From assembly GCA_018920185.1 (NCBI GenBank), contig JAHLMT010000002.1, forward strand, positions 62,001-126,000: a stretch of 64,000 nt of DNA, written 5' to 3'. This document shows, one piece after another, positions 1 through 64,000 of this stretch; position 1 is the stretch's first letter, and each line of letters opens with the position of its first letter. Both the position numbers and the translations under genes were made by a program. The stretch is from Candidatus Aenigmatarchaeota archaeon (lineage in GTDB: Archaea > Aenigmatarchaeota > Aenigmatarchaeia > CG10238-14 > SCSR01). The notes under the pieces are model-generated. The model searched no databases and was not told the origin of the DNA. It was given only the letters and a program-made list of their open reading frames with translations.

Positions 1-1594
1 TTACCAAATTCAATCTAAAGTTCTTTAATTCATTTGTCTCGGCATTTATTACTCTATGTTTTTCATAAAAATTGTTGAAGGCTGTTGATAAATCATATGT
101 GTAGTTGCAAACATAATGTGGTTTTAAATCTCTTATAGCTTGTTGAACAACTTTAGGAAAGTTTGATAATAACTTAATTAATTTTTTTTCCTCCTCATTT
201 AGCGATTTAAATGAAAAAACATTTTCACATTTCTTCACTTTTTTCAAGATGCTTGAACATCTTGTATAAGTATATTGCAAATAAGGTCCGTTATTTCCAT
301 GTAAACTAAGAACTTCATCCCAATTAAACATAACTTGCTTATCTGGGTCTATCTTTAAAAGGGCATAAATTACAGCACTTACACCAATTTTTTCTGCAAG
401 TTTATCATCTTTAACTTTGAATTTCTGTTTGACCGCTTTTTTAGCTTCTGCAAAAACGTCATCGATTAGTATAACTCTTCCTCGTCTCGAGCTTAATTTT
501 CCTTCGGGTAGCGTAACATATGCATATGGTATGTGGTGTGATATATTAGAGAATTTCTTGAAACCTAATAATTCAATTATTTTGAAAAGTTGTTTAAAAT
601 GTAATTTTTGATCTTCTCCCGTAATTGTAATACTTAGAGATGGTTTGTACTTTTTGATTCTATATATGTGCGAGGGTATATCTCGAGTAAGATAGAGACC
701 AGTACCGTCACTTCTCAAAATTACTGTATTTGGTAAATTATAAGGTTGTAAATTAACAACAATCGCACCTTCCGCTGTTTTGAAAGCTATTTTCTTTTTT
801 AATAATTGTTCGACATATTTTTTTGATTCTTTAACAAATTTGCTTTCCCAAATGTATTCGGTGAATTTAGTGTTTGTAAGGTTGTAAGTTTCCTTGAATC
901 CTTTTATACATAAGTTAACAATTTTTTTCACAAGGAAAGAAATCTCTTTATCACCATTTTCATACTGATAAAGGATTTTTTCGACATGTTTATTTAATTC
1001 AGGATTTTTATTTACTATCTTATTGGCATCGATGTAAATATCTAACAACCAGTGATCGGGTTTTTTATTTGGTTTGATTTTTATTTTATTTTTTAAAAAT
1101 CCATATACTAGAACAGCAATCTGCTTACCGAGATCATTAATATAACACAACCTGTTAACTGTATATCCGGCGAATTGAAAAATTCTAGATAAAGATTCAC
1201 CAATAAAGGTATTTCTAGCCGAACCGACATGAATTGGATGAATGGGATTTGGCGAGGAATACTCGATTAAAATCTTTTTGTTTCTACCGAATTTCAATTT
1301 ATTTAGCCTGATCATATTCTTAAGAACAATTTTTGAAAATTTTGAATAATCTAAGAAAAAATTAACGTAAGCACCCTTAGCTTCAACCTTTTCAATTACA
1401 GAATTTTTCGGAATTTTTATTTTTGATGCAATTTCATTAGCAATTACTTGTGGATTTCTTTTTTGTTCTTTTGCTAACTGAAAACACGGAAATGACAAAT
1501 CGCCTAATTCTTCTTGTGGGGGTGTTTCTAGGTTTTCTTCTTTAGCTTTAATGTCAACAGATCTTAAAATTTTCAGAACCTCGTCTTCAAGCAT
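1..1594 (-). CDS. argS: arginyl-tRNA synthetase, C-terminus truncated by window edge
   Basis: Reverse-strand reading frame from ATG at 1594: [43 protein letters not shown]...[37 protein letters not shown]; class I HIGH-like motif HVGSAR. Not in the ORF track because it is open at the window start. Confidence 0.93.
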   Translation of the reverse strand, partial: [531 protein letters not shown]

Positions 1595-1708
1595 AACATT
1601 TATTATGAGAATTGAAATAAAAACTTCTGGGATAGTTGAATTTATTCATCTTCTTTTTTTTCTTTTTCGAACATGTTGTGTGACAAAACGATTACAGAAC
1701 AAAAACTT

Positions 1709-1724
1709 TGTTATACGTATAACA
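1709..1724. promoter_or_regulatory. 16-bp perfect palindrome TGTTATACGTATAACA (copy 1), between argS and a divergent pilin-like gene
   Basis: Direct reading; identical to 43754..43769. Confidence 0.6.
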
Positions 1725-1813
1725 TAAATACTTTTCTGTAGTATAAAAGTTATTTTACCAAACACAACTAATTTTAGTAAAGATTAACTCTTACCGAATT
1801 CCAATAGTTTATT

Positions 1814-2809
1814 ATGCCAAAAGCTATTTCAACTGTTATCGCTTCTGTTCTAATGCTTATGATTGTCATAGCTTTAGCTGGCACTGCTTATCTATATATC
1901 TCAGGAATATCTACCAGCAAGACAGCGACAACATTTGAGATAATAGAATCTGTTAACGACACTGTTACAATAAGAAATTCTGGAACTGAGGCGATAACAT
2001 ATTTCTCATCACTCACGATTGATGGAGCTCCAGCAGTTTATCTACTGCTTAAAGATGATGTTTCTTTAGTAGGCTATTGGAATCTTGACGAAGGTTCTGG
2101 AACAACAGCTTATGATAATAGCAGAAACAACAACCACGGAACACTGGTTAATAATCCTACTTGGGTTGATGGAAAGTTTGGAAATGCTCTAAGATTCCAA
2201 AACGACGCATATCGTTATGTTGACATCCCGGATAGCGACATTCTGGATTTTGGAACATCGGATTTTTCAGTTTCTTTTTGGTATAAAGCTGAACTTCCTT
2301 ACACCCAAGCCGCACCAGTATCTAAAAAAGGTGGAAGATGGAACGACCCTGGGTGGATATTTATCACATCCTCTGGGAGTCCAACGATTTCTTTTTGTGG
2401 CAATACTAATAATGGCTGTGCAGGTTGGACTTTTGGTGATACAAATTGGCATCATGTAGTTGGTGTTAGAAAAAATGACAGTCTTTATATCTACGGAGAT
2501 GGGATTTTTAGAAGAGTGGTTTCCCACCCATCTTATGCAAATAGTTCCAGCAATAATGAGTCATTAAGAATAGGTTACGATGATGATTGGTATAACAGCG
2601 TGAACGGTATCATCGACGAAGTAAGGATATACAATCGTTTACTGTCAGCTGATGAGATAAGAATGCTGTATACAAAAGGCTCTCTGATAAACATTCTTCC
2701 TGGACACACAACAACAATTAAAATTTATAACATCGCAACAAAAGGCACCCACACTCTACGCCTGTGCACATCAAGCATGTGCAGTGTAGCTTATTTACAG
2801 ATACAATAA
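1814..2809 (+). CDS. archaeal type IV pilin-like N-terminus fused to a LamG/concanavalin-like domain
   Basis: N-term ISTVIASVLMLMIVIALAGTAYLYISG (pilin-like helix); LamG-like VGYWNLDEGSGTTAYDNSRNNNHGTL...GIIDEVRIYNRLLSADEI; paralog at 50057..51058. Confidence 0.8.
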   Translation: MPKAISTVIASVLMLMIVIALAGTAYLYISGISTSKTATTFEIIESVNDTVTIRNSGTEAITYFSSLTIDGAPAVYLLLKDDVSLVGYWNLDEGSGTTAYDNSRNNNHGTLVNNPTWVDGKFGNALRFQNDAYRYVDIPDSDILDFGTSDFSVSFWYKAELPYTQAAPVSKKGGRWNDPGWIFITSSGSPTISFCGNTNNGCAGWTFGDTNWHHVVGVRKNDSLYIYGDGIFRRVVSHPSYANSSSNNESLRIGYDDDWYNSVNGIIDEVRIYNRLLSADEIRMLYTKGSLINILPGHTTTIKIYNIATKGTHTLRLCTSSMCSVAYLQIQ

Positions 2810-2839
2810 AATAAATTCTAATAAGTTAAATCAATTATC

Positions 2840-4285
2840 ATGTCAATTTCAGAAAAGATTCTAGAACTAGCGAAAAGAAGAGGATTCTTCTATGTTAGCA
2901 GCGAGATATATGGAGGCATCAGTGGGATTTACGACTATGGTCCCCACGGGACTTTGTTGAAAAGAAAATTAGAGAATTTATGGCGAAAATATTTTCTCTC
3001 CCTCAGCGATAATTTTTTTGAAATTGAAACGGCAAACATAATGCCTGAAAAAGTTTTTGAAGCTTCTGGGCATTTAACAAATTTTGTTGACCCCGTAGCC
3101 AAATGCAAAAAATGTGGCACTTTCCATCGCGCAGATCAAATAATTGAAGAATTTTTACATGAAAATTTTGAAGGAAAGACAGCACAAGAATTAACACAGC
3201 TAATCAAAAAGTATAACATCAGATGCCCGAGATGTAAAGGTGAATTAGGAGAGGTTTCTGTTCTTAATATGATGTTCCCCCTTGAAGTAGGTGCTGGTAA
3301 AGAAATTCGTGCATATCTCCGACCTGAAACTGCACAAGGTGCATATGTAAACTTTCTCAGGAATTTCAACATTTTAAGAATGAAATTACCTTTAGGTTTA
3401 GCTATAATCGGTAAAGCTTTCCGAAACGAGATATCGCCCAGACAACTATTGTTAAGACAACGAGAATTTACCCAGGCAGAATTGCAAATATTTTTTGACC
3501 CCAGAAAATTAGATGAACATGAAAACTGGAATGAGATAGCTAATTATAAACTGATTATTTTATCGGGTAAAAAGTTAGACAAACTAACATGTAACGAAGC
3601 TGTAAAAAAACTAAAACTGCCAAAATTTTATGTTTACTATCTTGCAAAGATGCAACAATTTTTCTTAGATGAGTTAGGTATATCCGAAAACAAACTCAGA
3701 CTACGCCAACTGTCAGACGAGGAGAAAGCATTCTATAACAAGATACACTTTGATTTTGAAATAGAACTAGAGTCGGGGTGGAAAGAAGTTGCTGGTTGTC
3801 ACTATCGCACTTCTCACGATTTATCCGGTCATCAACTTGTTTCTGGTAAATCGCAAGAGATATTTCACGATGGTAAAAAATTTCTCCCTCATGTAATCGA
3901 ATTGAGCTTTGGCATTGACAGAATTTTTTATGCTCTGCTTGAATTGAATTATGCAGAAGATAAAGATAGGATAATTCTTAAACTACCAGCTAAGCTTGCG
4001 CCGTATACAGTTGCTGTATTCCCATTAGTTAATAAAGACAAACTACCAGAAAAAGCGCAGAAAATTTATCATGAATTGAAACAACATTTTGATGTTGTTT
4101 ATGATGACGACAGCAGCATCGGAAAAAGATATTACAGACAAGACGAGATTGGTACTTTTCTCAGTATTACTATAGATTACGATACTTTGAAAAATAATAC
4201 AGTAACAATTAGAAATCGCGATACAAAAAAACAAATCAGAGTGAAAATAGATAAATTAGTCGAAGAAATAAAGAAATTAATCTAA
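2840..4285 (+). CDS. glyS: glycyl-tRNA synthetase (eukaryal/archaeal alpha2 type)
   Basis: Class II aaRS motifs; FYVSSEIYGGISGIYDYGPHGTLLKRKLENLW, RPETAQGAYVNF, EVAGCHYRTSHDL. Confidence 0.95.
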   Translation: MSISEKILELAKRRGFFYVSSEIYGGISGIYDYGPHGTLLKRKLENLWRKYFLSLSDNFFEIETANIMPEKVFEASGHLTNFVDPVAKCKKCGTFHRADQIIEEFLHENFEGKTAQELTQLIKKYNIRCPRCKGELGEVSVLNMMFPLEVGAGKEIRAYLRPETAQGAYVNFLRNFNILRMKLPLGLAIIGKAFRNEISPRQLLLRQREFTQAELQIFFDPRKLDEHENWNEIANYKLIILSGKKLDKLTCNEAVKKLKLPKFYVYYLAKMQQFFLDELGISENKLRLRQLSDEEKAFYNKIHFDFEIELESGWKEVAGCHYRTSHDLSGHQLVSGKSQEIFHDGKKFLPHVIELSFGIDRIFYALLELNYAEDKDRIILKLPAKLAPYTVAVFPLVNKDKLPEKAQKIYHELKQHFDVVYDDDSSIGKRYYRQDEIGTFLSITIDYDTLKNNTVTIRNRDTKKQIRVKIDKLVEEIKKLI

Positions 4286-4605
4286 CCTCTATAAACTCTT
4301 GCATTTTGTGGGCAGACTATAAGCACATCCTCGTCAACACCAACAATATCCCCATCGCTTGCCGCTATAGTCTTTTTCAATTTTTCGACAGCACGTCTCA
4401 ACTCATTAATGTCATTCTCTCTCATTTCTTTTATCCTGAGAAAAACAAGTTTACCCTCTCTTACCATCTCCTGAATTCTTTCAGCATCTGAAAAAGCTTT
4501 CAGAGTTTCTACAGCAACACTAAAGTTTCTTTCTTCTTTGAATGCATCTTCACTAAGTTCATGTAATTCTTGTGGAGTTTGTTTTGATTTGCTGAAAAGT
4601 GTCAT
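4282..4605 (-). CDS. sepF: SepF-like cell division protein
   Basis: 107 aa; VFLRIKEMRENDINELRRAVEKLKKTIAASDGDIVGVDEDVLIVCPQNARVYRG resembles the DUF552/SepF core. Confidence 0.75.
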   Translation of the reverse strand: MTLFSKSKQTPQELHELSEDAFKEERNFSVAVETLKAFSDAERIQEMVREGKLVFLRIKEMRENDINELRRAVEKLKKTIAASDGDIVGVDEDVLIVCPQNARVYRG

Positions 4606-4644
4606 TTATCTCACATAATAGATTTGGTTTATAAATTTAAATAA

Positions 4645-4917
4645 TTAGCTTAATTCTCTCCTCTTCTGCTCTAAAGCACTTACAACATTCCAAATCTTAG
4701 TTCTCGCATAAATAGGCATGTTTGGGTCATTAATAATCTCATCTAAAGTATGAATAGCAGTGCTTATTCTCAATTCCAAATTCTCACTATCATTACTAAG
4801 AATAGTTTTAGAACTTTCAGCTGCAGCTCTTATATTCTTCGGTACAGTTCTATCATTAATTATTTCATCTAATAGCTTGAATACAGGTTCGAATTCTGTT
4901 ATTTCCACTTGCATCAC
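4645..4917 (-). CDS. UPF0147 family protein
   Basis: LDEIINDRTVPKNIRAAAESSKTIL...DEIINDPNMPIYARTKIWNVVSALE typical of UPF0147. Confidence 0.85.
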   Translation of the reverse strand: MMQVEITEFEPVFKLLDEIINDRTVPKNIRAAAESSKTILSNDSENLELRISTAIHTLDEIINDPNMPIYARTKIWNVVSALEQKRRELS

Positions 4918-4918
4918 C

Positions 4919-5257
4919 TTATTTCACCAGTTTTTTCAATTCTGTTTCCATTTCTTTTAGCTTGTTTGTAATCTTTTCCTCGGTTTTCTCTAGAGATTTT
5001 ACTCTTATTTCGATTGTTTCTTTAGTTTCTGTAAGCTCTTTTTTCAACTCTTCAACTGGTTTGCTAACCATTATCTGTCCAGTGATTTTATAAGCCTTTC
5101 CATTCTTAGTCAAGTCAAGCTCTTCCAGAGCTTTGGTTATTTCTATGAGTTGGAGTTGTAAAGTTTCCTTCTGTATTAATATAGCTTGTAGCTGCTGTTG
5201 ATATGTCTGGAACTGTCCCACCAATTCTTTTGTTTGTTCTTCGTTCAATTTTATCAT
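4919..5257 (-). CDS. pfdB: prefoldin subunit beta
   Basis: Coiled-coil 112 aa protein; YKITGQIMVSKPVEELKKELTETKETIEIRVKSLEKTEEKI. Confidence 0.87.
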   Translation of the reverse strand: MIKLNEEQTKELVGQFQTYQQQLQAILIQKETLQLQLIEITKALEELDLTKNGKAYKITGQIMVSKPVEELKKELTETKETIEIRVKSLEKTEEKITNKLKEMETELKKLVK

Positions 5258-5304
5258 CTCAATTTAGTTATATAACTATCTGTTTAAAGTAAAATTTAAA
5301 TTAG

Positions 5305-5436
5305 TTACCGAGCTAAAACTCTTCTTACAACTTCTGGTCTTTGTAGAATGAATATTCTAAATCCACAATAAGGACATCTAATATTTTCTTCCAGTTTAGC
5401 TACAGTCTTTTTGCAGTTCGTGCATTTATACATCAT
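5305..5436 (-). CDS. rpoP: DNA-directed RNA polymerase subunit P (Rpo12)
   Basis: 43-aa ORF absent from the track: MMYKCTNCKKTVAKLEENIRCPYCGFRIFILQRPEVVRRVLAR; zinc ribbon; ATGA overlap with the upstream L37Ae stop. Confidence 0.9.
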   Translation of the reverse strand: MMYKCTNCKKTVAKLEENIRCPYCGFRIFILQRPEVVRRVLAR

Positions 5437-5651
5437 ATACCACTCCTTGGAAAATATGCCTGTCCGGTGAATTTATTATTACATTTTTTACAGATATATA
5501 TCCCCTTAGATAATCTTTTTGCGTAAGGCAAGCTACATCTTGGACATATATGTCTCTGCTTCTGAATTTTTTCTATATCTCTGACTAGATCACGTACCTT
5601 TTTCCCGTATCTAGGTCCGAATCTTCCTGCCGAACTAACTTTTGTCATCAA
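5433..5651 (-). CDS. rpl37ae: 50S ribosomal protein L37Ae
   Basis: SSAGRFGPRYGKKVRDLVRDIEKIQKQRHICPRCSLPYAKRLSKGIYICKKC. Confidence 0.92.
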   Translation of the reverse strand: MMTKVSSAGRFGPRYGKKVRDLVRDIEKIQKQRHICPRCSLPYAKRLSKGIYICKKCNNKFTGQAYFPRSGI

Positions 5652-5652
5652 A

Positions 5653-5916
5653 TCACTTCAGTATTCTGAATTTTTGCTTTGTTGTCATCTGTTCTAATAT
5701 CTTCTTTAGTTGTTCATCGGTTATCATGGTTGATATCTTCCCAGCTTGATAAAGTTGAACCAAATAAAATTCTAATTGATTTGCAATTTCCGGTTTTACT
5801 AATTTAATCCTACCCAATCTTTCTGTAGCTTCTTTACTCAAAATTTTCTTTAGAACCACTCTTTTAATAGTTTCTAATTGTTGCAATTTTTGCAATTCTT
5901 CAGATTCTCCATTCAT
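5653..5916 (-). CDS. DNA-binding protein, PDCD5 family
   Basis: ILSKEATERLGRIKLVKPEIANQLEFYLVQLYQAGKISTMITDEQLKKIL. Confidence 0.9.
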   Translation of the reverse strand: MNGESEELQKLQQLETIKRVVLKKILSKEATERLGRIKLVKPEIANQLEFYLVQLYQAGKISTMITDEQLKKILEQMTTKQKFRILK

Positions 5917-6332
5917 TGTCTACTCACTTCATATGTTATTTTATCCAGAAGTTTTCTTCCAACAGGCGTCAGCTTCCTTCCTTTATTGGAATTTTTTTCG
6001 ACCAATCCAGCCGATTCTAGCTGTTGTAGGATTTTTCTTATAATGCTTCCGGAAGATTTTCTAAAATGAGCAGGTCGAGACCCCCTCTCTTTTCTTCCGC
6101 CGAAATAACTTCTCAGTCTTTCAACACCAACAGGACCATCTAGGTATAATCTTCTTAAAACAGATGCACTTCTAACATACCAGAAATCTTCTTGCTGAGG
6201 AGGTCTTTCCTTGTGTACACCTGATTTAACAAAAAAACTCCATGCAGGCGGATTAATTTCTTTTATCTTCTTTAGTTCTTCCTTTAGCAAAGTGTTAAAT
6301 TTTTGTGCATCGACTTCTCTTACTGAGACCAT
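5913..6332 (-). CDS. rps19e: 30S ribosomal protein S19e
   Basis: WSFFVKSGVHKERPPQQEDFWYVRSASVLRRLYLDGPVGVERLRSYFGGRKERGSRPAHFRKSSGSIIRKILQQLE. Confidence 0.96.
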   Translation of the reverse strand: MVSVREVDAQKFNTLLKEELKKIKEINPPAWSFFVKSGVHKERPPQQEDFWYVRSASVLRRLYLDGPVGVERLRSYFGGRKERGSRPAHFRKSSGSIIRKILQQLESAGLVEKNSNKGRKLTPVGRKLLDKITYEVSRQ

Positions 6333-6365
6333 ACTATAACCTTTGGAATTAGAACATTTTTAAAT

Positions 6366-6677
6366 TTATTTATATGGGTATCGGTATATCCGATTACAAT
6401 TTAAACATCGGATATTAACAGTTTTAGTTAATTTATCTAATCTTACCTCGCTTGTTGTTCCAGGCTTTAATAAAGTATTGCAATTTTTACAAAATTTCCT
6501 TTTCTGTTCTTTAGTTAATCTAACATTATATCTTAAACCAATCTTCCGTGCTAATTCTATGTATCTTTTGCTTCTTTCAGGATGTTTTTTGAATTCTTTT
6601 TCTGAAAGTGAAAATAAAATTTTAATTCTTTCTCTTGCTATTTGTTGTTGCCAATACGGTTTTTGAGATTTTTTCAT
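6366..6677 (-). CDS. rnp4: ribonuclease P protein component 4 (Rpp21)
   Basis: ARERIKILFSLSEKEF...HPERSKRYIELARKIGLRYNVRLTKEQKRKFCKNCNTLLKPGTTSEVRL...VNIRCLNCNRIYRYPY. Confidence 0.92.
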   Translation of the reverse strand: MKKSQKPYWQQQIARERIKILFSLSEKEFKKHPERSKRYIELARKIGLRYNVRLTKEQKRKFCKNCNTLLKPGTTSEVRLDKLTKTVNIRCLNCNRIYRYPYK

Positions 6678-6695
6678 AAAAATAAATTGTCTAAT

Positions 6696-7115
6696 TTAAC
6701 TTGATTGGTTTTGATAATATTTGTAATATCTGTTTAGCAGATATTCTTCAAAGCTGCTCATATTAAGCTCTCTAAGGAAGTCTTCCACACTAATGCTTGC
6801 GTAATACCATGGTTTATGACAGGGGTTTGCAAAATCTTTTACCTCTCCAGTAAAAATATTCTTACCGTAAACTCCATTTTGCGTACAAAAGACGCCAACG
6901 AAGAAGTATATATACGCTAGAAAAATAATTGAGATAACTATAAGAAATGTAGGAATTATTTTCAGTTTTCTAATTTGAATAAGATAAGCAATCGAAGAAA
7001 ATATAATCATTTGAGGTATGGTTTGGACAAGTAATAATACTATAGTCTCAGAATTTCTGTATAAGATAATGCCAACCACAAACCCTATTATAGCCCCCCA
7101 AATCCAATATCTCAT
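6696..7115 (-). CDS. hypothetical membrane protein
   Basis: 139 aa, several hydrophobic segments in the N-terminal half. Confidence 0.6.
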   Translation of the reverse strand: MRYWIWGAIIGFVVGIILYRNSETIVLLLVQTIPQMIIFSSIAYLIQIRKLKIIPTFLIVISIIFLAYIYFFVGVFCTQNGVYGKNIFTGEVKDFANPCHKPWYYASISVEDFLRELNMSSFEEYLLNRYYKYYQNQSS

Positions 7116-7147
7116 AGTTATTAATATTATATTTTAAAATTAAAAAA

Positions 7148-7248
7148 TGGGGAGACTGGGATTTGAACCCAGGTTATCCCGTTTAAATTTCGGAGCCCAA
7201 GTCCGAAGGCCTATTGGCTGTTAATAGACCAAGCTAGCCGATCTCCCC
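7148..7248 (-). tRNA. tRNA-Pro (anticodon UGG) with a 15-nt D-loop insertion and about 12 extra nt in the variable region
   Basis: Reverse complement folds as GGGGAGA-UC-GGCU-[AGCUUGGU|CUAUUAACAGCCAAU|A]-GGCC-U-UCGGA-CUUGGGC-UCCGA-[AAUUUAAACGGGAUAAC]-CUGGG-UUCAAAU-CCCAG-UCUCCCC-A; 101 nt as encoded, about 74 without the insertions. Confidence 0.85.
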
Positions 7249-7483
7249 TCAAGAATGATTTACAATCTTTTAATTAAAAGTTTAAAGAGTTATTTAGTTT
7301 CTTTAATACAATTTGATCTTTACAGAATTATTTCTACTTCTCCGGTTCTTATAACCCACATCATCAGGTAATTCTTATCCAAGTTTTAGTTAATTTTTCT
7401 CTTTATACTCCTTTCACTTCCATCTAGAGAGTTTCTAAATACTATTAAATTTAAATAAATTTGGATATAATATAATATTTTTA

Positions 7484-7822
7484 ATGAGTAAAAGACGACT
7501 AAAACCAGGAGAGCTGATGCAAAACCTTTTAGTTTTACTGATAACACCAGTAATTTTCCTAGCTGGTTGTCTCGGCTATAATCCCCCTAAGTACGTCTGT
7601 GCCTGCTTAGCTACTTGTTACGAAAGTGGACAAACGTATGATGTGGTGAATAATGCAGCCATTGGAGGAAATAGCATAGAAGCGACAAAGAACAACTGCC
7701 TAAATGCTGCAAAGCGAGCTTGTCCAAATGGTGAAATAAAAGATTTAACTTGCTCTCCTGTAAAATGGAAAGAGTGGGAAAAAATGAGAGAAAAAGAAAT
7801 AAAAGAAGGGGGAAGGAGATAA
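7484..7822 (+). CDS. small Cys-containing lipoprotein-like/secreted protein
   Basis: Hydrophobic signal NLLVLLITPVIFLAGC (lipobox-like LAGC), then CACLATCYESGQ...NNCLNAAKRACPNGEIKDLTC. Confidence 0.55.
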   Translation: MSKRRLKPGELMQNLLVLLITPVIFLAGCLGYNPPKYVCACLATCYESGQTYDVVNNAAIGGNSIEATKNNCLNAAKRACPNGEIKDLTCSPVKWKEWEKMREKEIKEGGRR

Positions 7823-8198
7823 AAAAAGAAATAAGATAATTTTTATGCTCTAGTTTGTGTCTGAATTACGGCACTTATCTGCTCTATTGGTGTTTTGTGA
7901 TCTACAAAATGGTCAAAACTTTAATGATTTCAATGTAGCCATCTTGACTACCATTCGTCAGAATTTGTAACTTTTGTTTTTTGAGGAAATAAAACCCGTT
8001 GCTATTACAACTATTGTAAAGATAACTTCAAATTTTGGAAATTTCTTTTGTAGCTCATTCAGTATTTTATACAACCTCTTTTCTTGGATCTTTCCGAGTC
8101 TTATAACATTGAACAAAGTCAATATTTTTGAGTTTAATCAACTAAGAGAATCGGGTGAAATACCTATTTCTTCGCTATACTCAAGTACAAAGCTTTAA

Positions 8199-8317
8199 TG
8201 GGGAGACTGGGATTTGAATTCCTGAATGCAGGTTGTTATCCTAACATTTCCCAGGTTGCCACCACCCCAAGGTGGATGCCTTTTGGCTATTAATAGACCA
8301 AGCTAGCAGATCTCCCC
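8199..8317 (-). tRNA. tRNA-Pro (anticodon GGG) with a 15-nt D-loop insertion and a 31-nt T-arm insertion
   Basis: Reverse complement folds as GGGGAGA-UC-UGCU-[AGCUUGGU|CUAUUAAUAGCCAAA|A]-GGCA-U-CCACC-UUGGGGU-GGUGG-CAAC-CUGGG-|AAAUGUUAGGAUAACAACCUGCAUUCAGGAA|-UUCAAAU-CCCAG-UCUCCCC-A; 119 nt as encoded, 73 without the insertions. Confidence 0.75.
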
Positions 8318-8355
8318 GACAAGAACAATATTTGATTTGAAGTTAAATTTTATAT

Positions 8356-9654
8356 ATGCCTTTAGAAGAAAAACCAAAAGACTTACTTTCTATAGTCACT
8401 GAAACAATCGTAGGCAGAACGAAAGAAGATTATGAAAAATTTGGAAATATAGCTACAGGATATATCGGTAAGCACATAGTTGGTACTGGCGAAGATGCTC
8501 ACTTAACAACAAAAGTTTTCATTGATTTATTAAAACCTCATGTAATTTTGGTTAGTGGTAAGAGGGGAAGTGGAAAAAGTTATTCAGCTGCAGTAATTTT
8601 AGAAGAATTCTTATTGTTGCCAGAAGAATTTCGTCAAAAAATGGCTTTTGTTGTTTTCGATCCTGTTGGAATTTATTGGAGCATGAAATTTCCTAATGAA
8701 GCTCAATTACAGCTATTAAATAGTTGGCAATTAGAACCAAAGGGGTTTGATAATATTAAAGTTTATGTCCCAGAAAAGCAGCTTGTAGAATATGAGAAGG
8801 CAGAAATTCCAGTAGATGGTACAATTAGCATATCCTTAAGCGATCTAACAGCAGAAGATCTGATACTTGCATTTAATTTAGAAAGAACCAACGAACTTGC
8901 TGTAACTTTGGAAAAGAATTTTAACTCTTTACTGGAATCTAAAAAAGTTTTTGGACTAGATGATCTGATTGATTCTATCACAAGCGATACAAAAGCTAAA
9001 AAAGAAACAAAAGATGCTTTAACAAGTTTGTTATCCGTATTATCACAATGGGGTATAATTAAAAAAGAAGGAACTAAAGTTAATGAATTAATCAAACCTG
9101 GTGAAGTAGTAGTTTTTGATTTCTCCAGATTAAAATCACAAGAAGTAAGGACACTTGTAGCTGGATTGATAACACGAGAAGTGTTGCATCAAAGGATTCT
9201 ATCAAGAAAAGAAGAGGAAATTGCAAAAATTACAGGAGAACAGCTTAAAATAAAATTCCCAATAACATGGTTAATTTTTGAAGAAGCACATAATTTTGTC
9301 CCTTCAGATAGAGATGTCAGTTCAAGCGCAGATATAAAACGAGTTGCGAAAGAAGGACGAGAACCTGGTGTAGGATTGATAGTAATCACACAAATGCCAA
9401 GTAAAATTCATCAGGATATTCTATCACAAACAGATCTAGTAATCTCTTTCCGCCTGACAAGTAAAGACGACTTACAGGCTCTGCACTCTGTAATGCAGAC
9501 TTATGTCCAAGAAGAACTTGAAAAATATCTAAATCGTCTACCACGTATCCCAGGATCAGCCATTTTACTTGATGATAATCTAGAAAAAATATTTACTGTG
9601 AATATAAGACCGCGAATCAGCCATCATGCTGGCGGGACCGCAAGAGTGGTCTAA
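8356..9654 (+). CDS. HerA-like/DUF87 P-loop ATPase
   Basis: Walker A SGKRGSGKSYSAAVILEEF; Walker B WLIFEEAHNFVP; GVGLIVITQMPSKIHQDILSQTD. Confidence 0.9.
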   Translation: MPLEEKPKDLLSIVTETIVGRTKEDYEKFGNIATGYIGKHIVGTGEDAHLTTKVFIDLLKPHVILVSGKRGSGKSYSAAVILEEFLLLPEEFRQKMAFVVFDPVGIYWSMKFPNEAQLQLLNSWQLEPKGFDNIKVYVPEKQLVEYEKAEIPVDGTISISLSDLTAEDLILAFNLERTNELAVTLEKNFNSLLESKKVFGLDDLIDSITSDTKAKKETKDALTSLLSVLSQWGIIKKEGTKVNELIKPGEVVVFDFSRLKSQEVRTLVAGLITREVLHQRILSRKEEEIAKITGEQLKIKFPITWLIFEEAHNFVPSDRDVSSSADIKRVAKEGREPGVGLIVITQMPSKIHQDILSQTDLVISFRLTSKDDLQALHSVMQTYVQEELEKYLNRLPRIPGSAILLDDNLEKIFTVNIRPRISHHAGGTARVV

Positions 9655-10002
9655 CTCCTGACCTTTCTGACTATTTCCCTCTACTTTGTGTGCTAGAGAT
9701 CCAAACAAATACAAATTCTTCCGTTTTCCCATATAATCTAGCTCATGCCCATAAGGGCTAAGAAGGGCATTTAAAGTATTAACTACAGCATTTACTCTTT
9801 CATGCTCCACAGTTATTTTTGGTTCGCGGTAAATAAGTTTGCCAAGTTCTTCAGATTTTTCTAGAAGACCAAGTTCCGCATACTCGAATGTATCGTCATT
9901 TGTGTTTATTTGTGAAGGATATTGTTTACTTCGTATTAACACTCTAGGCATTAATTGAAGCACAGGCGTATTTGTTGAGAAATCAGTCCACCAATAATTC
10001 AA
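9580..10002 (-). CDS. hypothetical protein, possibly the 3' part of a frameshifted gene starting at 10087
   Basis: 140 aa from an alternative TTG start; an upstream frame (ATG 10087) encodes MRYPIGQSPKLFEHAIEEDLKEIIWKRFFELLVD and stops just as this frame opens. Confidence 0.4.
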   Translation of the reverse strand: MNYWWTDFSTNTPVLQLMPRVLIRSKQYPSQINTNDDTFEYAELGLLEKSEELGKLIYREPKITVEHERVNAVVNTLNALLSPYGHELDYMGKRKNLYLFGSLAHKVEGNSQKGQELDHSCGPASMMADSRSYIHSKYFF

Positions 10003-10116
10003 AAAATCTTTTCCAAATAATCTCCTTTAAATCCTCTTCTATTGCATGCTCAAATAATTTAGGTGATTGGCCGATTGGATACCGCATTATATAATGGAAA
10101 ACTAAAGTTTAAAATT

Positions 10117-11682
10117 TTAACTCAAAATCTTAGTCACAGTTCCTATTCCTTTTGTCTTGCCTTCTCTGAAAACAAATCTATCTCCTTCTTCCAGATAATG
10201 TGATGAATACTTGAATGCGAATCTAACTTTCCCATTTTCTCCAGCTTTCAGATATTCTTTATCGAGCAATTCAACTTTTGCAGATTCACCGATTGTAAAT
10301 AAATGAACAACAGGTTCGTACCCATTGGTTATTCTAGTAGGATGTGTAAGAACGAGAACATCAGCCTCGAAACTTTTCACCGGTTTCGGATCCAATTCTG
10401 GCGAACAAAGTATCATCCCTCTTTTGACCTCATCGTAATTTACTCCTCTTAATGCAACACCCACAACAAACCCCGTGTCCGCCTCGACTAATCTATGATA
10501 ATGCATCTCAATGCTAGATGCTTTAACTTTTCTCATCTTACCAGTTGCATCTGGTCCCAATAACAACTCATTCCCAGCTTTTAATCTCCCTTGTTTAATG
10601 GTTCCAGAAACCACAGTTCCGACACCAGATACATTATATACCTTATCAATAAACATCAAAAATGGTTTGTTTAGGTCTCTCTTCCTTTCAGGTAATAAAG
10701 ACAATAGTTTATTCAATATATCATAACCCTCCAGAGTAACAGCAGAAGTTTTTATTATCGGCACTATCGTATTTAGTTTGTCGATAACAACATTCAAGTC
10801 ATTTTCATCTTTTATTAAATAAGGAATTCTACCAACATTCTTCAGCAATTCTTCTATCTGTGCTTCTGTTTCATCAATCCTTTTCTCACCAACTTTATCG
10901 ATTTTTGTCACACATACTATCACAGGTAGGTTCATAGCTAACAGTAGACCTAAATGTTCCTTAGTTATGTTCATCACACCGTCATCAGCTGCTACTACTA
11001 ACAATCCATAATCGATATCCTGACCAACAACACCACGAATGGCTGTACGAAGAAAACCTTCATGTCCGGGTGTGTCAACAAAGCTAATTAATTTATCTGA
11101 TTGCTCAACTATTCTGCTTCTTTCTTTTTTATCTAAAGGATTTTTAAAGTGAAACGGCTTGTTATCTTTGAAACCTAATAATGCATAATGCAAATCAGCG
11201 GATAAGTTTCTTTCTATTTCATGTGGCAGGCGATCTAAAAATAACCAATTCTTGAGATCTGTATCAGCCTTTCCAGTCATTAAAGTTCCAATTAAAGTCG
11301 ACTTACCATGATTTACATGACCAGAAATTACAACGACTATGTGAGATTTAAATCCATTAGTAGCAACTTTACTAATTACTACTTTCCCAAGCAAATTCCC
11401 ATTATCACTGAACTTTTCAACTTTAACAATTTCTGCATTATTTTCGGATGCAATTACTTTCAAAACGTTTAAACTCTCTTCAAATTCTAATTCAGTTAGT
11501 CCCTTTGCCTTACCATTATCATCAACGCCAATAACATAAATAGCAGTACCTTTACCAATTTCCAATCGATATTTCATCTGAGCTGCCAGATGTTGCTTTT
11601 TCTCTTGCTTAAGATGTATAACACTACTTAACTTCTCTTTAAACTCAATGTTCTTGTTTTCTTTGCTTGGTATTACAACCAT
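10117..11682 (-). CDS. GTPBP1/EF-Tu-like translational GTPase
   Basis: G1 SGHVNHGKST, G3 DTPGHEGF, G4 TKID; domains 2/3 follow. Confidence 0.88.
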   Translation of the reverse strand: MVVIPSKENKNIEFKEKLSSVIHLKQEKKQHLAAQMKYRLEIGKGTAIYVIGVDDNGKAKGLTELEFEESLNVLKVIASENNAEIVKVEKFSDNGNLLGKVVISKVATNGFKSHIVVVISGHVNHGKSTLIGTLMTGKADTDLKNWLFLDRLPHEIERNLSADLHYALLGFKDNKPFHFKNPLDKKERSRIVEQSDKLISFVDTPGHEGFLRTAIRGVVGQDIDYGLLVVAADDGVMNITKEHLGLLLAMNLPVIVCVTKIDKVGEKRIDETEAQIEELLKNVGRIPYLIKDENDLNVVIDKLNTIVPIIKTSAVTLEGYDILNKLLSLLPERKRDLNKPFLMFIDKVYNVSGVGTVVSGTIKQGRLKAGNELLLGPDATGKMRKVKASSIEMHYHRLVEADTGFVVGVALRGVNYDEVKRGMILCSPELDPKPVKSFEADVLVLTHPTRITNGYEPVVHLFTIGESAKVELLDKEYLKAGENGKVRFAFKYSSHYLEEGDRFVFREGKTKGIGTVTKILS

Positions 11683-11722
11683 TTTTATCAGATAATGATA
11701 TACGACATACCCTTATAAAAGT

Positions 11723-12496
11723 TCATTCAGAAAATATCCGACCGATGTACCATATAACCAATATACCAAAAATTAATAAAAGTATCTGCAGTAATGATTT
11801 GTTCAAACCTTTTTCTCTATGTGTCTCTGGTAACAAATCTGTACTCGCAATATAAATGAAACCACCAGCAGCAATTGCAAGTAAAATAGAATTAAGATTT
11901 TCAAATAAAGGAAGGTAAAAGAATCCTAAGAGAGCTCCCACAATAGCAGTCATTTGAGCAGCTAAACTGTATAAGATAATCTTAGCTTTGCTGAACTTGG
12001 CATGAAGTAAAACAGCAAATTCGCCTATTTCTTGAGGTAATTCATGAAACAAAACAGCCAGAGATGTTGTTATTCCTAACTTAATATCAATCAAGAACCC
12101 TGCAGACATTACCAAACCATCAATAAAATTATGCAAAGCATCACCAAATGTTATCAGATATCCAACAGGATGTGCTTTTTCTTCTACAGGATGCTTCTTA
12201 TGCCATACTTGTTCGATAGAATGATGATGATACCAGAGTAAAGTTTTTTCCAAAAGATAAAATAGGATAATACCAGAAAGTGTGTATATCAATACAGTTT
12301 CAACAGATTGAAGCGATGCTATTGATTCGGGTAATAAATCCAGAAATGTTACACCAAATAAAGTACCGATAGCAAAAGTTATCAAATATTTCGATGTTAA
12401 CTTAGCCCATTTCTCCCGGTAGATTAAAAGAACACCACCGGTTATACCGAGCAAACTTATAATTAAAACAGTAATTAGTGCAACAACCAATACCAT
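11723..12496 (-). CDS. ZIP family metal transporter
   Basis: TM segments with HNFIDGLVMSAGF and HELPQEIGEFAVLLHA motifs; His-rich loop. Confidence 0.92.
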   Translation of the reverse strand: MVLVVALITVLIISLLGITGGVLLIYREKWAKLTSKYLITFAIGTLFGVTFLDLLPESIASLQSVETVLIYTLSGIILFYLLEKTLLWYHHHSIEQVWHKKHPVEEKAHPVGYLITFGDALHNFIDGLVMSAGFLIDIKLGITTSLAVLFHELPQEIGEFAVLLHAKFSKAKIILYSLAAQMTAIVGALLGFFYLPLFENLNSILLAIAAGGFIYIASTDLLPETHREKGLNKSLLQILLLIFGILVIWYIGRIFSE

Positions 12497-12542
12497 AAAA
12501 ATAGATTAAACATTTAAAATAATATCTGTTCAATAGGTTAAC

Positions 12543-13310
12543 ATGGCTTTAAAACAGGGATATCCACAATTAGGAGAATTGGTAATTTGTACAGTCAGAA
12601 AAATTAGCCAGTTTGCTGCATGGTGCTCTCTCGACGAATACCAAAATCTTGAAGGTATGATTCATATTTCTGAAGCAGCAGGTAAGTGGGTACACGATAT
12701 AAAAAAATTCATCAAACTCAACAAGCAGTACGTTGCAAAGGTTGTTAAAGTTGATCCACAAGCAAATTTAATAAACTTGAGTTTGAAGAGAGTGTCTAAA
12801 AATGAGGAAAGAAACAAGTGGAACGAGTTTAGGAAAGAGCAGCGCGCCATAGGCATATTAAGGGTAATTGCAAAAGAATTAGGTATATCCGAAGAAAACG
12901 CTCACGAAAGTATAGGATTTAAGCTTCAAGAAAAATTTGGAGATTTGTATACAGGATTCGAGGAAGTTAATAAATCACCAACATTGCTAGCAAAATTAAA
13001 TATTCCGGAAAAATGGCACGAGTCTATCTCAAAAATATTGGAAAAAACCTTTGTTGAAAAAGAATTTAAGATAAAAGCCGAGTTGCAAATGTTATGTTAT
13101 GAAGGCGATGGTATAGAAAGAATAAAGAAATTATTACAAGATCTGGAGAAAAATGGTATGTTAGTTTCTTACGTGTCTGCTCCTAAATACAGGGTTGAAC
13201 TGAAGACAAAAAATCCGAAAGCCGATACCAAAAAATTTGAACGAGAACTACAAAAAATTGTATCGGAAGGAAGCAAAATTAATGTTGATGTAAACTATAG
13301 CATGATATAA
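12543..13310 (+). CDS. translation initiation factor aIF2 subunit alpha
   Basis: S1 domain YPQLGELVICTVRKISQFAAWCSLDEYQNLEGMIHISEAAGKWVHDIKKFIKLNKQYVAKVVKVD. Confidence 0.95.
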   Translation: MALKQGYPQLGELVICTVRKISQFAAWCSLDEYQNLEGMIHISEAAGKWVHDIKKFIKLNKQYVAKVVKVDPQANLINLSLKRVSKNEERNKWNEFRKEQRAIGILRVIAKELGISEENAHESIGFKLQEKFGDLYTGFEEVNKSPTLLAKLNIPEKWHESISKILEKTFVEKEFKIKAELQMLCYEGDGIERIKKLLQDLEKNGMLVSYVSAPKYRVELKTKNPKADTKKFERELQKIVSEGSKINVDVNYSMI

Positions 13311-13462
13311 TGAAACTGAGAAAATGTGATAATTGTAAGATATACACATTTAAACAATTGTGTCCTAAATGCGATAAAGAAACTAAAAATCCTAACCCAC
13401 CAAAATATTCACCCGAAGATACTTACGGTAAATATAGACGATTGAGCAAACAATTTAAATAA
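13310..13462 (+). CDS. nop10: H/ACA RNP protein Nop10
   Basis: 50-aa ORF absent from the track: MKLRKCDNCKIYTFKQLCPKCDKETKNPNPPKYSPEDTYGKYRRLSKQFK; overlaps the aIF2-alpha stop. Confidence 0.94.
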   Translation: MKLRKCDNCKIYTFKQLCPKCDKETKNPNPPKYSPEDTYGKYRRLSKQFK

Positions 13463-13484
13463 TCAATAAAACAAAATATGAGAT

Positions 13485-14285
13485 ATGACAACAACAATAT
13501 TTGAATTTGAGAAACCGAAACTGAAAAACCCTTTGTTTATAGAAGGTCTCCCAGGTATAGGTCATGTTGGTAGAATAGCAGCGCAGTTTCTTGTAGAAGA
13601 ATTGAAAGCAAAAAAATTTGCAGAGCTTTTATCATCACATTTTATGCACTATGTTCTTTTACAACAATCATCATCAGTCCACGTGCTTAAGAACGAATTT
13701 TATTATGTGAAAGCCAAAGGAAAGGGCCAGAGAGATTTGATTATATTGGTTGGTGATTCGCAAAGCATAGACCCTGAAGGACACTACGAAATTTCACATG
13801 AGATTCTTGCGTATCTGAAGAAATTAGGCGTAAAGGAAATGATAACCCTTGGTGGCCTCGGTATTGGGGAGGTTAAAGAAAATCCTAAAGTAGTCGGTGC
13901 GGTTAGTGATGAAGGATTGGATAAGAAATACAAAGGATACGGAATTGATTTTGATGCTGGCAGTAAGGTGGGAACCATAGTTGGTGCATCTGGTTTATTA
14001 CTCGGTTTGGGAAAGATTTATGGCATGAAAGGTATTTGCCTGTTAGGTGAGACATCGGGTTATCCAATTTTGCCTGATCCGAAAGCTGCCGAAGCTATTC
14101 TTAAAGTTCTTATGAGAATGTTAAATTTAAAGCTAGATATAAGCAAGCTTGATGCCAAAGTAAAAGAAATGGAAGATTTCATCAAAAAAATCGAGGAAAT
14201 ACAAAGAAAAGCTATAAGTCAAATGATACAACAGCAAATGCCGCCGAAAGAAAAAGGAAAAGAAGAGTTAAGCTACATAGGCTAG
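13485..14285 (+). CDS. proteasome assembly chaperone family (PAC2) protein
   Basis: NPLFIEGLPGIGHVGRIAAQFLVEEL...GDSQSIDPEGHYEISHEIL...LLGETSGYPILPDPKAAEAIL. Confidence 0.9.
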   Translation: MTTTIFEFEKPKLKNPLFIEGLPGIGHVGRIAAQFLVEELKAKKFAELLSSHFMHYVLLQQSSSVHVLKNEFYYVKAKGKGQRDLIILVGDSQSIDPEGHYEISHEILAYLKKLGVKEMITLGGLGIGEVKENPKVVGAVSDEGLDKKYKGYGIDFDAGSKVGTIVGASGLLLGLGKIYGMKGICLLGETSGYPILPDPKAAEAILKVLMRMLNLKLDISKLDAKVKEMEDFIKKIEEIQRKAISQMIQQQMPPKEKGKEELSYIG

Positions 14286-14324
14286 TTCTAATCTTTAAAA
14301 AGTATTTCGTACAATAGGATATTC

Positions 14325-14924
14325 ATGCCTGCAAAACTTTTGCTCCCAAAAGAAGAATACCTAGCTTCGGGTATACATATAGGTATGAAACAAAAAACAG
14401 ACCAGATGAAAGAATTTATTTACAAAATACGTGAAGATGGGTTAGCTGTACTTAACCTTAGTAAAATTGATGAAAGAATCAAAATTGCAGCTAAATTCTT
14501 GTCGAGGTTAGAAAATATTTTGGTTGTTACCAGGAAATCGATAGCGTTTGATATTATTAAAAAATTTGGTGAAGTAATTAATGCACGAGTTGTCACAGGA
14601 AGATTCATGCCAGGAACATTAACAAATCCTACATATAAAAACTTTTTTGAGGCGCAAGCAATTGTTGTGGTGGATCCTCTAACAGATATACAAGCCTTAC
14701 AAGAAGCAGTCAAAGCTCGTGTGCCCGTGGTTGCTATTTGTGATACTTTTAATGAAGTAAAGGATATAGATTTGATTATACCTGCGAATAATAAAGGAAA
14801 GCGTTCTATTGCGACTATATTCTGGCTATTAGCAAGAGAAATTTTAAGAGAAAGAGGTGTAATAAAATCTGATAAAGATTTTAAATATGAAATAAAAGAT
14901 TTTGAAGGACCTGAAACAAATTAA
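14325..14924 (+). CDS. rps2: 30S ribosomal protein S2
   Basis: LASGIHIGMKQKTDQMKEFIYKIREDGLAVLNLSKIDERI; RFMPGTLTNP; ANNKGKRSIATIFWLLAREILRERG. Confidence 0.95.
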   Translation: MPAKLLLPKEEYLASGIHIGMKQKTDQMKEFIYKIREDGLAVLNLSKIDERIKIAAKFLSRLENILVVTRKSIAFDIIKKFGEVINARVVTGRFMPGTLTNPTYKNFFEAQAIVVVDPLTDIQALQEAVKARVPVVAICDTFNEVKDIDLIIPANNKGKRSIATIFWLLAREILRERGVIKSDKDFKYEIKDFEGPETN

Positions 14925-15101
14925 GTGTTAGTTTATTACCTTAAAATTAAAAAAAATTATTTAAAATTTTGGATTAAAAAAATTAAATCCTTATCAACTA
15001 CAATTTAGGTAACTATAATAATTGTATGACTACATCAAAGTAATTTCATATCTGTAAAATATTAATTGCTCTACAGAAAATGGTATTTAAACTAAAACTT
15101 C

Positions 15102-15141
15102 TATTGTATGTGTCGGTTATAAAAACCACAAGATATTGTAT
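15102..15141. promoter_or_regulatory. candidate pair of NrdR boxes flanking a TATA box upstream of nrdR
   Basis: TATTGTAT at 15102..15109 and 15134..15141 (32 bp apart); the downstream element CCACAAGATATTGTAT (15126..15141) resembles the NrdR-box consensus; TTATAAAAA (15117..15125) lies between them; nrdR ATG at 15171. Confidence 0.5.
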
Positions 15142-15170
15142 TTAAATAGGCTAAAATCACAATAATAGAC

Positions 15171-15617
15171 ATGCGATGCCCGTATTGCAACAGTGAGAAA
15201 ATAAAAGTTATAGACAAACGGCCAAGTGATAACAAAACATTCAGAAGACGTAGAGAATGCCAGAAATGCCACAAAAGATTTACAACATATGAAAGAATAG
15301 AGCTCGTACCGTTAACTGTAATAAAACGTGATGGTAGAAGGGAAGCATTTGATAGGAATAAAATAAGAATAGGAATAATGAAAGCTTGTGAAAAGAGACC
15401 GATAAGCCAAGAAAAAATTGAAAAAATAGTTGATGAAATAGAGAATGAATTGAGAAACATGGACACAACTGAAATAAAATCTAAAGTCATTGGTGATATG
15501 GTGATAGAAAAATTAAAATCTCTGGATGAAGTTGCTTACATTAGATTCGCTTCTGTTTATAAGAAATTTAAAGCTATAGAAGATTTTGAAAAAGAACTTA
15601 AGGCACTAAAAGGATAA
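15171..15617 (+). CDS. nrdR: transcriptional repressor NrdR (zinc ribbon + ATP-cone)
   Basis: [65 protein letters not shown]. Confidence 0.96.
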
Positions 15618-15621
15618 GATT

Positions 15622-18600
15622 ATGGATAGTTTAGGACAAAAAGTTCAGCTTGTCGGTGAACAGAAAGGATTGAAAATACCAAGATTATTTACAAAATCTG
15701 GAGAAAATGTTTATAATACTTGTGAATGGGAAAAAAGAACTTCGATAATTAAAAACCCTGATGGTTCGATTGTATTTCAAATGAATAATGTTGAAGTTCC
15801 AAAGTTTTGGTCACAAACTGCAACAGATATCCTAGCACAGAAATACTTCAGAAAAAAAGGAGTCCCTCAGTTCGATGATAAAGGAAATCCAATTCTAGAT
15901 GCAAACGGTCAACAAGTTCTCGGTAGTGAAACATCATTAAAACAAGTTGTTCACAGACTTGCGGGGTGTTGGACATGGTGGGGAAAGAAATACAATTATT
16001 TTGCAACAGAGGAAGATGCCCAAGCATTTTATGATGAAGTTGCTTACATGCTTTTACATCAGTTTGCAGCTCCTAACTCACCTCAGTGGTTTAATACAGG
16101 ATTAAATTTTGCTTACGGAATTACAGGTTCACCCCAAGGACATTGGTATGTAGATCCTGATACAAAAGAATTGACACAAGCGAAAGATGCTTATTCACAT
16201 ATTCAAGCGCATGCATGTTTTATTCAACCAGTAAAAGATGATTTAGTAAATGAGGGAGGTATTTTAGATTTGGCTGTCAGGGAAGCAAGAATCTTCAAAT
16301 ATGGAAGTGGATGCACTTCAGAGAATTCGTATGTTTATACAGATAAATTCGGTCTGATAAAAATAAGTGAGTTATTTGAAAAGTTTAAGCATTTAGGAAT
16401 TAATGATTTTGATGGTAAAGGTAAATTTATTGATATATCCAATTTGGGTATTCATACTATTTCTATGAATAAAGACGGAGTTCTAGAAAAAGATTTGATA
16501 GAAAAGATTTGGCAATACGACGTTTCAAAAGAAGACAAGTTAAAAGTTTATTTATCTAACGGTAGTAGAGTTGTAGTTTCCTCGTGGCACCCATTTCTTG
16601 TTTGGAACGGCGAAACTATAGAAGAAAAAAGAGCAGACGAACTTAAAAGAGGGGATGTTGTTTTATCATCAAATTCTTCAATTAAAAATATCTTGCCAGA
16701 AGAGTCTATAACCATAGAATGGAGATCAAAATACAAAAGAATAGAAAATCATTCTATAGAACTAGATAAAGATCTAGCATGGTTAATTGGATATTTCATA
16801 GGCGATGGTTCTATTGATAAGAGAAAATACAAAATAAAAGGCAAGTTATACGAAGATCTTAGGTTGAGATTTTCTGGTGAAACGATAACAAGCTTAAAAA
16901 AAGCTAAGAAAATTATAAAAGAAAAATTCGGAGATTATAGTAGAATAGTAAGTGATAAGAGAAAGAATAGTTTTATTTTAAATTGTGTGGGTAGAAAAGC
17001 TACAAGCTTTTTCGTGAATATAACAAAATCGAATAAAACATATTCAATTGGATTACCCGAATTCATTTTAAAATCCAACCTCACAATCATTTATTCTTTT
17101 CTAGCTGGTTTAATTGATTCGGATGGTTATGTCACCAAAGATGGGAAAACGAAATACGCAACCACCTCTAAACTACTAGCAGAAAAACTTTCTGTATTAA
17201 GTTCGCTACTGGGTTTAGGTGGCGGTATAGTTAAAAATGGAAACACTTATACAGTAACCTTAATTGCTAAATCTAATTCACCAGAAATAATGAAAATTCT
17301 AATAAATCTCTCTAATGTGGATAGAAGAACAAGACTTAACAATTTTTTAATGGACAACCGTAGAAAGTGTTTTACAATGCCACTATCAGATGAAATGTTT
17401 GGTCAAATATTCAATGCTCCGACAAACACATCTGGATGGCTTTCTTATTCAATGGGTTTATCTACTTTCTCTTTGAGTAGGCTGAAATACGAAGGTGTGG
17501 TTAACCCTGTAAAACAGAATAGAATGTTATTTGAAGTTGATAAAACAGAAACTTCAGAATTTCTGAAAAGAATTAGTGAATCTGCAACTTTTGTAGAATC
17601 TGTAGAGAAAATAGATGACGATCCTGAATTTTTTGATTTAACAGTCAAAAAGAATAACAATTATCTTGCAGGTGAACATGGATTAGTTATAATTCACAAC
17701 ACAGGAACAAACTTCTCAACACTAAGAGCTAAAGGTGAGCCGCTATCGGGTGGCGGAACTTCTAGCGGAGTAATGTCATTCTTAAAAATTTATGACACAA
17801 TAGCTGGCTCAATTAAAAGCGGTGGTACGACTCGTCGTGCTGCAAAAATGGTTATTTTAAATATAGATCACCCAGAGATAGAAGCATTCATAAGATGGAA
17901 AGCAGATGAAGAGAAAAAGTTTGCTGCATTAGTTAGTGCTGGGTTAGTTGATGGATATAGTGTTGAATCGGCAGGTGAACATGTGTTCGGTCAGAATTCT
18001 AATAATTCCGTTCGAGTTACTAATGATTTCATGAAAGCTGTCATAGAAGATAAAGATTGGAACTTAACTTGGAGAACAGATGGTAGAGTTGTAAAAACAG
18101 TTAAAGCTAGATACTTGTGGGACATGATTGCACAAGCTGCATGGGAATGTGCCGACCCTGGATTGCAATTTGATACAACATACAATGAGTGGCATACATC
18201 ACCCGCTTCAGGTAGAATAAATGCAACTAATCCCTGTTCCGAATTTGCCTATCTTGATAATTCTGCCTGCAATCTTGCATCATTAAATTTGGTAAAATTC
18301 TTAGAGAACGGGATATTCAATGTAGATGCATTCAAACATGCTGTCAGGTTATGGACAATTGTTCTTGAAATCTCGATTCTAATGGCTCAATTTCCGAGCA
18401 AAGAAATCGCCGAGGTAACTTATAAAACAAGAAGCCTAGGTTTAGGATATACCAACTTAGGTTCACTCTTAATGAGATTAGGAATCCCTTACGATTCTGA
18501 TAAAGCAAGAGCTATTGCTGCAGCCATAACAGCAATAATGACTGGTGAAACCTATGCAACATCTGCTGAACTCGCAAGTTTTCTTGGTCCATTCGAGGAA

Positions 18601-20187
18601 TTTGAGAAGAACAGAGAACACATGCTAAGAGTAATTAGAAATCATAGAAGAGTTGTTTACAATGCTCCGACAGAAGAATACGAAGGTTTGAGCATAATCC
18701 CACCAGGTATTGATCACACGCATTGTCCGGATTATCTTTTGAAAGCCGCTATCGAATGTTGGGATAGAGCATTGTTATTAGGTGAAAAGTACGGATATAG
18801 AAATGCTCAAGCAACTCTAATCGCACCAACAGGAACTATAAGCTTTGTAATGGACGCAGATACAACTGGAGTTGAACCTGATTTTGCTCTAGTTAAATTC
18901 AAAAAATTAGTTGGTGGTGGTTATTTCAAAATTGTTAACCAAAGTGTAGCACCGGCACTGAGAACTCTAGGTTATACAGAAGAACAGATAAAAGATATTA
19001 TAAGATACCTCGTCGGTACCAATAGATTCGAAGGTGCACCTTACATCAACACTTTTACTTTAAAAAGGAAAGGATTTACAGATGAGGATATAATTAAAAT
19101 GGAAAATTTATTGCCAAGTGCTTTAGATTTATCTTTTGTTTTTAATGTCAATGTTCTCGGTAAAGAGTGTTTGGAAAGATTGGGATTCAAAGAATCTCAA
19201 TATTCTTCATCAGATTTCAATTTATTGAAAGCTTTAGGTTTTAGAGATGATGAAATAGATGCTGCAACAGAATTCATTTGTGGAGCACAAACCATCGAAG
19301 GCGCACCACACTTGAAAATTGAACATTATCCTGTTTTTGATTGCGCTGTTAAATGTGGAAAGAAAGGTACGAGATATATTGATTATATGGCTCATGTTTA
19401 TATGATGGCTGCGATTCAACCTTTGCTTTCTGGAAGTATAAGCAAGACAATTAACATGCCTAATCACGCTACTGTTGAAGACATACAAAAAGTTTACCTA
19501 GAATCGTGGAAACTTGGATTAAAATCTTTGGCTATATATCGTGATGGTAGCAAAATTATTCAACCATTATCTGTATTCAAAGAAAAGAAAGAAGAGTTCA
19601 AACCTGTTAGAAGAAGATTGCCAGCTGAAAGACAAGCCATCGCCCATAAGTTCAGGGTTGGTAATCAAGAAGGTTATCTGCACGTAGGATTGTTTGAAGA
19701 TGGTTCTCCAGGAGAATTGTTTGTTACAATTGCTAAACAAGGTAGCACCTTAGCTGGTTTAATGGATGCATTTGCATTGACAGTTTCAATTAGTTTGCAG
19801 TATGGTGTTCCATTGAAGGTTTTAGTGAGTAAGTTCATCAACACAAGATTCGAGCCTATGGGGTGGACTGATAATCCTGAGATACCAATTGCCAAATCTA
19901 TTATGGATTATATTTTCAGGTGGATGGCATTCAAATTCTTGACAAAGGAAGATTTGAAAGAGTTGGGGCTATTGAATAGTGAGCATGTCGTTATTGCTAA
20001 CGAGAAACCAGAAGAAGTGGAAAATCAGACTCAGGATATAGCTAAATTGTCTTTGTTTACTAGAAAAGAAACAGATTCTGATACGAGTGGAGATGCACCT
20101 GCATGCCACGAATGTGGAAGCATGATGGTTAGAAGCGGTTCTTGCTATGTTTGCACTTCTTGCGGAGCTACTAGCGGGTGTTCTTGA
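15622..20187 (+). CDS. nrdJ: adenosylcobalamin-dependent ribonucleotide reductase (class II), intein-containing
   Basis: FAAPNSPQWFNTGLNFAYG, EARIFKYGSG|intein|TGTNFSTLRAKGEPLSGGGTSSG, NPCSEFAYLDNSACNLASLNL, APTGTISFVMDADTTGVEP; C-terminal CxxC-rich tail CHECGSMMVRSGSCYVCTSCGATSGCS. Confidence 0.96.
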   Translation: MDSLGQKVQLVGEQKGLKIPRLFTKSGENVYNTCEWEKRTSIIKNPDGSIVFQMNNVEVPKFWSQTATDILAQKYFRKKGVPQFDDKGNPILDANGQQVLGSETSLKQVVHRLAGCWTWWGKKYNYFATEEDAQAFYDEVAYMLLHQFAAPNSPQWFNTGLNFAYGITGSPQGHWYVDPDTKELTQAKDAYSHIQAHACFIQPVKDDLVNEGGILDLAVREARIFKYGSGCTSENSYVYTDKFGLIKISELFEKFKHLGINDFDGKGKFIDISNLGIHTISMNKDGVLEKDLIEKIWQYDVSKEDKLKVYLSNGSRVVVSSWHPFLVWNGETIEEKRADELKRGDVVLSSNSSIKNILPEESITIEWRSKYKRIENHSIELDKDLAWLIGYFIGDGSIDKRKYKIKGKLYEDLRLRFSGETITSLKKAKKIIKEKFGDYSRIVSDKRKNSFILNCVGRKATSFFVNITKSNKTYSIGLPEFILKSNLTIIYSFLAGLIDSDGYVTKDGKTKYATTSKLLAEKLSVLSSLLGLGGGIVKNGNTYTVTLIAKSNSPEIMKILINLSNVDRRTRLNNFLMDNRRKCFTMPLSDEMFGQIFNAPTNTSGWLSYSMGLSTFSLSRLKYEGVVNPVKQNRMLFEVDKTETSEFLKRISESATFVESVEKIDDDPEFFDLTVKKNNNYLAGEHGLVIIHNTGTNFSTLRAKGEPLSGGGTSSGVMSFLKIYDTIAGSIKSGGTTRRAAKMVILNIDHPEIEAFIRWKADEEKKFAALVSAGLVDGYSVESAGEHVFGQNSNNSVRVTNDFMKAVIEDKDWNLTWRTDGRVVKTVKARYLWDMIAQAAWECADPGLQFDTTYNEWHTSPASGRINATNPCSEFAYLDNSACNLASLNLVKFLENGIFNVDAFKHAVRLWTIVLEISILMAQFPSKEIAEVTYKTRSLGLGYTNLGSLLMRLGIPYDSDKARAIAAAITAIMTGETYATSAELASFLGPFEEFEKNREHMLRVIRNHRRVVYNAPTEEYEGLSIIPPGIDHTHCPDYLLKAAIECWDRALLLGEKYGYRNAQATLIAPTGTISFVMDADTTGVEPDFALVKFKKLVGGGYFKIVNQSVAPALRTLGYTEEQIKDIIRYLVGTNRFEGAPYINTFTLKRKGFTDEDIIKMENLLPSALDLSFVFNVNVLGKECLERLGFKESQYSSSDFNLLKALGFRDDEIDAATEFICGAQTIEGAPHLKIEHYPVFDCAVKCGKKGTRYIDYMAHVYMMAAIQPLLSGSISKTINMPNHATVEDIQKVYLESWKLGLKSLAIYRDGSKIIQPLSVFKEKKEEFKPVRRRLPAERQAIAHKFRVGNQEGYLHVGLFEDGSPGELFVTIAKQGSTLAGLMDAFALTVSISLQYGVPLKVLVSKFINTRFEPMGWTDNPEIPIAKSIMDYIFRWMAFKFLTKEDLKELGLLNSEHVVIANEKPEEVENQTQDIAKLSLFTRKETDSDTSGDAPACHECGSMMVRSGSCYVCTSCGATSGCS
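16312..17700 (+). mobile_element. in-frame intein (463 aa) with LAGLIDADG homing endonuclease domain, inserted in nrdJ
   Basis: Starts Cys (CTSENSYVYTDKFGLIKISELF), block B-like SSWHPFLVWNGETIEEKRADELKRGD, two DOD motifs (LAWLIGYFIGDGSID; FLAGLIDSDGYVT), ends NYLAGEHGLVIIHN followed by extein Thr. Confidence 0.95.
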
Positions 20188-20191
20188 ATTT

Positions 20192-20947
20192 TTATACTAC
20201 ACTAGCAACATTAGTTCCAAATACCTTACCCAATCCCCAACCAATCAGATAACCTGCAAATGCTGCTGACATTCCTATTACTGCTAATTCCAATCCACTA
20301 GTAAACCAATTACCTATTGTTAATCTTGCTTTTATCACACCAACGATAAAGAGAACAATTACAGATAATACAACAGAAACAATTACCGCATTAGCTACTG
20401 ATAATAAGTTGAATAGAGCAAATGGTATTAAAGGAATAAGAGAACCAATTAAAGCTGCGATAAAAACAACTAAAGCACTTTTTAAAGGAGACCCACCAAA
20501 TCTTAAAGAAAGATTAAGTTCTTCAGTCATCATGGTATCAACCCAAACTTTTTTGTTAGAAGTGATAACTTTGACAACATCATTTAACAGCTTTCCTTTG
20601 AAACCTTTCTTAGCGTATATCTCACGTATCTCTTCAATCTCATGTTCAGGCATCTTCTCCACTTCCTCTTCTTCGAGCTTTCTTTCAGCCTGATAATAAT
20701 CACGATCGGCTTTCACAGAAGTATATGCGACAGCAGCCATTGAAATTGTTTCAGCAAATGTTGCAGCTAGTCCAGCAACCAAAGTTATTAAAGGATCATT
20801 TGTAGCACTCGCAACTCCTAAAGTTACACCTAGAACATTAACTAAACCATCTTGTCCACCAAGAATTACATCGCTTATTTCCTTACCTTTGAAATGTTTT
20901 TCATGTTCAGTCGCATAATGCTTTTTGTGTTCCTTCAAGTCTTCCAT
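20192..20947 (-). CDS. VIT1/CCC1 family iron/manganese transporter
   Basis: SDVILGGQDGLVNVLGVTLGVASATNDPLITLVAGLAATFAETISMAAVAYTSVKADRDYY. Confidence 0.92.
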   Translation of the reverse strand: MEDLKEHKKHYATEHEKHFKGKEISDVILGGQDGLVNVLGVTLGVASATNDPLITLVAGLAATFAETISMAAVAYTSVKADRDYYQAERKLEEEEVEKMPEHEIEEIREIYAKKGFKGKLLNDVVKVITSNKKVWVDTMMTEELNLSLRFGGSPLKSALVVFIAALIGSLIPLIPFALFNLLSVANAVIVSVVLSVIVLFIVGVIKARLTIGNWFTSGLELAVIGMSAAFAGYLIGWGLGKVFGTNVASVV

Positions 20948-20988
20948 CTTTTATCACTAATTTATTAGTTTCTAAGAAAATTTAATAT

Positions 20989-23094
20989 ATGCCTATTTCT
21001 AAAGTCAGAAAGCGAGATGGCAGGTTAGAAGAATTTAATCCACAGAAAATAACTAATGCAATATTAAAGGCTTTACGAGCAACAAAACAAGGAAATAAAA
21101 AATCAGCTGAAAAATTATCACACCAAGTGGTTAATGAGCTAGAAAAAATTTATTCTGGAAAAATCCCCTCAGTTGAAAATATCCAAGACATTGTGGAAGA
21201 AATTTTGATTAAAAATAAATTAGTTAAGACAGCAAAAGCTTATATCCTATACAGACAAAGAAGAAAAGAAGTTAGAGAAATAAAAGAATTTTTCGGAGTT
21301 AAAGATGATCTGAAACTTGGGATAAATGCAATAAAAGTTTTGCAGAGAAGATATCTAGCGCGAGACGAAAATGGAAATGTCATTGAAACACCTTCACAAC
21401 TTTTTAAACGAGTAGCAAAAGCTATTGCATCAGTTGAAAAACAATACGGGAAAAGCGAAAAAGAAATCAAAAAAATAGAAGAACAGTTCTATCACATGAT
21501 GGCAAATCAAGAATTTATGCCCAATACACCATGCTTAGTTAATGCGGGTAGACCTTTGGGTCAGTTAGCTGCTTGTTTTGTGATTCCTGTGGAAGATTCA
21601 TTAGAAAGTATATTCGATGCATTGAAATTAACGGCGATTATTCATAAGAGTGGCGGAGGGACGGGATATAATTTCTCACACTTAAGACCAACTGGTGATG
21701 TTGTTAAAACTACAGGCGGCGTTGCTAGTGGTCCCGTTTCTTTTATGAAAATTTTTGATGAAGCTACAAATCAAATAAAACAAGGCGGCGTAAGACGCGG
21801 CGCTAATATGGGAATTTTAAATGTAGATCATCCTGATATTTTAGAATTCATAACAGTTAAATCTGATGGGAAAACTTTATCTAACTTTAATATTTCTGTT
21901 GCTGTTACTGACGAATTTATGAAAGCTGTTGAAAAAAATAAAGAGTACCAGTTGATTAATCCGAGAACTGGAAAAGTTGTAAAGAGATTAAATGCAAGTG
22001 AAGTTTTTGATTTGATTGTTTACAATGCATGGAAAACGGGTGACCCTGGATTAATATTTCTGGACGAAATTAACAGAAAGAATCCTACAGCTCATCTAGG
22101 AAAAATTGAAAGTACTAATCCATGTGGAGAACAGCCTTTGCATCCTTATGAAGAATGTGATTTGGGCTCGATAAATGTTTCAAAACTTGTTAAAAATAAA
22201 AAGATTAATTGGAAAAGATTAAAAGAATTGGTTTGGTTGGGTGTCCGTTTTCTGGATAACATAATAGATGCAAATAAATATCCAGATAAAAGAATTGAAG
22301 AAACTTCTAAAGCCAACAGACGAATAGGTTTAGGAGTAATGGGATTTGCCGAGTTTTTGATAAAGCTAGGCATACCTTACAATTCAGAAAAAGCTCTAAA
22401 AGCTGCAGAAAAATTAATGAAATTTATTGAAAAAGAAGCTGATGAAGCATCTCAACAATTAGGAAAAGAAAAGGGAAACTTCCCTAATTTCAAAGGAAGC
22501 CTATGGGATAAGAAAGGCTATAAATATAGAAGAAACGCAACTGTGACAACAATCGCACCTACAGGAACTATTAGTATCCTCGCTGGATGCTCTAGTGGAA
22601 TAGAACCGCTTTTTGCTGTAGCATTTGTCCGCAATGTTATGGAAGGTACACGATTGTTAGAAGTTACACCAACATTTGAAGAGATAGCTAGAAAAAGAAA
22701 ATTTTATTCTTCAGAGTTGTTAGCGAAAATTGCTGAAACTGGTAGTGTGCAAAATATTCCTGAAGTTCCGGAAGATGTGAAGAAGCTTTTTGTTACCGCT
22801 TTAGATATAGAACCAGAATGGCATGTGAGAATGCAAGCCACATTTCAACGTTTTACAGAAAATGCAGTTAGCAAGACTGTTAACCTAAGAGAAGATGCTA
22901 CTCCCGAAGATGTTAGGAAAGCTTACATGTTAGCATGGAAGTTGAAGTGCAAGGGAATAACTGTTTATCGCTACGGTAGTAAGGAAAATCAAGTTCTGAC
23001 TATCGGAAGCTTGGAAAAAGAATTGGGAGAAAAACATGTTATTGCAGAATCAGAATTTGCTGGTGGATGTGCGGGAATTACTTGTCCTCATTAA
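20989..23094 (+). CDS. adenosylcobalamin-dependent ribonucleotide reductase (class II), second copy with N-terminal ATP-cone
   Basis: ATP-cone KVRKRDGRLEEFNPQKITNAILKAL; MPNTPCLVNAGRPLGQLAACFVIPV; HKSGGGTGYNFSHLRP; ESTNPCGEQPLHPYEECDLGSIN; APTGTISILAGCSSGIEP. Confidence 0.93.
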   Translation: MPISKVRKRDGRLEEFNPQKITNAILKALRATKQGNKKSAEKLSHQVVNELEKIYSGKIPSVENIQDIVEEILIKNKLVKTAKAYILYRQRRKEVREIKEFFGVKDDLKLGINAIKVLQRRYLARDENGNVIETPSQLFKRVAKAIASVEKQYGKSEKEIKKIEEQFYHMMANQEFMPNTPCLVNAGRPLGQLAACFVIPVEDSLESIFDALKLTAIIHKSGGGTGYNFSHLRPTGDVVKTTGGVASGPVSFMKIFDEATNQIKQGGVRRGANMGILNVDHPDILEFITVKSDGKTLSNFNISVAVTDEFMKAVEKNKEYQLINPRTGKVVKRLNASEVFDLIVYNAWKTGDPGLIFLDEINRKNPTAHLGKIESTNPCGEQPLHPYEECDLGSINVSKLVKNKKINWKRLKELVWLGVRFLDNIIDANKYPDKRIEETSKANRRIGLGVMGFAEFLIKLGIPYNSEKALKAAEKLMKFIEKEADEASQQLGKEKGNFPNFKGSLWDKKGYKYRRNATVTTIAPTGTISILAGCSSGIEPLFAVAFVRNVMEGTRLLEVTPTFEEIARKRKFYSSELLAKIAETGSVQNIPEVPEDVKKLFVTALDIEPEWHVRMQATFQRFTENAVSKTVNLREDATPEDVRKAYMLAWKLKCKGITVYRYGSKENQVLTIGSLEKELGEKHVIAESEFAGGCAGITCPH

Positions 23095-23280
23095 TTTGTA
23101 ACGATTGTAAAGATAAACTATTGTGCATGAAATAATATAACTAGTGAAAATCAAAATAACAATATTTACCCATACTGGTGATGTGAAAAAGTTTTTGTAA
23201 AAATAGTCTATTGCAAGCAGAGGTACACCTATAAGTTTTGCGATAACTATCTTTTCCAGAGTAATTCTGAAGAATTGCAT
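23050..23280 (-). CDS. small membrane protein (uncertain; overlaps the RNR 3' end)
   Basis: 76 aa, about two hydrophobic segments. Confidence 0.35.
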   Translation of the reverse strand: MQFFRITLEKIVIAKLIGVPLLAIDYFYKNFFTSPVWVNIVILIFTSYIISCTIVYLYNRYKLMRTSNSRTSTSKF

Positions 23281-23287
23281 GAAATCA

Positions 23288-23599
23288 CTAGAAGAATACT
23301 TTGATTATAATGTTCATAAATAAAAATACACTTTTTTGTAGCAACCAGATAACCGAAGCTATGGTAATAAACTTAAACGAGAGAATATCAAATGCTGCAA
23401 GTAACATGTATATACCGACTATAAAGTCTATTCTACTTGCCCAGTCGCTGATGAAAAAGATAACACCTTTCAAAATTATGTATGTTGCATGGTAAGCAAC
23501 CATTTCAGTTGAAAACCAACCTAAGGCTGCATGTGTAGCTAGAACAAATCCTGTAACCGCGTCGAGAATAGTTAAAAGATAAACAAGTACCATAGTCAA
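23288..23599 (-). CDS. small four-TM membrane protein
   Basis: 103 aa hydrophobic; similar layout to neighbour 23616..23900. Confidence 0.6.
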   Translation of the reverse strand: MTMVLVYLLTILDAVTGFVLATHAALGWFSTEMVAYHATYIILKGVIFFISDWASRIDFIVGIYMLLAAFDILSFKFITIASVIWLLQKSVFLFMNIIIKVFF

Positions 23600-23615
23600 A
23601 TATTGGTTAACGAAT

Positions 23616-23900
23616 TTAAATTGCGTTAAGTATAGACCATAAACCTTTGCTTAAGAGTAATATTCCAAGGAACCATAAAAATGATACGTTCAAACTAAAG
23701 AAAATCAAAAGCATTGTCCCACCGCATGCAATATCTATCAATCCAAGGTAGTCGAAATAAAAATGTTTTCTGAGACTGTTGAAAAGAGCCCATACACCTT
23801 TTACAAAAATTATCCAACCAAGATAAAAAAGTAAGACATGTACGAAGGATACGGAATTGAAAATTAATACCAGTCCACCAATGATGTCAACTATAGCCAA
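23616..23900 (-). CDS. small four-TM membrane protein
   Basis: 94 aa, VDIIGGLVLIFNS...IDIACGGTMLLIFFSLNVSFLWFLGILLLSKGLWSIL. Confidence 0.6.
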   Translation of the reverse strand: MAIVDIIGGLVLIFNSVSFVHVLLFYLGWIIFVKGVWALFNSLRKHFYFDYLGLIDIACGGTMLLIFFSLNVSFLWFLGILLLSKGLWSILNAI

Positions 23901-23968
23901 TAAAAATAGTAATGTATCAAATGGAACGATTCCACCTAAATTAAAATTCGGTTAATCTTTATAAATAC

Positions 23969-25204
23969 CTATTCCAGCAGCTTTTCTGGAGCTTTTAAAT
24001 TTAAAATAACAGAGTTCAAGAATCTTGTAGCATAAGCTCCATCAGCAATTCTGTGGTCAAATGTAAGTGAGAGGGGAAGAACTTTACCGATTTCTATTTT
24101 CCCCTCGATAACAACAGGTTTTTCATATATTCTTCCTACTCCGAGCACGGCACAATCAGGATAATTGATTATTGGAGTTGCAAAAATCCCGCCGAAACTT
24201 CCATAATTAGTAATAGAGAAACTACTACCTCGCATATCTTGTAAATCTAATTTCCTTGCTCTTGCCTTGTCTGAAAGTTCTTGTAATTCTTTGGCTATAT
24301 CCAAAATACTTTTTTTGTCAGCATACTTGATAACAGGCACGACCAAACCTTCACCATCGATATCAACAGCAAATCCGATGTTGTAATATTTTTTGATAAT
24401 AATTTCTTCATTTTCTTCGTCGAGTGATGCATTCAATAATGGAAATTCTTTTAAAGCTGCAATACAAGCTTTCATGATAAATGGGAGGTAAGTTAATTTG
24501 ATTCCTTGTTCTTGGGCTTTTAGTTTCTCACGTTCTCTAACTTTTACCAGTTCTGTAACTTCGGCTTCGTCCATTGTTGTTACATGAGGAATATGTTTCA
24601 CAGATTCTATCATATGCCGTGCAATGGCTTTTCTTATTCCCTTTAAAGGAATGCGATCAACATAACCCCACATGTCATATTTCCGTGCGACTCTTATTGC
24701 AGGAACTCTAGCTTCGGAAGCTTTTCTCACATCCCCTTCAGTTATTCTTCCTTCAGGTCCTGTACCGACAACTTTAGTTAAATCAACTCCTAAATCTTTT
24801 GCTAATTTTCTAACTGCAGGAGTGGCTAAAATTTCTTCTTTCACAGCTTTCACAGGAATTACTGGCTTAGGTTCAATTTCTTCCTCTTCAGGAGCTTCTT
24901 CGAGATAACCAACAGCGCCAGCAGGTCTCATTACAGGAACTTTTGCTTCTTGCGTTATTTTTTCTCCTTCTTCGCCGATAATAAATAAAGTTTGACCAAC
25001 TTTAACTGTGTCACCTTCTTTAAAATTGATCTTCAAAACAATACCGGCATAAGGTGAAGGAATCTCAGCAACAGCTTTATCCGTCTCGATTTCACCAACT
25101 ACTTGGTGCTCTTCTACTTTGTCGCCTTCTTTTATATACCAGCGGACAATTTCACCTTCTGTTATTCCTTCACCAATATCAGGAAATTTGAATTCTTTTG
25201 GCAT
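23969..25204 (-). CDS. 2-oxoacid dehydrogenase E2 (dihydrolipoamide acyltransferase)
   Basis: Lipoyl domain GEIETDKAVAEIPSPYAG; PSBD TPAVRKLAKDLGVDLTKVVGTGPEGRITEGDV; catalytic LTFDHRIADGA. Confidence 0.95.
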   Translation of the reverse strand: MPKEFKFPDIGEGITEGEIVRWYIKEGDKVEEHQVVGEIETDKAVAEIPSPYAGIVLKINFKEGDTVKVGQTLFIIGEEGEKITQEAKVPVMRPAGAVGYLEEAPEEEEIEPKPVIPVKAVKEEILATPAVRKLAKDLGVDLTKVVGTGPEGRITEGDVRKASEARVPAIRVARKYDMWGYVDRIPLKGIRKAIARHMIESVKHIPHVTTMDEAEVTELVKVREREKLKAQEQGIKLTYLPFIMKACIAALKEFPLLNASLDEENEEIIIKKYYNIGFAVDIDGEGLVVPVIKYADKKSILDIAKELQELSDKARARKLDLQDMRGSSFSITNYGSFGGIFATPIINYPDCAVLGVGRIYEKPVVIEGKIEIGKVLPLSLTFDHRIADGAYATRFLNSVILNLKAPEKLLE

Positions 25205-25280
25205 TATCTTTATTTTAGGTTTTGAAATATAGAAAAGTTTATTTGAATGTAAAACGTTTTACATTAACACCGCGATTAAA

Positions 25281-25490
25281 ATGAGAGAATTTGTTTTAAT
25301 CTTTGATGTGCCAAGGGAATCCGTAGCTGTAGCAGTAAAAGTATGGCGATATTTACAAAAAATTAAAGCCTATAAATTACAGCACTCTGTTTGGAAACAT
25401 AGTGATTTATCAAAATTAATAGAAATAGCAACTTTAATCAAGAAATCTGGAGGAAGCGCAACTATTTTGGAAGAGAAATTAGTTTTTTAA
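25281..25490 (+). CDS. Cas2-like small protein (stand-alone)
   Basis: MREFVLIFDVPRESVAVAVKVWRYLQKIKAYKLQHSVWKHSDLSKLIEIATLIKKSGGSATILEEKLVF; Cas2-like FxLIFDVP strand and LQHSVW segment. Confidence 0.5.
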   Translation: MREFVLIFDVPRESVAVAVKVWRYLQKIKAYKLQHSVWKHSDLSKLIEIATLIKKSGGSATILEEKLVF

Positions 25491-25502
25491 TTCTATTATT
25501 GA

Positions 25503-26384
25503 CTATTTTTGATATATTCTAAAAACATGATTTAATTTCATCTCTAATATTCTTGTTAATGGTACATTTACTTCTGGGCCATGCCCGTATCTATAATGAT
25601 TAGTATCAAGCAAAATTACCTCGTTGCCTTCAATTCTGTCTACTATAAAAGAATGATCTGCACCACTCGAATGTTCAGGTAGACCTAATTCATCTCTACG
25701 AGCACCAAAGATTACTATATCACCTTTCTGTGAACTTTCTGCAATTAGTTTTGGATCTAATTGCTCTACAACCAAACTACCATTCGATAGGTTAACTAAT
25801 CCTGAAAAATCGTCATAGTCGGCTTCAGAAATTCTATAATTTATAGGTCGTAAGAGTCCCTCGTCCAAATCTCTCGCAAATTCATGATAAAATCGTCTTA
25901 TAGAACCATCATTTATACTTCTCTTTACTGTCCTTCTTTTCTCTTCTTCTTGTTTAGCATGTTCTCTAATGATATTTTCAACTTCTTCTGGTGTCAACAT
26001 GCTTCTTTCGGAACTACCGCCGATAACAAGCATAACTGGATTTTTTCTTAAATTTTCTTCAAAGCGTCTCTGACTTTGAATAGAGAACTTTATATAGGAT
26101 TGAATAGCTTCTTCATATGTCGGCAACCTTCTAGTAGTTATCAATTGTCTAAACATTCCTTGTGCCAAGTGGAGATGAATTTGACTATACGGTATTTGAA
26201 GTCTACGCCTTGTTAAATCTTGTGCTAGAGTAATTATAGAAAGTCCAAGAGGATAACCTTGATTATTACTGGCAACTACATCTAAATCACAATAATCTGT
26301 ATTTAGAAATGTGTTCAAGGCTATCGCTTGTGTTGCTTGAACGCACGTATAAAACGTGGATTGTTGCTTAAATTTCAATCTCAT
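25503..26384 (-). CDS. papain-like (C39-like) cysteine peptidase domain protein
   Basis: N-term KQQSTFYTCVQATQAIAL (Q...C), C-term GADHSFIVDRIEGNEVILLDTNHY (His...Asp/Asn). Confidence 0.5.
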   Translation of the reverse strand: MRLKFKQQSTFYTCVQATQAIALNTFLNTDYCDLDVVASNNQGYPLGLSIITLAQDLTRRRLQIPYSQIHLHLAQGMFRQLITTRRLPTYEEAIQSYIKFSIQSQRRFEENLRKNPVMLVIGGSSERSMLTPEEVENIIREHAKQEEEKRRTVKRSINDGSIRRFYHEFARDLDEGLLRPINYRISEADYDDFSGLVNLSNGSLVVEQLDPKLIAESSQKGDIVIFGARRDELGLPEHSSGADHSFIVDRIEGNEVILLDTNHYRYGHGPEVNVPLTRILEMKLNHVFRIYQK

Positions 26385-26406
26385 GATTTTTAATAGTTAG
26401 AAACAT

Positions 26407-27393
26407 TTAAAAACTCATCACATTTTCAATTGCTTTATTAATTCTAGTCACATCAGGAATGTAATAATTCTCCAACTTTGGCAATGGAACAGGTATATCG
26501 TATCCAGTAACTCTCTGAACAGGTGCTTCCAAACTTAACAAAGCCTTCTCATTAATTCTTGCAATCAATTCAGCTGCAAATCCACAAGTTTTAGGCGCTT
26601 CCTGTACTATTACACATCTACCAGTTTTCTTCACAGAATCTATCACAGTTTTTTCGTCCAAAGGATACAAAGTTAGCAGATCGACAATTTCAACAGAATA
26701 CTTTCCTTGCAATTGCTCAACAGCTTCCTTAATAGTTTTAATCATTGCTCCCCAACCAATAACAGTAACATCACTTCCTTCTTGCACAACTTGAGAATTA
26801 AGTAAAGGAATTGTATATTCTTCCTCAGGAACCTCTTCTTTTATCGCACGGTATATCCGCTTTGGCTCAAGAAAAACAACAGGATCTGGGTCACGAATAG
26901 AACTAATTAACAACCCTTTCGCATTATATGGTCCAGATGGTGTGACAACTTTTATCCCTGGTATATGAGTAAAGAAAGCCTCCACAGATTCCGAATGATG
27001 TTCTAATGCTCTTATACCACCACCATGGGGAACACGTAAAGTTAGGGGAACATGCCATCTTCCCTGCGAACGTTTTCTCATTCTTCCTGCATGATTGTAT
27101 AGTTGATCCAACATGGGTAGCGAGAATCCATCAAATTGAACTTCTGCAACTGGTTTCATTCCTGCTATAGCCAACCCGATGGAAACAGAAATTATCCCAA
27201 CCTCAGCTAGAGGGGTATCAATAACGCGATTGTCACCAAACTGTTGCCATAACCCCTCTGTAACTCTGAACACACCACCGTTTTTCCCAACATCTTCACC
27301 TAAAATGATTACGGTTTCATCTTTCTCCATCTCTTGTTTTAATGCCAGATTGATTGCTTGCACCAGATTTAATTTCACCATTAAATCACTCAA
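26407..27393 (-). CDS. 2-oxoacid dehydrogenase E1 beta
   Basis: VILGEDVGKNGGVFRVTEGL...RVIDTPLAEVGIISVSIGLAIAGMKPVAEVQF. Confidence 0.95.
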   Translation of the reverse strand: MSDLMVKLNLVQAINLALKQEMEKDETVIILGEDVGKNGGVFRVTEGLWQQFGDNRVIDTPLAEVGIISVSIGLAIAGMKPVAEVQFDGFSLPMLDQLYNHAGRMRKRSQGRWHVPLTLRVPHGGGIRALEHHSESVEAFFTHIPGIKVVTPSGPYNAKGLLISSIRDPDPVVFLEPKRIYRAIKEEVPEEEYTIPLLNSQVVQEGSDVTVIGWGAMIKTIKEAVEQLQGKYSVEIVDLLTLYPLDEKTVIDSVKKTGRCVIVQEAPKTCGFAAELIARINEKALLSLEAPVQRVTGYDIPVPLPKLENYYIPDVTRINKAIENVMSF

Positions 27394-28444
27394 AATCTTT
27401 TCTTTGCTCCTCTAGTTCAGGCGGTAGTTCTGCATAAACATATTCAAACATATCTAAAGGCATTAACGGTGGAACAGATTCGAACTTCTTTACAGCTTCG
27501 TTAACTTTTGCTTTAGCACTATCCCAAACTTCCTTCTCATAATCTTCGCTCCATATGCCTTCCCCTTCCATGTATTTTTTCAATCTATCAATAGGATCTT
27601 TTTTCTTCCATTCCTCAACTTCTCTCGGATCACGATACCTTTTCCAATCATCTGCAGTAGTATGATTTTCCATTCTGTAAGTATAACATTCGATAAAAGT
27701 TGGTCCTTTACCAGCTCTCGCCTTTTCTACAGCATCCTTAGTAACTTTAAAAACTGCGAAAACATCATTACCATCAACTAAAATTCCGTCAAATCCATAA
27801 GCAAATGCTTTTTGAGCCAATGTTTCACTTGCCGTCTGTCGAGAACGAGGAACAGATATAGCCCATTGATTATTCTGACAGATAAAAACACAGGGGACTT
27901 TAAAAACTCCTGCAAAATTCATCCCTTCATGAAAATCTCCTTTGCTGGTAGCACCATCACCAAAGTAGGTAACAACAACATTTTTTCTCCCTTGTAATTT
28001 CATCGCCCATGCAATTCCAACAGCATGAGGAACTTGAGTACCAACAGGAATAGCAACAGGCAGGGCATTTCTTCCTTCAAGAATTTTCATCCCTCTTTCG
28101 TCACCAGCCCAATATTGATAAAGACCTTCCATCGGAAAACCTAAAGTTATGAAAACACCATTTTCTCTAAAAGAAGGAACAATCCAATCATCTTTTTGCA
28201 ATGCCAAAACAGAACCTATTTGTGATGCCTCCTGCCCTAGTAAAGAAGCATAAGTCAAAATTCTCCCCTCTCGTTGCAATTTCAATGCAACATCATCAAA
28301 AACACGAGAAAGAACCATTAGCTCGTACATTCTTTTAATATCCTCATTCTTTAATTGCGGCATTTCGCGTGTATTTACAATCTTTCCATCTTCATTAAGA
28401 ATTTGAAACATTTCCAATTTTGGTTTTACTTCCCTTTTCGGCAT
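27386..28444 (-). CDS. 2-oxoacid dehydrogenase E1 alpha (start likely MPKREV at 28444, not 28528)
   Basis: GDGATSKGDFHEGMNFAGVFKVPCVFICQNNQWAISVPRSRQTASETLAQKA; ThDP-binding GDG...NN motif. Confidence 0.93.
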   Translation of the reverse strand: MPKREVKPKLEMFQILNEDGKIVNTREMPQLKNEDIKRMYELMVLSRVFDDVALKLQREGRILTYASLLGQEASQIGSVLALQKDDWIVPSFRENGVFITLGFPMEGLYQYWAGDERGMKILEGRNALPVAIPVGTQVPHAVGIAWAMKLQGRKNVVVTYFGDGATSKGDFHEGMNFAGVFKVPCVFICQNNQWAISVPRSRQTASETLAQKAFAYGFDGILVDGNDVFAVFKVTKDAVEKARAGKGPTFIECYTYRMENHTTADDWKRYRDPREVEEWKKKDPIDRLKKYMEGEGIWSEDYEKEVWDSAKAKVNEAVKKFESVPPLMPLDMFEYVYAELPPELEEQRKDFE

Positions 28445-28476
28445 TAATTTAATTTTTAAAATTAGATTAAATAAAG

Positions 28477-29316
28477 TTAAATAACCCGATAAACTTTGGA
28501 TTCTGGATAAAATAAATCTGCTAAGCAATATCCTAAACCTTTTTGAAGATGTGGTCTTTTATCATTGGGACGAACGATACCAGAAGAAATCCAATTTGGA
28601 TTCATGTATTTTGCAGATGCTAATTCTCTTGCCTTTTCCATTAAATCTTCATACTCATCCACAGGCATTTGAGTATATTTACCATCAGTTAATCTTTCTA
28701 AAATCTTTTGTCGAAGTAATAATTCATCATTTACTTTAATGATATCTTCAAGGGTAGGTAATTGCTCTATATACTTAAGTTCACCTTTTCTGAGCCTGAT
28801 GAGCTGATTTAAAAAATCTGGATTCTGTTTAAATTTCATAATCACACCATGATACAACACACTTTTTGTATTCCAATCAACACTAAATCCAGCTAGAACA
28901 TTTGGTGCATGCGTCTTTTCGGTAGTTCTTATACTAAACCAATTTCCAATGTATAATGGGGGTGCACCTAAATCTCTTAATGCTTGTGCTATGCGACTAG
29001 CTAGTTTTAAATGTACATCCTCAGGATTTGAATAATTTGCTGTAGGTGAAGCTATAGATAAACAAAATACTCTATGATCACAATAAATTGCTGATCCAAC
29101 TGTTTGCCTCCTCGTTAAGTGTATTCCATGCGCTCTGATAAAACTTTCATTTATATCTGACAAATCTTCATTAATTGCAACTGTAACTGCTGGAGGTGAA
29201 ATTTCGAACATACGAATAAAGTTATCACCATCTATCGCATGTTCAGTTAAAACTTCATCTAAGGCTAAACTTGTGTACTGATCTATTTTTTGAAAACCCA
29301 AATAGTAATTTTCCAT
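28477..29316 (-). CDS. divergent lipoate/biotin-protein ligase A-like protein
   Basis: GFQKIDQYTSLALDEVL...LTRRQTVGSAIYCDHRVFCLSIA...KSVLYHGVIMKF; resembles the LplA fold with altered motifs. Confidence 0.65.
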   Translation of the reverse strand: MENYYLGFQKIDQYTSLALDEVLTEHAIDGDNFIRMFEISPPAVTVAINEDLSDINESFIRAHGIHLTRRQTVGSAIYCDHRVFCLSIASPTANYSNPEDVHLKLASRIAQALRDLGAPPLYIGNWFSIRTTEKTHAPNVLAGFSVDWNTKSVLYHGVIMKFKQNPDFLNQLIRLRKGELKYIEQLPTLEDIIKVNDELLLRQKILERLTDGKYTQMPVDEYEDLMEKARELASAKYMNPNWISSGIVRPNDKRPHLQKGLGYCLADLFYPESKVYRVI

Positions 29317-29383
29317 ATCTTTTTATTCTGTATTAGTTTTTTTATTCCTATTATTTTATTTTATTTTATTCCGAATTTTAATT

Positions 29384-30373
29384 ATGACACAAATTTCAGT
29401 AGCTTTTACAGGAGACGTAATGCTCGGTAGAGTTGTTAATGAATATATTAATCGCTATGGACCAAAATATCCTTGGGGTGATGTCCTACCAATAATTAAA
29501 AAAGCTGACTTATCTTTCATCAACTTAGAATGTGTTATAACATCCCACAAACAAAAATCAAAAATGATAAAACCATTTTACTTTAGAGCAGACCTAAAAG
29601 CAATAGAAGTATTAAAAGTTGCTGGTATAGATTATGTTTCCCTTGCTAACAATCATTCTTTAGATTTTCAAGAAAAAGGTTTACTAGATTGTATTGAGTT
29701 ATTAGACAAATCTGGAATTAAACATGCGGGTGCCGGAAATAATTTGAAAGAAGCATCTAAACCAGCTATTTTAGAATCAAAAGGAGTCAAATTCGCAGTT
29801 TTATCTTACGCAGATTACCCCGAAGAATGGAAAGCACTAGAAACCAAAGGAGGAATTAACCACACGCCTATAACACTAGATGAAAAATATTTTTCACAAG
29901 TAAGAAATTCTATTAAACAAGCAAGACAACAAGCAGATTTTGTTATCTTCTCAATCCACTGGGGACCTAACATGCGTCAGTATCCTACAGAAGAATTCAT
30001 AGAATTTGCCCATGCTGTAATGGATGCTAGTGTAGATATTTTTCATGGCCATTCTGCTCACGTATTTCAACCAATAGAAATCTATAAAGGAAAACCAATT
30101 TTTTACGATTGCGGTGATTTTATTGACGATTATGCTGTAGATCCCGAGTTAAGAAATGACTACGCTTTACTTTATTTTGTTGTTATTGATGAAGGGAAAA
30201 AGAAAATAGAAAGAATTGAATTGTTGCCTTGTTTCATACATTCTTACAAATGTCAAGTTAATTTAGCTAAAGAAGAAATTTTCCAAGAAATTGTAAATAA
30301 AGTAAAAGAATTATCCAAATTTTTCCAAACAAAAGTTAAATTAGTTAAAAATAAACTTGTGATAAATTTATAA
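29384..30373 (+). CDS. CapA family protein (calcineurin-like, poly-gamma-glutamate synthesis related)
   Basis: AFTGDVMLGRVVN...DLSFINLECVIT...VSLANNHSLDFQEKGL...SIHWGPNMRQYPTEEF...HGHSAHVFQPIEIYKGKPIFYDCGDFIDD. Confidence 0.93.
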   Translation: MTQISVAFTGDVMLGRVVNEYINRYGPKYPWGDVLPIIKKADLSFINLECVITSHKQKSKMIKPFYFRADLKAIEVLKVAGIDYVSLANNHSLDFQEKGLLDCIELLDKSGIKHAGAGNNLKEASKPAILESKGVKFAVLSYADYPEEWKALETKGGINHTPITLDEKYFSQVRNSIKQARQQADFVIFSIHWGPNMRQYPTEEFIEFAHAVMDASVDIFHGHSAHVFQPIEIYKGKPIFYDCGDFIDDYAVDPELRNDYALLYFVVIDEGKKKIERIELLPCFIHSYKCQVNLAKEEIFQEIVNKVKELSKFFQTKVKLVKNKLVINL

Positions 30374-30403
30374 ATATATTCTAGTTTAATTTACTCGATT
30401 AAG

Positions 30404-31048
30404 ATGTCTGAAAAAATCTGTCCAAATTGCGGTGAAAGTATTAAAAAAGATTGGGAATTTTGTCCACATTGCGGAGAAAAAATTGAATCTGAGACGAGAA
30501 AAAAAGAAATATTTCCTTTCGGAAGTATTTTTGACGATATTGAAAAAGAGTTTGAAAGAATAGACAAGATGTTCGGGTTTGATTTTTTAAAGTTCCCTAG
30601 TTTCAAAATGAAACCTGGTATGAGAAGCGGTGGTATTAGCATAACCATTCAGAGTGGAACTGGTATGAAACCAAAGGTAGAAATAAAAACATCAGGTGAA
30701 TACAAAAAATTAGAACCAGAATTAAAAAGAAAGCTCGGAATTAAACCTGCTATAGAAGAAGTTGAAGAAGAAAAAACAGAAAAGAAAAAACATGAAATCA
30801 AATCACCAAAGATTACCGAAGAACCTGAATCTGAAGTTCAAACTGTAGGAAACAAACAAATAATTTCTATCAAATTACCTGATGTAAAAAGCGAGGATGA
30901 TATAGATGTTAAAAGATTAGAACAAAGCATAGAAGTGAAGGCCTTCGCTGGTGACAAAGCATATTTTAAACTTATCCCTATTCCTACAGACTCAAATGTC
31001 AGTAAAAAATTTAAAGATGGTATTCTAAAAATAGAAATCGAACGGTGA
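30404..31048 (+). CDS. zinc-ribbon protein with C-terminal Hsp20/CS-like domain
   Basis: MSEKICPNCGESIKKDWEFCPHCGEKIE; C-term IISIKLPDVKSEDDIDVKRLEQSIEVKAFAGDKAYFKLIPIPTDSNVSKKFKDGILKIEIER. Confidence 0.72.
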   Translation: MSEKICPNCGESIKKDWEFCPHCGEKIESETRKKEIFPFGSIFDDIEKEFERIDKMFGFDFLKFPSFKMKPGMRSGGISITIQSGTGMKPKVEIKTSGEYKKLEPELKRKLGIKPAIEEVEEEKTEKKKHEIKSPKITEEPESEVQTVGNKQIISIKLPDVKSEDDIDVKRLEQSIEVKAFAGDKAYFKLIPIPTDSNVSKKFKDGILKIEIER

Positions 31049-31051
31049 AGA

Positions 31052-32416
31052 ATGCCAGAGATTAAAGAAATCTCTGAGTCTATGCGTGAATGGGAAAGAG
31101 TTGCCGCCCATTCGCATATTTCTGGTCTGGGTTTAGATGGTTTGAAAGCAAAACCTATGGCAGCAGGTATGGTTGGACAGATAGAAGCCAGAGAGGCTGC
31201 AGGTCTAGTAGTCAGGTTAGTTAAAGAAGGAAAATTTGCCGGTAGGGCAGTTTTACTTGCAGGTCCTCCAGGAACAGGGAAGACAGCTATTGCAATGGGA
31301 ATAGCAAAAGAATTGGGTAGAGATGTACCTTTTGTTCCATTAGCAGCCAGTGAAATATTCTCAACTGACATAAGGAAAACAGAATTTCTAACTCAGACTT
31401 TAAGAAAAGCTATTGGCGCAAGAATTCATGAAATGAGGAAAATATATGAAGGTGAGGTAAAGGAAATAAACATAGAAACAGCACAGCATCCTTACAATCC
31501 TTATCAAAAAATTCCTGTAGGTGCTATAATAAAAATTGCAACAAAAGATGAAAGCAAAAAATTAACAATGGACCAAAGCTTTGCTATGCAATTGATTCAA
31601 CAAAATATAGAAACAGGAGATGTTGTTAACATCGATGTTGATGGTGGGAGAATTGTTAAAATAGGGAAAAGTAAAGAATCTGCAGAAGAAAAAAAGCTAG
31701 ATTTAAGTGCAACCCAGCTTATAGATGTACCTAAAGGAAAAGTTCTGAAAGAGAAAGAATTTATTTATCCAGTTACTTTGCACGCTCTTGATGTGGCAAG
31801 TGCCAGGCAAGGCGAGGACATTTTCAGCATATTTTTCGGTGGAAGAGAATCTAAAGAAATCGAACCTGAGGTTAGAAAACAAGTGGATGAGTATGTGAAA
31901 TCATTAGTTCAAGAAGGAAGATGTGAACTATTACCTGGTGTTGTTTTTATCGACGAGTGCAGCATGCTTGATATTGAAACATTTGCATTTCTTAATAGAG
32001 CTCTGGAGCAAGAGTTATCACCCATTATTATTTTTGCAACAAATCGAGGATTTTCAACAATTAGAGGGACTGATATCAAAGCAGCACATGGTATGCCACT
32101 TGATCTAGTCGATAGGTTGTTGATAATAAATACCAAACCGTATGGAAAAGAAGACATTAGAAAAATCGTAGAGACAAGAGCGAAAGCTGAAAAGATTAAA
32201 CTAACAGACGAAGCTTTAGAATATCTGACCGAAGTTGGTGCTAGAACTAGCTTAAGATATTCGATTCAGTTGCTTGCTCCTGCCTTTGAATTTGCAAAAG
32301 AGAATAATTCAGAAAAAATAGAGAAAGAACATATTATTTATGTTGAGAAATTGTTTGTTGATGTCAAAAAGTCTGTTGAATATCTTAAGGAATATGAAAG
32401 TCATTTTTTGGCATGA
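31052..32416 (+). CDS. TIP49/RuvB-like (RuvBL) AAA+ ATPase
   Basis: AHSHISGLGLD...MVGQIEAREAAGLVVRLVKEGKFAGRAVLLAGPPGTGKTAIAMGIAKELG; VPFVPLAASEIFSTDIRKTEFLTQTLRKAIG; LPGVVFIDECSMLDIETFAFLNRALE. Confidence 0.95.
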   Translation: MPEIKEISESMREWERVAAHSHISGLGLDGLKAKPMAAGMVGQIEAREAAGLVVRLVKEGKFAGRAVLLAGPPGTGKTAIAMGIAKELGRDVPFVPLAASEIFSTDIRKTEFLTQTLRKAIGARIHEMRKIYEGEVKEINIETAQHPYNPYQKIPVGAIIKIATKDESKKLTMDQSFAMQLIQQNIETGDVVNIDVDGGRIVKIGKSKESAEEKKLDLSATQLIDVPKGKVLKEKEFIYPVTLHALDVASARQGEDIFSIFFGGRESKEIEPEVRKQVDEYVKSLVQEGRCELLPGVVFIDECSMLDIETFAFLNRALEQELSPIIIFATNRGFSTIRGTDIKAAHGMPLDLVDRLLIINTKPYGKEDIRKIVETRAKAEKIKLTDEALEYLTEVGARTSLRYSIQLLAPAFEFAKENNSEKIEKEHIIYVEKLFVDVKKSVEYLKEYESHFLA

Positions 32417-32425
32417 TAAAGTTTT

Positions 32426-32698
32426 TTATTTTCCTAAAGCCCATTTCTTCAAAGTCTCGTAATCAACAGCTCCACAAATCCATTGCCCAGTCTTAGTGTT
32501 AAAGAAGAAAGGCACTCCACCACAAAATCCTCTGTCATACTTTTCCATTAGCTTTGCATTTTCAGCATTATGCCAAACTTCTAGTTCTTTAATTTTTACT
32601 TTTTCTTCTTTCTCTAGTTTTTGGACTAATGGTTTCATCTCATTGCAGTGAGGACATTCCCTTCCAGTAAAGAACAGCAATTCTTCCATATATCTCAA
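32426..32698 (-). CDS. thioredoxin/glutaredoxin-like protein
   Basis: LLFFTGRECPHCNEMKPLVQKLE (CPHC). Confidence 0.75.
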   Translation of the reverse strand: MRYMEELLFFTGRECPHCNEMKPLVQKLEKEEKVKIKELEVWHNAENAKLMEKYDRGFCGGVPFFFNTKTGQWICGAVDYETLKKWALGK

Positions 32699-32789
32699 AC
32701 TAAATTTAGAGTTTGATTTATATAAAAATTTCTCTTCAATGTTAAATAAATATGAGAAAATCCAAGGGTGTTAGCTAATTTAAAAATTA

Positions 32790-34172
32790 TTACTTAGTCA
32801 CGGATACAACACGAGATTTTTTATAATACTTCACCAACTGTTGTATAGCTCTTACAGCATCCTCAGGATAAGTGTAAGTTGGAATACCATTTTCTTCTAA
32901 ATTTCTTCTCATTACTTCTGTATACTCGCCCCCCGCCGACACAACAACAATAGGTTTTTTCTTCAAATCATTCGCTTCAATCAAAATATCCACTATATCC
33001 GTTGCTATTAATGGAGTTTGTACTAGAACTATTATTAACAAAATATCAATATTCTCATCCTTCATGCATGCATCTATGCAAAGCTTGTACCTTGCAGAAG
33101 TAGCATCACCAACTAAATCCAAAGGGTTTTCTATGTTAATTATCTTCGGTAGATTTTTCCTTAATTCTTTCTTAGTTTCATTTGAAAGTTTGGCAAGTTC
33201 AACACCATTTTTTGCCATGGCATCTACAGCAAGAATCCCATATCCCCCACCGTTAGTCATTACTTGTACCCTTCCACCTTTTGGTGGAATGCATTTCTCA
33301 AGAATTTTTGCAAAGTTAAACATATCTTCCAAATTTTCCGCACGAATAATTCCAGATTGTTTGAAGACACCAAAGTAAATTTCAGCACTTCCGGCTAATG
33401 AGCCTGTATGTGATAACGTAGCTTTAGCTCCAGCTTCTGTTACACCACCTTTAATTGCAATAATCGGTTTTTTCTTTGAGACTTTTTTACAAACTTCCAA
33501 GAATTTTCTACCATCTTTTACAGCTTCTATATACAGGCAGATAACTTTTGTATTCTCATCATCACCAAGATAATCTATCAGATCACTTTCATCAACGTCA
33601 ACAGCATTACCGTAACTGATAAATTTTGCAAAACCATACCCTTCTGCAGTAGCCAAATCAACAATAGAAGAACCAACGGCTCCCGACTGACAAACAAAAG
33701 ATATAACACCTTCCTTTGGTCTACTCATTCTAAATCTGGGTAAAAATAGCGAGTCAATTCTAGAATAAGCATCAAACACACCTAAAGCATTCGGTCCAAT
33801 AACTCTTAATTTATATCTTTTTATAACATTTTCCAATTTCTTTTCGAGCTTGTAATTACCAACTTCTTTGAAACCAGCACTGATAATAATTATATTTTGT
33901 ATTTTCTTTCTTCCACATTCTTCTAAAACCTTAGGAACAATTTCGGCAGGAACAGCAACAATAGCTAATTCAATCTTTTCAGGTATATCCAAAACAGAAG
34001 CATAAGAACGGTAATTCAAGATGTTCTCTGCATTTGGATTAACTACAAATATTTTTCCTCTGTAACCACCATCAATAAAATTTCTGAAAATTACATGACC
34101 TACCTTATTTGGGTCTCTTGACACTCCAATTATAGCTACACTCTGAGCGTTGAAAAAATTATCTAAACTCAT
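32790..34172 (-). CDS. acyl-CoA synthetase (NDP/ADP-forming) alpha subunit
   Basis: SVAIIGVSRDPNKVGHVIFRNFIDGGYRGKIFVVNPN; CQSGAVGSSIVD; THTGSLAGS-like LSHTGSLAGSAEIY. Confidence 0.93.
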   Translation of the reverse strand: MSLDNFFNAQSVAIIGVSRDPNKVGHVIFRNFIDGGYRGKIFVVNPNAENILNYRSYASVLDIPEKIELAIVAVPAEIVPKVLEECGRKKIQNIIIISAGFKEVGNYKLEKKLENVIKRYKLRVIGPNALGVFDAYSRIDSLFLPRFRMSRPKEGVISFVCQSGAVGSSIVDLATAEGYGFAKFISYGNAVDVDESDLIDYLGDDENTKVICLYIEAVKDGRKFLEVCKKVSKKKPIIAIKGGVTEAGAKATLSHTGSLAGSAEIYFGVFKQSGIIRAENLEDMFNFAKILEKCIPPKGGRVQVMTNGGGYGILAVDAMAKNGVELAKLSNETKKELRKNLPKIINIENPLDLVGDATSARYKLCIDACMKDENIDILLIIVLVQTPLIATDIVDILIEANDLKKKPIVVVSAGGEYTEVMRRNLEENGIPTYTYPEDAVRAIQQLVKYYKKSRVVSVTK

Positions 34173-34205
34173 GATAATTTATTATTAGAAACTATATTTT
34201 TATCT

Positions 34206-34829
34206 ATGCGAGTTTTGTTAGGCAAGGATGCTGAAAAGTTCCTTAAAGGATTGCCTCTTGCCAAGAGTTTTCTAATAAAAAATCTAAGAGAATTGATAAA
34301 AATCAAGAAATACCCTGTAGTAATGAAATTAATCTCACCCCGAGCTATACACAAAACCGAAGTAGGTGGAGTGAAGATAGTCGACAATTTACAAGAAGCA
34401 CAAGAAACTTTCAATCAATTTGTTAAATTAGCCAAAACGAAAAGAATGAAGTTGATAGGAATTTTAATCCAAGAATACGTCAAAGGAAGAGAGTTTATCA
34501 TAGGAATTAAAAAAGATCCTACTTTTGGCCATGTGATAATGTTTGGTGCTGGCGGAATTTTTGTAGAAGCTTTGAAAGATGTGACATTTAGAGTCTGTCC
34601 TATATCAAAAGAGGATGCAGAAAGCATGCTATATGATTTAAAGAATCAATGGCTGCTCTCAGGTACACGAGGAGAAAAACCGGTTAATACTAAACTATTG
34701 AAGCAAATTCTTGTAAAAGTTTCTAGATTACCACAGAAATATAAAAACATAGAAGAACTTGATATTAATCCTTTAATGGTTAGTGAAAAGTCTGTAAAAA
34801 TAGTTGATGTAAGAATTCTGATGAAATAG
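34206..34829 (+). CDS. acyl-CoA synthetase (NDP/ADP-forming) beta subunit, ATP-grasp
   Basis: YPVVMKLISPRAIHKTEVGGVKI...VKGREFIIGIKKDPTFGHVIMFGAGGIFVEALKDVTFRVCPISKEDAE. Confidence 0.93.
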   Translation: MRVLLGKDAEKFLKGLPLAKSFLIKNLRELIKIKKYPVVMKLISPRAIHKTEVGGVKIVDNLQEAQETFNQFVKLAKTKRMKLIGILIQEYVKGREFIIGIKKDPTFGHVIMFGAGGIFVEALKDVTFRVCPISKEDAESMLYDLKNQWLLSGTRGEKPVNTKLLKQILVKVSRLPQKYKNIEELDINPLMVSEKSVKIVDVRILMK

Positions 34830-35337
34830 TCCATCTATCTGCCTTTCTCAATTCTTTAAATTCTCGTGTGTAATCTCTCAAGGAACTACCATCCCTAAAT
34901 GGCAAAGCTAAAAACTCTTGTTTAGCACCATCTAAACAGTAACATTCCCATGTATAAGTTCTTTGTTTCTTGACAGACATCTGAATATCCCCGAGTATTT
35001 CGATATTATCTGATACCCGAAATCGTTCCAACTCTCTTAACATTTCTTCATCTATGCGATCTTTAGGTTTGTGATTAAAAGTTTCTACCAATCTTATTTC
35101 ATTTTTACGTAACCTAAAAATACAAAGAGCTGTAGGTTCTTTTCTATTAAGAAACTTTTTAAGAGTTATGTTACGATCAAATGCGTACCATACAGCAATG
35201 AGAAAATCTGATGTCAAATAAAGTCGATTTGCTGGAGAAGCTCTTAAAGTTCCGTTAAATGGTTCTAATAAATAATTAAAAACTTTATCAGGTGTATACA
35301 AAACTGCACTTCCGTGATATAGATATGGTGAACTCAT
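34780..35337 (-). CDS. hypothetical protein, possible ADP-ribosyltransferase-like fold
   Basis: LYHGSAVLYTPDKVFNYL...RLYLTSDFLIAVWYAFDR; 3' end overlaps the acyl-CoA synthetase beta end by about 50 bp, tail-to-tail. Confidence 0.5.
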   Translation of the reverse strand: MSSPYLYHGSAVLYTPDKVFNYLLEPFNGTLRASPANRLYLTSDFLIAVWYAFDRNITLKKFLNRKEPTALCIFRLRKNEIRLVETFNHKPKDRIDEEMLRELERFRVSDNIEILGDIQMSVKKQRTYTWECYCLDGAKQEFLALPFRDGSSLRDYTREFKELRKADRWTISSEFLHQLFLQTFH

Positions 35338-35355
35338 AAAAATGATAAAAAGAAT

Positions 35356-36507
35356 TTATTCCCTTTCCTTATTCTGCTTTACTCTCTCTTGTGCAATCTT
35401 TAATGCAGCATCTCTCGGTTTTACATTTTCTTTTCTAGCTCTATCCAAAACAATCTTCACATTCCTTTTTATCTTCTTCTCAACTAGCTCAAACATTTTC
35501 TTAGGATTATATCCGCGATATTCAGCATAAGAAGAAATCACACCCCCAGCATTAGCAACAAAATCTGGAACAACCAAAATTCCACGCTTATGCAAAATTT
35601 CTTCCATTTCAGGTGTTGTAGGAATATTCGCAGCCTCAACAACAATCTTAGCCTTCACATCATTCACATTATCTTTATTAATCACATCCGGTAATGCAGC
35701 AGGTATCAGTATATCAACAGGTAATTCAAAAATTTCTTTATTTGCTAAAACTTTCCCGGGCTTGTAATTAATCACGCTTCCAGTTTTCTCTTTCACATCT
35801 AACAGCTTTTTAACATCCAAACCATTCTCATTATAAATCACACCTTTGCTATCACTAACAGCAATAATCTTTGCCCCAAATTCTGACAAATGTTTTGAAG
35901 CAAAAGTACCAACATTACCAAAACCTTCTATTGCAACTGTAGCATTTTTGATGTTCAATCCAACATAATCAGCTGCTACAGCTGTAGCATGAGCTACACC
36001 GAAACCTGTAGAACCATATTCATGTGGTATTCCACATTTCTCTCCAGGTTTTCCAAATAACTTCATACAAACATTAGCTGGTTTACCGGTGCACGCTTTC
36101 CAGTTACCATTAGCTTCAAAGAACCATTTCATCTCTTCCTCCCCTGTGTTAACATCTGGCCCTGCTATGTAAAGCTTAGGCACAATAGGTTTCAATGCTT
36201 TAGAAAACGCCTGTATCAATGCTTTTTTGCGTTCTTTATTTTTAATATCTTCGGGTGAAGCTTTAATTCCTGCCTTTGCTCCGCCAAATGGTAGTTCAGC
36301 AAGAGCATTCTTCCAAGTCATAGTTCTTGCAAGTCGAAAAATCTCTACAACATCAACAGTAGGAGTCATCCTAATTCCTCCCTTACCCACACCTCGATTT
36401 GTATTATCTATGCATAAAAAACCATGCATCTTTGTTTTAGGATCGTACACCTCTATTATCAGTTCAGGTCCCCACTCGTCTGGTTTAATTTCCTTATTTA
36501 TAATCAT
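35356..36507 (-). CDS. gdhA: Glu/Leu/Phe/Val dehydrogenase (glutamate dehydrogenase)
   Basis: GVGKGGIRMTPTV...MTWKNALAELPFGGAKAGI...AGPDVNTGEEEMKWF...AIEGFGNVGTFASKHLSEFGAKIIAVSDSKG. Confidence 0.94.
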   Translation of the reverse strand: MIINKEIKPDEWGPELIIEVYDPKTKMHGFLCIDNTNRGVGKGGIRMTPTVDVVEIFRLARTMTWKNALAELPFGGAKAGIKASPEDIKNKERKKALIQAFSKALKPIVPKLYIAGPDVNTGEEEMKWFFEANGNWKACTGKPANVCMKLFGKPGEKCGIPHEYGSTGFGVAHATAVAADYVGLNIKNATVAIEGFGNVGTFASKHLSEFGAKIIAVSDSKGVIYNENGLDVKKLLDVKEKTGSVINYKPGKVLANKEIFELPVDILIPAALPDVINKDNVNDVKAKIVVEAANIPTTPEMEEILHKRGILVVPDFVANAGGVISSYAEYRGYNPKKMFELVEKKIKRNVKIVLDRARKENVKPRDAALKIAQERVKQNKERE

Positions 36508-36713
36508 AAATACTCTTTTGTCTTGCCAACCCTTATATTTTCATTAAGTTAAAACATGCCATGAACACTGTCTATCACATATAAAATTCTATTGATTTCG
36601 GTAAGTTTATATATCATGAAAGACTGCATAAACTTACTATATTTCACGACATAATAGTTGTAATGTATATAATGTAAAACCAAAAAATATTTATATTCAT
36701 ATACTACTTATTA

Positions 36714-37121
36714 GTGATGAAAATAAATGAGGTGAAACACATGGTAAAAAAACCAATAAACACCATCGCAGCTTTACTGCTTTTATTTGGTTTAGGATAT
36801 GGTATAGGACGTGGTGTTGATATTTTCAGACAATATGAAAGATCCAATGTGTCTGCTCGTATAGAAAGAGCATACAACTCAGATCAAGATTCCGATATTA
36901 AAGTTGTGAACAAGAATGATATCAAAAACTCATGTTCCGTTTATATTCTTGACGCAGGAATACATCTTGTTGATGATACCTGTGACGGTCGAGTTGACAG
37001 GGTAAGAAAAGATGGCAAAATAGGAAAAATCCTCCTTACCTATAATAAAGACGAATTTCCGCTCGAAGTTATTAAGATGGCGAATGAAATGTATCAGAAA
37101 TATCAGAGAGGAAATAAATGA
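36714..37121 (+). CDS. hypothetical membrane-anchored protein
   Basis: N-terminal TM INTIAALLLLFGLGYGIGRGVDIF; rest polar. Confidence 0.5.
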   Translation: MMKINEVKHMVKKPINTIAALLLLFGLGYGIGRGVDIFRQYERSNVSARIERAYNSDQDSDIKVVNKNDIKNSCSVYILDAGIHLVDDTCDGRVDRVRKDGKIGKILLTYNKDEFPLEVIKMANEMYQKYQRGNK

Positions 37122-37344
37122 ATATTCGGTAAAGACGAATAGAATGAACTGCTAAAGATCAGCTAGACACAATATTTTACCTAGTTCCTTCTCTTATCTT
37201 CACTCCCAGTATCGACTGTATCTAATGTTAGTTTTGGTGAATAGACAAAATTTTCATAAACTTTATTTTAATGTGTTTATCTGTTATTACTACTATTATG
37301 TAGTGAAGTACAGAAATGCTTAAATATGTTGAACGCATATATTA

Positions 37345-37827
37345 TTGCTGATTAAAATGGTATCTAATGGTTATAACCCCGAGAATGAAATAAATCAAAT
37401 ACCCCTAGTAAAATCAGAAGGAGAATTGTTGAGAGTACCGAGAGGTAGCAGAGTTAGAGTAGAATGTTTTATACCGTATTTTGAAATTGAGGGAGAAGTT
37501 ATTTTAGGAGTTCCATACGAAGATCGTTATAACCGCGTTTTAGGCAAACCAAGTGGAATTGATTGGAGAATGCCCCACGATACATTAACTCATCCACCTT
37601 GTTGTTATCTTCCAGTAAGAATGCTTGATGATGCGTACATACAAATCTCCGGTTATTCTCCTACAGAAAACTTTTACAAACTGTTAGTAAATGCTGCCAG
37701 GAATAAAAAACGTGTACGGATTACGGGTAGATTTGATGGGTCAGGCTTGTCAGATGTAGAAACTATCGAAATAGATGGTCAAACTATAAAATGGGAGGCT
37801 GAGAAGTATGAGATTCAATTTTATTAA
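37345..37827 (+). CDS. hypothetical protein (possible OB-like beta-barrel)
   Basis: 160 aa; RVRVECFIPYFEIEGEVILGVPY...KKRVRITGRFDGSGLSDVETIEIDG. Confidence 0.5.
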   Translation: MLIKMVSNGYNPENEINQIPLVKSEGELLRVPRGSRVRVECFIPYFEIEGEVILGVPYEDRYNRVLGKPSGIDWRMPHDTLTHPPCCYLPVRMLDDAYIQISGYSPTENFYKLLVNAARNKKRVRITGRFDGSGLSDVETIEIDGQTIKWEAEKYEIQFY

Positions 37828-38416
37828 AAGAAGAAGTCATGATATCATATCAGAATATCGTAAAACTGCTAGAGCCCAACTAAATACAGTTTACCAAGCA
37901 TCTGTCAGAATAATAAGCCAACTAGAAAACATGAGAATAAGAAATGAACCTAATCCAGAAAACTATTTACAAGCTCTTATAGATCTGTATAATGCATATC
38001 GAGCTGTGAACAATCTGAGAGAAACTTGCAGACTGGCTAATGATTCTAAAAAAGATCATAAACTATCAAACGTAATGTGGAATTTGTATGTTGCGTTCTT
38101 AACCTTACAGATGCCTATAAAAACAGATGCAGAGGCTATAGTCGATTATGTTAGAACAAAAATAAATAGACCGCACAATGCTTTTGAAAAAGTTTTTCCG
38201 CAATATTTTGAATCTGGACTTTCATATGATGATTTAGAAAGAGCTATTGAAGAAAATCGCAGAAGAGGATTCTTTCCAGACTTTGAAAAGCTTTATAACA
38301 CCGATAGACAAACTGCTGTTTGGGAAGCAAGAAAAAGGATAACAGGAGCCGAAAGAGCTATGCTAGAAGCTCTCAAAGGGTTAGAGAAATTAGGAGCTAA
38401 ATTGCCTAAACAATAA
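37808..38416 (+). CDS. hypothetical helical protein
   Basis: 202 aa, overlaps the upstream ORF by about 20 bp (coupled). Confidence 0.55.
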   Translation: MRFNFIKRRSHDIISEYRKTARAQLNTVYQASVRIISQLENMRIRNEPNPENYLQALIDLYNAYRAVNNLRETCRLANDSKKDHKLSNVMWNLYVAFLTLQMPIKTDAEAIVDYVRTKINRPHNAFEKVFPQYFESGLSYDDLERAIEENRRRGFFPDFEKLYNTDRQTAVWEARKRITGAERAMLEALKGLEKLGAKLPKQ

Positions 38417-38458
38417 AATAAAATTTTTAAAAGAATAAAACTGAATGATTGTTTATAA

Positions 38459-39115
38459 CTATCTCTGATAAGTTAATATCTCCTCTAGCCATCTCATATG
38501 TCGGATATGTCTACTTTCTAAATTTTTTTCCATCAGATTGTAAATTTCAGATCGTTTATTCAAATCTTCCATAAGTCTCGAGACATAGTCATCTGAATTT
38601 ATTGCAGCCCGGTATAATCTTGCTACTTCCTTATCACCTACTTTACTTTTAAGTTCTTCCCAGAGATCTTTGTCCTTGGATATTTTGGCGAGTATTACCT
38701 CAACGTCCGTCACTGCTTTGTGAGCTAATTTCATAGCTTCACTGGGTGTTAGCGGTCGCCTGTATTGATAATCTGCTTTGTGCTTATAAGTTTTATACGT
38801 ACCTATACGTATGGCCGCCTCAGCATCTTCTAGATAATGTTTTCCTGTTGAAATTATACCACCTACCCCCTTCTTCATGGATTCAGGCAACAGGTGATAA
38901 AATCGATCAAGGGCAGTTTCCAAGTCCTCTAAAGATGAAATCAAATTATAGACTGGATCTGGAGGTTCTGGAGGAGGTTTTTCTGGATTTCCTATAAATG
39001 CTCTTTTCACTAGTCTTCTGTCGTCTGCAACAGCAACGTCTGCAGTAGGCCACTCTTCACGTCTACTAATTTGAGCAACTCTTTTACCAAATAAGACAAA
39101 CTTAAAAAATTTCAA
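38459..39115 (-). CDS. hypothetical helical protein
   Basis: 218 aa, TTG start, preceded by a 30-aa TM peptide ORF. Confidence 0.5.
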   Translation of the reverse strand: MKFFKFVLFGKRVAQISRREEWPTADVAVADDRRLVKRAFIGNPEKPPPEPPDPVYNLISSLEDLETALDRFYHLLPESMKKGVGGIISTGKHYLEDAEAAIRIGTYKTYKHKADYQYRRPLTPSEAMKLAHKAVTDVEVILAKISKDKDLWEELKSKVGDKEVARLYRAAINSDDYVSRLMEDLNKRSEIYNLMEKNLESRHIRHMRWLEEILTYQR

Positions 39116-39117
39116 AA

Positions 39118-39210
39118 TTATCGGAAAAGAAAAACAGTGAATATAACACCTCCGAGGAAGGTAGCACCTGAAGTTAATAAAAACATCCCTGTTGAAATCT
39201 CAAGTGTCAT
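39118..39210 (-). CDS. 30-aa single-TM peptide
   Basis: MTLEISTGMFLLTSGATFLGGVIFTVFLFR, directly upstream of 38459..39115; absent from the ORF track. Confidence 0.4.
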   Translation of the reverse strand: MTLEISTGMFLLTSGATFLGGVIFTVFLFR

Positions 39211-39341
39211 AATTAAAATTATATTTCTTTGTTTATAAATTTATTAAACTAAAAGAAACTTCACTAAGTCCAAACTCAGTTTTATAAATATTTTATGTAA
39301 AACCCTCAATTATAATTTTCTAAAAAGAAAGACTTGATGAT

Positions 39342-40478
39342 ATGTCACGAATTAAATATCCCTATAAATTTGACCCAAAGAAAAGAAGATTAGCATCAGC
39401 CTATCGTAGAGGCAAATTACTATTCTTTTCTCTAAGCTTATTGATTTCGCTCGCAACAGCTTTATTTATTTTATTTAGTGGTTTGCATATAACAATTAGA
39501 AATTTTGTTTTACAGTTTCCATTCTCAACTCTATTTAATGGCTTCTTAGTTATGTTAATATTTACCATAACAGGATTTCCACTTTCATTTTATTCTAACT
39601 ACATATTCGACCGAAGATACAAATTAGCAAACTATAATTTATTAAGCTGGTTCAGAGACTTTTTAAAAATTAATCTCATTAATTATGTGTTTACATTACT
39701 TCTTGTACTTGCTCTTTACTTCACGATTAACACATTTTCACCTTGGTGGGTATATGCTGGAATATTTTACATAATATTTTCAATCATAGTTAACTACATT
39801 TATCCTACAATTATAGTTCCGTTCATGTGGAAAACCGAACCTTATAGAGACAGATCAATGAAAAATAAAATTCTCATCCTTTGCAAAAAGCTAGGAGTTA
39901 CACACATTAAAAATATAGTTGTTATTAAAGAAAGTGAAAAATCTATAAGACCAAATGCAGTTTTTATGGGGTTTGGTAATTCTAAAAGAATAGGTTTATT
40001 CGATAATTTACTCAATAATTTCACAAGAGACGAAATAGAATGTGTTATTGGTCATGAATTAGGCCATTATGTCAACAAAGATATTTTACGCGGGTTGATA
40101 TTAGAATCGATTATGATTTTTCCAACATTGTTTGTTATCGATTATTTAGTCAGAACATTATCGCCGATATTCGGAATACAAGGAATAAGTGATTTAGCCT
40201 CACTAACTTTAATTGGATTAATTAACGGTACACTAGCTTTTCTATTTATGCCTTTAGTAAATACACATTCTCGCTGGAGAGAGTCAGAAGCCGATAAGTT
40301 CGCATTGCAGCATGTAAATAAACCGATAGCACAAATTTCACTAGAGAAAAGACTTGCAGATATGCATTTAGCTGAAGTGAATGTGCATCCTTTAATTGAA
40401 TTTTGGTTGTTTACACATCCTTCAACAATCAAAAGAATAAAAATGGCTGAAAATTGGAATAAAAAAGTTAGAAGTTAA
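39342..40478 (+). CDS. M48 family zinc metallopeptidase (Ste24-like)
   Basis: FTRDEIECVIGHELGHYVNKDIL (HEXXH), later ESEADKFALQ. Confidence 0.93.
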   Translation: MSRIKYPYKFDPKKRRLASAYRRGKLLFFSLSLLISLATALFILFSGLHITIRNFVLQFPFSTLFNGFLVMLIFTITGFPLSFYSNYIFDRRYKLANYNLLSWFRDFLKINLINYVFTLLLVLALYFTINTFSPWWVYAGIFYIIFSIIVNYIYPTIIVPFMWKTEPYRDRSMKNKILILCKKLGVTHIKNIVVIKESEKSIRPNAVFMGFGNSKRIGLFDNLLNNFTRDEIECVIGHELGHYVNKDILRGLILESIMIFPTLFVIDYLVRTLSPIFGIQGISDLASLTLIGLINGTLAFLFMPLVNTHSRWRESEADKFALQHVNKPIAQISLEKRLADMHLAEVNVHPLIEFWLFTHPSTIKRIKMAENWNKKVRS

Positions 40479-40512
40479 ACAAGTTAAATGCTTTTCTATT
40501 AAATAATTAGTT

Positions 40513-40650
40513 ATGGTAATTATACTGGAAAGGTTATTGAGAAATTATGAAGAAAGAACTTTCTGGAGATCGCTTCTAGGTATGAATAGACTACATCTAG
40601 CAACACAAGATGAACTCCAAACTTTAGCTCACCAACTAAACTTAAGATAA
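40513..40650 (+). CDS. small hypothetical ORF (45 aa)
   Basis: MVIILERLLRNYEERTFWRSLLGMNRLHLATQDELQTLAHQLNLR; followed immediately by 40652..41041. Confidence 0.3.
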   Translation: MVIILERLLRNYEERTFWRSLLGMNRLHLATQDELQTLAHQLNLR

Positions 40651-40651
40651 A

Positions 40652-41041
40652 GTGCATTCTACACGAAACGGTGTTCATACTATTTTAATAGGATTTAATT
40701 CACCATACTTTCATACAGGATTCACACCAGCACCAATTGAAACAACATGTGAAAGATTTAGAGGTTGGGGATATTTTACCGAACTACTTGCAATGCATGA
40801 AGGATACAAATCAATTACAACTTATATACTCAGTCAATTGTGGAATAGAACACCAGATCCTGGTACAAAAGATAGAGATAGTATAAGAGTTTCAGCTGTA
40901 TATGATGGTAGTTGTGATATTAGTTTAACAGATATATTTCATGATTTAGTGCCTCATTTAAGAGACACACGTGTACAAGCTGTGATGAATTTCATTGCAA
41001 GTTTATATCACTGGCGACCATTGTCTAATGTTTTTTCTTAG
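40652..41041 (+). CDS. hypothetical protein
   Basis: 129 aa, GTG start. Confidence 0.4.
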   Translation: MHSTRNGVHTILIGFNSPYFHTGFTPAPIETTCERFRGWGYFTELLAMHEGYKSITTYILSQLWNRTPDPGTKDRDSIRVSAVYDGSCDISLTDIFHDLVPHLRDTRVQAVMNFIASLYHWRPLSNVFS

Positions 41042-42098
41042 CTACCCAATCGGCAACAAATGTTGGTTGTTGCCCAGCAAGATAATTATAAGCTTGCAAC
41101 GCAGCTTTACATCCTTCACCAGCAGATACAACAATCTGTTTGAACGGTGTTTGTGTGATATCCCCAGCAGCAAAAATTCCAGGCCTAATTTTGTCACTAT
41201 CTGGATAATAAGTTTCACAATTGTTATTAATCACAACTTGTCCCATACCATTAATCTTAACCAAATGCTTTATAAAATCAGTTTTAGTTACAGAACCTAT
41301 TTCAATAAACACTCCCGATACAGGTATTTCCTTAGTTTCATTTGTCACAACATTTTGCACGACAACAGAATGGACAGTATTAACGCCTTTAATTTCCTTT
41401 ACAACAGAATTCAAAACTAGTTCAACATTTTTCCTTTTTTTGACCTCTTCAACTAAATATTCGAATCCTCTGAATTGATCTCTGCGATGAATTAAATAAA
41501 CTTTTTTACAAATCTTGCTCAGATATTCGGCGCCTTCTAGTGCAGAATTACCTCCACCAACTACCGCAACAACCTTTTCTCTAAACAACGGTCCGTCACA
41601 GACGGTACAATAAGATACACCTTTACCACCGAATTCACCTTCACCTGGTACGTCCAAAGTTCTTGGTGTTTTCCCATACGCAAGTATGACAGTTTTTGTT
41701 TTGTAACTATTACCAGAAGTTGTTTTTACATTAAATACCGGCTTATCAACATTAGGAATTTCTTCTAACTCATTCACTTCCTCATAAATAACTTCTGCAC
41801 CAGATTTTAGAGCTTGTTTTAACATTTTGTTCATCAAAGAAATTCCACTTATAGAAAGAAATCCAGGATAATTCTCAATCACATCCGTCATGATAGCTTG
41901 CCCGCCAATACTTTTAGCTATAACTAAAGTTTTCAATGCTCTTCTCGCGGCATAAATTGCAGCCGTCAAAGCTGCGGCACCACCACCAACAATTATACAA
42001 TCATAAATTTTTCCCTCGGTTTTAGTTCCTGAAACTTGCTCTTGTTCAATTTCTTCGGTTCGGTTTTGTAAAAGCAAAGTCTCTTGAATGTTAACCAC
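41025..42098 (-). CDS. trxB: thioredoxin reductase-like flavoprotein
   Basis: DCIIVGGGAAALTAAIYAARR...GVSYCTVCDGPLFREKVVAVVGGGNSALEGAEYL...GIFAAGDIT. Confidence 0.93.
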   Translation of the reverse strand: MVNIQETLLLQNRTEEIEQEQVSGTKTEGKIYDCIIVGGGAAALTAAIYAARRALKTLVIAKSIGGQAIMTDVIENYPGFLSISGISLMNKMLKQALKSGAEVIYEEVNELEEIPNVDKPVFNVKTTSGNSYKTKTVILAYGKTPRTLDVPGEGEFGGKGVSYCTVCDGPLFREKVVAVVGGGNSALEGAEYLSKICKKVYLIHRRDQFRGFEYLVEEVKKRKNVELVLNSVVKEIKGVNTVHSVVVQNVVTNETKEIPVSGVFIEIGSVTKTDFIKHLVKINGMGQVVINNNCETYYPDSDKIRPGIFAAGDITQTPFKQIVVSAGEGCKAALQAYNYLAGQQPTFVADWVAKKKH

Positions 42099-42228
42099 CT
42101 TTTAATTTGAGAACTATATCGCATTGTTGGCACATACCAGGTTTTTTGTAAACTTTTTTACAAACGCTACATTCAAAAAGAAGTTGAGTATATTTTCCTA
42201 TAATTTCTTCCATTTCTTCTTCTGGCAT
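42091..42228 (-). CDS. small zinc-ribbon protein (45 aa)
   Basis: MPEEEMEEIIGKYTQLLFECSVCKKVYKKPGMCQQCDIVLKLKGG; overlaps the trxB start. Confidence 0.7.
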   Translation of the reverse strand: MPEEEMEEIIGKYTQLLFECSVCKKVYKKPGMCQQCDIVLKLKGG

Positions 42229-42229
42229 C

Positions 42230-42475
42230 TTATTTACCTAAAACAGCTATAACTTTATCTTTTTGAGGAACTCCAACCCATTTAACGACATTATCAACAA
42301 TTATAGTAGGAACAGCCATTATAGAATATTTCGCTACAAGTTTTTGTCCTTCTGGTGACGTGGCATCAATTTCCTCGTAATCAAACTTGTATTGTTTTTT
42401 TAGATCTCTAAACATCGCTTTTGCTATAGGGCAATAAACACAGCTCTTAGTGTAAACTAATTGGACTTTAACCAT
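42230..42475 (-). CDS. glutaredoxin-like thioredoxin-fold protein
   Basis: VQLVYTKSCVYCPIAKAMFRDLKKQYKFDYEEIDATSPEGQKLVAKYSIMAVPTIIVDN. Confidence 0.85.
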   Translation of the reverse strand: MVKVQLVYTKSCVYCPIAKAMFRDLKKQYKFDYEEIDATSPEGQKLVAKYSIMAVPTIIVDNVVKWVGVPQKDKVIAVLGK

Positions 42476-42541
42476 TTTATTGACACCATTATTTTATCAA
42501 GTTAAAATATAACTTGTTTGCATTTATTAAAAAGGTTTTTA

Positions 42542-42838
42542 TTATTTGTAAATCTTCCATTTACTCCCCCATTTACCAATTTCAGCTATAATTGGATAGA
42601 GGTTTTTGCCTTTTCTAGTCAAGCTATAATTACTTTTATTTCCATTAACATTTTTTTCTATGATACCATGTTGTAACAGAAATTTCAAATTTAGAGACAA
42701 AGTTCTGGAGCTTAATCCAGATTCTCTTTTTAGCTGATTAAATCCCATGCTCTTTCCATCAAGGTATCTAAGAATTAACAATCGTGGTTTGGAGCCGATG
42801 ATTTTGATAGATTCGACGATAGGACAAATATTTGACAT
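42542..42838 (-). CDS. HxlR-family winged-helix regulator
   Basis: CPIVESIKIIGSKPRLLILRYLDGKSMGFNQLKRESGLSSRTLSLNLKFLLQHGIIEKN. Confidence 0.85.
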   Translation of the reverse strand: MSNICPIVESIKIIGSKPRLLILRYLDGKSMGFNQLKRESGLSSRTLSLNLKFLLQHGIIEKNVNGNKSNYSLTRKGKNLYPIIAEIGKWGSKWKIYK

Positions 42839-42898
42839 AGTATAAAAAAGTATAGTTATCTTTAAATAGTTTACTTTGTAAACTAATAACGGGATAAA

Positions 42899-43075
42899 AT
42901 GGCGAAAAATATTGTCATAGAAGCTAATGAAAATGGTCCTTATTTGGTTAAAGTAGATAATGAAGTTAGAACAGCGCTCTGCAGATGCGGAGGATCAAAA
43001 AACAAACCTTACTGTGACGGAACTCATGCAAAAATAGGTTTTAAAGCCAATAAAACTGAAGTTAAAGTAATTTAA
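42899..43075 (+). CDS. CDGSH iron-sulfur domain protein
   Basis: 58-aa ORF absent from the track: MAKNIVIEANENGPYLVKVDNEVRTALCRCGGSKNKPYCDGTHAKIGFKANKTEVKVI (CxC...PYCDGTH). Confidence 0.93.
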   Translation: MAKNIVIEANENGPYLVKVDNEVRTALCRCGGSKNKPYCDGTHAKIGFKANKTEVKVI

Positions 43076-43079
43076 ATAG

Positions 43080-43244
43080 CTATTTAGGAAAATAAATTGC
43101 ATTCTTTGTTATCTGTAGATTACAGCTTTTGTGGGTCGAACACCAATTCTGACATTTTTCAGCTAAATCTTTATTTTTATATCCAAAACCACAAATCACG
43201 CACTTGTAAATTTCTTTATCACCGATTAAAATCTTTTGTGGCAT
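43080..43244 (-). CDS. small zinc/rubredoxin-like protein (54 aa)
   Basis: MPQKILIGDKEIYKCVICGFGYKNKDLAEKCQNWCSTHKSCNLQITKNAIYFPK. Confidence 0.75.
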   Translation of the reverse strand: MPQKILIGDKEIYKCVICGFGYKNKDLAEKCQNWCSTHKSCNLQITKNAIYFPK

Positions 43245-43308
43245 TTCTATTATCCTCAGTTTAATCTTTATTTAACTAATTTATAAAATAAACTTCATAT
43301 AAAAACTA

Positions 43309-43725
43309 ATGATAGTTGAAACCGATGTTATAATTAAACTTTTATTATCTGTTGGATTAGGTTTGTTGATTGGCTTAGAAAGGGAAATTAGTAGAAAACC
43401 CGCGGGTTTGAGAACTCATTCTCTTGTTTCTCTTGGTGCATGTTTGTTTACTTTAGCATCATTAAGTTTAGGTAATGTCGAATCTGTAGGAAGAATGCTA
43501 CCTGGGATAGTTACCGGAATAGGTTTTCTTGGCGCTGGAATTATTTTTCAATCTGAAGATAGAGTAAAAGGACTGACAACAGCTGCAGAAATTTGGGCGT
43601 TAGCAGCAATAGGCATTTTAATTGGTATTGGTTCTTATTCTGTTGCAATAATATCAGCAATTCTAATTTTAATAATTCTTGTACCATTTAAGTGGTTTGA
43701 GAAAAGGATGGAAAAAGTGAAATAA
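43309..43725 (+). CDS. MgtC/SapB family protein
   Basis: LLSVGLGLLIGLEREISRKPAGLRTHSLVSLGACLFTL...RMLPGIVTGIGFLGAGIIFQ...GLTTAAEIWALAAIGI. Confidence 0.94.
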   Translation: MIVETDVIIKLLLSVGLGLLIGLEREISRKPAGLRTHSLVSLGACLFTLASLSLGNVESVGRMLPGIVTGIGFLGAGIIFQSEDRVKGLTTAAEIWALAAIGILIGIGSYSVAIISAILILIILVPFKWFEKRMEKVK

Positions 43726-43752
43726 CATTCGAATTCCCTCTTCAAATTCTTT

Positions 43753-43770
43753 ATGTTATACGTATAACAT
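43753..43770. promoter_or_regulatory. 18-bp perfect palindrome ATGTTATACGTATAACAT (copy 2 of TGTTATACGTATAACA)
   Basis: Direct reading; inner 16 bp identical to 1709..1724; lies between convergent genes. Confidence 0.6.
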
Positions 43771-43771
43771 T

Positions 43772-45082
43772 TTAACAAATCTCCTTAACAGAGTCTTCAA
43801 AAATATCTAATCCCAAATCAGCCTGTTCTTTTGTCAAAATTAATGGAGGACAAATTCTTATCGAGCTTGTGCCAGCAGGTAACATTAACAATCCTTTCTC
43901 ACTAGCCTTACACAAAATATCTGACCTTTCCTTTATTCCATAATCTTTTGATTTCTTATCTTTCACAATTTCAATTCCAATCATTAATCCCATCCCTCTC
44001 ACATCACCGATAATTTCGTATTCCTCTTTCATTTTCTCCAATCTTTTCATCATATAATTTCCAATTTTTATTGCATTCCTTCCAAGCTTTTTCTCACGCA
44101 TAAATTTCAAAGTCGCAATTCCAGCAGCACAAGCTAATAGATTACCGCCAAAAGTGTTTGCATGAGAACCAGGTATCCAATCCATTATTTTTTCATTCGC
44201 TACAGTAGCACCTAAAGGAATTCCACCACCAATAGCTTTGCTTAAAGAAACGATATCTGGTTTGACACCAAAATTCTCTATTGCAAGAAATTTTCCTGTT
44301 CTGTAACAACCAGCCTGAACTTCATCGTCACATAATAAGATATCATGTTTATCACACAACTCTCTTACACCTTGAACAAAATCTTTCGGCGGAACAATAT
44401 ATCCAGGTTCACCTGCAATAGGCTCCATAAAAATACCGGCCAAATTTTTATTACATTCTAATATCTTCTGCTCTAAAACGTCGAGATACAAATTCGTACA
44501 TGCATCGTGCTCTTTGTTACCGAATGGACACCTGTAACAATAAGGATACAGAGCATGCTTCACAGGAAGAAAAGGTCCGAATCTTTCTTTCTGCACTGGT
44601 TTAGCATTTGTCAAGGACAAACTTCCCATTGTTCGTCCGTGAAATGAAGGTTTAAATGCGATGACCCATTTTTTGTTTGTATGCCATCTCGCAAGTTTAT
44701 ACGCTGCTTCCACAGCTTCTGTTCCTGAATTAGACAAAAAAGCTTTGTTCAAATGTCTTGGTAGAAATGTTAACAGATACTCAACAAATTTCACAGGTAA
44801 CTCAGCATAAAAATCAGAAAATGCGGCATGAGATGCTAATTTAATCTGCTGCTGTAAAGCCTGTTGAATCACAGGGTTCGAATGTCCTATATTCATCACA
44901 GAAACTCCAGCGGTGAAATCTAGATATTTTCGGTTATCAGCATCCCAGATGTAACACCCCTTAGCTTTCTTAAAAACAAGTGAATATTCGCGAGTCAAAG
45001 AAGGGGAAATAACCTTTCTATCCCTTTCGATAATTTTCACAGATTTTGGTCCTGGCTTTCTACAGATGAAACGGGTTTTCAT
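43772..45082 (-). CDS. class III (PLP) aminotransferase, acetylornithine/4-aminobutyrate-like
   Basis: FLDFTAGVSVMNIGHSNP...FLSNSGTEAVEAAYKLAR...PSFHGRTMGSLSLT...LLCDDEVQAGCYRTGKF...SLSKAIGGGIPLGATVA. Confidence 0.92.
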   Translation of the reverse strand: MKTRFICRKPGPKSVKIIERDRKVISPSLTREYSLVFKKAKGCYIWDADNRKYLDFTAGVSVMNIGHSNPVIQQALQQQIKLASHAAFSDFYAELPVKFVEYLLTFLPRHLNKAFLSNSGTEAVEAAYKLARWHTNKKWVIAFKPSFHGRTMGSLSLTNAKPVQKERFGPFLPVKHALYPYCYRCPFGNKEHDACTNLYLDVLEQKILECNKNLAGIFMEPIAGEPGYIVPPKDFVQGVRELCDKHDILLCDDEVQAGCYRTGKFLAIENFGVKPDIVSLSKAIGGGIPLGATVANEKIMDWIPGSHANTFGGNLLACAAGIATLKFMREKKLGRNAIKIGNYMMKRLEKMKEEYEIIGDVRGMGLMIGIEIVKDKKSKDYGIKERSDILCKASEKGLLMLPAGTSSIRICPPLILTKEQADLGLDIFEDSVKEIC

Positions 45083-45129
45083 TCTAATATTATTTTTATT
45101 ATGGAAAACAAAATATATTTAGTGAACAT

Positions 45130-46146
45130 ATGGAACTACTTGAAAAATTGATTAATGCTTATGGCGTCAGCGGTAATGAAAGTGAGGTTAGAGAACTAAT
45201 CAAAAACGAAATTTCAAAATACGTAGATAAGACATATGTTGATAAGTTTGGTAACTTGATTGCCTACAAAAAAGGCAAAGCACCCCGAGTAATGCTTGCT
45301 GCACATATGGATGAAATAGGATTGATGGTCAAGAGAATAAATGAAAAGGGTAAGATAGTTTTTTCAACTATCGGCGGTATAGAAGTACCCTCACTTATAG
45401 GTCAAAAAGTTGCTATACAAGGCAAGACTCAAGTAATAGGTGTAATAACTTCTGACCAATTGGCATCTGGAGATGAAATCAAAGAATTGCCTAAAGTAAC
45501 AGATTTATACATAGATACAGGACTAAATAGAAGTCAACTAACAAAACTAGGAGTTGAAATTGGTAATTATGTGCATTTTTATGATTGCAATTATCGTTTA
45601 ATTGGTAATAATGAATTCATCTGTGGTAAGGCACTTGATAATAGGATAGGATGTTACATTCAAATAGAGTTGGCTAGGTTGTTGAAAGAAAATAAAAATG
45701 AGATATTTTATGTCTTTACTGTACAAGAAGAAGTTGGTTTGTATGGTGCAAGAACCTCTGCTTATACAATTGATCCTGCATGGGCTATTGCTATTGATAC
45801 CACAGCTGCAGATGATGTATATAGTACACCAACCCGTTCTCTTGGTGGTGGACCAGTGATAACTATGAAAGATGCAAGTATGCTGGGCAACCTGTGTATA
45901 AATAATTGGTTAATGGAAGTAGCAAAGAAAAATAATATACCAATTCAATATGGTGTTAGTGAATATGGTGTTACAGATGCTTTGACAATTTCTCTTTCTC
46001 GCGGTGGCATACCGGCAACTTCGGTAGGAGTGCCTGTAAGAAATATCCACACTGTTGTTGGCGTGGCGAGTGTCAGAGACGTTCAAAATACCATAAAACT
46101 TCTGGAAATTTTATTAAGGAAAGCTCCTTCGACTTGTCTTGTGTAA
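45130..46146 (+). CDS. M42 family aminopeptidase
   Basis: LAAHMDEIGLMVKRI...GKALDNRIGCYIQIEL...YVFTVQEEVGLYGARTSAY...GIPATSVGVPVRNIHT. Confidence 0.94.
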   Translation: MELLEKLINAYGVSGNESEVRELIKNEISKYVDKTYVDKFGNLIAYKKGKAPRVMLAAHMDEIGLMVKRINEKGKIVFSTIGGIEVPSLIGQKVAIQGKTQVIGVITSDQLASGDEIKELPKVTDLYIDTGLNRSQLTKLGVEIGNYVHFYDCNYRLIGNNEFICGKALDNRIGCYIQIELARLLKENKNEIFYVFTVQEEVGLYGARTSAYTIDPAWAIAIDTTAADDVYSTPTRSLGGGPVITMKDASMLGNLCINNWLMEVAKKNNIPIQYGVSEYGVTDALTISLSRGGIPATSVGVPVRNIHTVVGVASVRDVQNTIKLLEILLRKAPSTCLV

Positions 46147-46255
46147 TTTCGAAAATGCCAAAATTACTATCTATTAATTACAGGATTGACATACATTTAT
46201 AAGCCCGATTTGTATAAATCACGTATCATTTAAATAATCAGCAGGAGGTGCCTAA

Positions 46256-46315
46256 ATGGCAAAGAAGAAAAAAGAAGAAGCTAAAAGTCAATCTTCTCAA
46301 TCAAGTTCTCAATAG
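46256..46315 (+). CDS. 19-aa micro-ORF MAKKKKEEAKSQSSQSSSQ with strong Shine-Dalgarno
   Basis: Perfect GGAGGTG 8 nt upstream of ATG; AT-rich promoter-like TTTATAAG/GTATAAA upstream; T-rich tract downstream. Confidence 0.5.
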   Translation: MAKKKKEEAKSQSSQSSSQ

Positions 46316-46368
46316 TTTAAAGCTAAATTTTTAAAATATCGGTTTCTAGATTCTTTTTTTTCCTTTTT

Positions 46369-46947
46369 TTATAAAACAACTAGTCCATTTAAAATAAATT
46401 GAACAGCAATTACAGTTAAAAGTATTCCCATTATTCTTGTTAGCGTCTCTGAACTCTTGGTACCAATTATTTTCATTATATTCGTACAGAAAGCTAGAGT
46501 CAATTCCATTAAAATCATAGCTACTACAATCGAAATAATAGCAGTTTTTAACCCATAAGTTTGTGATAGAATTATAGTCATTGTAATAGCTCCTGGTCCC
46601 GCAATTAAAGGTATTCCTAAAGGAACAACACCAAAATTTCTGTCATATTTGTATTGTTTTATCCGTCCTCTAACCATATCTAAACCAATCAAAAACAACA
46701 AAATTCCACCTGCAATTTGAAAACTTTCGAATGACAAGTTGAAATAGTCAAAAACACCCTTTCCTAAAACTGCAAATGCAATTAAAATGAGAGATGCTGT
46801 TAAGATAGCTTGTTGTATTATTTTTTTCCTTCTGTCTTCTTTGAAAGCTTTAGTCACACTGAAGTACACAGGAACATTGCCCAAAGGATCCATTATTATG
46901 AAAAGAAGAACTATTGACTGAATTATGAAGGATATATCTGGGACCAT
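46369..46947 (-). CDS. MarC family membrane protein
   Basis: LFIIMDPLGNVPVYFSVTKAF...FQIAGGILLFLIGLDMV...VPLGIPLIAGPGAITMTIIL. Confidence 0.93.
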   Translation of the reverse strand: MVPDISFIIQSIVLLFIIMDPLGNVPVYFSVTKAFKEDRRKKIIQQAILTASLILIAFAVLGKGVFDYFNLSFESFQIAGGILLFLIGLDMVRGRIKQYKYDRNFGVVPLGIPLIAGPGAITMTIILSQTYGLKTAIISIVVAMILMELTLAFCTNIMKIIGTKSSETLTRIMGILLTVIAVQFILNGLVVL

Positions 46948-46982
46948 GTATAATTTTTATACGAAGAACTAATTAAATGTAG

Positions 46983-48287
46983 ATGAAACGAATTAAAACA
47001 ATTATTCTCGGCGCTGCAGGAAGAGATTTCCATAATTTTAACATGGTATATCGCGATAACCCCAATTACGAAGTTGTAGCTTTTACTGCAACGCAAATAC
47101 CAGGAATAGCTGGAAGGTTATATCCAAAAGAATTAGCTGGAAAGCTATATCCAAAGGGCATCCCGATATATCCAGAAGAAAAATTACCAGAACTAATAAA
47201 AAAATTTAAAGTTGATCAAGTTGTTTTTGCTTATTCGGATGTTTCTCATGAGTATGTGATGCACAGAGCTTCGATTGCTTTATCCAATGGTGCTGATTTT
47301 GTTTTGCTTGGTCCAAATTCGACAATGTTAAAATCTTCTAAACCTGTGATATCCGTCACCGCTGTTAGAACAGGTTCAGGAAAAAGTCAGACAACAAGAA
47401 AAATTGCTAAAATTCTAAAAAATAGAGGAAAAAGAGTAGCTGTTATTCGACATCCTATGCCATACGGCCATTTAAAAAAACAAATTGTTGAACGATTTGC
47501 TACTTATCATGACTTGGATAAATACAATACTACAATAGAGGAGCGGGAAGAATACGAACCACATATTGATAATGGAATAATTGTTTATGCCGGTGTAGAT
47601 TATGAAAAAATCTTAAGGCAAGCAGAAAAGGAAGCAGATGTTATAATTTGGGATGGCGGTAATAATGATTTCTCTTTTATTAAATCTGATTTATACATAG
47701 TTGTAGTTGATCCTCATCGTGCTGGACATGAGCTGAAATACCATCCCGGAGAAACAAATTTGCGAATGGCCGATGTCATAGTTGTTAATAAAATTGATTC
47801 TGCTAAAAAATCGGATATACGCCAAGTAATTAAAAATACTAAATCTCTTAATCCAAAGGCAAAAATAATTCTTGCTAAATCTGTTGTAACAGTAGATAAA
47901 CCAGAATTAATCGAGGGAAAGAAAGTACTGGTGGTTGAAGATGGTCCCACCTTAACACATGGTGGTATGCCTTATGGTGCAGGAACTGTAGCTGCACAAA
48001 AATATAATTGTGAGATAATTGATGCACGAAAATACTCTGTAGGTTCTATTAAAGATGTTTACAAAGATTATCCTCATCTAAAGAAAGAACTACCCGCTAT
48101 GGGTTATAGCAAAAAACAGATCAAAGAATTGGAAAAAACTATCAACTCAGCAAAATGTCAAGCCGTAATTGATGCAACTCCAATAAAATTACCTCGAATT
48201 ATGAAAATAAACAAACCTGTAGTACAAGTTGATTATGAATTACAAGAAGTTGGGAAATTGAATTTGGAGAAGGTTATCAAGTTATGA
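46983..48287 (+). CDS. cyclic 2,3-diphosphoglycerate synthetase-like P-loop protein
   Basis: TIILGAAGRDFHNFNMVYRDNPNYEVVAFTATQIPGIAGR; Walker A TAVRTGSGKSQTTRKI; VIRHPMPYG. Confidence 0.88.
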   Translation: MKRIKTIILGAAGRDFHNFNMVYRDNPNYEVVAFTATQIPGIAGRLYPKELAGKLYPKGIPIYPEEKLPELIKKFKVDQVVFAYSDVSHEYVMHRASIALSNGADFVLLGPNSTMLKSSKPVISVTAVRTGSGKSQTTRKIAKILKNRGKRVAVIRHPMPYGHLKKQIVERFATYHDLDKYNTTIEEREEYEPHIDNGIIVYAGVDYEKILRQAEKEADVIIWDGGNNDFSFIKSDLYIVVVDPHRAGHELKYHPGETNLRMADVIVVNKIDSAKKSDIRQVIKNTKSLNPKAKIILAKSVVTVDKPELIEGKKVLVVEDGPTLTHGGMPYGAGTVAAQKYNCEIIDARKYSVGSIKDVYKDYPHLKKELPAMGYSKKQIKELEKTINSAKCQAVIDATPIKLPRIMKINKPVVQVDYELQEVGKLNLEKVIKL

Positions 48288-49171
48288 AATTAGCTGTAGT
48301 TGCTTTAGGTGGTAATGCTCTAATTCATCCGAAAGAAAGAGGAACTGCTGAAAGACAAATTAAGCATGTAAATGAAACTATTTTGCGTCTAAAATCTCTA
48401 GTAAAAAAATTTTCTTTAGTTTTAACAAATGGAAATGGTCCTCAAATAGGAAACTTATTACTCCAACAAGAACATTATAAACAAACTATACCAGTAATGC
48501 CTCTAGATACTTTAGATGCAATGACTCAAGGTCAATTAGGATATTGGATCCAACAATCTGTAGAAAACATTTTAAAGAAGAATGCCGTTACAATTATCAC
48601 ACGTGTATTAGTTGATAAAAAAGATCCAGCATTCAAAACTCCAACTAAACCTATAGGTCCATATTATAAAAAGAAAATTTTTCCAAAGATGATTAAAGAA
48701 CCAGAAGGATGGAGAAGGGTTGTACCTTCGCCTAAACCAGTAAAAATTATTGACATCGAGGAAATTAGAAGTTTAGTTAAAAGAAATTTTGTTGTAATCG
48801 CATGCGGTGGCGGAGGAATACCGGTAATAAAGGAAAAAAACAAGTTTGTAGGTGTAGAAGCTGTAATTGATAAAGATTATTCAACTGCAAAGCTGGCTAC
48901 CCAATTAAAAGCTAAAGTTCTTATTTTCTTAACCGATGTTCCACATGTCTATTTAAATTATGGACAAAAAGATCAGAAACCAATTTTAAAACTAAAGAAA
49001 AAAGATGCAAGAATTCTTTTAGACTCAGGAGAATTCAAAGAAGGTTCTATGAAACCAAAAATTGAAGCTAGCATAAACTTTTTAGAAAAAGGTGGTAAGA
49101 GAGTGATAATTACATCTCCACAAGAAATAAATTATGCATTAGCTGGAAGAGGAGGAACTGTGATTGAATGA
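48284..49171 (+). CDS. arcC: carbamate kinase
   Basis: LAVVALGGNALIHPKERGTAERQIKHV...LTNGNGPQIGNLLLQQE...ACGGGGIPVIKEKN. Confidence 0.96.
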   Translation: MKLAVVALGGNALIHPKERGTAERQIKHVNETILRLKSLVKKFSLVLTNGNGPQIGNLLLQQEHYKQTIPVMPLDTLDAMTQGQLGYWIQQSVENILKKNAVTIITRVLVDKKDPAFKTPTKPIGPYYKKKIFPKMIKEPEGWRRVVPSPKPVKIIDIEEIRSLVKRNFVVIACGGGGIPVIKEKNKFVGVEAVIDKDYSTAKLATQLKAKVLIFLTDVPHVYLNYGQKDQKPILKLKKKDARILLDSGEFKEGSMKPKIEASINFLEKGGKRVIITSPQEINYALAGRGGTVIE

Positions 49172-50034
49172 AGCATTTGCTATCGATGAATGATTTGTCT
49201 AAAGTAGATATAGAAAAAATATTTCGATTAACTGATAAGTTGAAAAATAAACAAACAAACGATTTAAAAGGAAAGAATATTGCACTAATTTTCCAAAAAC
49301 CATCTACTAGAACAAGAGTTTCTTTTACAGTTGCTATTAATCAATTAGGCGGAAATGCGATAACATTAAATTGGAATGAACTACAGTTAGGAAGAGGAGA
49401 AACTGTAGAAGATACTACACGAGTATTAGAAAGATATGTTGATGCAATTGTTGCTCGTGTATTTTCGCATGAAGATTTAGTGAAAATGGCTAAGATATCT
49501 AAAGTACCAGTTATTAATGCGCTATCAGATTTAGAGCACCCATGCCAAGCTTTAGCTGATTTGTACACAATAAAGCAGAAAAAGAAAAATTTGAGAAGGT
49601 TGAAAATAGTTTTTCTTGGCGATGGTGCTAATAACACGTTTCATTCTTTGATATTAGCTTGTGAAAAATTTGGTTTAGATATAGTTGTCTCTTGTCCAAA
49701 TAATTATCGACCGAAAGTTAGAGCTAAATACAAAATCATAGAAGATCCAAAAGAAGCAGTTAAAGATGCGGATATACTCTATACAGATGTTTTCGTTAGC
49801 ATGGGCCAAGAAACTGAACAAGAAAAAAGATTGAAAGAATTACAAAAATATCAACTGAATTCTAAATTGGTTGAATTAGCTAAGAAAGATGTTATCGTAC
49901 TTCATCCATTACCCGCTCATAGAGGACAAGAAATAACTTCCGATGTTATAGATGGGGAAAATTCTGTTGTTTTCGATCAAGCTGAGAACAGATTGCATAC
50001 CGAGAAAGCTATTCTCTATCTTTTAATGAAATAA
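49168..50034 (+). CDS. argF: ornithine carbamoyltransferase
   Basis: FQKPSTRTRVSFTVAINQLGGNAI...HPCQALADLYTI...VLHPLPAHRGQEI. Confidence 0.95.
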   Translation: MKHLLSMNDLSKVDIEKIFRLTDKLKNKQTNDLKGKNIALIFQKPSTRTRVSFTVAINQLGGNAITLNWNELQLGRGETVEDTTRVLERYVDAIVARVFSHEDLVKMAKISKVPVINALSDLEHPCQALADLYTIKQKKKNLRRLKIVFLGDGANNTFHSLILACEKFGLDIVVSCPNNYRPKVRAKYKIIEDPKEAVKDADILYTDVFVSMGQETEQEKRLKELQKYQLNSKLVELAKKDVIVLHPLPAHRGQEITSDVIDGENSVVFDQAENRLHTEKAILYLLMK

Positions 50035-50056
50035 ATACCAGAACTAAAAATTAAGT

Positions 50057-51058
50057 ATGGAAATTAAGGGTATTTCAACTGTTATCGCTTCTGTTCTAAT
50101 GCTTATGATTGTCATAGCTTTAGCTGGCACTGCTTATCTATATATCTCAGGAACATTTACCAGCAAGACAGCGACAACATTTGAGATAATAGAATCTGTT
50201 AACGATACTGTTACAATAAGAAATTCTGGAACTGAGTCGATAACAAACATAAAAGCTACATTGGACGGTGGTGATGTTAACATTGCTGTGGTTCCGAATA
50301 TACAAGGATTAGTTGGATACTGGAGCTTTAATGAAGGGAGTGGAAGTACAACAGCTGATAACAGTGGAAACGGGAATGTAGGCACTTTATTTAATAATCC
50401 TACTTGGGTTGATGGAAAGTTTGGAAAAGCTTTATGGTTTGACGGTGTGGATGATTATGTACTCACAGGTTCTACTGGTTTGAACAATCAAGAAATTACT
50501 ATAAATGTGTGGATTAAACCTGATACATCTAATAATCCAATATATTCTGGACAAAATAGGATAGCAAGTGTTTTAGCTAATGGTGGGTTTTATCTGTATA
50601 ATGACATAGGGGATGGAAAATCAGCGGCACATATAGTACATTATTGGGGGAGATGGAGCTATACATCAACTCCGGATAATATTATAGAAAATGGTAAATG
50701 GTATCCTATTGCATTTGTTATAAGCACTGTTAATGGAGGTACGCAAAGAATTTATGTAAATGGTGAATTACGGGGTGAAAACACAAACATAGGATTCAGT
50801 TCTATTAACTTACTTGAACCCAATATCGGACGTGCCTCTTGGGGTGGAACAACCCACTATTTTCATGGTCTAATTGACGAAGTTGCAATATACAACAGAG
50901 CTTTAAGCGAAAGCGAAATTAAACAATTGCATTCAGGTTTAGTATCCCCCGGACAAACAGCAACAATCAAACCTTTAATCTCCTTATCCAAAGGTACCCA
51001 CACTCTACGCCTGTGCACATCAAGCATGTGCAGTACCGCAATTTTAACAATCATTTAA
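50057..51058 (+). CDS. archaeal type IV pilin-like N-terminus fused to LamG domain (paralog of 1814..2809)
   Basis: Same ISTVIASVLMLMIVIALAGTAYLYISG N-term and KGTHTLRLCTSSMCS C-term. Confidence 0.8.
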   Translation: MEIKGISTVIASVLMLMIVIALAGTAYLYISGTFTSKTATTFEIIESVNDTVTIRNSGTESITNIKATLDGGDVNIAVVPNIQGLVGYWSFNEGSGSTTADNSGNGNVGTLFNNPTWVDGKFGKALWFDGVDDYVLTGSTGLNNQEITINVWIKPDTSNNPIYSGQNRIASVLANGGFYLYNDIGDGKSAAHIVHYWGRWSYTSTPDNIIENGKWYPIAFVISTVNGGTQRIYVNGELRGENTNIGFSSINLLEPNIGRASWGGTTHYFHGLIDEVAIYNRALSESEIKQLHSGLVSPGQTATIKPLISLSKGTHTLRLCTSSMCSTAILTII

Positions 51059-51102
51059 CTGATTATTTCTTATTTTTTAACTTAAAAAACAATTATTAAC
51101 TA

Positions 51103-52578
51103 ATGACAATTCCAACTTACAAAATGTATATAGATGGTAAATGGGTATCAAGCGAATCTGGAGAAACTTATACTCGTGTCAATCCTGCTAATTACAATGA
51201 AGTTCTCGGCAAATTCCAACAAGGAAATGAAAAAGATGTTGATAAAGCTATTGATGCTGCAGAAGAAGCTTTTGAAAAATGGAGAGAAATACCTCCACCA
51301 AAAAGAGGAGAAATTCTTTTAAAAGCCGCGCAATTATTACGACAAAATAAAGAAGAATTGGCAAGAATAATGACTAGAGAAATGGGAAAAGTTTTGATGG
51401 AAGCTCGTGGAGATGTGCAAGAAGCTATTGACGTATGTGAACTAATGGCAGGCGAAGGTAGAAGATTATTCGGAAGAACTACAACAAGTGAATTGCGCGA
51501 TAAATTTGCAATGACCGTTCGTTTGCCCTTAGGTGTTGTCGCATGCATAACTCCCTGGAACTTTCCTGTTGCTATACCAGCATGGAAAATTGCAGCAGCA
51601 CTGATTTGTGGTAATACAGTTGTATTCAAACCATCCAGCGATACTCCGATATGTGCGATTAAATTTGTTGAAATTTTAGAAAAAGCTGGTGTACCAAAAG
51701 GTGTTGTTAATCTTGTTACGGGTCCTGGTGGTACTGTTGGCACACATTTAGTTAAAAGTAAAAAAGTCAGAGCTGTTTCTTTTACCGGTCACCGCGATAC
51801 GGGTGCACAAATTCTAAAGGATGCAGGTGTTGGAAAGAAAATAGGGTTGGAAATGGGGAGTAAGAATCCGATAATTATCATGGATGATGCAGATTTGAAA
51901 CTTGCATTAGACGGCGTTATATGGGGAGCATTCGGCACTAGTGGTCAGAGATGTACAGCTGCAAGTCGAATAATTGTTCACAAAAAAGTTAAACAGAAAT
52001 TTGAAAGGATGCTAATAGAAAAAACAAAGAGATTAAGAATCGGCAATGGATTGGACCCGAAAACAGATGTCGGTCCTCTGGTGAATAAAGCAGCACAAGA
52101 TAAAGTTATCGGCTATATCGAAATTGGGAAAAACGAAGGTGCAATGCTATGTTGTGGAGGTAAAGTTCCTAAATTAAACGGCTGGTTTGTTGAACCCACT
52201 ATATTCACCAACACATCGTCAGATATGAGAATTTTCCAGGATGAGATATTCGGTCCTGTAACAGCTCTAACAGAAGCGAGGAATTTGGATGATGCCATAG
52301 ATTTAGCCAATGCTGTTGAATACGGACTAAGTTCTTCTATCTATACCAAAGATATCAACAATGCCTTCCACGCAATAAAACATCTTGAGTATGGTATAAC
52401 ATATGTTAACGCACCGACAATAGGAGCAGAAGTTCATTTACCATTTGGTGGAGCTAAAGCATCAGGTTCTGGATGGAAAGAAGTCGGTTGGACTGGGACT
52501 GAATTCTTTAGTGAAGAAAAAACTGTTTTCATTGATCATTCAGGTAAATTACAAAGAGCACAGATTGATATAGGATAA
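51103..52578 (+). CDS. NAD(P)-dependent aldehyde dehydrogenase
   Basis: ITPWNFPVAIPAWKIAAALICGNTVVFKPS...GLEMGSKNPIIIMDDADL...GTSGQRCTAASRIIV. Confidence 0.95.
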   Translation: MTIPTYKMYIDGKWVSSESGETYTRVNPANYNEVLGKFQQGNEKDVDKAIDAAEEAFEKWREIPPPKRGEILLKAAQLLRQNKEELARIMTREMGKVLMEARGDVQEAIDVCELMAGEGRRLFGRTTTSELRDKFAMTVRLPLGVVACITPWNFPVAIPAWKIAAALICGNTVVFKPSSDTPICAIKFVEILEKAGVPKGVVNLVTGPGGTVGTHLVKSKKVRAVSFTGHRDTGAQILKDAGVGKKIGLEMGSKNPIIIMDDADLKLALDGVIWGAFGTSGQRCTAASRIIVHKKVKQKFERMLIEKTKRLRIGNGLDPKTDVGPLVNKAAQDKVIGYIEIGKNEGAMLCCGGKVPKLNGWFVEPTIFTNTSSDMRIFQDEIFGPVTALTEARNLDDAIDLANAVEYGLSSSIYTKDINNAFHAIKHLEYGITYVNAPTIGAEVHLPFGGAKASGSGWKEVGWTGTEFFSEEKTVFIDHSGKLQRAQIDIG

Positions 52579-52580
52579 AC

Positions 52581-53153
52581 TCATAGTTTAACACTAATCT
52601 CCATAGCATCCTTAACATTTTTTGAAAATTCTAAAGGAACATTAATGGTTTTACTATTATATTTTCCAGAATTTCTTACATAACTAAGATAATCTTTCAT
52701 ATACTGTTCAAAAATACCAACATTATCTGCGATAACAACACTACCTTTCTTCAAGTTCTTTTCAGCTAGCTTAAGATAGTTAAAATATTCTTCTTTAGTT
52801 GCATCTATAAACATTAAATCGAACTTTTCTTTTAGTTTCGGGATTACATCTAAAGCGTCCCCGACAATAATTTCTATTTTGTTAGAGAGGTTAGTTTGCT
52901 CTATGTTTTTTCTTGCCATATCAGCATACTGAGGGTTTATTTCGATAGTTATTACTTTTCCACCTTTAGGTAACAATCTTGCCATGAATATAGCAGAATA
53001 TCCAAATAAAGTTCCAATCTCTAAGATTTTCTTTGGTTTATGTTTTTTAATTTCGTCTTCGATAATTTTTCCTTTTATCGGACCTATTGATGGAATAAAT
53101 TGCTTCTCTCCTAATTTTTCTAGTGCTCTAAGAACTTGTATCGATCTATCCAC
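52581..53153 (-). CDS. class I SAM-dependent O-methyltransferase
   Basis: KKILEIGTLFGYSAIFMARLLPKGGKVITIEINPQYADMARKNIEQ...FDLMFIDATKEEYFNYL...VVIADNVG. Confidence 0.9.
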   Translation of the reverse strand: MDRSIQVLRALEKLGEKQFIPSIGPIKGKIIEDEIKKHKPKKILEIGTLFGYSAIFMARLLPKGGKVITIEINPQYADMARKNIEQTNLSNKIEIIVGDALDVIPKLKEKFDLMFIDATKEEYFNYLKLAEKNLKKGSVVIADNVGIFEQYMKDYLSYVRNSGKYNSKTINVPLEFSKNVKDAMEISVKL

Positions 53154-53181
53154 GAATTATATATGTATTCTATTTAAAATT

Positions 53182-53304
53182 ATGATGTGTAAATGCGATA
53201 AACAAAATTTGCTACAATTAAAAATAAGACAAGTTTTTCATCAAGAGACAACTTCTAGGTTGTTGAAAAATTGGAAAAGGCAATTGGAAAGAAGATTTAT
53301 ATGA
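53182..53304 (+). CDS. 40-aa basic hypothetical peptide
   Basis: MMCKCDKQNLLQLKIRQVFHQETTSRLLKNWKRQLERRFI; only the 3' part of ORF 52984..53304 is plausible. Confidence 0.3.
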   Translation: MMCKCDKQNLLQLKIRQVFHQETTSRLLKNWKRQLERRFI

Positions 53305-53434
53305 GAATTTTTATCTAGATTTCTTAGAAAGATCGTTTGGTTAATTTATATTTTAGATAATTCTATAAGATTTAAATGATAGCCAAAGGTCAGAGAGACC
53401 AAAGAGAAAGGATAAAGATTAAATTAACTGAACT

Positions 53435-53462
53435 AGGAATATTGGTAAAGGAATATTGGTAA
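53435..53462 (+). repeat. two tandem copies of the 14-bp unit aggaatattggtaa
   Basis: Direct reading at 53435..53448 and 53449..53462, upstream of acylphosphatase. Confidence 0.85.
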
Positions 53463-53484
53463 AGGGATATGTAGGCTGATAACT

Positions 53485-53757
53485 GTGAAAAGAGTAAATG
53501 CAAAGATATACGGCATCGTGCAGAATGTTGGTTTTAGAAATTTTATTAAGAAGAACGCTGAAAAGTTGGGAATTACTGGTTGGGTGAGGAATAATTTTGA
53601 TGGCACAGTGGAAGCTGTGTTTGAAGGCGATGATAATGCTGTATCAGAAATTATAGAAAAATGTAAGAAAGGTCCTCTTCTAGCTTTGGTTGAGAAGGTT
53701 GAAGTCAGGGAAGAAGAACCGAAGAAAGAGTTCGACGAGTTTCATATTTTTAGATAG
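53485..53757 (+). CDS. acyP: acylphosphatase
   Basis: VNAKIYGIVQNVGFRNFIKKNAEKLGITGWVRNNFDGTVEAVFEGDDNAV. Confidence 0.96.
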   Translation: MKRVNAKIYGIVQNVGFRNFIKKNAEKLGITGWVRNNFDGTVEAVFEGDDNAVSEIIEKCKKGPLLALVEKVEVREEEPKKEFDEFHIFR

Positions 53758-53823
53758 AGATATTAAATTATATAATTCTTGGTAGTCAAAATCTTTAATC
53801 CTGTCTACATGTGCCTTACAAAG

Positions 53824-55125
53824 CTAACTGCAATCCCCTGGACAACCACCAGTAGTCCTTTCAATATCTTGACATATACCATCTCCACACCGACCACTTG
53901 CACCCCCAAGTGTGGGTTGTTGTTGAGATTGTGTCTGAGTTAGAGTAGAACGTTCTTTCGGAGACCCAGAAGGATTACCGCCATACTGTCTTGAAAAATC
54001 TTGGAGTACTTTCACTACTTTAGGCATATCTGAAAATGAATGTTCTGCCCGACACCAAAATATTTTTGTGACACCATTGCCGAATGTTGATTCTATATGC
54101 TGTTTCACCCATTCTGCTTCCACATCTGCGTCAGAAGAAATTGTGAACCTATCTCCGACATCACGGCTGCCAGTCTCGGAAAGCCAAATCTCTTTATCCG
54201 CCGGGACATACCGCTTCCAATAACTTATATACTTTGCTATGTCTGGCTCTTTTTTCCCTACCAAATAATGAAAATTAAAGAAATCCATATAATTTGTTCC
54301 ACCGTTTTTAAAGAAGTAGCCAAAATTCGCTTCACCCATCGGATCAATTCGGCTATTCATGTCATATATCGGTGCCGGTCCGCCAGGAGAAATCATAAGT
54401 GATTTGTCCACCTCTTTTGCTGCTTCATAAGCAGTTTTCACTAAATCAAAAAAGTTTTTATAACAAGTTTCGCCAGTAGTTTCGCAAAATGGTTCAATTC
54501 CAACTTCCCAATAAGTAATTTTGGTCGTAAGTCCAGGCATGTCATTTTTGCCATCACCATTATAACGATCAACAACTGCTTTTACATAATTCCTGAAACT
54601 CGAAAGATCAACAGACTGCTTTATTTTCGGCATACCTGTAGGAAATACTGTACCAAAAATTTGAATGCCAGATGCTTGCATTTGCTTAACAACCTCGTCA
54701 GGTATGGAAAAATCATAACTCCCCTTTTGTTTTTCAATTGTTTCCTGAGAAAAGACGTCTCCCAGTGGTCTCCCCCAACCGAACCCAAGAGCTTTTGTAT
54801 CTTGGATATCATCTGCTATACCTGTTTTACTGAACCCGTCACATAATCCAAATTTCTCACTACCGCGATAACCCTCAATTGGTTGAGTTGTTGTGGTCTG
54901 CTGAATTTGTCTAGTAGCACAGTCTTGAGGACATCCACCGGTTTGTTTTTCTATATCATCGCAAACATTATCACCACATTTCCCCACTGAAGGCTGACCG
55001 GTAGAAGTTTTCTCGGATATAGGAAGAGTTGATTTAGTGGGTTTCTGAGTAATAAGGTAAATTGAAGCAACTGCAGCTGCCGAAATAATTAATACAATTA
55101 AAACTGCAATTGTTACAACATTCAT
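53824..55125 (-). CDS. membrane-anchored glycoside-hydrolase-like TIM-barrel protein flanked by two Cys-rich repeats
   Basis: N-term TM; CGDNVCDDIEKQTGGCPQDC and C-term CGDGICQDIERTTGGCPGDC; barrel motifs ITYWEVGIEP and IWLSETGSRDV. Confidence 0.7.
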   Translation of the reverse strand: MNVVTIAVLIVLIISAAAVASIYLITQKPTKSTLPISEKTSTGQPSVGKCGDNVCDDIEKQTGGCPQDCATRQIQQTTTTQPIEGYRGSEKFGLCDGFSKTGIADDIQDTKALGFGWGRPLGDVFSQETIEKQKGSYDFSIPDEVVKQMQASGIQIFGTVFPTGMPKIKQSVDLSSFRNYVKAVVDRYNGDGKNDMPGLTTKITYWEVGIEPFCETTGETCYKNFFDLVKTAYEAAKEVDKSLMISPGGPAPIYDMNSRIDPMGEANFGYFFKNGGTNYMDFFNFHYLVGKKEPDIAKYISYWKRYVPADKEIWLSETGSRDVGDRFTISSDADVEAEWVKQHIESTFGNGVTKIFWCRAEHSFSDMPKVVKVLQDFSRQYGGNPSGSPKERSTLTQTQSQQQPTLGGASGRCGDGICQDIERTTGGCPGDCS

Positions 55126-55187
55126 TAAAATATTTTGATTTTAGCTTATAAATAGTTTCTGATAACATCTTTTATCGCAATGGACGA

Positions 55188-55301
55188 GTGAAAGGCACAT
55201 TCGGCGAGACATTAAGAATTGTTATAGCTTTGGTGTTTGCTATCACTGCTTTGATTCTTATCTGGTATTTCCATGATAAGATAGCTGATTTGCTCTTATG
55301 A
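55188..55301 (+). CDS. 37-aa single-TM peptide
   Basis: GTG start; MKGTFGETLRIVIALVFAITALILIWYFHDKIADLLL. Confidence 0.45.
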   Translation: MKGTFGETLRIVIALVFAITALILIWYFHDKIADLLL

Positions 55302-55354
55302 AGTATTCCACAAAACTCTCTAAATTTAAAAATTAGGTATGACCACAGAAAAAT

Positions 55355-55474
55355 TTGTCAAAAAAAATTCGAAGAGGTAAAATCGGAGACGATCAAGATT
55401 ATTTCGAATGGTTCTCGTTGTTTAAAGCTAAGAAACATTGGGAAGACGAACTTAAGCAACTACAGGCTGAATAA
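55355..55474 (+). CDS. 39-aa basic hypothetical peptide
   Basis: TTG start; MSKKIRRGKIGDDQDYFEWFSLFKAKKHWEDELKQLQAE. Confidence 0.3.
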   Translation: MSKKIRRGKIGDDQDYFEWFSLFKAKKHWEDELKQLQAE

Positions 55475-55612
55475 TGATCTCCGATTACTTTCAATTGGTC
55501 GAAAAACTTCTATTTCCATGTCCATTAACAGTTTCGACAGTTAATGAAATTTAAATAAATTATCTCCAATCGAATAGATACCTTTAAAAGCTATCCTCCC
55601 AAATATCTTTAT

Positions 55613-55975
55613 ATGGCAGCAAGACGTAAAGCACCAGCTTCTACCTTAAAGGTAGGAGAATGGGCTTTTCTCGTTGGAGTTTTGCTAGCGATTGTCCTTG
55701 GGTTATTCCCACAGGCACTAGCAGCAACTACGGTGACTGCTGTATTAGTTGTACTTGGTATTATCGTAGGCCTAGTTAACATAGTTGCCAAAGAATCGCA
55801 CAACTTCCTGTTAGCAGCTGTAGCCTTGCTTGTAGCAGGTACAGCTGGTTACGGTGTATTACCAGGATTAGGAAACTACTTCGCTGCTATTTTAACAAAC
55901 ATCTCAACATTCGTATCACCAGCAGCTGTAATCGTGGCACTCAAGGCAGTTTATGAGCTAGCAAGAAAACCTTAA
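55613..55975 (+). CDS. hypothetical multi-TM membrane protein
   Basis: 120 aa, Ala/Val-rich hydrophobic segments; TATA-like CTTTAAAAG about 25 nt upstream of ATG. Confidence 0.7.
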   Translation: MAARRKAPASTLKVGEWAFLVGVLLAIVLGLFPQALAATTVTAVLVVLGIIVGLVNIVAKESHNFLLAAVALLVAGTAGYGVLPGLGNYFAAILTNISTFVSPAAVIVALKAVYELARKP

Positions 55976-55978
55976 ACT

Positions 55979-56551
55979 TTACTTTTTCTTTTGTCTTTTT
56001 TTACTTACATATAGCTTTTTATACCCCACCCAAAGAACAAGCAACAATTCTACGAAAATTACTATTACTCTCAGAACTTTATCAGCTTCACCAAAAAATC
56101 TGACAGTAGCATAGAACAAAAGAATTATCCCACCAAACATTATTCCAGTTGCAAGAAATTCTATCCTCCATAATGTACCCGAAAATATAGCACCAACTCC
56201 AACTAGCCCAATAATGATGAAAATATTTCTTGCATACACTTTCCTCGCGTCATCATATACTCTATTACAAAAATCACATTTATCGAATATAAGACAACCA
56301 GTTTCATTAGTTTTAAATCTTGGTATACCACCATCTTTTAAACACCGACTGTATTCTTCGCCATATTCATAATCGCACTTAGGTTCCCCAACTGGTATTG
56401 GCTTAGTACGAAGTTCGAATTCATCTTTGCAATAATTAGAATATTTAGGTTCGGGATATACAGCATCTACGAGCAATATTACAAATAAAGCAGAAAGAAT
56501 AGCTACAGCAGCTGCAATTGCTATTTGTCTTAAATCGACCATTAAAAACAA
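55979..56551 (-). CDS. hypothetical membrane protein with Cys-containing loop
   Basis: N-term TM, CLIFDKCDFCNRVYDDARKVY, then TM segments. Confidence 0.6.
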   Translation of the reverse strand: MFLMVDLRQIAIAAAVAILSALFVILLVDAVYPEPKYSNYCKDEFELRTKPIPVGEPKCDYEYGEEYSRCLKDGGIPRFKTNETGCLIFDKCDFCNRVYDDARKVYARNIFIIIGLVGVGAIFSGTLWRIEFLATGIMFGGIILLFYATVRFFGEADKVLRVIVIFVELLLVLWVGYKKLYVSKKRQKKK

Positions 56552-56561
56552 ATGTGAATCT

Positions 56562-56846
56562 TTATTTATTAACTTCTTTGTTCAATTCTTCAGCAAGATA
56601 ATGCCCACTCATGTTCAGTTTCACATGTGTGACACCAGGTATATGAGAGACAACTTCTTTTATATCATAAGCCATCTTTAGAGCAAGCATGGGCGGGCAA
56701 TAAGGAGCTGTTAAATGAAAATCTATAATAACTTCACCGTCTTTAATTTCTATCTTGTCTACTAGCTCCATTTCTGTTATCGGCACGTTTAATTCTGGGT
56801 CCATTACCTTTTCTAACTCTTTTAAAATAGTTTTCTTATCTATCAT
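56562..56846 (-). CDS. MIP18/DUF59 family Fe-S assembly protein (true start likely MIDKKTIL near 56846)
   Basis: ILKELEKVMDPELNVPITEMELVDKIEIKDGEVIIDFHLTAPYCPPMLALKMAYDIKEVVSHIPGVTHVKLN. Confidence 0.88.
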   Translation of the reverse strand: MIDKKTILKELEKVMDPELNVPITEMELVDKIEIKDGEVIIDFHLTAPYCPPMLALKMAYDIKEVVSHIPGVTHVKLNMSGHYLAEELNKEVNK

Positions 56847-56902
56847 TAGAAATTCCCCAGCGCATAATAAATTGTTTATCTTTAAAAATCCATATTCAAA
56901 TT

Positions 56903-57181
56903 GTGCAGCAAATCGTTGTCGTAAAACGAAGGGGACGAAAAGTGAATTTCGACGAAAGGAAAGTTTATGCATCAATTTACTTTGCTTGCATGAGCGCATA
57001 TTATAGTGAAATAAAGTGTGAAAAAATAGCTGAAAAAGTTACAAAGAATTTAAAAAAATGGTTAAAAAATAAAAGAATCGTAAGTTCTTCTGAAATAAGA
57101 CGAAAAGTTATGAAAGAATTGAAAGATGCGAAAATCGCATTCCATTATGATAAGCACTTGCCCAATTTGTCTAAATTGTGA
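56903..57181 (+). CDS. stand-alone ATP-cone domain protein
   Basis: MQQIVVVKRRGRKVNFDERKVYASIYFACMSAYYSEIKCEKIAEKVTKNLKKWL...SSSEIRRKVMKELK; 92 aa. Confidence 0.75.
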   Translation: MQQIVVVKRRGRKVNFDERKVYASIYFACMSAYYSEIKCEKIAEKVTKNLKKWLKNKRIVSSSEIRRKVMKELKDAKIAFHYDKHLPNLSKL

Positions 57182-58212
57182 TGATGATGAAAGAATCTAC
57201 CAGAAGATTAATAACAATGTGGGTAATGTTATTATTATCAATAGCTGGTTTAGTTGTAGCTGGCTATCAAACATACGAACACTACTTTTTAACAACAAGT
57301 ATATGCGACATTTCAGCTACACTTTCTTGCTCTGTAGTAACAGAATCACGATATGGTGAGTTTCCTCCAGATTCAGGAATAGCCGTAGCAGCTTATGGTG
57401 TATTATGGTGGGGGGTGTTAATTGTGCTAATTTATCAAAATCTCAGAAAAATATCCAAAAATGAATTTTACATTTCCCTGTGGATAATCTTAGGCTTGTT
57501 ATTTGTTTTCTACCTTCTTACAGTAGAGCTTTACATTCTTCCGAGAGAAATTGGAATGATTGTAATATGTCCTTTATGTACAGTTCAACACATTTTCATA
57601 GGAATTTTATTAGTCCTAAGCTTCCTGTTGCTTCGAAAATCAATTAAATCATACTTGAAAAATTTGTTTTTTATCGAGAAAGAAGGAAAAGGAAAGCAGA
57701 TAAATCCAAAACCACTTTTTGTTCTTGGTACGGCTTTCATAATAACGATCGGCGGTTATTTCATCCTAGGCAGTGGATTAAGAGAAATTAATTATTATGA
57801 TTTCGCCAAATGTCTAGCTGACAAGAATGCGACCATGTATGGGTTCAAAGCGTGTCCTAACTGCAACAAACAAGAGCATATTATTGGAAGAGAAGCATTT
57901 GAAATGTACATAGAAGGAACAGGAAGATATGTTTTGTGCAGACCTGAATCAGAAGGTAGCAAACCGATAGGTGTGAGACTGCAAAATATAAGCATACTCA
58001 CAGAGTACAAGGATAAAATATCTCCTCTCACAACCCAGGCAGAATTGTGCTCATTAATGGTGGGTAAAGGTACACCAACTTGGATAATTAATGAAAAACA
58101 AGTTGTCGGCTGGAAAACTATACCAGAACTTTCTGAATTATCCGGATGTCCTGTACCCGAAAATTTCAAAGGAGAGATTGTAGGTAAGGGTAAAAGAATA
58201 ACTCCCGTCTAA
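57178..58212 (+). CDS. vitamin K epoxide reductase (VKOR) family protein fused to a thioredoxin-like domain
   Basis: CDISATLSCSVVTESRYGEFP...CPLCTVQHIFIGILL; C-term KACPNCNKQEHII...GTPTWIINEKQVVGW. Confidence 0.9.
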   Translation: MMMMKESTRRLITMWVMLLLSIAGLVVAGYQTYEHYFLTTSICDISATLSCSVVTESRYGEFPPDSGIAVAAYGVLWWGVLIVLIYQNLRKISKNEFYISLWIILGLLFVFYLLTVELYILPREIGMIVICPLCTVQHIFIGILLVLSFLLLRKSIKSYLKNLFFIEKEGKGKQINPKPLFVLGTAFIITIGGYFILGSGLREINYYDFAKCLADKNATMYGFKACPNCNKQEHIIGREAFEMYIEGTGRYVLCRPESEGSKPIGVRLQNISILTEYKDKISPLTTQAELCSLMVGKGTPTWIINEKQVVGWKTIPELSELSGCPVPENFKGEIVGKGKRITPV

Positions 58213-58214
58213 AG

Positions 58215-59066
58215 GTGAGTAAAATCGCGGCTGAGTTATTAGGATTGGTAAATATAGAAAGATTAACAATACCAACCATAGTAGTCGGTGCATTCATCGA
58301 TTCTATAAATCCATGTGCTATTGGTGTGCTCATTTTCCTGATTGCTTACTTAATGAAAGTTTTCAAAAGTAGAAAAATGTTGCTGTTGGGAGGTGGATTG
58401 TACATAACTGCTGTTTATGTTACATATTTTCTTGCTGGTATCGGACTATTAACAGCGATACAAAATGTTACCATAGCTTATTACTTTTATTGGTTGGCGA
58501 CTTTCATTGCATTTAGTGCAGCTGCATTTGAAATAAAAGATTTCTTTTGGTATGGGCGAGGATTTTCCTTACAGTTATTTCCTGGGGGTGCACAACGTTT
58601 AACGATATTAGCAAATAAACTGGAGAATATTTCTAAAAAAACACCACAGTTGGCTTTGTTAATGACTTTACCAATAGGGTTTGCCGCATCGGCATTTGAA
58701 TTGCCATGTACAGGTCAGGTTTATCTGACGATATTGGCTTTAGTAAGAAGTGCAGCCGTGTCACAATGGCTTCCCTTGCTTCTGTTTTACAATTTCATCT
58801 TTGTGCTTCCATTGATTGTGATAACAGGGTTGATGTTTATAGGTATATCCAGCCACATTCTCGAAAAATGGAGAAAGAAAAACAGACGTTATATGAGACT
58901 TTTAGTAGGATTGTTTTTATATAGCTTAGGAGGATTACTCTTATGGTATATATACAACGAATTTACATACGGAGCTTTCATACGACCGTTGACTTTCCTC
59001 TTGTATGCATCTCAAGTATCAATCATAGCTTATGTGATTTACAAAGGATTTTTCGAAAAAGATTAG
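58215..59066 (+). CDS. CcdA/DsbD-like transmembrane thiol electron carrier
   Basis: GAFIDSINPCAIGVLIFLIAYL...ASAFELPCTGQVYLTILALV. Confidence 0.88.
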   Translation: MSKIAAELLGLVNIERLTIPTIVVGAFIDSINPCAIGVLIFLIAYLMKVFKSRKMLLLGGGLYITAVYVTYFLAGIGLLTAIQNVTIAYYFYWLATFIAFSAAAFEIKDFFWYGRGFSLQLFPGGAQRLTILANKLENISKKTPQLALLMTLPIGFAASAFELPCTGQVYLTILALVRSAAVSQWLPLLLFYNFIFVLPLIVITGLMFIGISSHILEKWRKKNRRYMRLLVGLFLYSLGGLLLWYIYNEFTYGAFIRPLTFLLYASQVSIIAYVIYKGFFEKD

Positions 59067-59161
59067 CAGAATTTGCAGATTTTAGGCTCACCTTTCTGAT
59101 GTTTCTTCAAATCTTTTTTCTCAACCATTTTCCCACATGAACCGCATTTGATTTTAGGCAT
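59063..59161 (-). CDS. 32-aa zinc-finger-like peptide
   Basis: MPKIKCGSCGKMVEKKDLKKHQKGEPKICKFC. Confidence 0.55.
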   Translation of the reverse strand: MPKIKCGSCGKMVEKKDLKKHQKGEPKICKFC

Positions 59162-59290
59162 AAAATAAATATACTTTTCTTAACTTATAAAATTAAAATT
59201 CGTCAATCTTAACTAGAAGATAAATCAAAAATTATTTTTTTAATTTTGTACCATTAAAAATATTAATAAGAAAAACGATAAACTTTATAT

Positions 59291-59779
59291 ATGATTCTGA
59301 GAAAAGAACAAGTCTGGGTTCTTTTAAGATTGGGAATGGGATGGATTTTCCTGTGGGCGTTTTTTGACAAGTTATTTGGATTAAGTTTTGCTACCACACC
59401 AGATAAATCATGGCTTGCTGGAGGTTCACCAACTTATGGATTTCTGAAGTTTGCTACTTATGGACCACTCGCTTCATTCTACCATAGTTTGGCGGGAAGT
59501 GTTGTAGTCGACTGGTTGTTTATGCTCGGATTACTTGGCATAGGAACAGCATTAATATTAGGAATTGTAACTCGGATTGCAAGTTATGCCGGTATAATAA
59601 TGATGATTTTAATGTGGAGTGCTCTTTTACCGCCTAAAAATAATCCATTCCTGGATGAACATATCATCTACGCATTAGTTCTGTTGAGTTTATCAACAGT
59701 AAGAGCAGGTCAATGGTTTGGTCTCGGAAAATGGTGGAGTAAGACGAGATTAGTTAAAAAATACCCAATCCTAGAGTAA
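59291..59779 (+). CDS. DoxX-like membrane protein
   Basis: LRLGMGWIFLWAFFDKLFGLSFATTPDKSWLAGGSPTYGFL...GIGTALILGIVTRIASYAGIIMMILMW. Confidence 0.8.
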   Translation: MILRKEQVWVLLRLGMGWIFLWAFFDKLFGLSFATTPDKSWLAGGSPTYGFLKFATYGPLASFYHSLAGSVVVDWLFMLGLLGIGTALILGIVTRIASYAGIIMMILMWSALLPPKNNPFLDEHIIYALVLLSLSTVRAGQWFGLGKWWSKTRLVKKYPILE

Positions 59780-60295
59780 TTATTTCTTCTCAAGGGGACA
59801 ATTTGTTAATTTACTTAACTTTTCTAAGCTCTGTACACCTGAATAACTTTTACCATCGATTATCCAGGTGGGATACCCACGAATATTGTTTTCCACACAA
59901 AGTTCAGGTTGTGCGTTCTTTCCTTTAGGATCACATTCAACATACTTCACAAATTTTATAGATGGTCCAAACATTTTCTTTTGCTCTGCACAATGTGGAC
60001 ACCAATAAGCCCCATAAAATACAGCTCCTTTTTCTGTCAAGCATTGAGCAAATTCATCGTATAAGCCAGGTTCAACAAATCTACCAGTAATAGAAGTGAA
60101 AGCAAAGTAACCTATAACACCAATAACTAATAACGCAGAAACTACTCCAATTATCGGCACTTTGGCTAATGTTCTTTTTCTTTCGACTGTTGTAATAATA
60201 ACTTCTTTATGTATAACATTCTTGTGTTGCTTCAGCGCTTCATTAGTTTTGAATTTCCTGTTGCATATGTCACAAGAAACCTTTTCCATCATCAT
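59780..60295 (-). CDS. C2H2 zinc finger - TM - thioredoxin-like protein
   Basis: CDICNRKFKTNEALKQHKNVIHKE; TM; GAYWCPHCAEQKKMFG...NNIRGYPTWIIDGKSYSGVQSLEKLSKLTNC. Confidence 0.85.
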   Translation of the reverse strand: MMMEKVSCDICNRKFKTNEALKQHKNVIHKEVIITTVERKRTLAKVPIIGVVSALLVIGVIGYFAFTSITGRFVEPGLYDEFAQCLTEKGAVFYGAYWCPHCAEQKKMFGPSIKFVKYVECDPKGKNAQPELCVENNIRGYPTWIIDGKSYSGVQSLEKLSKLTNCPLEKK

Positions 60296-60339
60296 ATTTC
60301 TAGTGAGAAATATTTAAGAACTTTACGAAATTTGTCCAA

Positions 60340-60870
60340 TTATTGAAATATCCTCGCATATATGTATCTTCTACCGATAATATTTGCTAAACTTGTTCTT
60401 CCATGACCGTCTATTAAAAATCCAGTTCTCTCACCTTGGTAGTTAAGAAGAAAAATCCATATGGATGGTATCTCAAACCCTCTTTCGACATAAGACTTTA
60501 ATTCACTTTGAACATCTCCAAGATTTACTGGTGTAAAATCTTCATAATAATAACAGCTTTCACCTTGATAACAAGTTCCTTTAATCAATCCCAAAGGCAC
60601 TTTTTTGGGTGGTGGCAATCGTGTAAATCCACTATTGACCCCTTTGACAATTGATTCGGCATGGTCTGCTAAGTCCATAGAAAGTATGTTATTCAATTTT
60701 CTCTCTCTGGCTCTTCCCTGTTTTAATAATACAATCTCCTCCAGTAATGAGAACAAAATCATATATTTATCCAGATCTTTAAGGGGGTTGTAAGTCTTTC
60801 TTAATTCGGCATTTAGTTGTTGAAATTCTTTTTGAAGTCTTCTGATCCTTTTTTCTATTTCTTCTACCAT
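60340..60870 (-). CDS. hypothetical protein with ParB/sulfiredoxin-like C-terminus
   Basis: TPVNLGDVQSEL...GFLIDGHGRTSLANIIGRRYIYARIF. Confidence 0.5.
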   Translation of the reverse strand: MVEEIEKRIRRLQKEFQQLNAELRKTYNPLKDLDKYMILFSLLEEIVLLKQGRARERKLNNILSMDLADHAESIVKGVNSGFTRLPPPKKVPLGLIKGTCYQGESCYYYEDFTPVNLGDVQSELKSYVERGFEIPSIWIFLLNYQGERTGFLIDGHGRTSLANIIGRRYIYARIFQ

Positions 60871-60971
60871 TAGAAAATATTGTTAATTAACTTTTATGAA
60901 ATTATCTTTTCTTGCCTTTCATTTATGTTTTGAAAACATAGTTCAATCTACTCCTTTTCTGAATCTTGATT

Positions 60972-62057
60972 CTACACAGTTTTTATAATTTCCTTCTTTT
61001 TGCTTTTTAACTTCGTTAAATACTCAGAAGCCGCAATAAATGCTTTTGCACCTTCACCAGCTGCAACTATCACTTGCTTTTCACTTATATCTGTACAATC
61101 GCCAGCAGCAAATATTCCAGAGACACTCGTGTGATTGTTTTTATCAATAACTATTTCATCTCTGTCATTTAATTTCAACAAACCTTTGACAAAATCTGTG
61201 CTAGGTTTATACCCAACGTTAATAAAAACACCGTCTACACTTATCTTTCGCTCTTTGCCATCTTGAGAAATTCTAATACCTTTAACAATTTGATCACCAA
61301 AAATTTCTAATGTTTTAGTTTTGGTCAGAATCTCAACTTTCGGATGATTTCTAACAAAATCTGTTGAAGGTCCCAACTGTTTTATCTCATCTGCAATTTC
61401 AATTAGATACACCTTTGATGCTATGTTGACTAACTGAGAGGCAGCATCTAACCCAGATCTACCACCGCCGATAACAGCAACAACTTTATCTTTGAATAAT
61501 GGTGCATCACAATGTGCACAAAATGATACTCCTCTTCCTATGTAATCAAGTTCTCCTGGGATGTTCAAAGTTTTGTTAACTCTTCCAGTTGCAATTATCA
61601 AAGCTTTTGAGAAATATGTAGAAGAATCTGTCAGCACATTAAAGCCTTCTTTTCCAGCTTCAATTTTATTAACGGTTTCATATTTAACTTCTATGTCAAA
61701 ACTTCTAAAATGTTCTTCAAATTTTTGTTCTAATTCAACACCTGTAATGTAGTGATAACCTAAGTAATTTTCTATTGGATATGTGTTGATTTTAGTCTGA
61801 CCACCGATGTCTTTACTTATAACACAAAAATCTAACCTCTGCCTTGCAGCATATATCCCAGCAGCTAATCCTGCAGGACCACAACCTATAATAATCAAAT
61901 CATATTTATCTTTCACAGGCTTACTCGTTATTTCCTTCTTTTGTAATTTTGTCTGTTCTAAACTTCCTAATGTTTTCCAGTATCTAAAAGCGAATTTCAT
62001 AAACTGGAAAAATAATTTAATTTTATACCCAAAAGTCTTTAACACCATATAAAACAT
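60972..62057 (-). CDS. thioredoxin reductase-like flavoprotein (second copy, N-terminal extension)
   Basis: DLIIIGCGPAGLAAGIYAARQ...RGVSFCAHCDAPLFKDKVVAVIGGGRSGLDAASQL...GIFAAGDCTD. Confidence 0.92.
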   Translation of the reverse strand: MFYMVLKTFGYKIKLFFQFMKFAFRYWKTLGSLEQTKLQKKEITSKPVKDKYDLIIIGCGPAGLAAGIYAARQRLDFCVISKDIGGQTKINTYPIENYLGYHYITGVELEQKFEEHFRSFDIEVKYETVNKIEAGKEGFNVLTDSSTYFSKALIIATGRVNKTLNIPGELDYIGRGVSFCAHCDAPLFKDKVVAVIGGGRSGLDAASQLVNIASKVYLIEIADEIKQLGPSTDFVRNHPKVEILTKTKTLEIFGDQIVKGIRISQDGKERKISVDGVFINVGYKPSTDFVKGLLKLNDRDEIVIDKNNHTSVSGIFAAGDCTDISEKQVIVAAGEGAKAFIAASEYLTKLKSKKKEIIKTV

Positions 62058-62447
62058 CGTTATTTTTGCTCAATTAATTAAACCAATCCTTTAATTTCTT
62101 TAGTACTCCTCGTAAATAAAGCCAACGGCATTTCTCAATTTGTCCATCTTCAACAAAATCTCAAAGAGGTTCACAACTATAGAACGCAATAAACTGTCTA
62201 AAATCCCCAAATAGCCCTCAAGCTAAAACTACACAGATTAAGTAAAACAATCAAAGCTATAAATAAATCTATATCCCAACAATCGAGAGTAACTGAGTAG
62301 CAACTTGTATAGCACTAGTTAGTTATCTACTCTATCCAAGTGTTTTTACCTTGTAAAGCAAAAATGTCATGACCAGGAAATTCTCTGAAGATGGCTATCC
62401 TTAAAATCCATTCGATATTTTGGCATTATCTTTGTTTTACCATTACA

Positions 62448-62957
62448 CTATCTTCTCTTTTTAATTACAACTTTTCCTGTGAAAAGTAAAATTAAAACCA
62501 CAAATAGTACAATAGCTAAAATCCAACCAATTGCAGAAAAAATTAGAAGTGCGTTGTAACTTGTGTAACAAGCTGGATAATAGTTGCCCATCATCCTCGT
62601 CATCATAGGTATCATATACTTACCCATCATTCCCTGAAAGACGGTTTCACATCCCAACCAATTTTTTCCCATTGTAATGTGCATTTGTCTTAGACTCTCA
62701 GAGCCTTCACCACCCATCATAACATCCATCTGTTCATGTAATTCTTTATTACCTACCATTCTGTCCATTACAGCATCTCCCAATTCTTCAAATTCGTGTT
62801 CAGAAATTTTATTGCAATCTAAATCGCTCGCCCGGCTAACATTTTGATTCGATATCATATGATTCATTATATTATCAACAGATTCAATTTCCATGTGAGC
62901 ATATACAAAATTGACTAAGAATAGAATACTCGCAAATGTAATTAATATCTTTTTCAT
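62448..62957 (-). CDS. secreted/membrane-anchored Met- and His-rich hypothetical protein
   Basis: Signal peptide MKKILITFASILFLVNFVYAHM; repeated M/H residues (MDVMMGGEGSESLRQMHITMG, MIPMMTRMMG); C-term TM. Confidence 0.6.
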   Translation of the reverse strand: MKKILITFASILFLVNFVYAHMEIESVDNIMNHMISNQNVSRASDLDCNKISEHEFEELGDAVMDRMVGNKELHEQMDVMMGGEGSESLRQMHITMGKNWLGCETVFQGMMGKYMIPMMTRMMGNYYPACYTSYNALLIFSAIGWILAIVLFVVLILLFTGKVVIKKRR

Positions 62958-62985
62958 ACAATCAACTTTTGTTTTTTTTAACTAA

Positions 62986-63030
62986 TTATTGATGGTGTTT
63001 GCACTTTCTACTTCCGCAACATTTTGGCAT
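62986..63030 (-). CDS. 14-aa Cys/His-rich micro-ORF
   Basis: MPKCCGSRKCKHHQ; starts 3 nt after the stop of 63034..63705, whose last codons form AGGAGGTTAG. Confidence 0.4.
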   Translation of the reverse strand: MPKCCGSRKCKHHQ

Positions 63031-63033
63031 ATA

Positions 63034-63705
63034 CTAACCTCCTAAACATTCCTTATATCTATCAGGATGATGACTCATGTGTTCTCTCCAAGCTCCATCT
63101 GTATATCCTGGTGGTGTTGTACATTTATCATTTAATTCAGTTGCAATAAATTTTCTATAACCAACATATTTCTTGTACCATTGATACACTAGGAACGAAA
63201 AAACTACAATTAACACTATAAGAACTACGCCAAAAGTAATCTGCAACAATACTTTTCTATCTATATTGAATTTTACTCTATTTTTCTTCGCAAGATTTAT
63301 CATACTAATTATACCTACTATGTTTGAAACTATACCAACTGCAAGTAAAACTGGTTGATACTGTAATAGAAATACACCAACAGCTGACACACCAAGAATA
63401 GGCATTACATCAGTTACATGATGAACACAGCATGCTACCATTGATGTCATGGATATACCTCCACATGCACCAGTTGTGCCTGTAGACATTTTCATAAAAT
63501 TTCTGATATAAATAAAAAGACCAACCTGAACTCCAAATCCAATTACAAGTGGAGTCATCAAGTACCAGAACTCTACGAATCTACCAATAGCATAATTCAA
63601 TCCTTGAAACAAACTAACAATTATCAAGTACAGAAAAATAAGCGATAAGCTTGATAAAATACCGTAAATAATAGACTTTCTCCAAATCTTAGTTTTTCTA
63701 ACCAT
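63034..63705 (-). CDS. hypothetical multi-TM protein with conserved Cys/His TM motif
   Basis: STGTTGACGGISMTSMVACCVHHVTDVMPILGVSAVGVFLLQYQPVLLAVGIVSN. Confidence 0.65.
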   Translation of the reverse strand: MVRKTKIWRKSIIYGILSSLSLIFLYLIIVSLFQGLNYAIGRFVEFWYLMTPLVIGFGVQVGLFIYIRNFMKMSTGTTGACGGISMTSMVACCVHHVTDVMPILGVSAVGVFLLQYQPVLLAVGIVSNIVGIISMINLAKKNRVKFNIDRKVLLQITFGVVLIVLIVVFSFLVYQWYKKYVGYRKFIATELNDKCTTPPGYTDGAWREHMSHHPDRYKECLGG

Positions 63706-63765
63706 TCTTACAACACTCTATCATAGCTTTTGCTATCTTTTTAAGTATCTGTTTAAATCTGAATC

Positions 63766-64000
63766 TCATCTATAAACACCTGACAATATCAAATAAACAA
63801 TCAAAACTCCAAAAAGAATTACCAACGGCTTTATTAAAAGTAAGTTCTTGTTTTCAGTAGTTTTAACTCTTCTTTCTAGAAAATACATAAATCCTACCAC
63901 CGAACCTCCCATAAGAATCGCAACAATACTCTGGGGAATGGCATATCCGATTAATTTCATCACCAACAAACCTGACCATGTTGAAACAATAGTTGCGCAA
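63766..64000 (-). CDS. membrane protein, N-terminus beyond the window
   Basis: Frame stays open upstream of the listed start: ATIVSTWSGLLVMKLIGYAIPQSIVAILMGGSVVGFMYFLERRVK...; truncated at the window end. Confidence 0.55.
   Translation of the reverse strand, partial: CATIVSTWSGLLVMKLIGYAIPQSIVAILMGGSVVGFMYFLERRVKTTENKNLLLIKPLVILFGVLIVYLILSGVYR

What the first reader, a model, noticed from the sequence alone, without database searches (positions are those of the whole stretch)
7148..8317. Two neighbouring tRNA-Pro genes share a 15-nt D-loop insertion and carry extra insertions in the variable region or T-arm
Both minus-strand tRNAs only give standard cloverleaf lengths (about 74 and 73 nt) if 15 nt are removed from the D-loop: CTATTAACAGCCAAT in tRNA-Pro(UGG) and CTATTAATAGCCAAA in tRNA-Pro(GGG), 13/15 identical, at the position that restores AGCUUGGUA. 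The D-stems covary (GGC:GCC versus TGC:GCA), which supports the long-loop pairing. The UGG gene also needs about 12 nt removed from a 17-nt variable region. The GGG gene has 31 nt (AAATGTTAGGATAACAACCTGCATTCAGGAA) between the 5' T-stem strand CTGGG and the T-loop TTCAAAT. Multiple non-canonical tRNA introns are established in some archaea (bulge-helix-bulge, BHB, introns). Here they would give two introns per gene, with a shared D-loop intron, or else an unusual retained D-arm.
Basis: partly seen in the sequence, partly recalled or inferred. Interest (0 to 1): 0.75.

Follow-up and report, generated by a model that had tools for sequence, protein, structure and literature searches.

The report
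Doubly interrupted proline tRNA genes, Aenigmatarchaeota
Two neighbouring proline tRNA genes of a tiny, uncultured archaeon are each broken by two short introns that are probably cut out of the RNA, and nearly three quarters of the tRNA genes found in its genome are interrupted in the same way, which is known from a few other archaea but was not found described for this lineage.

Summary
Window 7148-7248 (-) and 8199-8317 (-) are tRNA-Pro(UGG) and tRNA-Pro(GGG), and each carries two inserts. Best boundaries: a shared 13-nt D-loop intron (not 15) at the 20b/21 junction in both, a 13-nt variable-region intron in UGG (about 45/46), and a 31-nt intron at 53/54 in GGG. Removing them gives standard 75-nt tRNAs. 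Every junction fits a bulge-helix-bulge central helix. Syntenic GGG orthologues settle it: two are intronless, and one same-genus gene gives a mature tRNA identical to the prediction at 74 of 75 positions, with its only intron at another site. The UGG variable intron recurs in another genus with a different, still complementary helix. The genome is a Candidatus Aenigmatarchaeota (DPANN) draft; 29 of 40 tRNA gene loci found are interrupted. Retained inserts and pseudogenes are unlikely. The kind is known (Thermoproteales, N. equitans, ARMAN); I found no description for this lineage. Two side findings may matter more: the only splicing endonuclease gene found lacks the catalytic lysine while having a CSL/ASL-like lysine loop, and anticodon-loop introns of several tRNAs carry D'/C'-box guides aimed at their own wobble nucleotide. 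All is sequence inference; no RNA data were available.

The parts
7148..7248 (-). tRNA-Pro(UGG) gene, 101 nt unspliced, 75 nt predicted mature, CCA not encoded
7213..7225 (-). D-loop intron of tRNA-Pro(UGG), ATTAACAGCCAAT, 13 nt, at the 20b/21 junction; central helix UGGU:GCCA
   Evidence: same position in G001 (L058, by eye), absent from most other tRNA-Pro genes of the family
7176..7188 (-). variable-region intron of tRNA-Pro(UGG), ATTTAAACGGGAT, 13 nt, about 45/46; central helix UCCG:CGGG
   Evidence: 13-nt intron at the same site in L058 with helix GCUC:GAGC, equivalent without intron in L059
8199..8317 (-). tRNA-Pro(GGG) gene, 119 nt unspliced, 75 nt predicted mature
8282..8294 (-). D-loop intron of tRNA-Pro(GGG), ATTAATAGCCAAA, 13 nt, at the 20b/21 junction; central helix UGGU:GCCA
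   Evidence: absent from syntenic orthologues G005, G006, G012, G016
8219..8249 (-). T-arm intron (53/54) of tRNA-Pro(GGG), AAATGTTAGGATAACAACCTGCATTCAGGAA, 31 nt; central helix CCUG:CAGG, inner helix AAUG:CAUU (HBh' type)
   Evidence: absent from syntenic orthologues
8356..9654 (+). divergent HerA-like ATPase gene, used as synteny marker for the GGG locus (not part of the tRNA)
   Evidence: the name rests on reading the translation, no family search was made

Best explanation
The two genes are functional tRNA-Pro genes, each interrupted by two short protein-spliced (BHB-type) introns: a 13-nt intron in the D-loop of both (20b/21), a 13-nt intron in the variable region of UGG and a 31-nt intron at 53/54 of GGG. 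Inferred mechanism: each intron pairs four of its nucleotides with four exon nucleotides just upstream of the 5' cut to form a BHB, hBH or HBh' motif, the EndA-type endonuclease cuts two nucleotides 3' of each strand of that helix, and RtcB joins the exons. Shown from sequence: the inserts, their boundaries to within sliding ambiguity, the pairing potential, introns present or absent at orthologous loci, and one EndA gene and one RtcB gene found in the genome. Inferred: cleavage, order of splicing and ligation.
For: Removal gives canonical 75-nt tRNAs with all stems paired, and the same placements are among the best when no BHB rule is imposed. The syntenic orthologue in G005 (same genus) gives a mature GGG tRNA identical at 74/75 positions, with its only insert in the anticodon loop; the G006 and G016 orthologues are intronless. 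Synteny: the HerA-like neighbour lies beside the locus in G001, G005, G006, G012, G013, G014 and G016. The UGG variable intron recurs in genus g2 (L058) at the same site and length, with central helix GCUC:GAGC in place of UCCG:CGGG. Across 27 interrupted genes the expected cut offset (2,2) restores good tRNAs in 14, against 0-7 for off-diagonal offsets. One EndA and one RtcB gene were found.
Against: No RNA data. Taken alone the BHB rule is weak for the D-loop introns: 30-35% of shuffled introns also satisfy it with the sliding and +/-2 nt length freedom I allowed (7.4% for the variable intron, 2.4% for the T-arm intron). Diagonal offsets (1,1) and (3,3) score nearly as well as (2,2). In a whole-precursor fold the UGG variable-region helix has a probability of only about 0.04, so it would need sequential splicing or enzyme-induced folding. 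The EndA lacks the catalytic lysine. The tRNA scoring scheme is my own.
Confidence: 0.93

Rival explanations
1. The inserts are introns, but the D-loop intron is 15 nt as the reader wrote (cuts TTGGT^C and T^AGG), leaving AGCUUGGUA.
For: AGCUUGGUA occurs in an intronless tRNA-Pro(CGG) of a relative (L067).
Against: Syntenic and most intronless relatives have AGCUUGGUCUA; the 15-nt cuts do not leave a pairing four-nucleotide helix at the standard offset (by eye), whereas 13 nt does.
Confidence: 0.12
2. The inserts stay in the mature tRNA as an enlarged D-arm, variable loop and T-arm.
For: The D-stem still pairs around the long loop.
Against: A 31-nt insert between T-stem and T-loop would destroy the T-loop/D-loop contacts (general knowledge); same-genus orthologues lack these inserts, and inserts sit at different sites in different relatives.
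Confidence: 0.03
3. One or both genes are pseudogenes and intact copies lie in the missing 7% of the genome.
For: The genome is an incomplete draft (92.5%, 8 contigs).
Against: Exons are intact with all stems paired, one-for-one with orthologues; no other UGG or GGG gene was found; most other tRNA genes are interrupted in the same way.
Confidence: 0.02

Closest known systems
Multiple non-canonical tRNA introns of Thermoproteales (e.g. Pyrobaculum islandicum tRNA-Pro(UGG), with introns at 25/26, 56/57 and the canonical site; PMC4090602)
   Same: Short introns at D-arm, variable and T-arm positions; 20/21, 45/46 and 53/54 are all listed as known sites (PMC4090602). High load: 0.84 introns per tRNA gene on average in Thermoproteales, 71 in 46 genes in P. 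calidifontis (PMC8450103). Similar introns in different tRNA genes.
   Different: DPANN phylum Aenigmatarchaeota; one-gene, 190-aa EndA instead of the (alpha-beta)2 enzyme.
Multi-intron tRNA genes and EndA of ARMAN-1/2 (epsilon2) and Nanoarchaeum equitans ((alpha-beta)2) (PMC4033280, PMC12397907)
   Same: Archaea with multiple tRNA introns and an EndA with a lysine-bearing loop near the same position as ASL (ARMAN-2); NEQ205 shares the insertion before the catalytic histidine.
   Different: Single short subunit with alpha4-like layout; no lysine at the MJ K156 / ARMAN-2 K282 position.
[quoted passage not shown]
   Same: Related to the side finding only: an intron carries a guide for 2'-O-methylation of nucleotide 34.
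   Different: Here a D'-C' half-motif occurs in introns of Met, Leu, Lys, Trp, Glu, Gln and Arg tRNAs; not in the window's tRNA-Pro introns.

Membership tests
Archaeal non-canonical BHB-type tRNA introns | Insert lies inside an otherwise complete tRNA gene and its removal restores the cloverleaf | tested here: met
   mature scores 32.85 for both genes
Archaeal non-canonical BHB-type tRNA introns | 4-bp central helix with cuts two nucleotides 3' of each strand (BHB or relaxed hBH/HBh') | tested here: met
   UGGU:GCCA, UCCG:CGGG, CCUG:CAGG; weak on its own for the D-loop introns; covariation for the variable intron
Archaeal non-canonical BHB-type tRNA introns | Orthologous genes without the insert | tested here: met
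   G005, G006, G016 and others
Archaeal non-canonical BHB-type tRNA introns | Cleavage by EndA and joining by RtcB | not testable with these tools
   genes found; no biochemistry
alpha4-type EndA | Single gene of about 180-190 aa with N- and C-terminal domains | tested here: met
   one gene above the cut-off in 16 of 17 family genomes, 187-190 aa where the start could be placed; two of these genomes also gave a second, sub-threshold hit; match over nearly the full length to 1a79
alpha4-type EndA | Catalytic Tyr-His-Lys triad | tested here: not met
   Tyr119 and His135 kept, Lys replaced by Ala166 in all 80 relatives aligned; the retrieval patterns included this motif, so the 80/80 is partly by selection, but the family set was not chosen that way and agrees
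CSL/ASL-bearing broad-specificity EndA | Loop with conserved Lys near the active site | tested here: inconclusive
   GYGKPLPEEE loop, Lys34 in 75 of 80, aligned near ARMAN-2 Lys161; no structure was made

The most novel reading that the evidence does not exclude
Aenigmatarchaeota run a heavily interrupted tRNA set with a single-gene, alpha4-like splicing endonuclease that lost the catalytic lysine conserved in the characterised EndA types and uses another lysine (Lys34 of a CSL/ASL-like loop, or Lys130 next to the catalytic histidine) for broad-specificity cutting; part of the intron load is kept because canonical-position introns double as D'/C'-box guides that methylate the wobble nucleotide of their own tRNA.
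Probability: 0.4. Interest if true: 0.8.

Novelty: new member of a known kind. Interest (0 to 1): 0.55.

Why it matters
It adds a DPANN phylum to the short list of archaea with multiply interrupted tRNA genes, and shows different intron sets at one orthologous locus among close relatives. It also explains why standard tRNA finders miss these genes, which affects completeness and codon-usage statements for such genomes. The endonuclease gives a natural test of whether the loop lysine of CSL/ASL enzymes can stand in for the catalytic lysine, and the wobble guides offer one reason why tRNA introns persist.

Tried and rejected
(1) Standard tRNA finders: ARAGORN and Rfam gave nothing in the window. 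(3) A first solver run accepted the 17-nt UGG variable region as a class II arm; class II arms were then allowed only for Leu/Ser anticodons. (4) BHB shuffling: weak evidence by itself for the D-loop introns, so I relied on orthologues. (5) Idea that the UGG variable insert and the GGG T-arm insert are copies of one intron (both contain GGATAAC): not pursued, the rest does not match by eye. (6) Literature: no paper on tRNA introns in Aenigmatarchaeota found in the open-access library; subscription papers were not searchable.

Full report
What is there. The minus strand of the window holds tRNA-Pro(UGG) at 7148-7248 and tRNA-Pro(GGG) at 8199-8317. ARAGORN and Rfam at its gathering threshold report no tRNA in the 64-kb window, because both genes are interrupted twice. 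The window lies in a 643-kb, 8-contig draft genome, 92.5% complete. Its splicing endonuclease is 83% identical to the nearest named relatives, which are filed as Candidatus Aenigmatarchaeota, so this is almost certainly a DPANN archaeon of that phylum.

Boundaries. I wrote a scorer for mature tRNAs and looked for sets of introns that obey the BHB rule (four exon nucleotides pair with four intron nucleotides; cuts two nucleotides 3' of each strand). Both genes are solved with the same high score, 32.85. UGG: D-loop intron ATTAACAGCCAAT and variable-region intron ATTTAAACGGGAT. GGG: D-loop intron ATTAATAGCCAAA and T-arm intron AAATGTTAGGATAACAACCTGCATTCAGGAA. Without the BHB rule, judged by the mature fold alone, the same placements are among the best. 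Mature products are 75 nt each.

How strong is the BHB evidence by itself? Over 27 interrupted genes of this genome, the expected offset (2,2) restores a good tRNA in 14, the neighbouring diagonal offsets (1,1) and (3,3) in 12 and 11 (longer helices and sliding), and off-diagonal offsets in 0-7. Shuffled introns satisfy the rule in 35% and 30% of cases for the two D-loop introns, 7.4% for the variable intron and 2.4% for the T-arm intron. So the motif is supportive, not decisive. RNAfold on the whole precursors favours the central helix of the D-loop introns (0.69-0.98 for three of the four pairs), gives 0.39 for the T-arm helix and only about 0.04 for the UGG variable-region helix; the last would have to form after another intron is removed or on the enzyme.

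Comparative evidence is decisive. The GGG gene lies beside a HerA-like gene that also flanks the locus in seven relatives. There G006 and G016 have no intron; G005 has one 12-nt anticodon-loop insert; G012 one 16-nt variable-region intron; G001 a D-loop intron at another site plus a variable-region intron; G014 and G013 other inserts, read by eye. The mature G005 tRNA is identical to the predicted mature tRNA of the window at 74 of 75 positions, although the two genes are interrupted at different places. The TATATAA-containing upstream region of GGG is conserved with G006. For UGG, genus g2 (L058) has introns at the same D-loop and variable-region sites; its variable-region central helix is GCUC:GAGC in place of UCCG:CGGG. 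The L058 D-loop placement (12 nt) was read by eye, since the solver preferred a near-equal alternative. The 12-nt anticodon-loop insert of G005 does not meet the strict four-pair rule.

Shared D-loop intron. It occurs at one site in UGG of two genera and, among the GGG orthologues examined, in this genome only. The simplest reading is that it is older in UGG and was copied into GGG by gene conversion or intron transposition; the data do not separate these.

Genome-wide setting. Of 40 tRNA gene loci found (28 above the Rfam cut-off, weaker Rfam hits including the UGG gene, GGG found by inspection, plus partial or weak Leu loci L186-L188), 29 carry inserts, many of them two. I count at least 40 introns, with some genes (L017, L027, L034, L035, L187) not fully resolved. 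This is at or above the Thermoproteales average (0.84 per gene; P. calidifontis has 71 in 46; PMC8450103).

Machinery. One EndA gene (189 aa) and one RtcB gene were found. In the family, 16 of 17 genomes have one EndA gene above the cut-off, two of these with a further sub-threshold hit. The protein matches the alpha4 enzyme of M. jannaschii over nearly its whole length but has a lysine-bearing insertion GYGKPLPEEE near where ARMAN-2 has its specific loop, an insertion before the catalytic histidine, and alanine where the catalytic lysine should be. Tyr119, His135 and Lys130 are invariant in 80 relatives. CSL and ASL loops go with diverse introns (PMC12397907). That this enzyme cuts these introns is inference; an undetected second subunit is possible. 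Other members of the phylum carry 365-435-aa or two-gene EndAs as well or instead.

Side finding. Canonical-position introns of several tRNAs contain TTGA-N3-7-GATGA shortly before the 3' splice site: 36 matches in 17 family genomes against 1 for the reversed pattern, and many more across the order. The nucleotides just 5' of TTGA are antisense to the gene's own anticodon loop with the fifth opposite position 34: 28 of 31 sites reach 5 of 6 pairs, and 22 reach at least 5.5 pairs against a mean of 5.8 sites with guides swapped between loci and 0.5 with shuffled guides. Targets are Met, Leu(CAA, UAA), Lys(UUU), Trp, Glu(UUC), Arg(UCU), and by eye Gln(UUG). This resembles the euryarchaeal tRNA-Trp intron guide (PMC7994747). 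A rival reading, that the complementarity is only the BHB central helix, is disfavoured because the antisense stretch lies some 20 nt before the 3' splice site. Fibrillarin is present. The tRNA-Pro introns of the window do not carry the motif.

Verdict. The finding is real and explained: multiple non-canonical BHB introns in functional tRNA-Pro genes, a known kind in a lineage for which I found no description. Basis: sequence and comparison only.

Noticed in passing
L016, L017, L034, L035, L036, L188 (own genome); L190-L219 (family): Canonical-position introns of Met, Leu, Lys, Trp, Glu, Gln and Arg tRNAs carry a D'-C' box half-motif whose 5' flank is antisense to the gene's own anticodon loop, fifth nucleotide opposite position 34: apparent in-intron guides for wobble 2'-O-methylation.
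   Followed up: partly
L029:1477-2043 (-), i.e. G000:C3:24471-25037: Only EndA gene found; catalytic lysine replaced by alanine while Tyr, His and two other lysines are conserved. A tRNA-Phe gene with two introns lies directly upstream on the same strand.
   Followed up: partly
phylum-wide PF01974 hits: Aenigmatarchaeota genomes differ in EndA architecture: single 190-aa gene, adjacent two-gene sets, about 365 aa, or about 400-aa forms, sometimes a 190-aa and a 400-aa form together.
   Followed up: no
window 15622-20187 (+): 1521-aa ribonucleotide reductase-like ORF that by eye holds an in-frame intein-like insertion (from GSGCTSEN to VIIHNTGTN); a second RNR-like ORF follows at 20989-23094.
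   Followed up: no
L060, about 700-900 (G005): Partial 5' tRNA-Pro-like sequence (GGGTCGTCTGCTAGCTTGGTCTAGGCATCCA) without a visible 3' half: decayed copy or split gene.
   Followed up: no
L033 (G000:C3:1321): Class II (Ser/Leu-like) tRNA gene whose 7-nt anticodon loop reads CUUUCGA, which would give UUC; has a T-loop intron; identity unresolved.
   Followed up: no
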